Shown here: one piece after another, positions 1 through 46,824 of the stretch
How positions within the stretch are numbered: position 1 is the stretch's first letter
How the letters are laid out: each line of letters begins with the position of its first letter
NCBI GenBank assembly: GCA_012032285.1
Contig: JAAURJ010000020.1
Coordinates: 1 to 46,824 of the forward strand
DNA length: 46,824 nucleotides
Origin: Sphingomonadales bacterium
GTDB taxonomy: Bacteria > Pseudomonadota > Alphaproteobacteria > Sphingomonadales > Sphingomonadaceae
Direction of reading: 5' to 3'
Translations under genes and position numbers: made by a program
Notes under the pieces: model-generated
What the model saw: the letters and a program-made list of their open reading frames with translations, nothing else
Database searches by the model: none
What the model was told of the DNA's origin: nothing

Positions 1-213
1 GCGCGCCATCCATAGTATCGCTTCCACAAACAGCCGATTGTCCCGGGCCGTACGCCCAGGATCGCTCACCTTGCCCGGTAAATGAGGCGCAATCATCGCC
101 CAAAACGCTGTCACTCAGTTCCTGTCGATCCATCCATGCTGACCTCCATTCCAGCCAGCAGCTTGAATCACATAATCAGCTCAATGGGAATCCTGAATGT
201 CAACACGACCTAG
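1..213 (-). mobile_element. IS5-family insertion sequence, 5' end only, frameshifted transposase
   Basis: On the minus strand a reading frame from ATG at 131-133 starts MDRQELSDS. After a one-base shift it continues as [20 protein letters not shown] and runs off the window with [13 protein letters not shown]. This is the N-terminal pattern of IS5/IS427-group transposases. The shift lies in the AAAA run at 102-105: three As would give a continuous [18 protein letters not shown]. The IS terminus is probably near 209-213, where GGTCGTGTTGAC (minus) abuts CTAG, a plausible target site. Only about 210 bp are present, so the contig probably stops in the element because it is repeated in the genome. 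The family call rests on sequence pattern only. Confidence 0.75.
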
Positions 214-226
214 AATACTCTGACTG

Positions 227-266
227 AAAAGGCGCGTTCCTGTCATAAGGGACGCGCCTTTTTTTT
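227..266 (+). terminator. Rho-independent terminator beside the IS end
   Basis: AAGGCGCGTTCC and GGGACGCGCCTT form a GC-rich stem around TGTCATAA and are followed by eight Ts on the + strand. The run of As before the stem allows weaker termination on the minus strand, downstream of the lysine-rich gene. The + strand gene it once served is not in the window and was presumably separated from it by the IS. Confidence 0.75.
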
Positions 267-356
267 GGCGATTTTCTGGAGAAAAAGCTTGTTCGGGTTG
301 CCACGCTTCGGGCCGGTTAAGGCCAATCTTTGCTGCGAAGGGCAAACGGACGGCGA

Positions 357-1220
357 TCACTGCGCCCGTTTGTTCAACTCCGCCAATTTTTGCCGCAGCC
401 TGTGGTTTTCCGCCGCCAATCGGTTCAACTCGGCCACCATTTGCTTTGGCTTCAGTCTTTTTGGATTGGGCTGCTTTTTCGCCTTCGCCTGAAACAGCTG
501 GGCGACATTTTGCCGCAACCAATAGCCAAGTGAGGCAAACCAGCTATTGCCGTTATACACTTGCAAGGACGCACGGCGCGGAAGCGGCGCGGATATGTCC
601 AGATTATCTTGCCCTGGCTGTTCTTCTTTATCAACCATCCAAGGCGGGCTATCATCATGCCCATGGGATTTGATCGCAGAAATGCCTAGGTTGTTATGCG
701 AAGGCGTTGCGGTGCCTGTATGAACGCGCTCTTCCTGCACCGATGCGAGGGTAATAATCAGCGGTGCAGCACACAGTTTCTTGACCGCTGCTTTGCTTTT
801 GGCTGGGCATTGCGCAGCTTTGGCACTGACCGCCTTGCGCGGCGCCGGTTTGCGAGCGGTTTTTTTCGCAGATGTCTTTTTATCGGCTGGTTTTTGGATC
901 GCGGATTTTCGGGCAGCAGGCTTTTTGCTCTGCTTAGCCGTTTGCTTCTTAACCAATGCCTTTCCTGTGCCGGGTGTAGCCTTGCTTTTTGCGCTGGTTT
1001 TGCGCTTGCGCGGCTCTGCCTGTTCGATCAGCGCCAATGATCCCGCATCGTCCTTCGCCAATGGCATCGCGGATATATGCGCCCCGCTCGATGCTCTCAC
1101 ACGGTTTTTACCAGCAAATTTTTCGGGCAGATCCTTTACAGCCAGCCTGTTTTGCCGGCTGACAGCTTTTCCTTTTTGCGCCCCCCTGAAATGGGCATTG
1201 GAAATCATTATACGCGCCAT
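357..1220 (-). CDS. lysine/alanine-rich histone-H1-like protein with C-terminal coiled coil
   Basis: This 287-residue protein has no family I can name. Residues about 70-150 are a low-complexity Lys/Ala/Pro tract (repeats such as KKTSAKKTARKPAPRKA) like bacterial histone-H1-type proteins, which bind DNA or other polyanions. The last 35 residues, around QMVAELNRLAAENHRLRQKL, have leucine-zipper spacing and should form a short coiled coil. The middle (150-250) is polar and probably disordered. ATG 1220 is chosen because GGAGG lies seven bases upstream; a TTG just before it is possible. No signal peptide is seen, so the protein is probably cytoplasmic. It is a single-gene unit. A nucleoid-associated role is inference from composition only. 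Confidence 0.6.
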   Translation of the reverse strand: MARIMISNAHFRGAQKGKAVSRQNRLAVKDLPEKFAGKNRVRASSGAHISAMPLAKDDAGSLALIEQAEPRKRKTSAKSKATPGTGKALVKKQTAKQSKKPAARKSAIQKPADKKTSAKKTARKPAPRKAVSAKAAQCPAKSKAAVKKLCAAPLIITLASVQEERVHTGTATPSHNNLGISAIKSHGHDDSPPWMVDKEEQPGQDNLDISAPLPRRASLQVYNGNSWFASLGYWLRQNVAQLFQAKAKKQPNPKRLKPKQMVAELNRLAAENHRLRQKLAELNKRAQ

Positions 1221-1372
1221 CAACCATCCTCCCCCGAGACGTTGTTTTGGGTCGCATTCTGCCTATAAATTTGCACAAGCCGATTCGCCGTGCAAGCCCT
1301 GTTCGCTCCGGCATGGTTAATTTTACAATTTTAGGAAATATCCGTATTTATATCAGAATCTTAATGAGATCA

Positions 1373-1822
1373 TCAAAAGGCTTGTAAAATCTTTTCGCGC
1401 AAGCGAGCGGGTTCAGGCAGGTCCAAAATCTGATCGCGTAGCCGGGCGTTGAGCCGTTGGATGCGGAAATATAAATCCTCGCTCGCCCGAATAATCTCTT
1501 GTGCCTCTTCCGGGAAGCGTTCAGCCAGTATATCATCGCTGGCGGGGGCATAGCCCAGCTCGCGCGCTTCGCAGGCCACCTGCGCCTCGTCAATTTCACC
1601 GGCGCGATAGGCTTTCTGATTGAGAAGCCACGCGATGCTGTGCATCAACCGAGTTGTGACTTTTAACGATTCACAGGAAAAAGCCACCGCAATATCGGAT
1701 GGCATACCGCCTGCCACCGGGTCGCGGTCGAAATAGGAACGCGCCTCATCCGCCAGCACCATGGCTTCGGTATAGAGCGCATCGACCAGTTTCGATGTCA
1801 TTTCATATTGCGGCTTGTCCAT
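1373..1822 (-). CDS. DUF1465 / RcdA-like protein
   Basis: This 149-residue all-helical protein contains ALYTEAMVLADEARSYFD near the N-terminus and LTTRLMHSIAWLLNQ-like helices, the signature of the DUF1465 family. Caulobacter RcdA, an accessory factor for ClpXP degradation of the cell-cycle regulator CtrA, belongs to this family. The acidic C-terminal half (FPEEAQEIIRASEDLYFRIQRL) is typical. ATG 1822 is used; an in-frame TTG at 1852 would add ten residues, and neither start has a clear ribosome binding site. By homology it could be an adaptor in regulated proteolysis. That role is shown in Caulobacter but not for sphingomonad members. Confidence 0.75.
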   Translation of the reverse strand: MDKPQYEMTSKLVDALYTEAMVLADEARSYFDRDPVAGGMPSDIAVAFSCESLKVTTRLMHSIAWLLNQKAYRAGEIDEAQVACEARELGYAPASDDILAERFPEEAQEIIRASEDLYFRIQRLNARLRDQILDLPEPARLREKILQAF

Positions 1823-1942
1823 ATCGGACCATATGACAGTATCGCCGGGCAAATGTTAGCGCGTTTACCTTATTTCCACAGAAAAATTTTGCCTGTGCCG
1901 CTTTGAAACGGGTATTTGCCAGCTTATGAATATCATCACAAT

Positions 1943-2140
1943 TCAAGCGATGATGTCAGGGATAAGCTGATCCTCAAGCCTCCTGATCTGATCCTTCAAA
2001 ATCAGCTTTTTCTTTTTCAGCCGGGCAATTTGCATCTGATTGACTTGCGGCTGATCCTGCAAAACGGAAATGGCATCATCCAGATCGCGATGTTCGATCC
2101 GCAAAGATTCAAGCTGATGCTGGTAACCTTCATCATTCAT
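1943..2140 (-). CDS. YdcH-like DUF465 small protein
   Basis: This 65-residue helical protein contains LRIEHRDLDDAI and IARLKKKKLILKDQIRRLE. The family hallmark is an H-x-x-L-(D/E) helix followed by a lysine-rich LKKKKLxLKDxI helix, which forms an antiparallel hairpin. The ATG at 2140 is clear. Function is unknown across the family. A second member lies 150 bp away on the opposite strand (2292-2459), so the two are probably divergent paralogues. Confidence 0.8.
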   Translation of the reverse strand: MNDEGYQHQLESLRIEHRDLDDAISVLQDQPQVNQMQIARLKKKKLILKDQIRRLEDQLIPDIIA

Positions 2141-2291
2141 AGGATCGGATATATACTGTTGAGGGTTAACAAGTCACCGCCTAAATCGGGCGCGTGGAAG
2201 GAAGTTTCAAAATTTGGGGGAAGACATAAGGAAAATTTCATGATTTACTGCTGTTCTTAGCTCGTCGAGTCTCACAAAAAAGGAGAATGAG

Positions 2292-2459
2292 GTGAACAAT
2301 AGCCATATGTCCGCACTAAGGGTCAAGCACGCAGAATTAGAGGCAAAGCTTGAACGCGAAGAAAACCGGCCAGCCCCTGATGCCAAGGCAATATTGGACC
2401 TCAAGAAAAAGAAACTCCATTTGAAAGATGTGATGGCGCAGGAACTGGCGCATAATTAA
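2292..2459 (+). CDS. YdcH-like DUF465 small protein, 55 aa, GTG start
   Basis: The frame from GTG 2292 to TAA 2459 encodes 55 residues. They include LRVKHAELEAKLERE, a short PAPDAKAILDLKK linker and KKKLHLKDVMAQEL, the two-helix DUF465 pattern with its lysine-rich turn. AGGAG at 2280-2284 supports the GTG start. The protein lacks the longer N-terminus of its divergent neighbour at 1943-2140. Function is unknown. Confidence 0.8.
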   Translation: MNNSHMSALRVKHAELEAKLEREENRPAPDAKAILDLKKKKLHLKDVMAQELAHN

Positions 2460-2567
2460 TAGCAACGCCCGGCTTTTAGCATAGCATATAGCATAACGTA
2501 ATTTTCTCATATTTCTTGCTTACCGCACTCGCGTCGCGGATAGCGCTGTGCTAAACGCTTAACTTCT

Positions 2568-4832
2568 ATGGAAACTGCCTCCCGATCCGCACGCGAAATA
2601 TTGACCGGCCTGCACGACGTTATGGCCGCAAAGAGCAATGCACAGGCCAAGCTGAATCAGGTTGTCGAAATTATCGGCAGCGCTTTGGCGAGCGAGGTAT
2701 GCTCGATTTATCTGCTGCGTGATGGATCGCTGGAGCTGTTTGCGACGCGCGGATTGAATGAGGAAGCCGTCCATGTCACCCGCCTTGGCCTTGGTGAAGG
2801 ACTGGTTGGTACGATTGCGGATAATGTCGAAACACTTAATCTGGACGAAGCCGCTTCGCACCCCAATTTCCGCTATATGCCCGAAACCGGTGAGGAACGA
2901 TTCCACAGTTTTGCCGGTGTTCCTATAGTCCGCGCCGAACAAGCAGTCGGCGTGGTGTGCGTTCAGCACGTCGATCCGCGCCGTTATGAAGAGTTGGAGA
3001 TAGAGGCGCTGCAAACTGTGGCCATGGTGCTGGCCGAACTCATTGCCAATGCCGATTTGATTGATCCCGCCTCTGTCACCGGCGCCATCAGCAGCGGGAC
3101 AGTGGTTTTGAGCGGCCTACCGCTGGTCAAGGGAATGGCCGCGGGCACCGCGATTTTCCACAAACCCAATATCCGCATCGAGCATACAGTGGCAGAGGAT
3201 ATTGAGGCCGAGCGCCACCGCGTCTATTCCGCCTTTGACAAGATGCGTGAACAGATTGACCGCATGGCATCGCAAGCGGATTTTGCGGTTGGCGGCGAGC
3301 ATGAAGAGGTGCTCGAAACCTATAAAATGTTTGCTTATGATGAAGGCTGGTCACGCCGGATCAACGAAGCGATTGACAGCGGCCTGACAGCCGAAGCTGC
3401 GATTGAACGGGTGCAGCAACGTACCCGAATGCGGATGCGGCAAATTGATGATCCGCTGCTCGCCGACCGGATGCACGATCTGGAGGATCTGGCCAACCGG
3501 TTGCTGCGCATTGTTTCGGGACAAATGACCACCGCAGCACAAATGGGGTTGAAGCAGGACAGTATTCTAATTGCTCGCAATTTGGGCCCGGCAGAGCTTT
3601 TGGAATATGATAAAAGACGGCTGCGCGGCGTGATATTAGAGGAAGGTTCCCTGACCGCCCATGTCACCATCGTCGCGCGGGCCATGGGCATTCCTGTTTT
3701 GGGCCGAGTTTCGGGCGTACGTCACCAAATTGGCGAGGGCGATATGCTGCTGCTCAATGCCGATGAAAAAACCGTCATTGTTCGGCCCAGAGACCCGGCG
3801 ATCGAAGCGTTTCAGGGTGAGCTTGCCGATCAGCAGAAAAAACGTGCCCGTTATGCCGCGATGCGCGATGAGGAACCGCTTACCATCAATGGCGAGCGGA
3901 TTACGTTGATGATCAACGCAGGACTGCGTGATGATGTTGCATCCATCGCCCTGACCGGGGCCGACGGCATCGGCCTGTTCCGCACCGAATTTCAGTTCCT
4001 GATTTCAGCCACCCTGCCGCAGCGCGAAAAGCAACAGCGTTTTTACCGGGAGGTAATGGACGCGGCGGGCAATAAACCTGTTATTTTCCGCACCATTGAT
4101 GTCGGCGGAGACAAGGCGCTGCCCTATATCCGTGCGGGTCAGATTGATGAGGAAAACCCGGCACTGGGCTGGCGTGCGGTGCGCCTATCGCTCGACAATG
4201 AAGGGTTGATGAAGGCACAGGCGCGGGCGTTATTGGAGGCTGCGGCAGGGCGGACATTGAATGTGATGTTCCCGATGCTCGCCGAACCTTGGGAGTTTGA
4301 TGCGTGCAAGGCGATATTCGATGCTCAGCTTGCCTTTTTAACCAAACAAAAAAAACCGCTGCCCAATAAAATCCGCTTTGGAGCGATGCTGGAGGTTCCG
4401 GCGCTGGCAGACTCGCTTGATCTGTTGCTGCCGAAAATTGATTTCCTGTCGATCGGCACCAATGATCTGACGCAGTTTCTGTTCGCCGCCGACCGCGCCG
4501 ATCCCCGGCTTGCCGAACGCTATGACTGGTTAAGTCCGGCCATATTGCGTTTTATCCGCCGCGTGGTGAAGGCGAATGAGGGCTATGATGTCGATATCGC
4601 GGTCTGCGGTGAGATGGGCGGACGGCCGCTGGAGGCAATGGCCCTGATCGGCATTGGCATCAAGCGGCTGTCGATCACCCCTGCCGGTATCGGCCCGATC
4701 AAGGCAATGGTCCGCTCGCTTAACAGCGAGGTATTGACCGCAAAAATGGAAGAGCTTCTTGCCAATCCGCAAGGTAATTTGCGCGAGGCATTAACCCATT
4801 GGGCGGCGCAGCAGGGCGTTGAAATCGGATAG
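2568..4832 (+). CDS. ptsP: PEP-protein phosphotransferase PtsP (enzyme I-Ntr)
   Basis: Enzyme I of the nitrogen-related PTS moves phosphate from phosphoenolpyruvate to the HPr-like protein NPr. Its 754 residues match the family. A GAF sensor domain occupies about 1-165, the PEP-utilising N-terminal helical domain about 175-295, and the swivelling domain carries the phosphorylated His365 in GSLTAHVTIVARAMGIP. The C-terminal PEP-binding barrel follows, with MINAGLRDDV, RTEFQFL, FRTIDVGGDK and the catalytic Cys680 in VCGEMGGRP. The GAF domain usually responds to glutamine or 2-oxoglutarate. It is cytoplasmic and appears to be its own unit; NPr and EIIA-Ntr genes are not in the window. The motif around the active His differs slightly from the canonical GGxTSH form. 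Confidence 0.95.
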   Translation: METASRSAREILTGLHDVMAAKSNAQAKLNQVVEIIGSALASEVCSIYLLRDGSLELFATRGLNEEAVHVTRLGLGEGLVGTIADNVETLNLDEAASHPNFRYMPETGEERFHSFAGVPIVRAEQAVGVVCVQHVDPRRYEELEIEALQTVAMVLAELIANADLIDPASVTGAISSGTVVLSGLPLVKGMAAGTAIFHKPNIRIEHTVAEDIEAERHRVYSAFDKMREQIDRMASQADFAVGGEHEEVLETYKMFAYDEGWSRRINEAIDSGLTAEAAIERVQQRTRMRMRQIDDPLLADRMHDLEDLANRLLRIVSGQMTTAAQMGLKQDSILIARNLGPAELLEYDKRRLRGVILEEGSLTAHVTIVARAMGIPVLGRVSGVRHQIGEGDMLLLNADEKTVIVRPRDPAIEAFQGELADQQKKRARYAAMRDEEPLTINGERITLMINAGLRDDVASIALTGADGIGLFRTEFQFLISATLPQREKQQRFYREVMDAAGNKPVIFRTIDVGGDKALPYIRAGQIDEENPALGWRAVRLSLDNEGLMKAQARALLEAAAGRTLNVMFPMLAEPWEFDACKAIFDAQLAFLTKQKKPLPNKIRFGAMLEVPALADSLDLLLPKIDFLSIGTNDLTQFLFAADRADPRLAERYDWLSPAILRFIRRVVKANEGYDVDIAVCGEMGGRPLEAMALIGIGIKRLSITPAGIGPIKAMVRSLNSEVLTAKMEELLANPQGNLREALTHWAAQQGVEIG

Positions 4833-4948
4833 CAGCGATTACCAGCTTGCCTTGCCGCCTGAAAAGCCCGGCAATCCGCGCTATTCGGCATTGACTTTCC
4901 ACCAGCGAATGCCATTGTTGCGTTAACGCCCGCAAGAGGCGAAAAGCA

Positions 4949-5797
4949 TTGGGTCGGAGAGATATTTTGGAAGAAGAAGCGCCAGCAAATGAAGAGTTCA
5001 CATTCCACACCGTGGGCGAACAGCTCAAGGCGGAAAGGGAACGGCGTGAATGGACATTGGAAACCGTGGCGGAAAAAACCCGCATTCCTATGCGGCATTT
5101 GGAATCCATTGAAAAATCACAATTTTCTAAAATGCCTGGTAGCACTTATACCATCGGGTTTGCCCGTTCCTATGCCAAGGCGATGGAATTGGACGATGCC
5201 AAGCTAATCGTGCAACTCCGCGGTGAGATGAGCGATGCGGGCGTTGCCGGTCACCATATCCCCTCGCAGGATTATGAACCCGCCGATCCGAGCAGCGTGC
5301 CGTCCAAAATGCTGGCCTGGACCGCCGCGATCATTGCCATATTGATGATTAGCGGATTTTTTATCTGGCGCAATTCCATCAGCAGCGATCCGGTTATAGA
5401 AGCGCCCGTTAGCCCACCGGTCACCGAAGCTGGAACCGCAGCACAAAATCCTGCTGCCACCCCCGCCGCGCCAAATACGGGTGGTCAGGTCGTGATTACT
5501 GCGACCGATGCCGTATGGCTGAAAATTTATGATGCCGACAATAAACGGCTTTTTGAGGCGGAAATGAAAGCAGGGCAAAGCTATAATGTGCCCGCCGACG
5601 CCAATGGGCCGATGATCGTGACGGGGCGCCCCGATATGCTGAAAATCACCGTCGGCGGGACAGAAATTCCGCCGCTGGGTGATGGTTCGCAGACCATTGC
5701 CGATGTCGGTGTTAGCGCCGCAGCGCTTGCCGCACGGGCGCAGGAGCAGCAATCAGCAGGCGGCCCCGCCGCCCCGCCGCCGTCCGGCGGGCAATAG
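4949..5797 (+). CDS. RodZ-like helix-turn-helix membrane protein
   Basis: The N-terminal cytoplasmic HTH domain of the Cro/RodZ type (about 20-90, TVGEQLKAERERREWTLETV and IPMRHLESIEKSQF) is followed by an acidic linker. A single membrane helix lies at about 121-140 (MLAWTAAIIAILMISGFFIW). After a Pro/Ala-rich linker comes a periplasmic DUF4115 beta domain (about 178-255, VWLKIYDADNKRLFEAEM). This order is that of RodZ, which links MreB to the cell-wall elongation machinery. Both plausible starts are TTG, at 4949 or 4967. The second has GGAGAG five bases upstream and may be the true one. A -35-like TTGACT lies upstream near 4893. Confidence 0.85.
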   Translation: MGRRDILEEEAPANEEFTFHTVGEQLKAERERREWTLETVAEKTRIPMRHLESIEKSQFSKMPGSTYTIGFARSYAKAMELDDAKLIVQLRGEMSDAGVAGHHIPSQDYEPADPSSVPSKMLAWTAAIIAILMISGFFIWRNSISSDPVIEAPVSPPVTEAGTAAQNPAATPAAPNTGGQVVITATDAVWLKIYDADNKRLFEAEMKAGQSYNVPADANGPMIVTGRPDMLKITVGGTEIPPLGDGSQTIADVGVSAAALAARAQEQQSAGGPAAPPPSGGQ

Positions 5798-5875
5798 CAA
5801 TTGTCAGGGGGCTTTATGGAATTGCGCAAGCTGTTTATAGCATATGATGATAATTCCCATATTGGAAGGAAGAGC

Positions 5876-6805
5876 ATGAAGTTTCGGTTGGCCCTTTTTT
5901 GCGCAGCGGCAACGCTATTTGCTGGAAGTCACGCGGCACTGGCGCAGGACGCCAATGTAGAAGGCCGCGTCAAAAAGCTGGAAAAAGAAATGCAGGCCGT
6001 GCAGCGGCAGGTATTCCCCAATGGCGCAGGCAAATTTTTTGAACCCGAAATCAAGCCAGAAACCGGGCCAGAAACCACAAGCAGCAGCGCGTCGTCAGCC
6101 GTCAGCGACCTGATCATCCGCGTCGACGCGCTGGAGGCGCAGCTGGCGACTTTGACCGGACAGGTGGAGAGGCAGAATAACAATTACCGGTTAATGGACG
6201 AAAGGCTGAAAGCGCTGGAAGCCGAATTGAAACGGCAAAAAGATGCTGCTGCCGCCGATGTAAATGCGGCGGCCGCCCCGACTGTGACGCCGCCTGCCCC
6301 GGCAGCTATCAAAACGCCTGCCGCTGCCACAAACAGCACCGCTCCCAAAAACACAACTGTTGCCAACACCGCGCGAATGCAAGCGGTTGCCGCCATTGAA
6401 AAACCGGTCACCGGCGATGGGTTTGAAGACGGCTATAATTATGGTTACCGGTTATGGGATGCGAAATTCTATCCCGAAGCGCAGGTGCAGCTTGCCGATA
6501 CGGTGAAGAAATATCCGAAACATCCCCGTGCCAGCTTTGCCCGCAACCTGCTTGGCCGGGCGTGGCTGGATGACAAAAAACCCGCCAGTGCGGTCAAAAT
6601 CCTCTATGATAATTATAAGGATGATCCGCGCGGCGAACGGGCACCCGACAGCCTATATTTCCTTGGGATGGCTCTTATCGATTTGAATAAGGCGGCGGAG
6701 GCCTGCGAGGCGTTCGGGCAATTGGCGGAGGCCTATCCCGACATAGCATCGGGCCGCCTGTCCGACCGGCTGTCTTCGGGCCGCGCCCGCGCAAAGTGCA
6801 AATAA
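5876..6805 (+). CDS. cpoB: CpoB/YbgF, Tol-Pal system periplasmic protein
   Basis: Translation from ATG 5876 (AAGGAAG just upstream) gives a signal peptide, MKFRLALFCAAATLFAGSHA, cut after ALA. A coiled coil (EGRVKKLEKEMQAVQRQVF and DALEAQLATLTGQVERQ) and a Pro/Ala-rich linker follow. The C-terminal TPR domain (YNYGYRLWDAKFYPEAQVQLADTV onward) is the YbgF/CpoB module. The protein coordinates Tol-Pal outer-membrane constriction with peptidoglycan synthesis by PBP1B. An in-frame upstream start at 5801 is rejected because it would bury the signal peptide. tolB and pal, the usual partners, are not here. The order cpoB-tilS-ftsH is conserved in alphaproteobacteria. Confidence 0.93.
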   Translation: MKFRLALFCAAATLFAGSHAALAQDANVEGRVKKLEKEMQAVQRQVFPNGAGKFFEPEIKPETGPETTSSSASSAVSDLIIRVDALEAQLATLTGQVERQNNNYRLMDERLKALEAELKRQKDAAAADVNAAAAPTVTPPAPAAIKTPAAATNSTAPKNTTVANTARMQAVAAIEKPVTGDGFEDGYNYGYRLWDAKFYPEAQVQLADTVKKYPKHPRASFARNLLGRAWLDDKKPASAVKILYDNYKDDPRGERAPDSLYFLGMALIDLNKAAEACEAFGQLAEAYPDIASGRLSDRLSSGRARAKCK

Positions 6806-6811
6806 TCCAGT

Positions 6812-7765
6812 GTGAACGCACATTATCAACGCCGCTTCAAGCTCCACGTTGAAAGCATCATTGGCCAGCCCATAATCCAATGGGACGGCCGACTGGGTCT
6901 TGCCGTGTCGGGCGGGCCAGATAGCCTAGCAATGATGCTGCTGGCGCAGGCGGTGATGCCGGGTAAAATTGCCGTCGCTACCGTCAACCATGGTCTGCGT
7001 AGAGAAGCAGAAGCAGAAACCCGCTATGTCGCGGAGCTTTGTGAAGAGCGGGGCATTGACTGTGCTATCCTGACCCCTGAAACACCGATTACCGGCAATA
7101 TCCAATCGGCGGCGCGGGCTGCCCGCTACGGCCTGCTCCATGGCTGGGCGGAACAGAGCGGGTGCGATAAGATCGCCACCGCCCACCATGCCGATGATCA
7201 GCTTGAAACCATATTGATGCGGCTGGCGCGGGGCAGCGGTGTCGATGGGCTGTCGGGGGTGCGGCCGCAAAATGGTGCGATTATCCGGCCCTTGCTTGGT
7301 TTTACAAAGGCGGAGCTTGTTTCCATATGCGAAGATGCAGGCCTTGCCAGCATTTCCGATCCCAGCAACGACAATGCCGATTTCGATCGTGTGCGTATCC
7401 GCCAATGGCTGGCGGCGACGGATCATCCGCTTTCTGCATTGTCCGCAGCTATTAGCGCATCTGCTCTGGCCGAAGCGTCCGATGCTCTGGACTGGAGCGC
7501 CCGGCGGCTTGCCCCTTTGCATATCCGCGCGGACGGGACGGATATCTGCTTTGATCCTGCTAATTTGCCGCCGGAATTGCTGCGCCGGTTGCTGCTGATG
7601 GCGCTGCGCCATATCATTCCCGATTATCGGCCAAGGGGGCCGTCGTTGACTCGCCTGATCGATAGCTTACAACGAGGCGAAACGGCGATGATCGGTGATA
7701 TTCTATGTATACCGGGTGACATTTGGCGTTTGCGCTCCGCTCCGCCGCGCAGCAAGCAGAAATAA
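6812..7765 (+). CDS. tilS: tRNA(Ile)-lysidine synthase TilS
   Basis: TilS uses ATP to attach lysine to C34 of the CAU-anticodon tRNA-Ile, making lysidine so that the tRNA reads AUA. The PP-loop SGGPDS is at residues 33-38. TVNHGLR and the ATAHHADDQLETILMRLARGSGVDGLSG segment are signature N-type ATP pyrophosphatase motifs. At 317 residues it is the short form without the full C-terminal domains of E. coli TilS, as is common in alphaproteobacteria. The start is GTG 6812, six bases after the cpoB stop, so the two are probably co-transcribed. The gene is essential wherever AUA is read by this tRNA. Confidence 0.93.
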   Translation: MNAHYQRRFKLHVESIIGQPIIQWDGRLGLAVSGGPDSLAMMLLAQAVMPGKIAVATVNHGLRREAEAETRYVAELCEERGIDCAILTPETPITGNIQSAARAARYGLLHGWAEQSGCDKIATAHHADDQLETILMRLARGSGVDGLSGVRPQNGAIIRPLLGFTKAELVSICEDAGLASISDPSNDNADFDRVRIRQWLAATDHPLSALSAAISASALAEASDALDWSARRLAPLHIRADGTDICFDPANLPPELLRRLLLMALRHIIPDYRPRGPSLTRLIDSLQRGETAMIGDILCIPGDIWRLRSAPPRSKQK

Positions 7766-7846
7766 TTCACCTGTTATATTGCCATTCACCTATTCTATCC
7801 TACATAATAGGATGAGAAAAAGCAGTTTAGCGGCAAGGTTAAAGCT

Positions 7847-9793
7847 ATGAATGACGAACAAGAACCACAAGGCCAAAATCCTTTGGTGAAAAATATGGCG
7901 ATTTGGGCGGCGGTGATTTTCGCCTTCCTGATCATCGCGTCGATTTTCAGCGGCGGTGCCAATGATGCCGCAAAGGGGATAAGCTATTCTAACTTCCGTG
8001 AAAAAGTAGCATCGGGGCAGGTGCAATCGGTGGCGATTGCGCCCGATAAAATTACTGGCAAGTTAAAGGATAACGAAACATTTTCCACCGTTCCGGTGGC
8101 CAGCGACACATCGCTTTACCAGCTTTTGGAAGAACAGGGCGTTGATGTCCAAGGCAAGCAGATTGAACAGCCCAGTATGTGGCTGATCTTTCTCTATCAG
8201 GCGCTGCCCTTCCTCTTGATCCTTGGCATTGCTTTTTTCGTGCTGCGCCAGATGCAGAAAGGCAGCGGTTCGGGCGCGATGGGTTTTGGTAAGTCGAAGG
8301 CTAAATTGCTGACCGAAAAACATGGTAAGGTGACATTTGAAGATGTTGCCGGCATTGACGAAGCGCGCGAAGAGTTGCAGGAAATTGTCGAATTTTTGAA
8401 AGATCCCGGCAAATTTTCGCGGTTGGGCGGAAAAATCCCCAAAGGCGCATTGCTTGTGGGTTCGCCCGGCACCGGTAAAACACTTCTGGCCCGCGCGATT
8501 GCAGGCGAAGCGGGCGTACCGTTTTTCTCCATTTCCGGATCTGATTTTGTGGAAATGTTTGTCGGCGTCGGCGCAAGCCGTGTCCGCGATATGTTCGAAC
8601 AGGCGAAGAAAAATGCACCTTGTATTGTCTTCATCGACGAAATCGACGCGGTGGGCCGCAGCCGCGGTGCAGGGCTTGGCAACCAAAATGACGAGCGCGA
8701 ACAGACGCTGAACCAGTTGCTCGTCGAAATGGACGGTTTTGAGGCAAATGAAGGCATTATCATCGTTGCGGCCACCAACCGCCCCGATGTTCTTGACCCC
8801 GCATTGCTGCGCCCTGGCCGGTTCGACCGTCAGGTTACCGTACCGCTACCCGATATTAAGGGCCGCAAGCTGATCTTGGACGTGCATATGAAAAAAGTGC
8901 CGCTCGCCCCCGATGTCGATCCCAATATCATCGCGCGGGGCACGCCCGGTTTTTCGGGTGCGGAGCTTGCCAATCTGGTCAATGAAGCCGCTTTGCTTGC
9001 CGCCCGCCGTGCCAAAAGGCTGGTTGCGATGAGCGAGTTTGAAGAGGCCAAGGACAAGGTGATGATGGGCACCGAACGCAAATCCATGGTAATGAGCGAG
9101 GATGAAAAGCGTATGACCGCGTTCCACGAAGCGGGGCACGCCATTGTCGGCTTTTTTGAACCCGCCTCCGATCCGATTCATAAAGCGACGATCATTCCGC
9201 GTGGCCGGGCGCTGGGCATGGTGATGCAGCTACCCGAATCCGACCGGACGTCGATGCACAGGGATCAAATGCACGCGCATATTTCGGTATGGATGGCGGG
9301 GCAGATTGCCGAAAAAATCACCTTTGGCGAAGAACGGGTCTCTGCCGGAGCATCGAGCGATATTCAAGGTGCCACCAGCATGGCGACCGCGATGGTAACC
9401 CAATGGGGACTGTCCGATCTGGGTCCGGTTCAATATGAATATCAATCGCAAAATTATCTGGGTCAGACAGGAGCGCAGCGCCGTCCGATGGCGAACCAAA
9501 CCGCCCTCGCCATTGACGAAGAAATCCGCAAGATATTGGACCGCGGCTATAAACGCGCCGAATCCTTGTTGAAAAAGCATAAGAAGGAATTCAACCTCGT
9601 TGCCAATGCGCTGTTGGAATATGAGACGCTGACTGGTGATGAAATCCGTCAGCTGATTGAAACCGGTAAAATTGATCGTGATGATGATGATAAAGCAAAG
9701 CCGCTTCCGGTGACCCAAGCCGGATCGGCTATCCCCAAAACCGGCCGCCGTAAAGGCAGCAGCATTGGCGGCGCATCACCACAAGGTGCATAA
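7847..9793 (+). CDS. ftsH: ATP-dependent zinc metalloprotease FtsH
   Basis: This membrane-anchored AAA protease degrades misassembled membrane proteins and regulators such as RpoH and LpxC. Two membrane helices (about 15-35 and 108-132) flank a periplasmic domain. The AAA module has Walker A GSPGTGKT near residue 205, Walker [12 protein letters not shown] and the second region of homology [18 protein letters not shown]. The zinc site HEAGH is at residues 427-431. It is 648 residues, as expected. The Lys/Glu-rich C-terminal tail is typical. Eighty bases separate it from tilS, leaving room for its own promoter. A 14-bp stem follows the stop. Confidence 0.97.
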
Positions 9794-9798
9794 TTGTT

Positions 9799-9832
9799 CC
9801 GGGCCGTGTCGATATTTTTCGATATGGCCCGG
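9799..9832 (+). terminator. 14-bp hairpin after ftsH without U tract
   Basis: CCGGGCCGTGTCGA (9799-9812) pairs with TCGATATGGCCCGG (9819-9832) around the loop TATTTT, allowing two G-U pairs. No run of Ts follows. It may be a weak or factor-dependent terminator, or a 3'-end stabilising stem of the ftsH transcript. Confidence 0.55.
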
Positions 9833-9899
9833 CCAATCAAATATTTACAAAATAAACAGGTCTTGTAATCCTTTTGCTTAATAGCAAGAGGAGCAGCCA

Positions 9900-10262
9900 A
9901 TGATTTTCCGTTTAAGTGCCGCGTTATTTTTCTTTGTAGCGCTTTCATCGGCGGCACAGGCCATGGATGCCCATAGCTTTTATACAAAAGGCCGGGCGCT
10001 GGAGAAGAAAGGCATGGCGGCGGTTTTCTCCTCCGAATTCAAACCGCTTATGACGGAAATGAAGATGGCGGGCAAAACCGTGAAGGCCGAAAATGAAAAG
10101 GCAAAAGCCGATGGCAAACCTTTATATTGCACCAACGGCAAAGAAGCTATGACACCCAAAATCCTATTGGCCGAATTTGGCAAAATACCAGATGACAGGC
10201 GCCCAAAGATAACGGTGACGCAAGCTTTACGGGAAATTTTGTCCCGCCGTTATCCTTGTTGA
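9900..10262 (+). CDS. small secreted protein, possibly Rap1a/Tai-like
   Basis: This 120-residue protein begins with a signal peptide (MIFRLSAALFFFVALSSAAQA). The mature part is charged and helical, with a cysteine in LYCTNGKEAM and another as the last residue (SRRYPC). These two may form a disulphide. The ending ALREILSRRYPC and the spacing of the cysteines resemble the Rap1a/Tai family, whose characterised members neutralise type VI secretion amidases in the periplasm. No effector gene is next to it, so an immunity role is not supported by context. AGGAG about ten bases upstream supports the start. The family assignment is tentative. Confidence 0.6.
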   Translation: MIFRLSAALFFFVALSSAAQAMDAHSFYTKGRALEKKGMAAVFSSEFKPLMTEMKMAGKTVKAENEKAKADGKPLYCTNGKEAMTPKILLAEFGKIPDDRRPKITVTQALREILSRRYPC

Positions 10263-10283
10263 ACAGCACGCCCGGCCTGGACG

Positions 10284-10901
10284 ATGACGATTTATTGCGA
10301 TGAAAGCGGGGGTGTCGGGCGCGGGGTTATGACCTTTGCCGGCGTCCATATGGACGAGGATGAAGCCGAAGCCTTGTTGGAACGATACCGCGAGATTTCT
10401 GGCCTACGCGGCGAGATGAAAGGCAGCCGGATCGACCTTGCCGAACGCGCCTATATTTTTGAACTTTTCGCCAAAACACAAGGCCGCGCCACAGTTGGCA
10501 TCGCCATTTCAGCGCTAAAACCCGATCAAGGCTCTGACCGGGGTGACCATGATATCAATATTTATACACAGCTCGCCAATGATGTGATCGGAGCGATGCT
10601 GCCGCAAACCGGAGGCTGCGGCGATGTGATTATGGACGGTGGCCGCTATGGCGAACGCACGCTAGAGCTGATCCGCGGCGATATAGCCGATCAGGTCGGC
10701 GGGTGGGGTAAGGTGCGGTTGGAGGAAAGCCATAAGCTGGCGGGTCTGCAAATCGCCGATGTCATCGCCAACACCTTCTTCAACCGCGCTCTGGTTACCG
10801 AGCGGCAAGCAAGGCTCGCTGCGATTGCCGAACCCTTTTTGCAAAATGGACGCATCGTGATGCGTGTTTTGCCGGATAGCCAGGCGGAGGATCGCCCATA
10901 A
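10284..10901 (+). CDS. DUF3800 domain protein
   Basis: The N-terminal MTIYCDESGG gives the D-E-S-G strand of DUF3800, and the C-terminal SHKLAGLQIADVIANTFFN gives its other conserved motif. DUF3800 proteins have a predicted RNase-H-like fold with acidic residues that could bind metal. Some occur in phage or defence contexts, but most are uncharacterised. The length (205 aa) is normal. It lies 21 bases after the small secreted protein and may be co-transcribed with it. A shared bidirectional terminator separates it from rpoZ. Confidence 0.8.
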   Translation: MTIYCDESGGVGRGVMTFAGVHMDEDEAEALLERYREISGLRGEMKGSRIDLAERAYIFELFAKTQGRATVGIAISALKPDQGSDRGDHDINIYTQLANDVIGAMLPQTGGCGDVIMDGGRYGERTLELIRGDIADQVGGWGKVRLEESHKLAGLQIADVIANTFFNRALVTERQARLAAIAEPFLQNGRIVMRVLPDSQAEDRP

Positions 10902-10930
10902 AAAAGCCCGGCGGAAATAGCCGGGCTTTT
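10901..10930. terminator. bidirectional Rho-independent terminator
   Basis: AAAAAGCCCGGC and GCCGGGCTTTT form a perfect stem around GGAAATA, with A and T runs on the two sides. It ends both the DUF3800 transcript (+) and the rpoZ transcript (-), which converge here. Confidence 0.9.
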
Positions 10931-10952
10931 CAAAATAGGGTATTCGCTATAC

Positions 10953-11297
10953 TTAGCGGTCATAATCCCGTGCGACGCTTGCCCCGCGAGCAGGCGCGGC
11001 AGCGGTGAGACGCAGCGCTTCAGCCGATAGGCTGATCGAGCCGATTTCATCGGGGGTTTCATCTTCATCAACCTGCATTTTTTGCAGGCTTTGAGTCAAA
11101 CCTTCCATCAAATGAGCAGGCTTGACGGTTTGTTCGGCAATTTCACGCAAGGCAACAACGGGATTTTTATCACGGTCCCGGTCCAAGGTCAGCTCCGCCC
11201 CGCCCGCAATTTCACGTGCCCGTTCGGCAGCAAGCAACACAAGGTCAAAACGGTTGGCAACCTTATCAACACAATCTTCAACGGTAACGCGCGCCAT
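10953..11297 (-). CDS. rpoZ: RNA polymerase omega subunit RpoZ
   Basis: [29 protein letters not shown] and [10 protein letters not shown] are the conserved N-terminal segments of omega, the small subunit that helps assemble beta-prime into core polymerase and takes part in ppGpp binding. The length is 114 residues. The C-terminal third is variable and acidic, as in other alphaproteobacteria. It stands alone on the minus strand, with the bidirectional terminator at its end and a divergent promoter region of about 90 bases upstream. Confidence 0.96.
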
Positions 11298-11384
11298 ATC
11301 GGCTCCTGATTCTTATAGTTTTGGGAAATTTGTCTTGCCGGTAAGCCGCCGCCCGCCAATTGTCAATGAAAAGCAGGCTATCAG

Positions 11385-12631
11385 GTGGTTGCGCACATAG
11401 ATTATGCATCTTATTTCTATATTATGGATATTCGCCCGCCCACCGACAATATGCCAGGACAGCATTTTCATGTCGGCGGTCACGACCTTTATCTGGTCAG
11501 CGATCCGCAAAACCGGTTCGATGCGGTCCTGCTCCTGATCGGCGGTGCCCGGCATAGCGTGCAGATGTTCAGCTATATGTTCCGCGATGATGATAGCGGG
11601 CGTCAGGTTATGGCCGCGCTTTTGGATGCTTTGGAACAAGGCGTTGTTGTGGAACTGATGGTAGACAGCTTTGGCTCCGCCGATACGCAGGACCGTTTTT
11701 TCGACCAGTTCAAAGCCGCAGGCGGCCGGTTTAACCGGTTCAGCTCACGCTGGAATATGGGCTATTTCATCCGCAATCATCAAAAATCCTCATCGCCGAC
11801 CAAAAAAGCGCTCTTATCGGTGGCTATAACATAACTGACCATTATTTTGGCCGCGCAGGCGATGATAGCTGGGAAGATTTTGGAGCGATAGTTTCAGGGC
11901 CAGTCATCGCCGATCTCTCCCGCTATTATGAACAATTGCAGATATTGTCATCAGATGGCGGGGTGCGCTTTGGCCAATTGCGCCGGATGATCCGCGATTG
12001 GAAACAGCAACAGGGCAAGATCGGCTGGCTTTTGGGCGGTCCCACCAACCGGATATCACCTTGGGCCTTGGCGCTGAAACGCGATTTGGAAAAAGCCCGG
12101 CAAATCCATCTTGCCGCTGCTTATTTTTCCCCCTCACAGTCAATTTTGCGCCGAATTGCAACAGCCGCGCGGCACGGGGGATCGCGGCTAGTCATGGCAG
12201 GAAAAACCGACAATGGCGCAACCATAGCCGCGGCCCGGTCGCTATACCGCTATTTGCTGAAACGCGGTGCACGGATTTTCGAATATCAATCCCGCCCGTT
12301 GCATTGCAAGATCATCGTTATTGATAATATCAGTTATATCGGTTCCGCCAATCTCGATATTCGCAGTTTGTTTATCAATATGGAAATCATGCTGCGGATT
12401 GACGATCCGGATGTTGCGGATTTTATGCGCCGCCATTTGGAACAGATGACGCATGAAAGCGAAGAACAGACATTGAGAAACCATAGCAAACGCAGCGGGT
12501 TCCTGACCCGTATCCGTCAGGGTTTTGCCTATTTGCTGGTCAACACGCTGGATTACACCATCGGCCGGAGGATAAAATTCGGCCTTATGCGCAAGCGAAC
12601 AGAGGCGTTACCCAAAACCGAACGCCAATGA
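11385..12631 (+). pseudogene. phospholipase-D family protein (cardiolipin synthase-like), one frameshift
   Basis: Two frames make one gene. The first (to about 11786) covers the N-terminal half up to YFIRNHQK. The second continues ILIADQKSALIGGYNITDHYFG and runs to TGA 12631. Joined, they give both HxKxxxxD motifs of the PLD superfamily: HQKILIAD, and HCKIIVID followed by YIGSANLD. Cardiolipin synthases use this pair of motifs to join phospholipid headgroups. The break is in AAAAA at 11782-11786, where six As would restore the frame, so sequencing error is likely. The start is GTG 11385 or ATG 11424 (MDIRPPTDN). There are no membrane helices. It converges on a PmtA-like methyltransferase three bases away. 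Confidence 0.8.
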
Positions 12632-12634
12632 TGT

Positions 12635-13261
12635 TTAGTCTTTCCATCCCCAGAATAAATGGCAGGGCAGGATATTCCAAAATTCAAAACCATGGTCGAT
12701 TTTTTTGAAATAGGGGGCCATGAAATCACGGGCGCGGGCGCGGAATTGATAGACAAGGAAAGCGCCGCCAGGCCGAAGGGCCTTTGCTGTTTCGGCGGCA
12801 ATTTTCGGTCCCAAATTATCAGGCAATGTTGAAAATGGCAGACCGGATAAAATATAGTCGGCTTTTGGATAGCCGAAATCCCGGATAATCTGGTTCACAT
12901 CCGCCGCCGATCCATGCACGGCGGCAAAACGGCTGTCATGAAAAGTCTTGCGCAGATAATCAACAAAATCGGGGTTCAGGTCGATCACAATGAGCTGCGC
13001 ATCGCTGCGCATCCGGTCCAGCACCGGTTGGCAAAATGTACCAATTCCAGGGCCATATTCGACGAATAACATGGTATTATCCCAATCAACCGGAGCCAGC
13101 ATTTTATTCACAGTGCGCGAAGAAGACGGGATGATGGATCCGACCATCACCGGATGCTTGATAAATCCTTTGAAAAACACGCCCCAGGAACCAAAAAAAC
13201 GGCTGGCCTTCATTTTTACCCGCTCGATCAGGCGCGTCTTACTCAGGGCTGGCGAAGTCAT
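12635..13261 (-). CDS. class I SAM-dependent methyltransferase, PmtA-like
   Basis: The SAM-binding motif I is VEYGPGIGTF, followed by acidic motif II (LIVIDLNPDF) and motif IV-like DYILSGLPFSTLP. An N-terminal basic amphipathic stretch (residues 10-40, RFFGSWGVFFKGFIKHP) would bind membranes. This arrangement matches phospholipid N-methyltransferases of the Rhodobacter PmtA type, which make phosphatidylcholine from phosphatidylethanolamine. The KsgA-like fold is shared with rRNA dimethylases, so the substrate is not certain. The length is 208 residues. The PLD-family gene converging on it is also lipid-related. Confidence 0.78.
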   Translation of the reverse strand: MTSPALSKTRLIERVKMKASRFFGSWGVFFKGFIKHPVMVGSIIPSSSRTVNKMLAPVDWDNTMLFVEYGPGIGTFCQPVLDRMRSDAQLIVIDLNPDFVDYLRKTFHDSRFAAVHGSAADVNQIIRDFGYPKADYILSGLPFSTLPDNLGPKIAAETAKALRPGGAFLVYQFRARARDFMAPYFKKIDHGFEFWNILPCHLFWGWKD

Positions 13262-13279
13262 ATTCTCTCATTTCTGCTT

Positions 13280-13345
13280 TAGACTAGGCGGCCCTAGTCG
13301 CAAATGCCGCGCCCTGTTGCAAGCCTAGTTGCAAAAAAAACAACA
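13280..13345. promoter_or_regulatory. divergent promoter region with palindrome and TTGCAA repeats
   Basis: Between the methyltransferase (-) and the monooxygenase (+) lie an inverted repeat GACTAGG-CGGC-CCTAGTC (13282-13299), the element AAATGCCGCGC (13302-13312) and two TTGCAA words six bases apart. The palindrome and AAATGCCGCGC recur upstream of the acyl-CoA dehydrogenase at 24642. No regulator is identified. Confidence 0.4.
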
Positions 13346-13398
13346 TAGTGATTTGCAACTTTTCTTGCGCCCGGCTGCTTACGTCCTATGGCGGCTTT

Positions 13399-13725
13399 AT
13401 GACCCACCATCCTGCCGGAACCATTGCCGTCATTTTCATTGCCCAGCGCACCGGCGATGATGACACCGGCTATTCACAGGCCGCCGCCGCAATGGCGCAT
13501 TTGGCGGGAGAACAAGACGGCTATTGCGGCATAGACAGCGTGCGCGGCACAGACGGGCTGGGCATCACCGTCAGCTATTGGCGCGACGATGCAAGCGCGA
13601 AGGCATGGCGCGACCATCCAGAGCATTGCGCGATACGCGACGCCGGACGCGCCCGTTGGTATAGCCGTTATGACCTGCACGTCGCCGCGATCGAACGCAG
13701 CTATGATTGGGAAAAACCGGCATGA
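13399..13725 (+). CDS. antibiotic-biosynthesis-monooxygenase (ABM) domain protein
   Basis: This 108-residue single-domain protein (MTHHPAGTIAVIFIAQRTGDD) has the ferredoxin-like ABM fold pattern: a beta-strand with IAVIFIAQR, a helix ending in MAHLAGEQDGYCGIDSV, and YWRDDASAKAWRDHPEH followed by the GRARWYSRYDLHVA strand. Characterised members oxidise aromatic substrates without cofactor or degrade haem, but most are unassigned small enzymes. ATG 13399 is preferred over the in-frame upstream start at 13348, which adds an unlikely leader. Its stop overlaps the MFS start (ATGA), so the two are translationally coupled. Confidence 0.8.
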   Translation: MTHHPAGTIAVIFIAQRTGDDDTGYSQAAAAMAHLAGEQDGYCGIDSVRGTDGLGITVSYWRDDASAKAWRDHPEHCAIRDAGRARWYSRYDLHVAAIERSYDWEKPA

Positions 13726-15044
13726 GTGAAGATGCCACTACCCCGCCCAATGCCATTGCCGCGGCGATACCAACCGGCAGGCTGGTTATCCTTTTCCTCG
13801 TGATGTTGGTTGCGGCAGCGGGCAATACCGCTATGCAATCGATCCTGCCCGCCATTTCCAGCCAGCTTGATATTGCCGATGTGTGGGTCAGCCTCGCCTT
13901 CAGCTGGTCCGCGCTATTGTGGGTTATCACAGCACCGAAATGGGCCTATATGTCCGACCGGCGCGGACGAAAGCATTTGATGGCGGTCGGTATGTACGGC
14001 TTCATCGCCTCGATGGGCCTGTGCGGATTGATGCTCTGGCTGGGGCTAGAAGGCTTTTTGGGCGCGGCAGCAACCTTCATCCTTTTCGCGCTATTCCGCA
14101 GCCTTTACGGCGCATTCGGCAGCGCCGCCCCGCCCGCCGTGCAGGCCTATGTTGCCGCACGGACCGAACGGACGGAGCGGACAAAGGCGCTTTCGCTGCT
14201 CGCCTCCTCCTTTGGCCTTGGCACCGTTATTGGCCCTGCGATCGCGCATTTCCTTGTCTTTTATCCCTTTGGCCTTGCCGGACCGCTTATTATCTTTGCC
14301 CTGTTCGGCGTGGGCGTCCTGGCGGCGCTTTATGTCCACCTGCCCGCCGATACGCCCAGGTTCGAAGCCCGCGGGCAAGTCACCAGCTATCCCAGCGCGG
14401 CGCAAATGCCCCGCCCCGAAGAAGATGGCGAACACACCCCATTGGGTTCGGCGAAAACCGATCCGCAAAGCCCGCATCTGCCCTGGCGCGACGGGCGTGT
14501 CCTGCCCTGGCTGATCGCGGGCCTGATTGGCGGCCATGCGCAGGCAGTGATGCTGGGCGTCGTCGGATTTCTGGTGCGCGACCGGCTTGGTCTGCATGAT
14601 GATCCATCGGCGGCGGTGCAAGCGATTGGTAGCGTAATGTTCATCGGCGCAATGGCGACATTATTGGCGCAATGGGGCCTGATCCCGATATTGTCGATGG
14701 GTCCAAAACCATCGGTGCTATGGGGCAGCCTGCTGGCGCTGATTGGTGTGTGCATGACAGGGGCCAGCCATGATTTTTACGCGATCAGCACCGGCTTCGC
14801 CCTCGCCTCTTTGGGCTTTGGCCTCTACCGCCCCGGCTTTACCGCGGGCGCATCGCTCGCGGTAGGGCGAAGCGAGCAAGGTGATGTCGCCGGCAAAATC
14901 GCCAGCATCAATGGCGCCGCTTATATCGCCGCACCGGCAATCGGTGTATGGCTGTTCAGCCTATGGGAACCCGCCACCTTCATCCTAATGGCCGCCGCCC
15001 TCGCCTTCCTGATCCTTTGGGGCAAACGATCGCTGGCGGTTTAG
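13722..15044 (+). CDS. MFS transporter
   Basis: This 440-residue protein has about 12 membrane helices. The MFS motif A is visible as AYMSDRRGRKHLMAVG after helix 2, and motif C-like SFGLGTVIGPAIAHF is in helix 5. A charged loop of about 50 residues (ADTPRFEARGQVTSYPSA and on) separates the halves. Proton-driven drug/sugar exporters of the DHA1 class have this form. The substrate cannot be read. The start ATG 13722 overlaps the ABM stop, so the pair may act together, for example on a quinone or other aromatic compound; this is inference. Confidence 0.88.
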   Translation: MSEDATTPPNAIAAAIPTGRLVILFLVMLVAAAGNTAMQSILPAISSQLDIADVWVSLAFSWSALLWVITAPKWAYMSDRRGRKHLMAVGMYGFIASMGLCGLMLWLGLEGFLGAAATFILFALFRSLYGAFGSAAPPAVQAYVAARTERTERTKALSLLASSFGLGTVIGPAIAHFLVFYPFGLAGPLIIFALFGVGVLAALYVHLPADTPRFEARGQVTSYPSAAQMPRPEEDGEHTPLGSAKTDPQSPHLPWRDGRVLPWLIAGLIGGHAQAVMLGVVGFLVRDRLGLHDDPSAAVQAIGSVMFIGAMATLLAQWGLIPILSMGPKPSVLWGSLLALIGVCMTGASHDFYAISTGFALASLGFGLYRPGFTAGASLAVGRSEQGDVAGKIASINGAAYIAAPAIGVWLFSLWEPATFILMAAALAFLILWGKRSLAV

Positions 15045-15090
15045 GGGGATTATAAGGGTGGAAAAAAGAGGTTGCTCAAGAAACATATAT

Positions 15091-15128
15091 AGAACATAGT
15101 TGGAAAATTGTTCTTTACCGTTCATAAT
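15091..15128 (+). promoter_or_regulatory. promoter of the restriction-modification unit with inverted repeat
   Basis: TTGGAA (15100-15105) and CATAAT (15123-15128) are separated by 17 bases and lie just before the methyltransferase ATG, giving a very short leader. The inverted repeat AGAACA (15091-15096) / TGTTCT (15109-15114) spans the -35 hexamer. A repressor there would block transcription. No separate control protein is encoded, so autoregulation by the methyltransferase is possible. Confidence 0.55.
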
Positions 15129-15141
15129 TGGGGTTTGTTAA

Positions 15142-16206
15142 ATGAGATATACCGAACCGATGGCCGAAAAAGTTGATAGCATTGTGGATCGCAATTTCGA
15201 TTATTATTCTGATATCTTGCAAGATTCCAAAACGAATACGACCGTTGAACGACCTGCGCATGAAACAAGAAAGCCCTATAAGCTGGTATCCTTATTTTCC
15301 GGCTGCGGAGGTATGGATTTGGGCTTTCGCGGAGATTTTCAGTTTCTGAATAAATTCTATGAGCGGCTTCCGTTTGAAATCATTTGGGCCAATGATCTGA
15401 ACAAATATGCTTGTGAAACTTACAAACAGAATTTGGGACAAGACATCAGATGCGGCGACATATGGAGCCATATTGATGACCTGCCTGATACTGATAATGT
15501 AGATCTCGTCATTGGCGGCTTTCCCTGTCAGGACATTTCCGTAAATGGCAAAGGAAAAGGTGTCGCGGGTGAGAGGAGCGGCCTATACCGCGCCATGGTA
15601 GAAGTTGTCCGAAGGCTTCAGCCCCAAATATTTGTCGCGGAAAATGTTAAAGGGCTTTTGATGAAGCATAATAAGGCTTCGTTGGAGAGGGTTTTAAGCG
15701 ACTTCACCGCTTTGGGATATAATGTGTCGCTGAAGCTTTTTAATTCCGCTGAATTTTGTGTGCCGCAAAGCAGGGAAAGGGTGCTTATTTTTGGTGTGAG
15801 AAATGATTTGCACGGTTTTAGTATACCCAATGGCATGATTGAAAAAAATGGCTGGACAACCGCCGAACGAGCCATTTCGGATCTTGAAGGTTTAGAAGAA
15901 AACGCTGTGCCGAACCATATATGGAGCAAAGCGAAATCAAGTGCGGAGCAAGGTAATAGAAGGCTGATTGCAGACCGTGTTGGGTATACAATCAGGGCGG
16001 AGTGCCATGGCAATATCCAATTCCATTATAAATTAAACAGGCGGATTTCGATGCGGGAGGCCGCACGGATACAATCTTTTCCTGATGATTTTATTTTCCA
16101 CGCGCGGCTTCGTGAAACGGAACGCCAAATAGGCAATGCGGTTCCTCCTGTTCTTGCGTGGCATATAGCCGATCATATTGCGCGATATTTGGATGAAATT
16201 GTCTAA
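15142..16206 (+). CDS. DNA (cytosine-5) methyltransferase of a type II restriction-modification system
   Basis: The enzyme transfers a methyl group from SAM to C5 of cytosine in a specific site. Motif I is LVSLFSGCGGMDLGF, motif IV is GGFPCQDIS with the catalytic Cys129, motif VI is VAENVKG, motif VIII is QSRERV, and motif X is IGNAVPPVLAWHIADHI. The target-recognition region lies between VIII and IX (about 225-290); its specificity cannot be read. An N-terminal extension of about 45 residues precedes motif I. The 354-residue gene is AT-richer than its neighbours and 36 bases ahead of a nuclease gene. It protects the host from that nuclease. Confidence 0.93.
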   Translation: MRYTEPMAEKVDSIVDRNFDYYSDILQDSKTNTTVERPAHETRKPYKLVSLFSGCGGMDLGFRGDFQFLNKFYERLPFEIIWANDLNKYACETYKQNLGQDIRCGDIWSHIDDLPDTDNVDLVIGGFPCQDISVNGKGKGVAGERSGLYRAMVEVVRRLQPQIFVAENVKGLLMKHNKASLERVLSDFTALGYNVSLKLFNSAEFCVPQSRERVLIFGVRNDLHGFSIPNGMIEKNGWTTAERAISDLEGLEENAVPNHIWSKAKSSAEQGNRRLIADRVGYTIRAECHGNIQFHYKLNRRISMREAARIQSFPDDFIFHARLRETERQIGNAVPPVLAWHIADHIARYLDEIV

Positions 16207-16242
16207 TCTATCTATCAACCGCTATCGAGCAGGGACCAAATT

Positions 16243-17232
16243 TTGAGCGGAAGTGATTTTGAAGCTTTTCTTGATGATATTACCGCCCAATTGACAAATG
16301 AGGCAGGCAATTCAGGATTTCCTAATGCGCACATATTTGAAACACGCATAAGGGATATAATCAATGGAATGGGTGGTTATAATGGGCGCAAGGTAACCGA
16401 AACACCGCATCCCCACGTTTTCCCCGACATTGCTCTGCTTCCCTTTGGTATTGAGATTAAACACACCCAAAAAGACAGTTGGCGAAGCGTAGCCAATAGC
16501 GTTTTTGAAACCACGCGCAGTGATGGGATTGAAGAAATCTACGTCATTTTCGGGAAAATGGGCGGCAAGCCGGAAGTTAAATGGCAGAAATATCAAGATT
16601 GCGTGATGCACGTAAGGACATCACACGTCCCGCGTTTTGAATTGGAAATTGGCACTGACAAACCTATTTTTGACAAGTTCGGAATTTCTTACCCTGATTT
16701 TCAAAAACTGGATATTCATTCCCGCATGGAGCATATTCGCGATTATGCCCGCAAAAGGCTCAAGTCCGGAGAGCGCCTGTGGTGGCTGGAAACGAATGGA
16801 AATGAGCATAGCCTCCCACTGGAAGTGCGAATGTATCCTGCCTTGGAGCAGCCCGAAAAAAGGAAGTTAAGAGCAGAAGCAGCCCTTTTATGCCCTAAAA
16901 TAGTTGGGCCATCCACATTAAAGGGTAAATATGATGATGCAGTGGTGTATTTGATTACATATCATGGTGTATTCTGCCCGCAGGCAAGGGATTTGTTCAC
17001 AGCAGGCAGCGTTGCCCTTAAGTCAGATCCAAAAAGAGGCGGTAAATATATTATTCGGTCGTTGGCGGATATTGAAGAAGAAATGAAAACGGCTGCGTTT
17101 GAAATGGAGGATGCCTTGTTTCAGGAATATTGGGGGCGCAGCTGCGAAGCTGAAAACCGAATATCACAGTGGCTCTCGATGGCAGACAGCTATGCCAAAG
17201 ATTGGACTCCTTCAAAAACGCTTTTTCAATAA
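16243..17232 (+). CDS. type II restriction endonuclease, PD-(D/E)XK fold
   Basis: The motif VFPDIALLPFGIEIKHTQKD gives Asp62 and, eight residues on, Glu71-x-Lys73, the PD-(D/E)XK catalytic core. Position directly after a C5-methyltransferase marks it as the cognate nuclease. It has 329 residues, within the normal range. The N-terminus (FEAFLDDITAQLTNEAGNSGFPNAHIFE) is probably helical. The start is TTG 16243 with AGGGA seven bases upstream. The gene is AT-rich and ends six bases from the stop of the converging cdc48 gene, so the pair was inserted cleanly between two older genes. I cannot name the isoschizomer. Confidence 0.85.
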   Translation: MSGSDFEAFLDDITAQLTNEAGNSGFPNAHIFETRIRDIINGMGGYNGRKVTETPHPHVFPDIALLPFGIEIKHTQKDSWRSVANSVFETTRSDGIEEIYVIFGKMGGKPEVKWQKYQDCVMHVRTSHVPRFELEIGTDKPIFDKFGISYPDFQKLDIHSRMEHIRDYARKRLKSGERLWWLETNGNEHSLPLEVRMYPALEQPEKRKLRAEAALLCPKIVGPSTLKGKYDDAVVYLITYHGVFCPQARDLFTAGSVALKSDPKRGGKYIIRSLADIEEEMKTAAFEMEDALFQEYWGRSCEAENRISQWLSMADSYAKDWTPSKTLFQ

Positions 17233-17238
17233 TCGTCA

Positions 17239-19544
<2,306 letters not shown>

Positions 19545-19637
19545 ATCGGCCTTTCCAAGTCGAAGGTCGGTTGTAGATGACAGATAAATGGGCAAAAAAA
19601 ACGCCGCAGCGCAAGGGGCGGGGCCGTATTGCGCAAC

Positions 19638-19663
19638 AAAAAAGGCCAGCGTTAAAGCTGGCC
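19638..19663 (-). terminator. Rho-independent terminator in the cdc48 leader region (- strand)
   Basis: On the minus strand GGCCAGC-TTTAAC-GCTGGCC is followed by six Ts. No minus-strand gene lies upstream of it, because the lysR gene runs the other way. It therefore ends a short untranslated transcript or attenuates cdc48. A second run of eight Ts, at 19584-19591 on the minus strand, follows GC-rich sequence closer to cdc48. Confidence 0.7.
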
Positions 19664-19753
19664 CGTTGGGAAGTTTTGGGAGAGTGTGCCGTTAAGCGCA
19701 TTCTCTATGAGGGATTTGCCTATATTGCGCAAATGACAACAATCTATAATTGA

Positions 19754-19781
19754 TTGCAAAACTTGCAACTATGCCTATGGT
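19754..19781 (+). promoter_or_regulatory. lysR promoter with LysR-box-like palindrome
   Basis: TTGCAA (19754-19759) and TATGGT (19776-19781) are 16 bases apart and fit a sigma-70 promoter for the lysR gene. The words TTGCAA-AAC-TTGCAA form a palindrome with T-N11-A spacing, as expected for an autoregulatory LysR site. Confidence 0.4.
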
Positions 19782-19810
19782 GGCAACGCAATTGTTTTTG
19801 GAGGAAATTT

Positions 19811-20686
19811 ATGCGGCGCCTGCCCCCGTTGCGATCATTGGAAGCATTTGTACGTGTGGCCAAATTGGGTTCGGCCAAATCGGCGGCAAGCGAATTATCG
19901 CTGTCCCCGCCGGCGCTCAGCCGCCGAATAAAGGCGCTGGAAGATTTTATGGGCAAATCGCTGTTTGACCGCCGGTCGCAGGCGATGATCCTGAACCATG
20001 ACGGCAAGCAATTGCTTGACGCGATCGAACCCGCGCTGGAGGCAATGGCAGAGGCTGTGGATGAACTATCGGGTCAGGGCGGCGAATATCGTCTCCGGCT
20101 TGGCGTATTGCCGTTATTCGGAACGCAGCGTTTGATCCCTCGCCTTCCCGAACTGCGTAAAATGTTTCCCAAACTGCATATTGATGTGGACGCATCGGCC
20201 CATGCCGAAAATCTGCTGGGCGATGTCGTCGACGCGGCAATCATTATCGCCGCCGATGTCGATCCGAAACTGTATAGCGTGCGGCTTGATACCAACACCG
20301 TCTATGCCATTGCGTCCAAGCAAATGGCGCAGGAACATAATATCACAAAACCAGAAGACCTGGCAAAACATACCATAATCGTCCACAGCGATATGCCCAA
20401 AATTTTCGATGAATGGCGCAGCGCGATGGGGATAGCCAAGCTGAGACCTGCGGCGGTAGACAGCATTTCGAGCGGGCCGTTAATGCTGGAGGCCGCCGCC
20501 AATGGACTTGGCATTGCCATCATGCATGGCAGCCATTTGTCCGACGCAAAAGACCCGCGCCTGACCCGTCTGTTCGATGTCGAGGTGGAAAGCCCATATA
20601 GCTATTGGTTCGTATGTCGGCCGCGTGCGCTTAAACAACGCTCGGTTAAATTATTCCATGACTGGCTATTGAAAGCCGGGGTGTAA
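19811..20686 (+). CDS. LysR-family transcriptional regulator (GcvA-like)
   Basis: The N-terminal winged HTH (RSLEAFVRVAKLGSAKSAASELSLSPPALSRRIKALEDFMGKSLFDR) is diagnostic of LysR regulators. It is followed by a periplasmic-binding-protein-like effector domain from about residue 90 (YRLRLGVLPLFGTQRLIPRLP). The 291 residues match the family. GGAGG six bases before ATG 19811 fixes the start, so an upstream in-frame start is rejected. The effector is unknown. Its neighbours are cdc48 (divergent) and, after an 800-bp gap, an SDR/acyl-CoA dehydrogenase operon on the other strand, which could be its target. Confidence 0.9.
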   Translation: MRRLPPLRSLEAFVRVAKLGSAKSAASELSLSPPALSRRIKALEDFMGKSLFDRRSQAMILNHDGKQLLDAIEPALEAMAEAVDELSGQGGEYRLRLGVLPLFGTQRLIPRLPELRKMFPKLHIDVDASAHAENLLGDVVDAAIIIAADVDPKLYSVRLDTNTVYAIASKQMAQEHNITKPEDLAKHTIIVHSDMPKIFDEWRSAMGIAKLRPAAVDSISSGPLMLEAAANGLGIAIMHGSHLSDAKDPRLTRLFDVEVESPYSYWFVCRPRALKQRSVKLFHDWLLKAGV

Positions 20687-20712
20687 TTGCACAAAAATAG
20701 GCGTAAAACCGC

Positions 20713-20749
20713 CCAAAACAAAATGGCCGCTGACATTGCTGCCAGCGAC
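20713..20749 (-). terminator. terminator after the 38-codon reading frame (- strand)
   Basis: On the minus strand GTCGCTGG and TCAGCGGC pair over eight positions (with G-U) around CAGCAATG and are followed by CATTTTGTTTT. It is 25 bases past the stop of the small reading frame at 20774. Confidence 0.5.
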
Positions 20750-20773
20750 CACTGCACCTGAACTTATATAAAT

Positions 20774-20890
20774 TCACCCGAGGATGTATTCATACGTTAT
20801 CTGGTGTCCGGTTCCGTTTCCTATCCGAAGATAGTCCATTTCACCTTTAGCATTTTTGGTATCCAATCCGGCGTTGATCCGTGATTTCAT
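20774..20890 (-). CDS. candidate small protein, 38 aa
   Basis: The frame starts MKSRINAGLDTKNAKGEMDY and ends GHQITYEYILG before TGA. The composition looks like a folded polar peptide, not a random frame: Gly/Thr/Tyr-rich, with no Cys, Trp or Pro. I do not recognise a family. A good minus-strand promoter lies about 27 bases upstream and a hairpin with a T-rich tail 25 bases downstream, so the three parts form a compact unit. There is no convincing ribosome binding site before ATG 20890. The alternatives are a regulatory RNA, or the last piece of a lost gene. Confidence 0.4.
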   Translation of the reverse strand: MKSRINAGLDTKNAKGEMDYLRIGNGTGHQITYEYILG

Positions 20891-20916
20891 CCGAAGATTC
20901 TATCATAAACCCGCAC

Positions 20917-20945
20917 ATAATATTCGTTGTCTCAATGCACGTCAG
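20917..20945 (-). promoter_or_regulatory. sigma-70-type promoter for the 38-codon frame (- strand)
   Basis: On the minus strand CTGACG (20945-20940), a 17-base spacer and TATTAT (20922-20917) fit a sigma-70 promoter. The start of transcription would fall about 20 bases before the ATG at 20890. Confidence 0.5.
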
Positions 20946-21186
20946 AATTGTTCGGTTCCCTTTCCTTGCGGTCCGGTCGTTTTCCCAATCTGGCGATCAT
21001 CAGGTCCAATCACTCAGTTCCAATCCCCGTTGCCGGTTCTTTTTCCTTTGTCATTTTTCCTTCTGACAATTGAAACATGGACCCAGTTGCCGAGTCGGTG
21101 CAACGGGAAAATGACAAGTTATCCACAGGCAGGGCAAATAGCGGTGGAAAATTTCGGGGATACAGGGTGGCCCATTGGCCAGATGC

Positions 21187-21222
21187 AAAAAACGGCCCCC
21201 AGCGCGAAGCATGGGGACCGTT
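21187..21222 (-). terminator. terminator of the candidate small RNA
   Basis: An 11-bp minus-strand stem (AACGGTCCCCA with TGGGGGCCGTT, one G-U) encloses a TTCG-containing loop and is followed by a run of Ts. The plus strand lacks a comparable T run, so termination is directed to the minus strand. Confidence 0.8.
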
Positions 21223-21303
21223 ATTTCTTCCAGCGAGCGAGGGAGAGGAGGAGAGAGAGGCTCGCTGGTCAAAACTGTTTCGGTGCGTTGCCGCGTCCGA
21301 TGA
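21187..21303 (-). ncRNA. candidate stress small RNA with anti-Shine-Dalgarno loop
   Basis: Three structures follow one another on the minus strand. First is a short hairpin with UCGG/CCGA and GCG/CGC stems around a GCAA tetraloop (21300-21280). Second is a perfect 9-bp stem, CCAGCGAGC/GCTCGCTGG (21268-21230), whose 21-base loop is purely C/U and contains CUCCUCCUC, complementary to Shine-Dalgarno sequences. Third, after seven bases, is a strong terminator (AACGGTCCCC paired with GGGGGCCGTT, then Ts; 21222-21187). A sigma-32-like promoter precedes it. This is the design of the CUCCUCCC-loop RNAs of alphaproteobacteria (CcsR in Rhodobacter; suhB/ar14-type RNAs), which sequester ribosome binding sites under stress. 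No protein frame is credible here. The length would be about 115 nt. Confidence 0.65.
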
Positions 21304-21308
21304 CCTAC

Positions 21309-21337
21309 AAATGGGGGTTTTTGCATTTTTGTGCAAG
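21309..21337 (-). promoter_or_regulatory. sigma-32 (RpoH)-like promoter of the candidate small RNA
   Basis: On the minus strand CTTGCA (21337-21332), a 15-base spacer and CCCCATTT (21316-21309) match the heat-shock consensus CTTGAA - N13-15 - CCCCATNT at all but one of the defined positions. The predicted start, near 21303, lies just before the first hairpin of the RNA. Confidence 0.6.
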
Positions 21338-21412
21338 TGCGAAAAAAATCTCTATTGTTGCAAATTATGCAACTATGTCCCTCGTTGTCATTTTCCCTCT
21401 ATTTTTCAATAT

Positions 21413-21448
21413 AAAAACGCCGCAACATCGCTGTTGCAGCGTTTTTTT
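21413..21448. terminator. bidirectional terminator after the SDR gene
   Basis: AACGCCGCAACA and TGTTGCAGCGTT pair around TCGC, with one mismatch, and have A/T runs on both sides. It ends the minus-strand SDR operon 34 bases after its stop and insulates the small RNA downstream. Confidence 0.85.
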
Positions 21449-21481
21449 CACTTTAGAAAAAAATATTTCTGGCCACTGACC

Positions 21482-22277
21482 CTATGCGTCGATGCTGTTT
21501 CCGGGCAGGCTGGAATAAGCGACTCCCCCGTCGCAGGCGATGGTATCACCGCAAATATAATCGCCCGCACGGCTCGCCAAGAATATTGCGAGGCCCGCCA
21601 TATCTTCGGTGGTGCCAACACGCGCAAAGGGTATATTTTTGCCGACCGCATCCTCATGATCGCGGGCAACCTTGTTCATTTCCGACGGGAAAGCACCGGG
21701 TGCGATACCGCTGACCAGAATATTTTGCGGGGCCAGTTCCGCGGCTAGGCGGCGGGTCAGATGGATCACGGCCGCCTTTGACGCCTGATAGGGATTAGGT
21801 TTGCCAAGGGTTGATTTTTATCCCGTCGATCGAGGCGATGTTAATGATCTTTGCCGGGCGTTCATGACGGGCGGCATTTTTCATTGTGCCGTGCAGCGCC
21901 TGCGTTAAAAAGAACAAGCCTTTCACATTCAAATCCATGGTCCGGTCCCAGCCTGCCTCGGGGAAGCTGCCATAATCCGCGCCCCATGCCGCACCCGCAT
22001 TATTGACCAATATATCGAGCTTTTCTTCCCGCTCGGCAATTTGATGGGCAAGGCTGTGGCAGCCATCGACTGTGGACAGATCGGCCGGCAGGCCGACGAC
22101 CCGGTCCCCAAGTTCTGCAATGGTTTGTTCAATCTGATCCACTTTCCGGGCGCTGATATACACACGTTCGCAACCGGCGGCGAGATAACCTTCGACGATC
22201 ATCCGGCCAATACCGCGCGAACCGCCGGTAACCAGCGCGACACGGCCATTTAGGTTGAATAGGGAATTAAGGTCCAT
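21482..22277 (-). pseudogene. SDR-family oxidoreductase, one frameshift
   Basis: Two frames join to one short-chain dehydrogenase of about 265 residues. The first gives the NAD(P) motif ALVTGGSRGIGRMI, the structural motif LVNNAGAAWG and INIASIDG. The second gives the active-site region YQASKAAVIHLTRRLA and the ending GGVAYSSLPG. The catalytic Ser, Tyr and Lys are all present. The break is at GGG 21808-21810; with two Gs the reading is continuous (IDGIKINLGKPNPYQASKAA) and the Ser-Tyr spacing is normal. It follows two acyl-CoA dehydrogenases by 18 bases and is probably the 3-hydroxyacyl or alcohol oxidation step of that operon. Confidence 0.85.
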
Positions 22278-22295
22278 GTCTGTCTCCTGAAAAAA

Positions 22296-23414
22296 TCAAT
22301 AGCCGTTCATTTGAGCGACGCGGTTGCTATGGTAATTGGCGTCACCAAAAAATTCGGCCAGCGTCCGGTCGCGTTTCATATAGAGGCCAATATCATATTC
22401 ATCGGTCATGCCGACGCCGCCATGCATCTGCACGCCTTCGCGCACCGATAAATTCGCGGCGCGTGCGGCCTTTGCCTTTGCCGCGCTGACCATCATATCG
22501 GCATGGGTGCTGCCCTCATCGCACAGCTGCTGCGCCTTCATCACCACCGCACGGGCAATTTCGATTTCGGAATATAAATGCGCGGCGCGGTGTTGCAGCC
22601 CCTGAAACTCGCCAATGGCTTTGCCGAATTGCTTGCGCTCTTTCAAATAGCGGACGGTAATGTCCATTGCGCCAGCGCCCACTCCCACGGTTTCCGCAGC
22701 CGATCCGATCCGCCCGGCCCGAAGCAACCGGTCCAGCACCGCGCCGCCCTGATCGACTTCGCCAATCACTGCATCGGCGTTCAATTCGACATTATCGAAC
22801 CGCACATGGGCAGCCACGGCGCTGTCAACCAGCCGCACCGCCTCCACATCCATGCCCTTCATATCCTTTTCCACTGCAAACAAGGTCAGGCCATTTTGCG
22901 TGCGGGCGGCGACAATTATCATATCGGCCGACGCGCCGTGAATGACAAATTGCTTCTGACCGTTCAGCCGGAACCCGTTGCCCGATCGCTGCGCCTCCAT
23001 GGCGATGGCTTCCGGCCGATGTTTGGCCTGTTCATCAATGGCCAGCGCCAGCACGGTATCGCCAGCCAATATTCCAGGCAGGTAGCGGGACCGCATATCG
23101 GCGCTGCTGGCATTCAACGCCTCAACCCCTGCCACCGCCGTGGTCAGAAATGGCGATGGCGACAGGTTGCGGCCAATCTCTTCCAATATGATCCCGGCCT
23201 CATAATGACCCATGCCCAGCCCGCCATCTTCTTCGGCCACCAATATGCCGTTAAAGCCCATCTCGCCAAATTGTTTCCACAGCGCATGGCTGAAACCGTC
23301 CTTGCATTTTTTGTCACGAAATTCGCGCAAATGGGTGACAGGCGCTTCGGATTTCATGAATTCATGGGCGCTATCGGCAAGCATTTGTTGTTCGTCATTA
23401 TGGTAAAGGGGCAT
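22296..23414 (-). CDS. acyl-CoA dehydrogenase (372 aa)
   Basis: This FAD-dependent enzyme of the acyl-CoA dehydrogenase superfamily introduces a double bond at C2-C3 of an acyl-CoA. The N-terminal helical domain (DEQQMLADSAHEFMKSEAP) is followed by a beta domain and a C-terminal helical bundle (GRIGSAAETVGVGAGAMDITVRYLKERKQFGKAIGEFQ, then QMHGGVGMTDEYDIGLYMKR). The FAD/electron-transfer region is intact. The beta domain is more divergent than in straight-chain enzymes. Together with the larger acyl-CoA dehydrogenase 67 bases upstream it resembles the heteromeric FadE pairs known in actinobacterial and sphingomonad steroid or branched-acyl degradation; that pairing is inference. AGGAAA precedes ATG 23414. 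Confidence 0.9.
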   Translation of the reverse strand: MPLYHNDEQQMLADSAHEFMKSEAPVTHLREFRDKKCKDGFSHALWKQFGEMGFNGILVAEEDGGLGMGHYEAGIILEEIGRNLSPSPFLTTAVAGVEALNASSADMRSRYLPGILAGDTVLALAIDEQAKHRPEAIAMEAQRSGNGFRLNGQKQFVIHGASADMIIVAARTQNGLTLFAVEKDMKGMDVEAVRLVDSAVAAHVRFDNVELNADAVIGEVDQGGAVLDRLLRAGRIGSAAETVGVGAGAMDITVRYLKERKQFGKAIGEFQGLQHRAAHLYSEIEIARAVVMKAQQLCDEGSTHADMMVSAAKAKAARAANLSVREGVQMHGGVGMTDEYDIGLYMKRDRTLAEFFGDANYHSNRVAQMNGY

Positions 23415-23481
23415 AGAATTTTCCTAGATAGTCGGCATGGCCATACGCACCAGCGCGGCCAGAAAGGGGGCGGTGAAGCCT

Positions 23482-24642
23482 TTATCCGCCGGGCAGTTCC
23501 AATATACGCTTGGCCACGACATTCAGCATGATCTCGCTGGTGCCGCCTTCGATACTATTGGCTTTGGTGCGCAGCCAGTCGCGCGGCTTTTTGCCCTCGC
23601 CAGAGGCTTCGCTTTCCCATTCCAAACCGTCGCTGCCCGATGCCGCCATGATCAATTCATGACGTCTTTTATTCAGCTCCGTTCCGGCATATTTCATCAT
23701 ATTGGGCTGCGCAGGATGGCCTTTACCGGCCTTCATCTCATCCATGAATTTCTCGCTCATCGCGCGGAATGCCATGGTTTCAATGTCAAATTCCGCCATT
23801 TGCGCACGCAATATCGGATCCAGCGCGGCAATATCGGCATAGGCCGCACCGATGCTCGGCATATCCAGCGACACGCCGCCGCCCGAAATCATTTCGCGTT
23901 CATGACCAAGCAGATATTTGGCCACATCCCAGCCGCGGTTCACCTCTCCTACAATCTGATGCTTGGGCACTTTGACATTGTCGAAAAAGGTCTCACAAAA
24001 CGGGCTTTTCCCGCTGATCAACTTGATCGGCCGCGTGCTGACGCCGGGCGTTTCCATATCGAACAAAAGGAAACTGATGCCGCGATATTTGTCATTCTTA
24101 TCCGTGCGGACAAGGCAGAATATCCAATCCGCCTTGTCGGCATAGCTGGTCCATACTTTTTGGCCGTTGACGTTCCAATGATCGCCCCTATCCTCGCAAT
24201 AGGTTTGCAACGACACAAGGTCGCTGCCGCTGCCCGGTTCGCTATATCCCTGACACCAGCGGATTTCGCCGCGGGCGATTGGCGGCAGATACTGTCTTTT
24301 TTGTTCTTCTGTGCCAAAATGCAGCAAGGCTGGGCCAAGCATCCATATGCCAAAGCTGGACAAAGGCAGGCGACATTTCAGCTTCGCCATTTCCTGACGC
24401 AGCACCTTTGCCTGCGCCGCGCTAAGCCCGCCGCCGCCATAATCTTTTGGCCAATCGGGCACCGTCCAGCCGCGCTCCGCCATAATATCAAGCCATTGTT
24501 TCTGAGCGGCATTTTGAAAGGTGAAATTGCGCCCGCCCCAGCACATATCTTCATCCCCCTTAACCGGCAGACGCATTTCAGGCGGACAATTGGCCTCTAG
24601 CCAGGCACGGGTTTCGGTGCGAAAGCTTTCCAGATCGGTCAT
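23482..24642 (-). CDS. acyl-CoA dehydrogenase (386 aa)
   Basis: Residues about 120-160 carry the acyl-CoA dehydrogenase signature (WCQGYSEPGSGSDLVSLQT) that binds flavin and substrate. The C-terminus has the typical RTKANSIEGGTSEIMLNVVAKRILELP. It is the first gene of the minus-strand operon and has GAGGAG eight bases before ATG 24642. Electrons would pass to ETF. The second subunit-like gene follows directly. Substrate chain type cannot be read. The operon diverges from another acyl-CoA dehydrogenase operon over a 186-bp region. Confidence 0.92.
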   Translation of the reverse strand: MTDLESFRTETRAWLEANCPPEMRLPVKGDEDMCWGGRNFTFQNAAQKQWLDIMAERGWTVPDWPKDYGGGGLSAAQAKVLRQEMAKLKCRLPLSSFGIWMLGPALLHFGTEEQKRQYLPPIARGEIRWCQGYSEPGSGSDLVSLQTYCEDRGDHWNVNGQKVWTSYADKADWIFCLVRTDKNDKYRGISFLLFDMETPGVSTRPIKLISGKSPFCETFFDNVKVPKHQIVGEVNRGWDVAKYLLGHEREMISGGGVSLDMPSIGAAYADIAALDPILRAQMAEFDIETMAFRAMSEKFMDEMKAGKGHPAQPNMMKYAGTELNKRRHELIMAASGSDGLEWESEASGEGKKPRDWLRTKANSIEGGTSEIMLNVVAKRILELPGG

Positions 24643-24666
24643 GAATCAATCTCCTCTATTATCATA

Positions 24667-24691
24667 TAGACTAGGGCCAGAAATGCCGCGC
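24667..24691 (-). promoter_or_regulatory. shared upstream element of the minus acyl-CoA dehydrogenase operon
   Basis: On the minus strand GCGCGGCATTT is followed five bases later by CCTAGTCTA, 25 bases before the start codon. The same two words, 13 bases apart, lie upstream of the PmtA-like methyltransferase at 13261. A common regulator or promoter class is possible. Confidence 0.35.
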
Positions 24692-24756
24692 TGGCAAGCA
24701 AGTTATCAGGAATATCGGGCAATAGCAGCGTGCCGTAACGTCAATGCAAGGCCAAT

Positions 24757-24809
24757 TTGAGGGCTGGCTATTGCCCCCTTATTCTGACACTATTAACCGG
24801 ACAGTTAAT
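24757..24809 (+). promoter_or_regulatory. promoter and palindromic operator of the + acyl-CoA operon
   Basis: TTGAGG (24757-24762), 17 bases, TATTCT (24780-24785) form a sigma-70-type promoter. The palindrome ATTAAC-CGGACA-GTTAAT (24792-24809) covers the predicted start of transcription, the position for a repressor of the TetR or similar class. No such regulator is encoded nearby. Confidence 0.55.
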
Positions 24810-24828
24810 GAGAAGAGGATGATGATTC

Positions 24829-26112
24829 ATGGATTTCGACCTAACCGAAAAGCAAAGCTATTGGCGCGACCGCGTGCGCGACTTTATCGAAGCCAAAGTG
24901 CGCCCCGCCATCCCTGTTTATAAACAGCAGGATGCGGCCGGAGACCGGTGGAAAGTCATCCCTGTCCTCGAAGACCTAAAAAAAGAGGCCAAAGCGGCGG
25001 GTATTTGGAATTTGTTCATGCCGCCATCATCGGGGCACCCCCATGTCGATGACAGTGTGGCATTTGAAGGCCCTGGCCTGACCAATTTGGAATATGCGCT
25101 ATGCGCCGAAGAAATGGGCCGCATAGGCTTTGCCTCCGAAGTGTTCAACTGCTCCGCCCCCGATACCGGCAATATGGAAGTCTTCATGCGCTATGGCACG
25201 GCGGAGCAGAAGCAGAAATGGATGGTGCCGTTGATGAATGGCGAGATCCGCAGCGCTTTTTTGATGACCGAACCTGCGGTCGCATCCTCCGATGCCACCA
25301 ATATTGAAACGCGTATGGTGCGCGAAGGCGATGAATATGTGATCAACGGTCGCAAATGGTGGTCATCGGGTGCGGGCGATCCGCGCTGCAAAATCGCCAT
25401 TGTCATGGGCAAAACCGATACAGGGGCGCAGCGCCATGCACAGCAGTCGCAGATTTTGGTTCCGCTCGATGCGCCGGGCGTCACCATCATGCGTCATTTG
25501 CCGGTATTTGGCTATGACGATGCGCCGCACGGCCATATGGAAATCGAGCTAAAGGATGTGCGCGTTCCGGTGTCCAACTGCATTTTGGGTGAAGGGCGCG
25601 GTTTTGAAATTGCGCAGGGCCGCCTAGGGCCGGGCCGTATCCACCATTGTATGCGCACCATTGGTGTTGCCGAAGAGGCGCTGGAAAAAATGGCAAAGCG
25701 GCTTATGTCGCGCGTCGCCTTTGGCAAGACGATTGCCGAACATAGCGTGTGGGAAGAACGCATTGCCCGCGCCCGTATTGACATCGACATGACCCGCCTG
25801 CTCTGCCTGAAAGCCGCCGATATGATGGACAAGGTTGGCAATAAAGCCGCCGCAGCGGAAATCGCAATGATTAAGGTGCAGGCGCCGAACATGGCCCTGA
25901 AAATCATTGACGATGCGATACAGGCGCATGGCGGCGGCGGGGTTTCCGAAGATTTCGGGCTGGCGCAAGCCTATGCCCATCAACGCACTCTGCGTCTGGC
26001 AGATGGCCCGGATGAGGTTCATGCCCGCGCCATTGCCCGGATGGAATTTGGCAAACATGGCGGCCGCCCTTCTTCTCGCATTTCGTCGGGTGATATGGCG
26101 GTAACGCGCTAG
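24829..26112 (+). CDS. acyl-CoA dehydrogenase, ACAD11-like (427 aa)
   Basis: The protein begins [19 protein letters not shown] and carries the family motifs [20 protein letters not shown] and [23 protein letters not shown]. The C-terminal [22 protein letters not shown] is present. The length and the WWSSGAGDP variant match the branch containing the dehydrogenase half of human ACAD10/11 and bacterial LvaC. In those systems it works with an APH-type kinase on 4-hydroxyacyl-CoAs, removing a phosphate by an FAD-assisted elimination. The kinase-like gene is two genes downstream, which supports this reading. It is the first gene of a seven-gene operon. Ordinary beta-oxidation remains possible. Confidence 0.9.
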
Positions 26113-26115
26113 GCC

Positions 26116-27208
26116 ATGACCAAAGCCGCCATATTGATCCAGCCGGGCCAGCCGCTTGCAATAGACGAGGTCGTCCTGTCCAAACCAATGCCACGTGAGG
26201 TTTTGATCCGCACCGTGGCTTGCGGGCTTTGCCATAGCGATTTGCACTTTATTGATGGCACCTATCCCCATGCTTTGCCCGCCATTGCCGGGCATGAGGC
26301 GGCGGGAATTGTCGAAGCGGTGGGCAGCGAAGTGCGCAGCGTGAAGGTGGGCGACGCGGTTGTCACCTGCCTGTCCGCCTTTTGCGGGCAATGCGAATTT
26401 TGCGTAACCGGTCGGATGTCACTTTGCCTTGGCGCGGCAACGGCGGCGGGGGGCGGGGGATGCGCCGCGTATCACCCGCAAGGATGGTTCGCCGGTGGCG
26501 CAGATGCTGAACCTGTCGGCCTTTGCCGAACAAATGCTGGTCCATGAAAATGCCTGCGTTGCGATCAACCCCGATATGCCGCTCGACCGGGCGGCGGTGA
26601 TTGGCTGCGCCGTGACCACAGGCGCGGGCACGATATTCAATGCGTGCAAGGTGACGCCGGGCGAAACCGTCGCTGTTATCGGCTGCGGCGGGGTGGGACT
26701 GGCCACCATCAATGCGGCGAAAATTGCGGGCGCGGGCCGGATCATCGCCTGTGACCCGCTGCCCGAAAAGCGGGCGCTGGCGCACAAGCTGGGCGCGACC
26801 GATAGTATCGACGCGCTTGCCGAAGATAGCGCAGCGCAGATTATCGAAATGACAAAAGGCGGCGTGCACCACGCGATTGAGGCGGTCGGCCGCCCACAAG
26901 CAGGCGAGCTTGCGGTCAAAATATTGCGGCGCGGCGGCACGGCAACGATATTGGGGATGATGCCGCTTGATCATAAAGTCGGCCTATCTGCCATGGATTT
27001 GCTGGGCAGTAAAAAATTGCAAGGCGCGATCATGGGCGGCAACCATTTCCCGGTGGATATTCCGCGGCTGGTTGACTTTTATCTGCGCGATATGCTCGAC
27101 TTGGACAGCATCATTGCCGAAACTATCCCGCTTGAACAAATCAACAATGGCTTTGACAAAATGAGGAAAGGTGATGCCGCCCGTTCGGTCATCATATTTG
27201 ATCAATGA
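26116..27208 (+). pseudogene. zinc-dependent alcohol dehydrogenase, one frameshift
   Basis: The first frame gives CGLCHSDLHFIDGTYPHALPAIAGHEAAGIVEAVG (catalytic zinc Cys, then GHE) and the structural-zinc cysteines CLSAFCGQCEFC. The second frame gives NLSAFAEQMLVHENACVAI and the NAD-binding VAVIGCGGVGLATINAAKIAGA. Joined, they form a class III-like medium-chain alcohol dehydrogenase of about 363 residues. The break is at GG 26431-26432; one G less restores SLCLARQRRRGAGDAPRITR. The start follows the acyl-CoA dehydrogenase stop by three bases and the stop overlaps the next start. It probably oxidises an alcohol intermediate of the operon's substrate. Confidence 0.88.
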
Positions 27209-28278
27209 CAGACATTTTAGACGCGCAGGCCGCCTTTAGCGGCACCGTAGTCCCTGAGGGCGCGGATCAATTGGATGAAGCGAAATTGACCGCCTGGATG
27301 GCCGATAATGTTGCCGGCTTTGCAGGCCCTATTACCGTGCGCAAATTTGCCGGCGGTCAATCCAACCCGACATATAAAATCAGCGCACAAAGCGGGGATT
27401 ATGTACTGCGCCGCAAACCCTATGGCAATTTGTTGCCGTCTGCCCATGCGGTAGACCGGGAATTTCGGGTGATTTCTGGGCTTTATCCTACCGGTTTTCC
27501 GGTCGCAAAACCCTATGGCCTGTGCCGCGACGACGATGTCATTGGCAGTATGTTTTACGTAATGGGCATGGTGGAGGGCCGGACATTCTGGAACGGAGCC
27601 ATGCCCGATAGCAATGCGGGCGAACGCCATGCTATCTATATGGAGATGATCGATGTGCTCGCCGCGCTGCATAATGTCGATGTCGAGGCGGCGGGCCTGG
27701 CGACATTTGGAAAGCCCGGTAATTATTTCGGGCGACAGGTTGAACGCTGGACCAAACAATATCGCCTGTCCGAAACCGAAGTGATGCCTCAGATGGAAAA
27801 CCTGATCAAATGGCTGCCCGAAACCCTGCCCGAACAGATGCGGACCAGCGTCGTGCATGGCGATTACCGGATCGACAATGCAATTTTTGAGGCCGCGCAG
27901 CCCAAAGTCCGTGCCGTATTGGATTGGGAGCTGTCAACGCTGGGCGATCCGCTCGCTGATTTCACCTATGTCTGCATGGCGTGGGTGACCCCCAATGAGG
28001 GGCGTTCCGGCGTTATGGACATTGACCGGGCTGCCCTTGGCATTCCCGAATTGGACGAAGTGATTACCCGTTATTGCGCGGCGACCGGGCGCGACGGGAT
28101 TCCCGATATGAACTGGTATTTTGCCTATAATTTCTTCCGCCTCGCCGGGATTATACAAGGCATCAAAAAACGCGTAATCGAAGGCACGGCGAGCAGCGCC
28201 CATGCCAAAAATATGTCACAGCGTGTAGCCCCGCTAGCCGAAGCGGCCTGGGCCTTCGCGCAAAAAGCCGGAGCCTGA
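27205..28278 (+). CDS. APH-family phosphotransferase (ACAD10/11 or LvaA-like)
   Basis: This kinase of the aminoglycoside-phosphotransferase fold has a glycine-poor P-loop region (RKFAGGQSNPTYKIS), the lysine-equivalent YVLRRKPYG, the catalytic loop VVHGDYRIDNAIF and the metal-binding AVLDWELSTLGDPLADFTYV. It is a single domain of 357 residues. Proteins of this branch paired with ACAD11-like dehydrogenases phosphorylate 4-hydroxyacyl-CoAs, as LvaA does in Pseudomonas putida levulinate catabolism and human ACAD10/11 do. Antibiotic resistance is unlikely given the operon. The start overlaps the alcohol dehydrogenase stop (ATGA). Confidence 0.85.
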   Translation: MTDILDAQAAFSGTVVPEGADQLDEAKLTAWMADNVAGFAGPITVRKFAGGQSNPTYKISAQSGDYVLRRKPYGNLLPSAHAVDREFRVISGLYPTGFPVAKPYGLCRDDDVIGSMFYVMGMVEGRTFWNGAMPDSNAGERHAIYMEMIDVLAALHNVDVEAAGLATFGKPGNYFGRQVERWTKQYRLSETEVMPQMENLIKWLPETLPEQMRTSVVHGDYRIDNAIFEAAQPKVRAVLDWELSTLGDPLADFTYVCMAWVTPNEGRSGVMDIDRAALGIPELDEVITRYCAATGRDGIPDMNWYFAYNFFRLAGIIQGIKKRVIEGTASSAHAKNMSQRVAPLAEAAWAFAQKAGA

Positions 28279-28308
28279 AAACGCTCACGCTTTGTATAGG
28301 AGAGAAAA

Positions 28309-29085
28309 ATGTCCCTATTTGATATGCGCGGCGAAGTCGCCATTATCACTGGATCATCGCGCGGTATTGGCCGGGCAACCGCCGTTGAAATGGCGGCGCA
28401 GGGGGCCAAAGTCGTCATCTCCAGCCGCAAATTGGACGCGTGTGAGGCCGCTGCGGCTGAAATCAATGCCCGCTATGGCGACGGCACCGCAATCGCCATT
28501 GCCGCCAATATCTCGTCCAAGGATGACCTGCAAAATCTCGTCGATGAAACGCGGGCGGCTTTTGGCAAGATCACAGTGCTGGTTTGCAATGCTGCATCCA
28601 ACCCCTATTATGGTCCTTCTCTAGGGATAAGCGACGACCAGTTTCGCAAGATTATGGACAATAATATCCTGTCCAACCATTGGTTGATCGGCATGGTCGC
28701 GCCAGAGATGATGGAACGGGGTGCAGGCGCGATTACCATCATTTCATCCATCGGCGGGCTAAAAGGATCGCCCGTCATCGGCGCTTATTGCATTTCCAAA
28801 GCGGCCGATATGCAAATGGCCCGCAATCTGGCGGTGGAATTTGGCCCCTATGGCGTGCGTATCAACTGCGTTGCACCCGGCCTGATCCGCACCGACATGG
28901 CAAAGGCGCTGACCGACAATCCCGAAACATTGAAACGCTCCACCGACATGGCCTGTCTGAAACGCATTGGCGAGCCACCGGAAATTGCGGGCGCAGTCGT
29001 TTTCCTGTCATCACAGGCGGGCGCATTTACAACGGGCCAAACCATCGTGTGCGATGGCGGTGCCACCATATCAGGAGGAGCATAA
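28309..29085 (+). CDS. SDR-family oxidoreductase (258 aa)
   Basis: A classical short-chain dehydrogenase with cofactor motif AIITGSSRGIGRATAVEM, VLVCNAAS in place of NNAG, the catalytic Ser in TIISSIGG and the active-site pair YCISKAADMQMARN (Tyr and Lys). The end GQTIVCDGGATISGGA is complete. AGGAGAG lies just before ATG 28309. In this operon it could oxidise a 3- or 4-hydroxyacyl-CoA, as LvaD-like proteins do. The substrate is not readable. It overlaps the next SDR gene (TAATG). Confidence 0.92.
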   Translation: MSLFDMRGEVAIITGSSRGIGRATAVEMAAQGAKVVISSRKLDACEAAAAEINARYGDGTAIAIAANISSKDDLQNLVDETRAAFGKITVLVCNAASNPYYGPSLGISDDQFRKIMDNNILSNHWLIGMVAPEMMERGAGAITIISSIGGLKGSPVIGAYCISKAADMQMARNLAVEFGPYGVRINCVAPGLIRTDMAKALTDNPETLKRSTDMACLKRIGEPPEIAGAVVFLSSQAGAFTTGQTIVCDGGATISGGA

Positions 29086-29878
29086 TGGACGCACTGCAAG
29101 GAAAAATCGCCATCATCACCGGCGCGGGCAGCGGCATTGGCAGGGCGTCTGCCATCCGCTTTGCCGCCGAAGGGGCGCAGCTTGTGCTGGGCGATATGGC
29201 CGAAAGCGTTCACGAAACCGCAAAGATGATCGGCGATGCGGCCACATCCATGCAAATGGATGCGGGCGAGGAATCCGATGTGGCGGCGATCGTAAAGCGG
29301 GCGCTGGACATATATGGACGGATCGATATCGCCTTTGCCAATGCGGGGATTTCCGGCGGGATGGAGGGGATATTCGACAACACGGTCGAAAATTTTACAG
29401 AAGTGCTGCGCGTTAATCTGATCGGACCGTGGTTGATGGTGAAGCACGCCGGTAAAGCGATGGTCGATGCCGGCAATGGCGGTTCGATCATCCTGACCGC
29501 CAGCGTTGCGGGCATTCGTTCGGGTGCGGGCGCCCGCCTTATTCGGCGAGCAAAGCGGGCGTCATCAATCTGGCCGCGGTCAGTGCACAGCAAATGACCG
29601 GCACAGGGGTGCGGGTCAACGCGATCTGCCCCGGCCTGACCGAAACCGGCATGACCAAACCGACATTCGACTATGCCAAGGACAAGGGCGTGACGCACAA
29701 GCTGGGTCAGTTAAACCCGTTAAAACGCGGGGCGCAGCCCGAAGAGCTGGCCAATATGGCGCTGTTCCTTGCCAGTGATCAGGCAAGCTATGTCAATGGG
29801 CAGGCGATTGCCGTCGATGGCGGGCTGTCCAGCTCTCACCCTGTGACCCGGCAATTGACCGGGCAAACGGCCGTATAA
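29085..29878 (+). pseudogene. SDR-family oxidoreductase, one frameshift
   Basis: The first frame gives AIITGAGSGIGRASAIRFAAEGA, FANAGISGGMEG and [14 protein letters not shown]. The second continues [19 protein letters not shown], the cofactor/active-site segment [15 protein letters not shown], and the C-terminus. Together they make a 264-residue SDR with intact Ser-Tyr-Lys. The break is at TT 29539-29540; a third T gives a continuous ARLYSASKAG. AGGAGG precedes ATG 29085, which overlaps the preceding SDR stop. It is the second dehydrogenase of the operon. Confidence 0.86.
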
Positions 29879-31080
29879 TGCACGGAATGACAGACGCCTC
29901 GCGCCTTGGATTCCGGCCCGACAGGCTGGAACGGATCGGTGCATTTATTCAGGATAAATATCTGGATAGCGGCCGAATGCCTTTTGGATCGCTACTCATC
30001 GGGCGCGGCGATGACATTGCCTGTCGCTGGACTTCGGGCGTTGCCGATGATGCGATTTTCCGCATCGCGTCGATGACCAAGCCAATCACATCCATCGCCT
30101 TCATGCAGCTTGCTGAACAAGGCAAAGCGGCGCTTGGTGATCCGGTGGCCAAATATCTGCCAGAATTTGCGGGCACCGGCGTTTTTGTTGCGGGCGGCGG
30201 CAATATCCCCTTTTACACCCGCCCCCCGGCACAGCCCATGCGTATTATCGACCTGATGCGCCATACAAGCGGGCTAACCTATAGCTTTCAGGAACGCAGC
30301 GCTGTCGATGCCGCATATCGCCGCACCGATATTGAAAGCTGGCATAAATTTGACAGCGGTGAATTTATCGCTGGCCTTGCCAAAATCCCGTTGCAATTTG
30401 ATCCGGGCAGCAGCTGGAATTATTCGGTGTCCACCGACGTTCTGGGCGTGATTATCGAACGGATTTCCGGGCAGCGTCTGGGTGATTATTTTGCCGAGCA
30501 TATCTTCGCGCCGCTCGGTATGAAGGACACCGGTTTTCAAGTGGAAGCGGCAAAAGCGGCCCGCCTGCCGGATTGCTATGCCTTTCACCCGGCGGACAAG
30601 ATGGTCCCTCATGATCCCGGCGGCATGGACAGCGCCTGGGCAAAGGGGTTCAAAATCCATTCAGGCGGCGGCGGGCTGTTGTCAACGGTTGATGATTATC
30701 ATATTTTTTGCCGGATGCTGTTAAATGGCGGCGCTTTGAACGGGGCACAGATAATCAGCCCAAAAAGCTTGGAGTTGATGACCGCGAACCATTTGCCCGG
30801 CGGCGGCGATTTGACGCAGCATTCAACCGCTTTGTTCAGCGAGGCCGAAAATGCCGGTATAGGTTATGGTCTTGGCTTTGGCATCACCATCGATCCCGCC
30901 GCGACCTTGATCCCCGGCAGCGCAGGGGAATTTTCATGGGGCGGGATGTTCTCGACAACCTTCTTTGTCGATCCGCTGGAGGATGTGTGCATGATTTTCA
31001 TGACGCAGCTCATGCCGTCCATGACCTATCCCATTCGCCGCGAAATCCGTACCATGCTCTATGCGGCGCTTGCCGCTTAA
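29878..31080 (+). CDS. serine hydrolase, class C beta-lactamase/esterase family VIII
   Basis: The catalytic S-x-x-K is in IASMTKPITS, and the Tyr motif is YSVSTDVLGVIIERISG, the YSx form seen in EstB-type esterases instead of YxN of lactamases. FSWGGMFSTTFFVDP stands in for the KTG box. It has 400 residues and no signal peptide, so it acts in the cytoplasm. In a CoA-catabolic operon an esterase/lactonase role, opening a substrate ester or lactone, is more likely than antibiotic resistance. The start ATG 29878 overlaps the SDR stop; ATG 29887 is an alternative. Confidence 0.88.
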   Translation: MHGMTDASRLGFRPDRLERIGAFIQDKYLDSGRMPFGSLLIGRGDDIACRWTSGVADDAIFRIASMTKPITSIAFMQLAEQGKAALGDPVAKYLPEFAGTGVFVAGGGNIPFYTRPPAQPMRIIDLMRHTSGLTYSFQERSAVDAAYRRTDIESWHKFDSGEFIAGLAKIPLQFDPGSSWNYSVSTDVLGVIIERISGQRLGDYFAEHIFAPLGMKDTGFQVEAAKAARLPDCYAFHPADKMVPHDPGGMDSAWAKGFKIHSGGGGLLSTVDDYHIFCRMLLNGGALNGAQIISPKSLELMTANHLPGGGDLTQHSTALFSEAENAGIGYGLGFGITIDPAATLIPGSAGEFSWGGMFSTTFFVDPLEDVCMIFMTQLMPSMTYPIRREIRTMLYAALAA

Positions 31081-31102
31081 TCTGTTCACAAAGGAAAGCA
31101 TC

Positions 31103-33101
31103 ATGCAGTCAGTCACCACCCGGATAGAAGGCGACATCGCCGTCATTCTTGTCAACAACCCGCCGGTTAACGCGCTAAGCTGGCACGTGCGCCAGGGGCT
31201 GCTTGACGGGTTTGACGCGGCGCTGACCAATGATGCGGTCAAGGCAATTGTTTTGCGCTGTGAAGGGGCGACATTCATTGCGGGCGCGGACATTACAGAA
31301 TTCGGCAAAGCGCCGCAGGGTCCAGATTTTAACGAAGTGCTGAACAAGATTGAGGCATCGGCCAAACCGGTCATCGCCGCTATTCACGGCACTGCGCTGG
31401 GCGGCGGGCTTGAAACCGCTTTGGTATGCCATTACCGCATCGCTGTACCATCGGCAAAGCTGGGCGTGCCGGAGGTTAAGCTTGGCCTGTTGCCGGGGGC
31501 TGGCGGGACGCAGCGCCTTCCGCGCGTGGTGGGCGTGGAGGTCGCCGCCGATATGTGCTCATCGGGTGTGCCGCTTTCCGCCGCCAAGGCAAAGGAAGCC
31601 GGCCTTGTCGATGCGCTGGCGGGGGAAGACAGTCTGGCCGCCGATGCGATCGATTATGCGCGTGACAGGATTGCCGCCGGCCGCGGCCGACACGCGAACG
31701 CGAAGTGTTTGGCGATGTTGCGGCAATCGAACGGTTGAAGACGGCCAATGAACGCCGCTGGAAAGGATTTGAAGCGCCCTATGCCAATCTAGCCTGTGTC
31801 GAGGCGGCGACGCATTTGCCGTTTGACGAAGGGCTGATATTCGAACGCGAACAATTTACCAAGCTGATGTTCGGTAGCCAGTCGGCGGCGCAGCGGCATA
31901 TTTTCTTCGCCGAACGCCAAGCCGCAAAGATTGACGGCCTGCCCAAAGACCTGCCGCTGCGGCAGATACAAAAGGTTGGCGTGATTGGCGCAGGCACGAT
32001 GGGCGGCGGCATTTCGATGAACTTCCTTGCCAAGGGGATTCCCGTGACCATCGTGGAAATGGCGCAGGACAATCTCGACCGCGGCGTTGGCGTGATCCGC
32101 AAAAATTATGAAGCCAGCGCCGCCAAGGGCCGCTTCACAAACGAGCAGGTAGACGCCATGATGGCCATATTGACGCCCACATTATCGTTGGATGATCTGG
32201 CCGATTGTGATCTTGTTATCGAGGCTGTCTATGAAAGCATGGAGGTTAAGAAAGAGGTATTTGGCAAGCTGGATACAATCTGCAAAACCGGCGCAATTTT
32301 GGCATCCAATACCAGTTTCCTTGACATTGACGAGATTGCAACCGCAACAAAGCGGCCACAAGATGTTTTGGGAATGCATTTCTTCTCTCCCGCCAATGTT
32401 ATGAAATTGCTGGAGGTGGTCCGCGCAGAAAAAACCGCTGACGATGCGCTTGCCACCGCCATGGCGATTGGCAAAACAATTGGCAAAGTCGCTGTGGTCG
32501 CGGGCGTATGCGATGGTTTCATTGGCAACCGGATGCTGAAACCGCGCCAATTGGAGGCCAATAAATTATTGATGGAAGGGGCCACGCCGCAACAAATTGA
32601 CAAGGTACATACCGATTTCGGAATGCCGATGGGGCCGTTTCAGATGAGCGACCTTGCCGGCGTCGATATTGGCTGGCACCGCGATGAAAGCCGGATTGAA
32701 AATGTCCGCGATGCGCTGTGTGCCAAGGGCCGATGGGGACAGAAAACCGGCAAGGGCTTTTATGATTATGACGAAAAACGCAATCCCACGCCCAGCGCCG
32801 AAGTCGCCGAGATTATCGAACAATTCCGTGCCACATCCAATATGCAAAACGCGACATCAGCGATCAGGAGATTATCGAACGCACGCTCTATCCCATGGTC
32901 AATGAAGGTTATTTGATATTGGAGGAAGGTAAAGCGCAGCGGGCATCGGATATCGATGTGGTATGGATTTACGGCTATGGCTGGCCCGTTTATCGCGGCG
33001 GCCCAATGTTCTGGGGCGATTTGGAAGGGGCGAAAAAAATTGTCAGCGCCCTGGAACGCCATGGTTTTGATGTCGCGGACAGTTTGAAGGCGAAAGCGTA
33101 G
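31103..33101 (+). pseudogene. enoyl-CoA hydratase / 3-hydroxyacyl-CoA dehydrogenase (FadB/FadJ-like), two frameshifts
   Basis: Three frames make one protein of about 666 residues. The enoyl-CoA hydratase domain has FIAGADITEFGKAP (oxyanion-hole region) and [20 protein letters not shown]. The second frame has the NAD-binding [19 protein letters not shown], then [34 protein letters not shown], typical of 3-hydroxyacyl-CoA dehydrogenase. The third has the C-terminal domain ([17 protein letters not shown]). The breaks are in a GC run at 31679-31682 (one base short) and in AAAA 32846-32849 (five As restore [19 protein letters not shown]). It would hydrate and oxidise enoyl-CoA in beta-oxidation. 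AAGGAAAG precedes the ATG. Confidence 0.9.
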
Positions 33102-33327
33102 AAGATATTGCAAGTAAAGCCGCCAATATGGGGGGCTTGGCAAAAACGCGGGGTAAATGAGGGACGGATACGGGCGCAAAGATGTGGATGCGGCCCGATG
33201 AACAATGTTGGATTTATCCTACAATTTCGGCCCGGAATGGCGGAATAAAAGGCTTCCTTGGTGTAAACTTTGTAAACTTAGCAAAGCGGTTTTGGCAGCA
33301 AAGGCTTTCCGGCTATTATACATATCC
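33102..33327. other. 226-bp gap between convergent operons with a 9-bp tandem repeat
   Basis: The gap separates the acyl-CoA operon (+) from the uronate operon (-). The only structure seen is TGTAAACTT repeated twice in tandem at 33262-33279. No clear terminator with a T run was found for either side, and no credible gene. Confidence 0.4.
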
Positions 33328-34572
33328 CTATGGGATCAGCACCGATAAAGCCGATGCTTCGGCCTTGTCATCCGCCGGGGCATAGCCAAACAGACGCTTG
33401 ACCTTTGCAGCGGATTTGATCTGCCGTTCCTTGCCATCGGCTTTGGCAAGGTCAATGTCCTGAAACGGCCATTCCAGATCGCCTGCCCAATATTTTTCAA
33501 GGAACGCCCGCGCGTTCTCCATGCCCCGTCCGTCGGGAAGCCGATAGGTCCAAAGGTCCAATCCGGCGCATTCGCCAAGCGTTGCAACCTTTGCCGCCGC
33601 CTCGACGACGAAATGGGCATAATGCCAGCTTCGCGTGCGTTTCAATTCGTCGAGGAACCGGCCTTGCTTGTCCATCTGCACCGCCAACCTTTGTTCGGGA
33701 AAGGCATTGACGATGCTTACCGCCACCGGGTCCAAACCGCCATAAAGTGCGAAATGGGTCAGGTAATAATCAAAAAAGACACCATGATTATTGATCTTGC
33801 GCATTTCATCGCCGCCAAGGTCGCTGGTCGCCATCCATGTGGCGAATTCGCGGTACCATTGCTCCATGGCTTTATGATCCTGTGCGCTGAACGCCGTAGA
33901 AGGTTTGAGCAGCCCGATGGATTCGACAATGATCGATAAATCCGATGCTTCTATTATGCCTTCCCCCCTGCCCTTCACCTTGCCCGGCACGCCCTGGGCA
34001 AAGTTGAAATGCGGGTTCATCCGCGTTGCAGGTGTGATGAACCAAGCGCGCAATTGCCGCGCACCATGTTCGGCATAGCGTTCATCACCGGTCAGATAAT
34101 AGGCAATGGCAAGATCACGCACATCGCTGCCAAGACGTCGCAGCCGGTCCTTGTCAAATTCCACACCGTCCCGTTCAGGGTTCACCTGTCCATCGCGCCG
34201 GATATAGGGCAGGCCGTCTTTCTTTTTGGGATCAGGCCACCAATAAGGCCCAATGGATGCATAATCATGCGCGGTTGCCCCCGGCACCAGCTTTGGCTTG
34301 TCGGTGACGCTGTATAGCGGGCTTCGCAAGGCCTTTTCAGCGGCTTTTATATAGGATTGGCTGGCCTTTTCATCCGCCTTTACCTGCTGCAACCATTGCG
34401 GACGCCATAAAAAGGTTCGCCGTCCGTCAAAATCGGCGGCATAGCCCGCTGAGCCATTGCATTTTGGTGCCCCCTGCGATGCTGTGAAGGCTGAAAGCTC
34501 GGCCTTTGCTGGCACACAGGTGAAAGCCGCGAATATCGCAGCCAAATATGATAACCGACGGCTGAAAGCCAT
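33328..34572 (-). CDS. alginate-lyase-family polysaccharide lyase
   Basis: A signal peptide (MAFSRRLSYLAAIFAAFTCVPAKA) precedes an alpha-barrel of the alginate_lyase family (PL5-like): YWWPDPKKKDGLPYIRRDGQVNPE, then the catalytic-type INNHGVFFDYY and RTRSWHYAHF with the Tyr/His expected for beta-elimination. It cuts polyuronates, leaving unsaturated uronate ends. The substrate could be alginate or another uronate polymer; the cluster does not settle it. The protein (414 aa) is periplasmic or exported. Its stop region is the last of the operon, and its start overlaps the kduD-like stop. Confidence 0.82.
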   Translation of the reverse strand: MAFSRRLSYLAAIFAAFTCVPAKAELSAFTASQGAPKCNGSAGYAADFDGRRTFLWRPQWLQQVKADEKASQSYIKAAEKALRSPLYSVTDKPKLVPGATAHDYASIGPYWWPDPKKKDGLPYIRRDGQVNPERDGVEFDKDRLRRLGSDVRDLAIAYYLTGDERYAEHGARQLRAWFITPATRMNPHFNFAQGVPGKVKGRGEGIIEASDLSIIVESIGLLKPSTAFSAQDHKAMEQWYREFATWMATSDLGGDEMRKINNHGVFFDYYLTHFALYGGLDPVAVSIVNAFPEQRLAVQMDKQGRFLDELKRTRSWHYAHFVVEAAAKVATLGECAGLDLWTYRLPDGRGMENARAFLEKYWAGDLEWPFQDIDLAKADGKERQIKSAAKVKRLFGYAPADDKAEASALSVLIP

Positions 34573-35330
34573 CAGCGCGCCAGCCAGCCGCCATCTACCG
34601 CCAATATATGGCCATGGACATAATTGGCCGCATCCGAACTAAGGAACACCGCCGCGCCGCCCAGATCCGACGGATCACCCCAGCGGCCCGCCGGAATACG
34701 CCCCAATATCTCCGCATTGCGCTTCTCGTCGGCTTGCAAGGCCGCGGTATTATTGGTGGCAATATAGCCCGGCGCAATCGCATTAACATTGATACCCTTC
34801 GCCGCCCATTCATTGGCCATCAGTTTGGTCAGCCCGCCCACGCCGCTTTTCGACGCGGTATAGCTTGCCACGCGAATGCCGCCCTGAAAAGTCAGCATGG
34901 AGGCGATGTTGATAATCTTTCCTCCGCCATTAGCAGCCATCACACGCGCCGCGGCTTGGGAAAGGAAGAAAAGATTCTTCAAATTGGTATCCATCACCGA
35001 ATCCCAATCATCCTCTGTAAAATCCAGCGCATCATTGCGGCGGATTATACCGGCATTATTGACCAATATGTCTACACTGCCCCATGCCGCCTGCGCTTCG
35101 CTGATAATCCGTTCACAAGGCTCAATCGTGGATAGATCGGCGGTGATAATGACGCTTTTGCCGCCCCGTTTCTCGATCATCGCTGCGGTTTCGTCGGGCT
35201 GACGCCGCGCCACCAGCGCGATATTGGCGCCGGCACCGGCCAATGCGACCGCAATGCCCTGTCCAATGCCGGTATTGGCACCGGTAACGACCGCTGTCTT
35301 TCCGCTCAGGTCGAAAAATGGATTATCCAT
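34572..35330 (-). CDS. kduD: KduD/DhuD-type 2-dehydro-3-deoxygluconate dehydrogenase (SDR)
   Basis: The protein starts with MDNPFFDLSGKTAVVTGANTG and carries LVNNAGIIRRNDALDFTEDDWDSVMDTNLKN, SYTASKSGVGGLTKLMANEWA and the KduD hallmark NAIAPGYIATNNTAALQ. KduD or DhuD reversibly reduces 2,5-diketo-3-deoxygluconate to 2-keto-3-deoxygluconate with NAD(P)H, after lyase and isomerase action on uronate polymers. The 252 residues are standard. It is next to an RpiB-type isomerase and the lyase, the expected partners. Confidence 0.9.
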   Translation of the reverse strand: MDNPFFDLSGKTAVVTGANTGIGQGIAVALAGAGANIALVARRQPDETAAMIEKRGGKSVIITADLSTIEPCERIISEAQAAWGSVDILVNNAGIIRRNDALDFTEDDWDSVMDTNLKNLFFLSQAAARVMAANGGGKIINIASMLTFQGGIRVASYTASKSGVGGLTKLMANEWAAKGINVNAIAPGYIATNNTAALQADEKRNAEILGRIPAGRWGDPSDLGGAAVFLSSDAANYVHGHILAVDGGWLAR

Positions 35331-35342
35331 GCAAGCCCCCGT

Positions 35343-35975
35343 TTACAAAGAACGCAGATAGTCGGCGATGGCATCATCTTGACAATTGGCGTAAAACAAC
35401 TCTGCAAATTTCTCCCCGGCAATTGCCGATTTCAGCAGATCCTGATCCACATTTTTCAATACGCTCACCATATCATGGCAGGCCGCAGATTTGAGATCGG
35501 TCAAAATGCCCCGATTCTTTTTCATTATCTCTGCCCGCTCCTTCGGATAGCCCAGCCCCGGTTCATTTTCGAAAAGTTTATGGTAGCAATCTTCAAGATT
35601 TAGTTCAGCGGCCCAGCCAAATCCCTTGGCATAAGGCATGGAAATGGCGTTACCGGCATTGATCTGGCTGAACAAAAAAGCGTCAGTAGGATCAATTACA
35701 AGCCCGCAGAAAACGCCCGGCATGGAATTACAGGCCAGCATCGAACCCATGCCGGTGCCGCAACCTGTCACAACGAAATCCGCCGCTTTTGAATTGAGCA
35801 AAATGCCAGCCAGCAGGCCATTCATCACATAGGTCAGCGAGGCATTATCCTCAGCGCCATACATGCCATAATGGTGCACTTCATGCCCATAAGAGCCAGC
35901 CACGGATGACAAGGCATTATGAATGATACTGCTTTTAGCAGCCTGGCTGTTTTCAACGATCAATGCAATTTTCAT
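35343..35975 (-). CDS. RpiB/LacA/LacB-family sugar isomerase (DhuI-like)
   Basis: The RpiB-fold signature is VVTGCGTGMGSMLACNSMPGVFCGL, followed by SQINAGNAISMPYAKGFG. The 210 residues include a longer C-terminal helix than RpiB. In streptococci and other bacteria, DhuI of this family isomerises 4-deoxy-5-ketouronate (DHU/DKI) to 2,5-diketo-3-deoxygluconate, replacing KduI. A KduD/DhuD-type SDR directly after it supports the same role here. GAGG lies five bases before ATG 35975. It starts a sub-operon with its own promoter/operator at 36045-36073. Confidence 0.8.
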   Translation of the reverse strand: MKIALIVENSQAAKSSIIHNALSSVAGSYGHEVHHYGMYGAEDNASLTYVMNGLLAGILLNSKAADFVVTGCGTGMGSMLACNSMPGVFCGLVIDPTDAFLFSQINAGNAISMPYAKGFGWAAELNLEDCYHKLFENEPGLGYPKERAEIMKKNRGILTDLKSAACHDMVSVLKNVDQDLLKSAIAGEKFAELFYANCQDDAIADYLRSL

Positions 35976-36044
35976 AATACCTCACAAATTTATCTGAAAT
36001 CGGACATTTAAGACTAGAGTTTGGTCCCTAGTTTCAGGCCATGC

Positions 36045-36073
36045 CTTATATGTAGTGGTAACCGGTGTCACAA
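36045..36073 (-). promoter_or_regulatory. internal promoter with ACCGGT-type operator upstream of the isomerase
   Basis: On the minus strand TTGTGA (36073-36068), a 17-base spacer and TATAAG (36050-36045) form a good sigma-70 promoter. The 14-mer TGACACCGGTTACC (36070-36057) overlaps the -35 and spacer. The identical 14-mer lies at the TonB receptor promoter, so one regulator, probably of the LacI family, controls both. Confidence 0.7.
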
Positions 36074-36109
36074 ACGGATGCAAGTCCCTACTCTCCTTCT
36101 TTCCCCCTG

Positions 36110-37387
36110 TTAAAATGCGCGTGGCAGGGCCAGCGATAATTCCGGAATATAAGACACCAAGACCAAAGCCAAAATCAGCGTCATGTAAAAGGGCCAAATG
36201 GTCCGCACCAGCACCGGCACTGGCGTTTTGCCAACGGCTGATCCCACAAACAGCACCGATCCCACAGGCGGCGTTACCAAACCTATGCCAAGGTTCAGCA
36301 TCATGATAATCCCGAAATGCACCGGATCAATCCCCACCGCGGTGGCCACGGGCAAGAATATCGGCGTGGTGATGACAATCAGCGGCGCCATATCCATGAA
36401 GGTTCCCAGTATCAGCAACATGACATTGATAATCAGCAGCGTCAGGATCGGATTATCGGTCATCAAGGTGATGAGCGAAGCAAGCTGTGTGGGCACCTCC
36501 AGCAAAGCCAATGCAAAACCGAAAGCCGTGGCGGCGGCGATGATGAACAACACCATCGAAGCCGTGCGAACCGATGTCTTCGCTGCTTCGACAAATGCGG
36601 TCCATCCCAAGGAGCGATAAACCAATGATCCGACCGCTATGGTATAAATGACAGCGATGGCCGAGGATTCGGTTGGCGTGAAGATGCCGCTCAATATCCC
36701 GCCCATAATGATGATACCGGTCATCAATCCGGGAATGGCGTATACCAGCGCCCGCGCAAATTGCCGCCACCCGGGGAAGCTGCCCTTGGGCAGGCCCCGG
36801 CGGCGCGCCACTATCCAAGTGGTGAGCATCAGCATCATTCCCGTCAACAATCCGGGAATGATCCCGGCCAGAAACAGGTCGCCGATGGACACGCCAATCC
36901 CGGAAGCGGCGGCGTAGATAATCATGTTATGCGATGGCGGAATCAGCAGGCCGACAATGGCCGCCGTCACCGTTACATTGATGGCATAATCGGCTGGATA
37001 CCCCTTGTCCTTCATTAACGGCACCATGGTGGAACCAATCGCCGAGGCGCTGGCAATGGCCGATCCCGACACCGCACCGAACATCATTGACGCACCGACA
37101 TCGACCAACCCCAATCCCCCGCGCACCCGGCCAAGAGCCGCGTCGGCCACTTGTACCAGGCGTTCGGCAATACCGGCACGGTACATCAAGTCACCGGCAA
37201 AAATGAAAAAGGGAATGGCCATGAGTGTAAACACGCTGATCCCCGCCGCCATGCGCTGCACCGCAACCACCAGAGGAATGTCAATGGCGATGAAAGTGGC
37301 AATCGCAGCGCCTAGCAAAGCAAAAGCCACCGGCGTGCCCAAAGCGAGCAGAAGGAACAACACGCCCAAAAGCAATAATATTTCCAT
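36110..37387 (-). CDS. dctM: TRAP transporter large permease DctM
   Basis: This 425-residue membrane protein has about 12-13 helices of the DctM family, with FALLGAAIATFIAIDIPLVVAVQRMAAG, IPFFIFAGDLMYRAGIAERLV and MILIIPPSHNMIIYAAASGIG-like segments typical of the sodium-coupled large TRAP subunit. It pairs with DctQ and the DctP binding protein. ATG 37387 overlaps the dctQ stop. Given the operon, the substrate is probably a uronate monomer or short oligomer. Confidence 0.95.
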   Translation of the reverse strand: MEILLLLGVLFLLLALGTPVAFALLGAAIATFIAIDIPLVVAVQRMAAGISVFTLMAIPFFIFAGDLMYRAGIAERLVQVADAALGRVRGGLGLVDVGASMMFGAVSGSAIASASAIGSTMVPLMKDKGYPADYAINVTVTAAIVGLLIPPSHNMIIYAAASGIGVSIGDLFLAGIIPGLLTGMMLMLTTWIVARRRGLPKGSFPGWRQFARALVYAIPGLMTGIIIMGGILSGIFTPTESSAIAVIYTIAVGSLVYRSLGWTAFVEAAKTSVRTASMVLFIIAAATAFGFALALLEVPTQLASLITLMTDNPILTLLIINVMLLILGTFMDMAPLIVITTPIFLPVATAVGIDPVHFGIIMMLNLGIGLVTPPVGSVLFVGSAVGKTPVPVLVRTIWPFYMTLILALVLVSYIPELSLALPRAF

Positions 37388-37860
37388 CAATCGCTCTCCT
37401 TTGCCGGAACAGATTTGTATTCATCACGCAAATGGGCAAGCGCAAAGATGAGGATCAAAAGGCCGGAAACCGGCAATGGAATATAGGCGATACCCCGGCT
37501 GAGACCGAGCGAGGGGATAACATGGTCGCGCACCTCCCGCACCAATTCTATGCCATAATAGAGCATGATAGCCCCGAATAATGCCACCAACGCATGAATG
37601 GTTATGCGGATATAGCGGCCCATTTCGGCCGAGCTGATATCCTCCAGCAAGGCAATGCGGATATGGAAACCTTCACGCACTCCGGCGGCGGCGGCAAAAA
37701 GCGCATACCAGATCATCAGCAGCAAAGATGCCTGTTCGGACCAGGACGGGCTGCTATCCAGAATGAAACGCCCAAAAACCTGCCAGCCGATAATCGCCGT
37801 CATCAACACCAGCCCGGCTGCACCAATTGTGACCAGCGCATTGGAAACCTTATCCAGCAT
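37387..37860 (-). CDS. dctQ: TRAP transporter small permease DctQ
   Basis: This 157-residue protein has four predicted membrane helices (VTIGAAGLVLMTAIIGWQVFGRF, then SLLLMIWYALFAAAAGVREG, ALVALFGAIMLYYGIELV and IPLPVSGLLILIFALAHL). The G-W-Q-V-x-x-R segment and WxxQxxxxLMIW pattern are those of DctQ. ATG 37860 overlaps the dctP stop (TGATG), and its own stop overlaps dctM, so the three TRAP genes are translationally coupled. Confidence 0.94.
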   Translation of the reverse strand: MLDKVSNALVTIGAAGLVLMTAIIGWQVFGRFILDSSPSWSEQASLLLMIWYALFAAAAGVREGFHIRIALLEDISSAEMGRYIRITIHALVALFGAIMLYYGIELVREVRDHVIPSLGLSRGIAYIPLPVSGLLILIFALAHLRDEYKSVPAKESD

Positions 37861-38884
37861 CACACGCCTCCTTTACCCATGGCCAGTATCTGATTGACTA
37901 GTTCGCGCTGCCGCGCTGTGGTGATGAAGCTATCCCAAACACCGGTCATCGCTTGTCTAAATGGTTCGGGATCAACCTCATTGACCGCGACACCGGTGGC
38001 AAGAACCGTCTTATGGCTCTTTTCAACCTGCGCATCCCATAAAGTGCGCATATAGGGAACAGATTCCTTTGCGGATTCACGCACCGCCGCTTGTTCATTT
38101 TTAGATAGCTTGTCCCAGCTGATTTTTGACATCACAAACACTTCAGGAGCGAGCAAATGGTTGGTCAGGCTATAATAGCGGGCGACCTCATAATGGCGGC
38201 CGCTGTCAAAGATGGCCAATTATTTTCCGCCCCGTCAATCACCCCTTGCGCCAATGCCTGATACACTTCATCGAGAGGCATGGGCGTTGCATCTGCGCCT
38301 AGAGATTTGATCATAGCGACATAAAGATCGGAGCTTGGCACCCGCAGTTTGAGCCCCTTCATATCGGCAGGGCTATTGATGGGGCCGCGAATATTATAAA
38401 TACTGCGTGCTCCGGAATCATAAAAACAAAGTCCGATGAGGCCATGTTTTTCAAGCGAGGCCAATATCTCGTCTCCAATGGGTCCGTCCATTGCGCCGCG
38501 CATATGCTGCGTAGACTGAAACAAAAATGGCAGGGCGGCAACAATCGTCAACGGTTCGATTGAATTGAGCGGCGCCAGATTGACACGGTTCAGATCAAGA
38601 CCGCCAAATGTGGTGATCTCCAGTGTATCACGCTCATTGCCCAATTGCCCGCCGGGATACAGCTTCACGCCCAGATTCCCGCCAGTTTTTTGTTTCAGCA
38701 GCTCACCAAAATGTCCCACCGCCTGCACCGTGGGATAATCAGCGACATGGGTGTCAGCCGATGTCAGCAAATTGGACAGCTGCATCTTGCACGAAGCCAG
38801 CGTCGCCGCGCCGCCTGCCAAAAATAGCCGCCGCCCGACCATTATCCGATTTTGATCAGATACCCTTCCACGCTGCCCGCTCAT
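37860..38884 (-). pseudogene. dctP: TRAP transporter substrate-binding protein DctP, one frameshift
   Basis: The first frame gives the N-terminal signal MVGRRLFLAGGAATLASC and the DctP core (KLYPGGQLGNERDTLEITTFG, SIYNIRGPINSPADMKGLKLRVPSS). The second gives IFDSGRHYEVARYYSLTNH to the C-terminus. Together about 340 residues. The RR and LASC suggest a Tat-exported lipoprotein. The conserved Arg of LRVPSS binds the substrate carboxylate. The break is at GG 38214-38215; three Gs give a continuous ENNWPIFDSG. Its start overlaps the upstream hydratase stop (ATGA). It feeds dctQM. Confidence 0.88.
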
Positions 38885-39657
38885 GGTAAAGGCTGCGCGG
38901 GAAAGAGTTGAATGCGCAAATTTCCCAGCGGACCAAAACGGACAACCGATTGTGCCCCCGCAACCGTTTCGTGCACGCCGGTAATCGCGCCTGTTGAAAT
39001 ATAGGTGCCCGCAGGCAGGTCAATACCCTGCCGCTTTGCATGGTCCCGCATAAACGCCAACGCTAAAAGCGCATCTTCTCCAAAGTCTCGCATTTCGGTT
39101 TTCCCTACAATTTTGCCTTCTATTTCGGTAACCACCTCAAAAAAATTCGGCTTATAGGAACGCCAATCCTTGATTTCAGGACCAACGATGAGACCGCCAT
39201 TATTCCCAAAATCACAGATAACCGCAATCGGTCCCATGTCATTAATCGCTGGCAAAGGGCTAGTCGCAATTTCGACGCCAACATGGAGTGTGTCTTCATC
39301 CTCATTATCGCCAAGGCAGAATATAAGCTCCCCTTCGATAGCCGCAAAGCCGGGATAAACCGGCATTGATGTCGCTTCATTCCAGATGGCAGAATAGATG
39401 TTTTTCGCAAATATAGGGCCTGCCAGCCGTCTTTCATCAAACCGGCTTAAAAAAGCGGGGGGAACGCCGCCAACTTTCCAGCCACCGACCCTATCCGCCC
39501 AAGCATGGCGGGATTTTGCCTGCACATCATAGGCATCCTCCAACGTTTCTGGCAGGTCACCAGGAAAGCCGTCCAACGCCGCAGCCGCCTTGCGCGCCCG
39601 GACAAGCGCCAGCGAAATCGAAGATATCATATCTTCAGCGCCCTTGTGCTTTCCCAT
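38881..39657 (-). CDS. 2-keto-4-pentenoate hydratase-like protein (MhpD/FAH-related)
   Basis: This 258-residue protein matches the MhpD branch of the fumarylacetoacetase superfamily: GWKVGGVPPAFLSRFDERRLAGPIF, AAIEGELIFCLG with the metal-binding Glu-x-Glu, ICDFGNNGGLIVGPE, and the C-terminal GTYISTGAITGVHE. Known relatives hydrate 2-hydroxypentadienoate or cleave or dehydrate keto-acids; an FAH-superfamily enzyme (XylX) dehydrates 2-keto-3-deoxyxylonate in Caulobacter. In a uronate operon without kdgK/kdgA it may act on 2-keto-3-deoxygluconate or a related diketo acid; this is inference. GGAG lies upstream of ATG 39657, and its stop overlaps dctP. Confidence 0.82.
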   Translation of the reverse strand: MGKHKGAEDMISSISLALVRARKAAAALDGFPGDLPETLEDAYDVQAKSRHAWADRVGGWKVGGVPPAFLSRFDERRLAGPIFAKNIYSAIWNEATSMPVYPGFAAIEGELIFCLGDNEDEDTLHVGVEIATSPLPAINDMGPIAVICDFGNNGGLIVGPEIKDWRSYKPNFFEVVTEIEGKIVGKTEMRDFGEDALLALAFMRDHAKRQGIDLPAGTYISTGAITGVHETVAGAQSVVRFGPLGNLRIQLFPAQPLP

Positions 39658-39681
39658 AAATTTTGCTCCGCAGCTGCTTTT

Positions 39682-42552
39682 TTAGAAACGCGCCCTTAAC
39701 CCTACAAAATAGCGTGCCCCGGAATAATCAGTTTCAGCTAAATTGTCGCCGGTTGGGCGGTAGAAGATATTCGGTTCATCCAACAGGTTGAGCGCTTGAA
39801 ACCTCAACTGCACATCTTTTGCCAAATCCAGACTTGCCGAAAAATCAAGAAAGCCCTGATCTTCTGTAAAGCGGTTCGCATCGGAACGGAATGGCTTAAA
39901 ATAGTCGGAGCGATACTTGTAAGCCAGCCGTGCAGAAAATGGTCCTTTTTCATAGAAAACCGTCGCATTGGCAGAATGCTTTGAATAGCCCGGAATATTT
40001 GCAGGCTCAGTAAAGTCGGCCAGCGCATTCCCGTTGACAACGGTAGGATCGGGGAATTCAAAATCCGAATCCGCATAATTATAGCTCGCTTGGAAACCCA
40101 ACCCATCAAGCGGAGAGGGTAGCCAATTCAATTTATTTTGCACATTAATTTCAAATCCGAGCAGTGCGCTTTTCTCATTGGAATTGACCGTTCGCCCGAT
40201 CAGGACATTGGATGGAGCGCCGTCCACTTCCAGTGTCAAGTTGGTGACATCGGTTCTAAATCCGCTTTGTAGGCTTTTATAATAAGCCGCCAGCGAAATA
40301 GAGCTTGTGGACGATGCATACCATTCAAACGATATATCCGCATTCCACGATTTCAGCGGCTCCAAAAATGGATTACCACTGGCGCTGACAATCGAACCCA
40401 GACTGTCCAGATCAGCGGTATCATCAAAAGTAAGCGCTGCTGACATCGCTTCCTGATCAGGTCTTGCAATTGCCCAATATGTTGCCAGCCGGAGAATTTT
40501 ATCATCCGCCACTTCCAGGCTAAGGTTGGCGCTAGGCAGGATATTCCAGAAGCTGTTGGTTTCGGCATTGATAGTCGGATCACCCACTTCTGTTACAACA
40601 ATGGTATCGGGATCAGCCCCAGGGCTGGTTTCCAATGCCGAGCTGATCCCCAAAGAGGTGATTCTAGTCCGTATTGCCCGAACACCGAAATTACCCGTCG
40701 CAGGCACGCCAAATAGATTTGTGTCTACATTGGCCTGAACATAGCCGGCCCATGTTTCCTCCGACACATCGGTATCCTGTGCCGACAAAGTTGACCCTGT
40801 CGGAAGCCCGGAATCAATATCACCGGTCAAAGCGGTAAACAACGCACGCGCATCCCATGTTGCAAATGTCAAACCGCGTGTCGGCGAGTTTGAACCAGCA
40901 AAAAGATCGCGGACAAGAAATGTATCTTGCCGCGCCGCAACCGCCGCATCATTGAAATAATTGCTCGGCTGCAAAGCGACTTCGGTGTCAATCGCGTCAT
41001 CATGGAAACGAGTGCGGTCACCATAACGCAGGCCAGCCTGAACCGAAGAAAATGGGCCTTCCACCTTATATTCAGCATCCAGCCGCACGGCAAAAATATC
41101 ATCATCAACATTCTCAAGGCGCCTGCGAGCACGCGCACCATTATTGTAAAGTGCATGATTATTCAGATCAAAACCCAAACCTGTGTTGTTCTCAACAGGC
41201 ACAACATTGGTGAAAGTCAGTTCCGGAATATCGAACCCGCGTGTATCCATTTCATAGAATACACGGCTGTTAGTCCGGATCCGCATATCCATTTCATCTT
41301 GGCGTCTTTTGGTTTGTGAAAAACCAATGTCCGCCGCAAGCGACAAACGCTCTCCGCTCCATTTTACATTACCGCCTAGGCCCAGATATTCTTCTGTGCG
41401 TTGACGCCATACGGTTTGGTTCTCAAGCCGGCTTTCACCTGCCCAAGCCAGCAATGCGCCAGTAGGCGAAATTTCAATTGGCGCAATATCACGGCGTCCA
41501 TCGGCAATCACCAAATTGCCGCGTTCTTCTATATCGTCGCGATAGCTGTATTGCGCATCGAAATTAAATTCGAGGTCGGGGGATGGCCGCCACTGGATAG
41601 CCCCCATAATCGCGTCTCGGTCCGCTTCTGTTTTCATGGCGCGGTAAATATATTGGTTGGATACAAAATAGGTGTCGGAGGCACCCGTTGGTGCACCCGT
41701 TGAATCGGTTAAATAGGTGCAGTCATTACTGCGATCGACACCTTCTATTGTGTTGCAAGGCTGAAAGGTGGAACTGGTGGTATAGATATCCTCAGGTGCC
41801 GTATCTTGGCGCAACTGCCCGCCCAATGCGATGCCGATATCACCTATTGGCGTTGTAAATTGATCAACATAAGATCCCGTCAAACGATAGCTTAGCGGCT
41901 TGCCATTCTCAACACGGTCTTCATAATCACTATAACCGATCAAGCCCTGAAGCTGGATGCGCCGTTTGCCATAATCAAGCGGGCGCAATGTTTGCAGTTC
42001 TATAATACCCGATACTCCGCCTTCGATAAAACTGGCCTGCTGTGATTTGTAGATCACGGCACCGTTGATCAGTTCGGACGGGAATTGGCCGTAATTAACG
42101 TCACGGCCGTCGCTGCCCGATGACACCTCACGTCCGTTCAAATAAGAAGCACCCAAAAAGGCACCCAGCCCGCGCACCGATAATTCAGAAGCACCGCCCT
42201 TAAACCGGTCAGAGGTAACGCCAACAACCCGCTCCAGCGTTTCAGCAACCGATAAATCGGGAAGGTCGCCAACATCATCGCCTACTATCGCGTCACCAAT
42301 AACCGACAACTCCCGTTTTGTTTTCAGGGAATTTTCGATAGTGCGTGAAATTTCACCGGTTACGACGATAAGATTCTCATCTGCCTGCACATTGGATTCT
42401 TCGGCTTCGCTATTATTTTCAGTATCTTGAGCCTTCAGTGAATGGGGAAATATAAGCATTGCAGATAATAGCAATGCAGCTTTCAAAGATTTACCCTGAG
42501 ATTTTTTATTGATGCTCGGATGCTGCTGAATATTGACCGAGTAAATTCGCAT
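39682..42552 (-). CDS. TonB-dependent receptor (Xanthomonas/Caulobacter type, 956 aa)
   Basis: A signal sequence (KAALLLSAMLIFPHSLKAQ) is followed by a plug domain (KRELSVIGDAIVGDDVGDLPDLSVAETLERVVGV, then ELSVRGLGAFLGASYLNGREV) and a 22-strand barrel ending YFVGLRARF with the terminal Phe of outer-membrane proteins. It imports oligosaccharides with energy from TonB. The length and plug belong to the large polysaccharide-receptor class of sphingomonads. It leads the operon with GGAGG before ATG 42552. Its promoter carries two ACCGGT operators, so it is probably induced by the oligosaccharide. No SusD-like partner is present. Confidence 0.93.
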   Translation of the reverse strand: MRIYSVNIQQHPSINKKSQGKSLKAALLLSAMLIFPHSLKAQDTENNSEAEESNVQADENLIVVTGEISRTIENSLKTKRELSVIGDAIVGDDVGDLPDLSVAETLERVVGVTSDRFKGGASELSVRGLGAFLGASYLNGREVSSGSDGRDVNYGQFPSELINGAVIYKSQQASFIEGGVSGIIELQTLRPLDYGKRRIQLQGLIGYSDYEDRVENGKPLSYRLTGSYVDQFTTPIGDIGIALGGQLRQDTAPEDIYTTSSTFQPCNTIEGVDRSNDCTYLTDSTGAPTGASDTYFVSNQYIYRAMKTEADRDAIMGAIQWRPSPDLEFNFDAQYSYRDDIEERGNLVIADGRRDIAPIEISPTGALLAWAGESRLENQTVWRQRTEEYLGLGGNVKWSGERLSLAADIGFSQTKRRQDEMDMRIRTNSRVFYEMDTRGFDIPELTFTNVVPVENNTGLGFDLNNHALYNNGARARRRLENVDDDIFAVRLDAEYKVEGPFSSVQAGLRYGDRTRFHDDAIDTEVALQPSNYFNDAAVAARQDTFLVRDLFAGSNSPTRGLTFATWDARALFTALTGDIDSGLPTGSTLSAQDTDVSEETWAGYVQANVDTNLFGVPATGNFGVRAIRTRITSLGISSALETSPGADPDTIVVTEVGDPTINAETNSFWNILPSANLSLEVADDKILRLATYWAIARPDQEAMSAALTFDDTADLDSLGSIVSASGNPFLEPLKSWNADISFEWYASSTSSISLAAYYKSLQSGFRTDVTNLTLEVDGAPSNVLIGRTVNSNEKSALLGFEINVQNKLNWLPSPLDGLGFQASYNYADSDFEFPDPTVVNGNALADFTEPANIPGYSKHSANATVFYEKGPFSARLAYKYRSDYFKPFRSDANRFTEDQGFLDFSASLDLAKDVQLRFQALNLLDEPNIFYRPTGDNLAETDYSGARYFVGLRARF

Positions 42553-42598
42553 TGGTTCCTCCCTATTTATGCCACCGGAAAGACGTACCGCTCTCTCT

Positions 42599-42642
42599 AC
42601 ATTATTTTGACACCGGTTACCTTACAAATGACACCGGTAACA
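42599..42642 (-). promoter_or_regulatory. TonB receptor promoter with paired ACCGGT-type operators
   Basis: On the + strand TGACACCGGTTACC (42608-42621) and TGACACCGGTAACA (42629-42642) are 21 bases apart, two helical turns. On the minus strand TTGTAA (42627-42622), 17 bases and TAATGT (42604-42599) give a promoter with the first operator filling the spacer. The half-sites resemble LacI-family operators. A third copy is at 36057-36070. Confidence 0.7.
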
Positions 42643-42886
42643 TAAAAGGTCAATAGTCGTATCAGGAAAGTATGTTATTGTGCTAAATTGGTCACAAAGT
42701 GCAAATACTATACTGAATAATAGATATTTTAAATTCCTCTTTGATATTCACATCTCTCTTCACAAAGCACCAAAGGAATTAAGAATTCAAAATTTTAGGT
42801 GATAGGAAAAGGGGACCGATCCGCGAACGATTCGGGCTATATCAAACTCTGTGGTAATGACGGTGCCTTGTATGCAATTATAGGAT
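42643..42886. other. AT-rich gap between type II secretion and uronate operons
   Basis: No gene is seen. On the minus strand CCGAATC-GTTCGC-GGATCGG (near 42816-42835) forms an imperfect hairpin followed by TCCCCTTTTCC, a weak possible terminator for gspO. The rest is AT-rich, and I found no further repeats or operators. Confidence 0.4.
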
Positions 42887-43642
42887 TTAGAGCGTAAGCA
42901 TCGCCGCACATTGCACAATAATGGCGGCAAAACCCAACATTGAGCCAAAGGGTAGCATTTTTGATGAAAATGCTGCCCCTTTGCTGCGCAGCATGAAAGC
43001 GATAAATAAGCCCGTCCCGCTGGCGATCAGAAGCAAAAAAGGCAGTGTCGGCGGCGGGATCCAAAGGGCGATGGCTCCAAATAATTTCGGGTCGCCTGCG
43101 CCCATACCGTCTTTTCCGCGCAGCAATTTGAAAAGCAGTCGCAGCAGCTCCATAGCGGCAAAAGCTCCTGCACCGGCCCATAGCTGCAAAGCTAAATCAT
43201 AACCGGGCAGCAACCAATGGCATAATAGTGGTCCTGATAACGCAAGGATAAATGTCAACCGGCCGGGTAGCCATAAATGCCGGTAATCCAGAAAGATTAA
43301 GGGCAAAAGAAGCCATGCCATAACCGCAAAAATGACCGCCTGCGGCAAAGCCAAAAAAGCGAATGCACAAACACCTATCGCCGCCGCCGATAGCTCCGCC
43401 CAAAATTGATCCCGATCAACCGAACCGCCACAATGGCGGCATTGCCCCTTTTGCAACAGATAGGAGATTAAAGGTAGCAACTCCGCCGCTGTTAATGTCC
43501 GTTGGCAATGATCACAATGCGACCGGCCCGTCATCACCGACCGGCCGCCGGGCCACCGGCTGCATAATGCGCCTATAAAACTGCCGAAAATTGCGCCCAA
43601 TATTCCGCCGCCCACCGCCAATAACCATGGCAATAGGGTCAA
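42887..43642 (-). CDS. gspO: type II secretion prepilin peptidase GspO/PilD
   Basis: This polytopic A24 aspartyl peptidase removes the leader and N-methylates type II pseudopilins. The N-terminal zinc-binding loop CDHCQ...CRHC (about residues 43-73) is the methylation domain. Catalytic aspartates are in FLDYRHLWLPG and GMGAGDPKLF. About seven to eight membrane helices in 251 residues fit the family. Its start overlaps the gspN stop, and it is the last gene of the operon in the window. Confidence 0.92.
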   Translation of the reverse strand: MTLLPWLLAVGGGILGAIFGSFIGALCSRWPGGRSVMTGRSHCDHCQRTLTAAELLPLISYLLQKGQCRHCGGSVDRDQFWAELSAAAIGVCAFAFLALPQAVIFAVMAWLLLPLIFLDYRHLWLPGRLTFILALSGPLLCHWLLPGYDLALQLWAGAGAFAAMELLRLLFKLLRGKDGMGAGDPKLFGAIALWIPPPTLPFLLLIASGTGLFIAFMLRSKGAAFSSKMLPFGSMLGFAAIIVQCAAMLTL

Positions 43643-44370
43643 AGCCGGCCCTTTATGATCATCCGGTACCCTTCGGCAATGGGCGTGAACCCAGCGGCGC
43701 TTAATGCCGGACCGATTTCGGGCGTGTCATTCTGAATTGTTATGGCGGCAGTGTAGCTGCCATCCGCCAAGAGCCTTATATCCGCACGTTCATTGGACGA
43801 TTGGCTAACCAAAGGCAGCAAAAGCGCATTTTGATCGCATTTCGCCTGCCCCAAAAACCCATTATTAAGGCCCAAAGCATCCAAGCCGCCCGGTTTCAAT
43901 ATCAACCGCACCGTGCCCGATGCGCGGCGGCACGAACCAGAATCAAAGGCGACGGAAAACTCCGTCATCTCCAGATGCGATAACGGCAAGCGCGCGTCTA
44001 CACCATCAAGCGGTAAGGAGCCATTAAGTTCGCGGACATATTGCCCGCCCATAACGGTGCCAATCCGGCCATTCATCGGCTGCGCTGTGCCATTTTCCAT
44101 AGGTGCAAAATGAAATTCCGCCCGGCCGGTCCATAGTGGCCAAAAGGCAAGGCCCAAATCCATGTCACCAATAGCGACCTGACCGATTTTTATACCCGCC
44201 AAATGTCCGTCCCAAATCGTGCCTGCCGCGGCCCGTGCGGTAATGGAGCTATTGGCGGGTAGCGCCATCGACAGCCCGGCACGTAGCGGCATAAATATCA
44301 TCAATGCGGCCAGAATGGCGGCTGTGGCCAAGGCATATTTTGCCGCCTTGTGGTTCCATGCCAGCCTCAT
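43639..44370 (-). CDS. gspN: type II secretion system protein GspN
   Basis: This 243-residue inner-membrane protein has one N-terminal helix (YALATAAILAALMIFMPLRAGLSMAL) and a periplasmic beta-rich domain. RAAAGTIWDGHLAGIKIGQVAIGDMDLGLAFWPL is the GspN (T2SSN) pattern. Its exact role in the secreton is unclear. Four-base ATGA overlaps with gspM and gspO show translational coupling. Confidence 0.85.
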   Translation of the reverse strand: MRLAWNHKAAKYALATAAILAALMIFMPLRAGLSMALPANSSITARAAAGTIWDGHLAGIKIGQVAIGDMDLGLAFWPLWTGRAEFHFAPMENGTAQPMNGRIGTVMGGQYVRELNGSLPLDGVDARLPLSHLEMTEFSVAFDSGSCRRASGTVRLILKPGGLDALGLNNGFLGQAKCDQNALLLPLVSQSSNERADIRLLADGSYTAAITIQNDTPEIGPALSAAGFTPIAEGYRMIIKGRL

Positions 44371-44840
44371 GATGCGGGCCGGGCGAGCGAAGCAGTCATC
44401 GAAACCGTGCCATCATTGCCCGCCTTAATATCTATTTTCTGCACAACCACCCCTTGGGCTTCCCAAGCATTTAACCAGCTCATCAGGGCGCTTGGTTTGG
44501 CTTTTGCCATGGCGATATCAACAATATTACCATGCGGCGCATCCGCCCGATCAAGGGCAAAGCCAGCCTCCGCCGCACTCTGGGAAATTAGCTGTTGCAG
44601 CGAGCTATTCTGATCGGTCCGGTTAACAGCTTTTGCATCCATAGCCGCGACCCGGTTTACAATCTGCGCCCGCCGTTCAAGGGCGGCATAATAATCCGCC
44701 TGCTTTGCCGAAATGGCACTGAGCAATCCCATTGAGACAAGGACAACCAAGGCCAAGGCGCTCAATAGCGCAGCCACGCCGATAAGTATTTTTTCCCTCT
44801 GGCTTAGGGCCTGATACCATGTGTTGATTGATGCTATCAT
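44367..44840 (-). CDS. gspM: type II secretion system protein GspM
   Basis: This 157-residue protein has a cytoplasmic N-terminus (WYQALSQREKILIGV), one membrane helix (AALLSALALVVLVSMGLLSAI) and a periplasmic ferredoxin-like domain. It binds GspL in the inner-membrane platform that connects the ATPase GspE to pseudopilus growth. WxxLSxREK...LxG is typical of GspM starts. It overlaps gspL and gspN by four bases each. Confidence 0.85.
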   Translation of the reverse strand: MIASINTWYQALSQREKILIGVAALLSALALVVLVSMGLLSAISAKQADYYAALERRAQIVNRVAAMDAKAVNRTDQNSSLQQLISQSAAEAGFALDRADAPHGNIVDIAMAKAKPSALMSWLNAWEAQGVVVQKIDIKAGNDGTVSMTASLARPAS

Positions 44841-45655
44841 GGTGTCCTCATGCTGATGTCCGCCATAGTAAGTCCGCTGGCCTCCTGCCGCGGTGTGGCG
44901 GTTACCTTATAGCCTTTCTGCTGCAGAACGGCTAAGATGCGGTTGATCGGATCGACCGTCGGCGCGGCGATGGTGAAGGATAATATGCCATTGGCACCAT
45001 AGCGCATATCGCGCAAAGTCACGCCTTGCTCCGCCTGTATTTCAGCGAACAAAGCCGATGCAGGGGCGGTAAATGTCCGGCCTGGCGCACCCTTGCGGAT
45101 CATTTCCCGGTCCAGCGCGGCCAATGCGCCTTCGGCATCCGAAATTTGGGGGATAGCCTTTTGCGCTGCGGCAAGCGCCGTTGCATTTTCGCGGTTTACG
45201 GCACGGTCATATTGCCAATAGGTGGTAAGCGCCAAAAACAGGCTCGCGGCAAGTCCGGCAAGCGCTGTCCAGCCCAATATCCTCCATTGCATTGTGGTTA
45301 TGCCGACGCCAGGTTTTTTCTTTGCAAAAATGCCGGAGCGCAAATTGAGTGCGGCGCCGCAAACGCAGCAGGCATAAAAAACGGCCAATTGCGCAGCACC
45401 GATCTGCGCTATTTCTGCGCCCTCTGTTAGGGCATCGCGCAGCGACGGTTCATCCGGAATGATGATCTGCACCCCGCGCAGCAAGGCATCCGCGCTTGCA
45501 AACTCCGCCTGCAAAAAGCCGCTATCCGGCTGTGATATGGCAAGTCCGGCGGGCATTATGATATCGGGGTTCAGCCCATATATAGCCAGCCGTTCGAGCG
45601 CCGCATTCATCACCGCGCTGCTGACGCTGGCGGCGCGATTGACGCGCATCCACAT
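44837..45655 (-). CDS. gspL: type II secretion system protein GspL, N-terminally truncated
   Basis: The 272 residues cover the later part of the actin-like cytoplasmic domain (RLAIYGLNPDIIMPAGLAI), the membrane helix (ILGWTALAGLAASLFLALTTYW) and the periplasmic domain. Full GspL proteins are roughly 350-400 residues, so about 100 N-terminal residues that contact GspE are missing. An in-frame stop lies six bases before ATG 45655. Only 139 bases separate it from a divergent gene, so the missing part is not frameshifted nearby. A rearrangement or assembly join near 45656 cut the gene. The remaining operon is intact. Confidence 0.8.
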   Translation of the reverse strand: MWMRVNRAASVSSAVMNAALERLAIYGLNPDIIMPAGLAISQPDSGFLQAEFASADALLRGVQIIIPDEPSLRDALTEGAEIAQIGAAQLAVFYACCVCGAALNLRSGIFAKKKPGVGITTMQWRILGWTALAGLAASLFLALTTYWQYDRAVNRENATALAAAQKAIPQISDAEGALAALDREMIRKGAPGRTFTAPASALFAEIQAEQGVTLRDMRYGANGILSFTIAAPTVDPINRILAVLQQKGYKVTATPRQEASGLTMADISMRTP

Positions 45656-45691
45656 TAGCTAGCCCCCATCCACCAGGTTGCGCGGCGCAAC

Positions 45692-45742
45692 TTTGCGTCC
45701 TGTCACACTTTGCGCCCAGTCACACTTTGCGTCCTGTCACAC
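45692..45742. repeat. 17-bp tandem repeat, three units
   Basis: TTTGCGTCCTGTCACAC, TTTGCGCCCAGTCACAC and again TTTGCGTCCTGTCACAC lie head to tail. Units 1 and 3 are identical; unit 2 has two changes. The array sits between the truncated gspL and the penicillin-binding protein, next to the proposed break. Confidence 0.9.
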
Positions 45743-45794
45743 CGCGCGCGGGGGCTTGTGCAGATTCGGGCACAGGCGTATCCCTGCCGCCAAT

Positions 45795-46520
45795 ATGGCA
45801 CGCCGCAATCGCCCGTCCGCAACGGACACCCCCCGCCCCGGCCGGTTTCGGCGCATCGTTGGTAAAACGATCAAATACGGCTTTTTTGTCGGCCTGATGC
45901 TGATGGTGGGGCTGATGGTGGCGGTGGGTATCGCCGCATCGTCCCTGCCCAGCTTTGAGGAATTGCGCCGGTCGCCCAATGGCCAGACGGTGCGCGTGCG
46001 CGATGTTGATGGCGACATCATCGTATCCATCGGGCCAAACTTACGGTCGCTGGATGACGCTGCGCGAAACACCTGCGGTCATGCGCGATGCGATGGTGGC
46101 TGTGGAGGATCGCCGGTTCCGCTACCACCCCGGCATCGACCCCATCGGCATGGTGCGCTCCGTCCGCGTTGCCTTTGACGGCGCGGCACGTGGTCGCCGC
46201 TGGCCAGGGCGCATCGACGATCACCCAGCAGCTTGCCCGCAACGTCTTCCTCTCCAACAGTTACAGCGTCTCGCGCAAATTGCAGGAAGCGGTGCTGGCA
46301 CTGGCGCTGGAATGGCGCTTTTCCAAGGATCAGATTCTCGAACTCTACCTGAACAAGGTCTATTTCGGAGGCGGCAGCTATGGCATCGATGCCGCATCAC
46401 GCCTGTATTTCAACGTGCCGTCCTCGAAACTCACCTACGCGCAAGCGGCGACGCTCGCGGGCATGGTGCAGAACCCGAACCTCTATCGGATGGATCTTCC
46501 CGACGGCACCACGACCACGC
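45795..46520 (+). pseudogene. penicillin-binding protein 1A-type glycosyltransferase domain, frame-broken and truncated
   Basis: The first frame gives a basic N-terminus, a membrane helix (YGFFVGLMLMVGLMVAVGIAA) and the start of the GT51 domain. The second gives YGRWMTLRETPAVMRDAMVAVEDRRFRYHPG with the catalytic EDxxFxxHxG. The third gives GQGASTITQQLARN, RKLQEAVLALALEWRFSKDQILELYLNKVYFG and AATLAGMVQNPNLY. These are GT51 motifs that polymerise lipid II. Frame breaks lie near 46038-46045 (one T too many in AACTTACGG) and 46185-46195. The transpeptidase domain (about 400 residues) is missing, because after NLYRMD the sequence becomes unrelated. GC content is higher than upstream. It may be foreign or mis-joined. 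Confidence 0.7.
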
Positions 46521-46824
46521 AATACGTCACGATGGGCGTCTGCGAAGCACGCGACGGTGACGTCTACATCCTGGCCCTGCACCCGTACATGGTGCTGAAG
46601 GTGAAGAAAGAAGACCTGGCAAAGTAGCCGCGAGCAAGCGGGAGCATCCTCTCTCTCGCTCAGGCTTCACTGGCCGAGAGTGATCTCGCGTAGAGACCCG
46701 AAGTACGCCAACAAATGGCTGGCGTTTCCTTTGTCTTGTGCCGGGGCGCGGGCGCCCAAGAGACGATCTGCCCGAGGCACGATCGTCGTGCAGCTCGTGG
46801 GCTGTGACAATCTCTGGGTTGCCT
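46490..46824 (+). other. unrelated sequence fused to the penicillin-binding protein, possible chimera
   Basis: From about 46490 the frame reads TTTTQYVTMGVCEARDGDVY and ends VKKEDLAK at a TAG (46625-46627), which is not penicillin-binding protein sequence. I do not recognise it. The remaining 200 bases hold no convincing gene. The change in base and codon use points to a join between unrelated sequences at the contig end. Confidence 0.5.

Follow-up and report, generated by a model that had tools for sequence, protein, structure and literature searches.

Several described systems share features with the small-RNA locus reported here. The SuhB/MmgR/alphaR8 family (RF00519), represented for example by SuhB of Sphingopyxis granuli and SisA-D of Caulobacter, comprises short RNAs with a pyrimidine anti-Shine-Dalgarno (anti-SD) stretch and a terminator. 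C/U-rich anti-SD loops are also a feature of the Rhodobacter RNAs CcsR1-4, and ar14 RNAs carry C/U loops of the form CUCCUCC. In gammaproteobacteria, the LysR-type protein GcvA activates gcvB, which produces an RNA of approximately 200 nt. The LysR-type gene in that system lies divergent from the small RNA (PMC9409037), an arrangement repeated at our locus by a LysR-type gene and a suhB-like RNA, while in Rhizobiales the LsrB/VtlR-AbcR1 pair offers a second likeness, since a LysR-type gene adjoins an anti-SD-type small RNA and a T-N11-A motif lies upstream of a sigma70 core promoter (PMC8844928). An exposed anti-SD 10-mer is described for alphaR8 (PMC12559287), and the four CcsR copies are co-transcribed with ccaF1 (PMC8307010).

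The DNA analysed here, referred to throughout as the window, is a stretch of 46,824 nt from a Sphingomonadales bacterium. Its minus strand encodes a predicted small RNA of 115 nt at 21301-21187, which extends from A21301, a start placed according to the position of the -10 element and by analogy with SuhB, to the end of a T-run at 21187. An initial annotation made from the letters of the window had described most of this architecture correctly. A 5' hairpin with a GCAA tetraloop is present at 21299-21281 (hairpin 1, from sequence and fold), although this element is variable among relatives and, by eye, apparently missing in G032. Hairpin 2 (21268-21230) is defined by sequence, fold and double-sided changes, and has the perfect 9-bp stem that had been noted, in which CCAGCGAGC (21268-21260) pairs with GCTCGCTGG (21238-21230) around a 21-nt loop (21259-21239) that consists of C and T throughout and includes CTCCTCCTC. 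This C/U loop is the presumed anti-SD seed; it lies in a pyrimidine run of 22 nt, unequalled on the minus strand of the window (the next has 17 nt) and longer than any on the plus strand, which reaches 18. Sequence and fold also place an intrinsic terminator at 21221-21187, from the beginning of its stem to the end of the T-run; it follows hairpin 2 as described, but at a distance of 8 nt from the stem and not the seven first given. The predicted RNA folds with a z-score of -3.44, and 3 of 200 shuffled sequences fold equally well.

The locus cannot be assigned to the families that it was first thought to resemble. Rfam yields zero matches at gathering cut-offs in the whole window, and when 21100-21420 is compared at E<=10, the matches are to ctRNA_p42d (18.3 bits), ar14 (RF02344; 14.5 bits, E 1.4, cut-off 58.8) and the ClpQY promoter (12.5 bits), none of which comes near its cut-off. 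The suggested kinship with suhB finds no counterpart in these results, because 21301-21187 produces zero RF00519 matches even at E<=10 (cut-off 41 bits), and the window RNA differs from SuhB in being longer (115 nt, whereas seven family examples measure 61-65 nt), in having three hairpins and in closing its loop with a 9-bp stem. Membership of ar14 fails on its score, and alignment shows that the window RNA lacks the CCUCCUCCC that ar14 has in its terminator loop. Nor does the common plan proposed for CcsR hold, for those RNAs are tandem copies behind ccaF1, whereas the window RNA is a single copy with its own promoter and a short-chain dehydrogenase-type (SDR) gene upstream. GcvB is likewise unrelated to the window RNA, and AbcR belongs to another RNA family. 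Our best reading is that this is a trans-acting small RNA from a family absent from Rfam 15.

BLAST detects relatives of the small RNA within Sphingorhabdus, and from 11 members of that genus we built a covariance model, R1, which scores the window locus at 76.4 bits (match 21185-21269). R1 has matches at E<=0.01 in 44 of the 45 Sphingorhabdus genomes (at E<=1.5e-6 in 41); the matches include 33 of the 34 genomes outside the model-building set, are weak in G042, G037 and G043, and are absent in G036 only. The alignment used for covariation has 44 rows, 40 of them distinct, counting one reverse-strand artefact (L120 plus) and leaving out G043, which fell below the cut-off. Across these rows 94.2% of cells pair and 16 of 23 modelled pairs show double-sided changes, counts that lean towards the model because the alignment was fitted to it and the genomes are related. 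Compensatory change in the 9-bp stem, which the initial annotation had put forward as a check, is seen in all 10 modelled pairs of the hairpin 2 helix, while 6 of the 13 terminator pairs have changed on both sides, with 99.6% of cells paired. The covariation score is 0.317, compared to 0.142 +- 0.009 for shuffled alignments (0/500 as high), and slid partners give at most 0.080. The pyrimidine run includes CTCCTC in 40 of the 44 genus sequences (the exceptions being G041, G002, G031 and G035), and so an accessible C/U-rich loop is kept while the stems covary, as expected of an Hfq-dependent anti-SD small RNA. Since it is conserved and covarying in the genus, the structure of the locus goes beyond chance, and a real, conserved small RNA at 21301-21187 is very probable. 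Model matches in 44 of 45 genomes, together with covariation, uphold the original proposal that a small-RNA gene is present here, one that has a promoter of its own, carries an anti-SD loop and ends in a terminator.

Beyond the genus, a search in which 15 candidates were scored per genome returned nine R1 matches among 298 family genomes, none exceeding 46.3 bits, and eight of these were not credited as orthologs. A probable ortholog, judged by eye, is found in another genus (G095; L114, 1501-1590, minus strand), where it has a CU loop and is preceded, at approximately 650 nt, by an SDR gene (64% identity); the palindrome there has diverged to TTGCG-N5-CGCAA. Separately, weak R1 matches at about 1501-1590 in L109, L110, L112 and L117, from other genera, consist of a C/U-loop hairpin and terminator directly behind a phasin-like gene, the Pfam assignment of which (Phasin_2) comes from L109 alone. 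Phasins coat PHB granules, for which MmgR is named.

The core promoter of the small RNA lies at 21343-21308 (minus strand) and comprises TTCGCACTTGCA at 21343-21332, a -35 element TTGCAC at 21336-21331, a 17-nt spacer and a -10 element CATTTG at 21313-21308. Within the genus, TTCGCAnTTGCA is retained in all 44 promoters of the small RNA and a -10 element of the form YA[TC]nT in 30. Upstream, centred at -64, is a palindrome, GTTGCA-N5-TGCAAC (21357-21373), that we propose as a LysR-type site. The palindrome has two sites in the window, where 0.05 are expected, and six in the 2.78-Mb genome, where the reversed control has 0. A pattern search placed the second window site at 19753-19769, between a LysR gene and a suhB-like RNA; the other four genomic sites, inspected by eye, do not have TTCGCAnTTGCA at the fixed distance. 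Across the genus, the looser form TTGC[AG]-N5-[CT]GCAA stands at one fixed distance above TTCGCAnTTGCA in 42 of 44 (not in G035 and G033), and the strict form precedes the small-RNA promoter in 31 of 44. In several relatives, judged by eye, the SDR terminator also uses this palindrome as its inner stem.

The same element with the same spacing precedes suhB. Loose element geometry recurs in 28 of the 30 genus loci of suhB, and many genus genomes repeat the window promoter's 18-base core upstream of an RF00519 RNA. Twenty loci were scanned, of which nine match RF00519 at 36.0-43.0 bits, three of them at 41 bits or more, and the other 11 are not suhB loci. The RF00519 cut-off is exceeded in 16 of 45 genus genomes, and only strong matches were counted because weak ones also occur in 12 of 14 control genomes. 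Third promoter-like BLAST matches in G003, G004, G006 and G019 were rejected; they are without the palindrome and precede another gene, response-regulator-like by eye. Across the family, the strict 41-bp element is present in 122 of 397 genomes and 42 of 96 genera, the reversed pattern occurring 0 times among the matches listed. Among those same matches, 107 of 120 non-genus sites have a suhB core 37-39 nt downstream of the element, and two further sites of the 120 look alphaR8-like by eye; when 20 of the first 30 non-genus sites were scanned with Rfam, 18 exceeded the RF00519 cut-off. At 11 of the 120 sites (L152, L153, L154, L258-L262, L269, L274 and L325) the element appears, by eye, to precede small-protein genes. 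Hence, the element also occurs outside RNA promoters, and its regulon may extend to small-protein genes.

Approximately 0.6 kb from the small RNA is a GcvA-like LysR-type regulator gene (19811-20686, plus strand; Pfam HTH_1 and LysR_substrate), our proposed activator, although its best NCBIfam match, GcvA, reaches 191.7 bits against a cut-off of 288. It is flanked by the only other palindrome in the window and by a divergent, degenerate suhB/alphaR8-like RNA (19706-19628, minus strand), a candidate based on its 22.7 bits with RF00519 (cut-off 41; E 0.025 for the genome) and on its orthologous place beside LysR. All 30 genus loci, one of them partial at a contig edge, have suhB and a LysR ortholog of 71-86% identity in divergent orientation, and 9 of 45 genus genomes have the small RNA, LysR and suhB clustered within a few kb. 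We examined 80 LysR loci and dropped one (L216) with too little upstream sequence; the 79 named loci that remain include 54 with a suhB core upstream and 41 with the full strict element, and the Novosphingobium loci among them are without an adjacent suhB core. LysR-type recognition sites usually lie near -65, and here a T-N11-A palindrome near that position is combined with an adjoining LysR-type gene. From these sequence features the GcvA-like LysR protein is the likely switch for both the small RNA and SuhB.

Could the element instead be read by another factor, acting on the same small RNA? We consider this unlikely, though not negligible. The element is found in six genomes without a detected LysR, of the first 30 element sites outside the genus 14 have an ortholog of the gene within approximately 1.5 kb and 16 do not, and G037, which is 99% complete, retains the RNA in a weakly matching form (32.2 bits) yet has no LysR that we could find. 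However, three of the six LysR-negative genomes (G218, G338 and G178) do not exceed 79% completeness, divergent LysR-suhB pairs flank the palindrome, and both its T-N11-A shape (PMC8844928) and its centre at -64 suit a LysR-type site. Co-occurrence across the family discriminates little here because LysR is nearly universal, being found in 340 of 397 genomes (E<=1e-45); the element is present in 116 of the 340 LysR-positive and 6 of the 57 LysR-negative genomes, p 1.7e-4 before any correction for kinship.

A second alternative concerns the polymerase. The initial annotation had proposed a promoter dependent on RpoH, and the motifs on which it relied, CTTGCA (21337-21332) and CCCCATTT (21316-21309), are both located on the minus strand and fit the RpoH consensus and spacing (PMC8844928). 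The consensus sequences of alphaproteobacterial sigma70 (CTTGAC-N17-CTATAT) and of S. meliloti RpoH1 (CTTGAA-N16-CCTATAT) have the same geometry (PMC8844928), and because that geometry is shared, RpoH is possible for this one genome. Precedents also exist in AbcR2 of S. meliloti, which depends on RpoH1 (PMC8844928), and in the Rhodobacter CcsR RNAs, which depend on stress sigma factors (PMC8307010). Among the 44 genus promoters, CCC[CT]AT occurs in 10, but CTTG is kept in only 3 and CCCCAT in that of the window alone, which is also the single promoter to combine CTTG with CCC[CT]AT, whereas TTCGCAnTTGCA and the palindrome persist. The letters specific to RpoH are not the conserved ones, and we reject RpoH as the conserved driver for the genus. 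A stress RNA transcribed by RpoH, with the palindrome as a side input, is accordingly rather improbable. The promoter held in common with suhB points to the SuhB side of physiology, that is to growth and carbon, and not to the global role in heat or oxidative stress that had been envisaged.

Although the RNA lies 3' of a same-strand SDR gene here as in many relatives, it is most improbable that the locus is a mere 3'-UTR or terminator structure of that gene, or a processing product of its mRNA, given that the RNA has its own promoter element in 44 of 44 cases, that the SDR gene of several relatives has, by eye, its own terminator-like hairpin ahead of the RNA, and that the pyrimidine loop is kept while the stems change. 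The SDR gene (21482-22277, minus strand) is a conserved upstream neighbour, separate from the RNA; it is frameshifted in the window, where it is split into 21795-22277 and 21482-21769, and intact as a 264-aa frame in the relative L008, the frameshift being either a true lesion or an assembly error. Elsewhere in the window, 17239-19224 (minus strand) encodes a CDC48-family AAA ATPase (TIGR01243, 803.2 bits against a cut-off of 802.65).

We return to the LysR-type switch. The link to the GcvA-like LysR protein is reasonably probable, and slightly less so is the full reading, in which an anti-SD small RNA is co-activated with SuhB by this protein in the manner of LsrB and AbcR1. Control of AbcR1 by LsrB provides a proven precedent (PMC8844928); a difference is that at our locus, from sequence alone, one LysR gene is linked to two unrelated RNA families. 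In the proposed mechanism, the LysR protein would bind the palindrome centred at -64 and activate from the -35 side, and housekeeping polymerase would start at about A21301. The same protein would drive the alphaR8 RNA SuhB through the same element, so that two anti-SD RNAs would appear together. The C/U loop would then pair with Shine-Dalgarno regions, probably with Hfq, and the small RNA would repress translation of a group of mRNAs, probably under nutrient-rich conditions. Such behaviour has been described for Caulobacter SisA, which represses by pairing with SD regions in nutrient-rich cells (PMC12559287), and SuhB, together with Hfq, acts in this way on the thnR mRNA when cells grow fast (PMC6563040). 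Predicted duplexes between the loop and five nearby start regions have energies of -11.1, -11.6 and -13.3, and of -4.2 and -3.2 kcal/mol, values that any good Shine-Dalgarno sequence would give. Sites that could pair with the loop over a long stretch show no enrichment in the genome, where 4 (one being the locus itself) compare to 10 for the reversed control.

The wider implication is more tentative. Sphingomonads may possess a dedicated LysR-type regulon consisting chiefly of anti-SD RNAs, with SuhB/alphaR8 family-wide and a second, unrelated RNA family recruited in Sphingorhabdus, while SuhB decays in the lineage of the window; we regard this as a possibility of rather less than even strength. 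Decay of SuhB is suggested because the nearest relative, G024 (L170), which keeps the palindrome beside LysR, is without a suhB core there, and because the copy in the window is degenerate. Under this same tentative reading, the window RNA would be stepping into the place of SuhB, for its promoter core matches letter for letter the 18 bases that typically stand before suhB in Sphingorhabdus. A literature search, mostly at the level of titles and abstracts, did not find the link between LysR and suhB in sphingomonads, which may be contained in the original papers on SuhB of TFA or on alphaR8 phylogeny. Sphingopyxis SuhB follows growth rate (PMC6563040) and, for the four alphaR8 copies of Caulobacter, the passages that describe them report that a common upstream motif was not found (PMC12559287). 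A 41-bp element in 42 of 96 sampled genera, with a candidate activator in its neighbourhood, offers a testable candidate for the switch of alphaR8/SuhB RNAs, and the small RNA described here would add a second anti-SD RNA under the same proposed switch.
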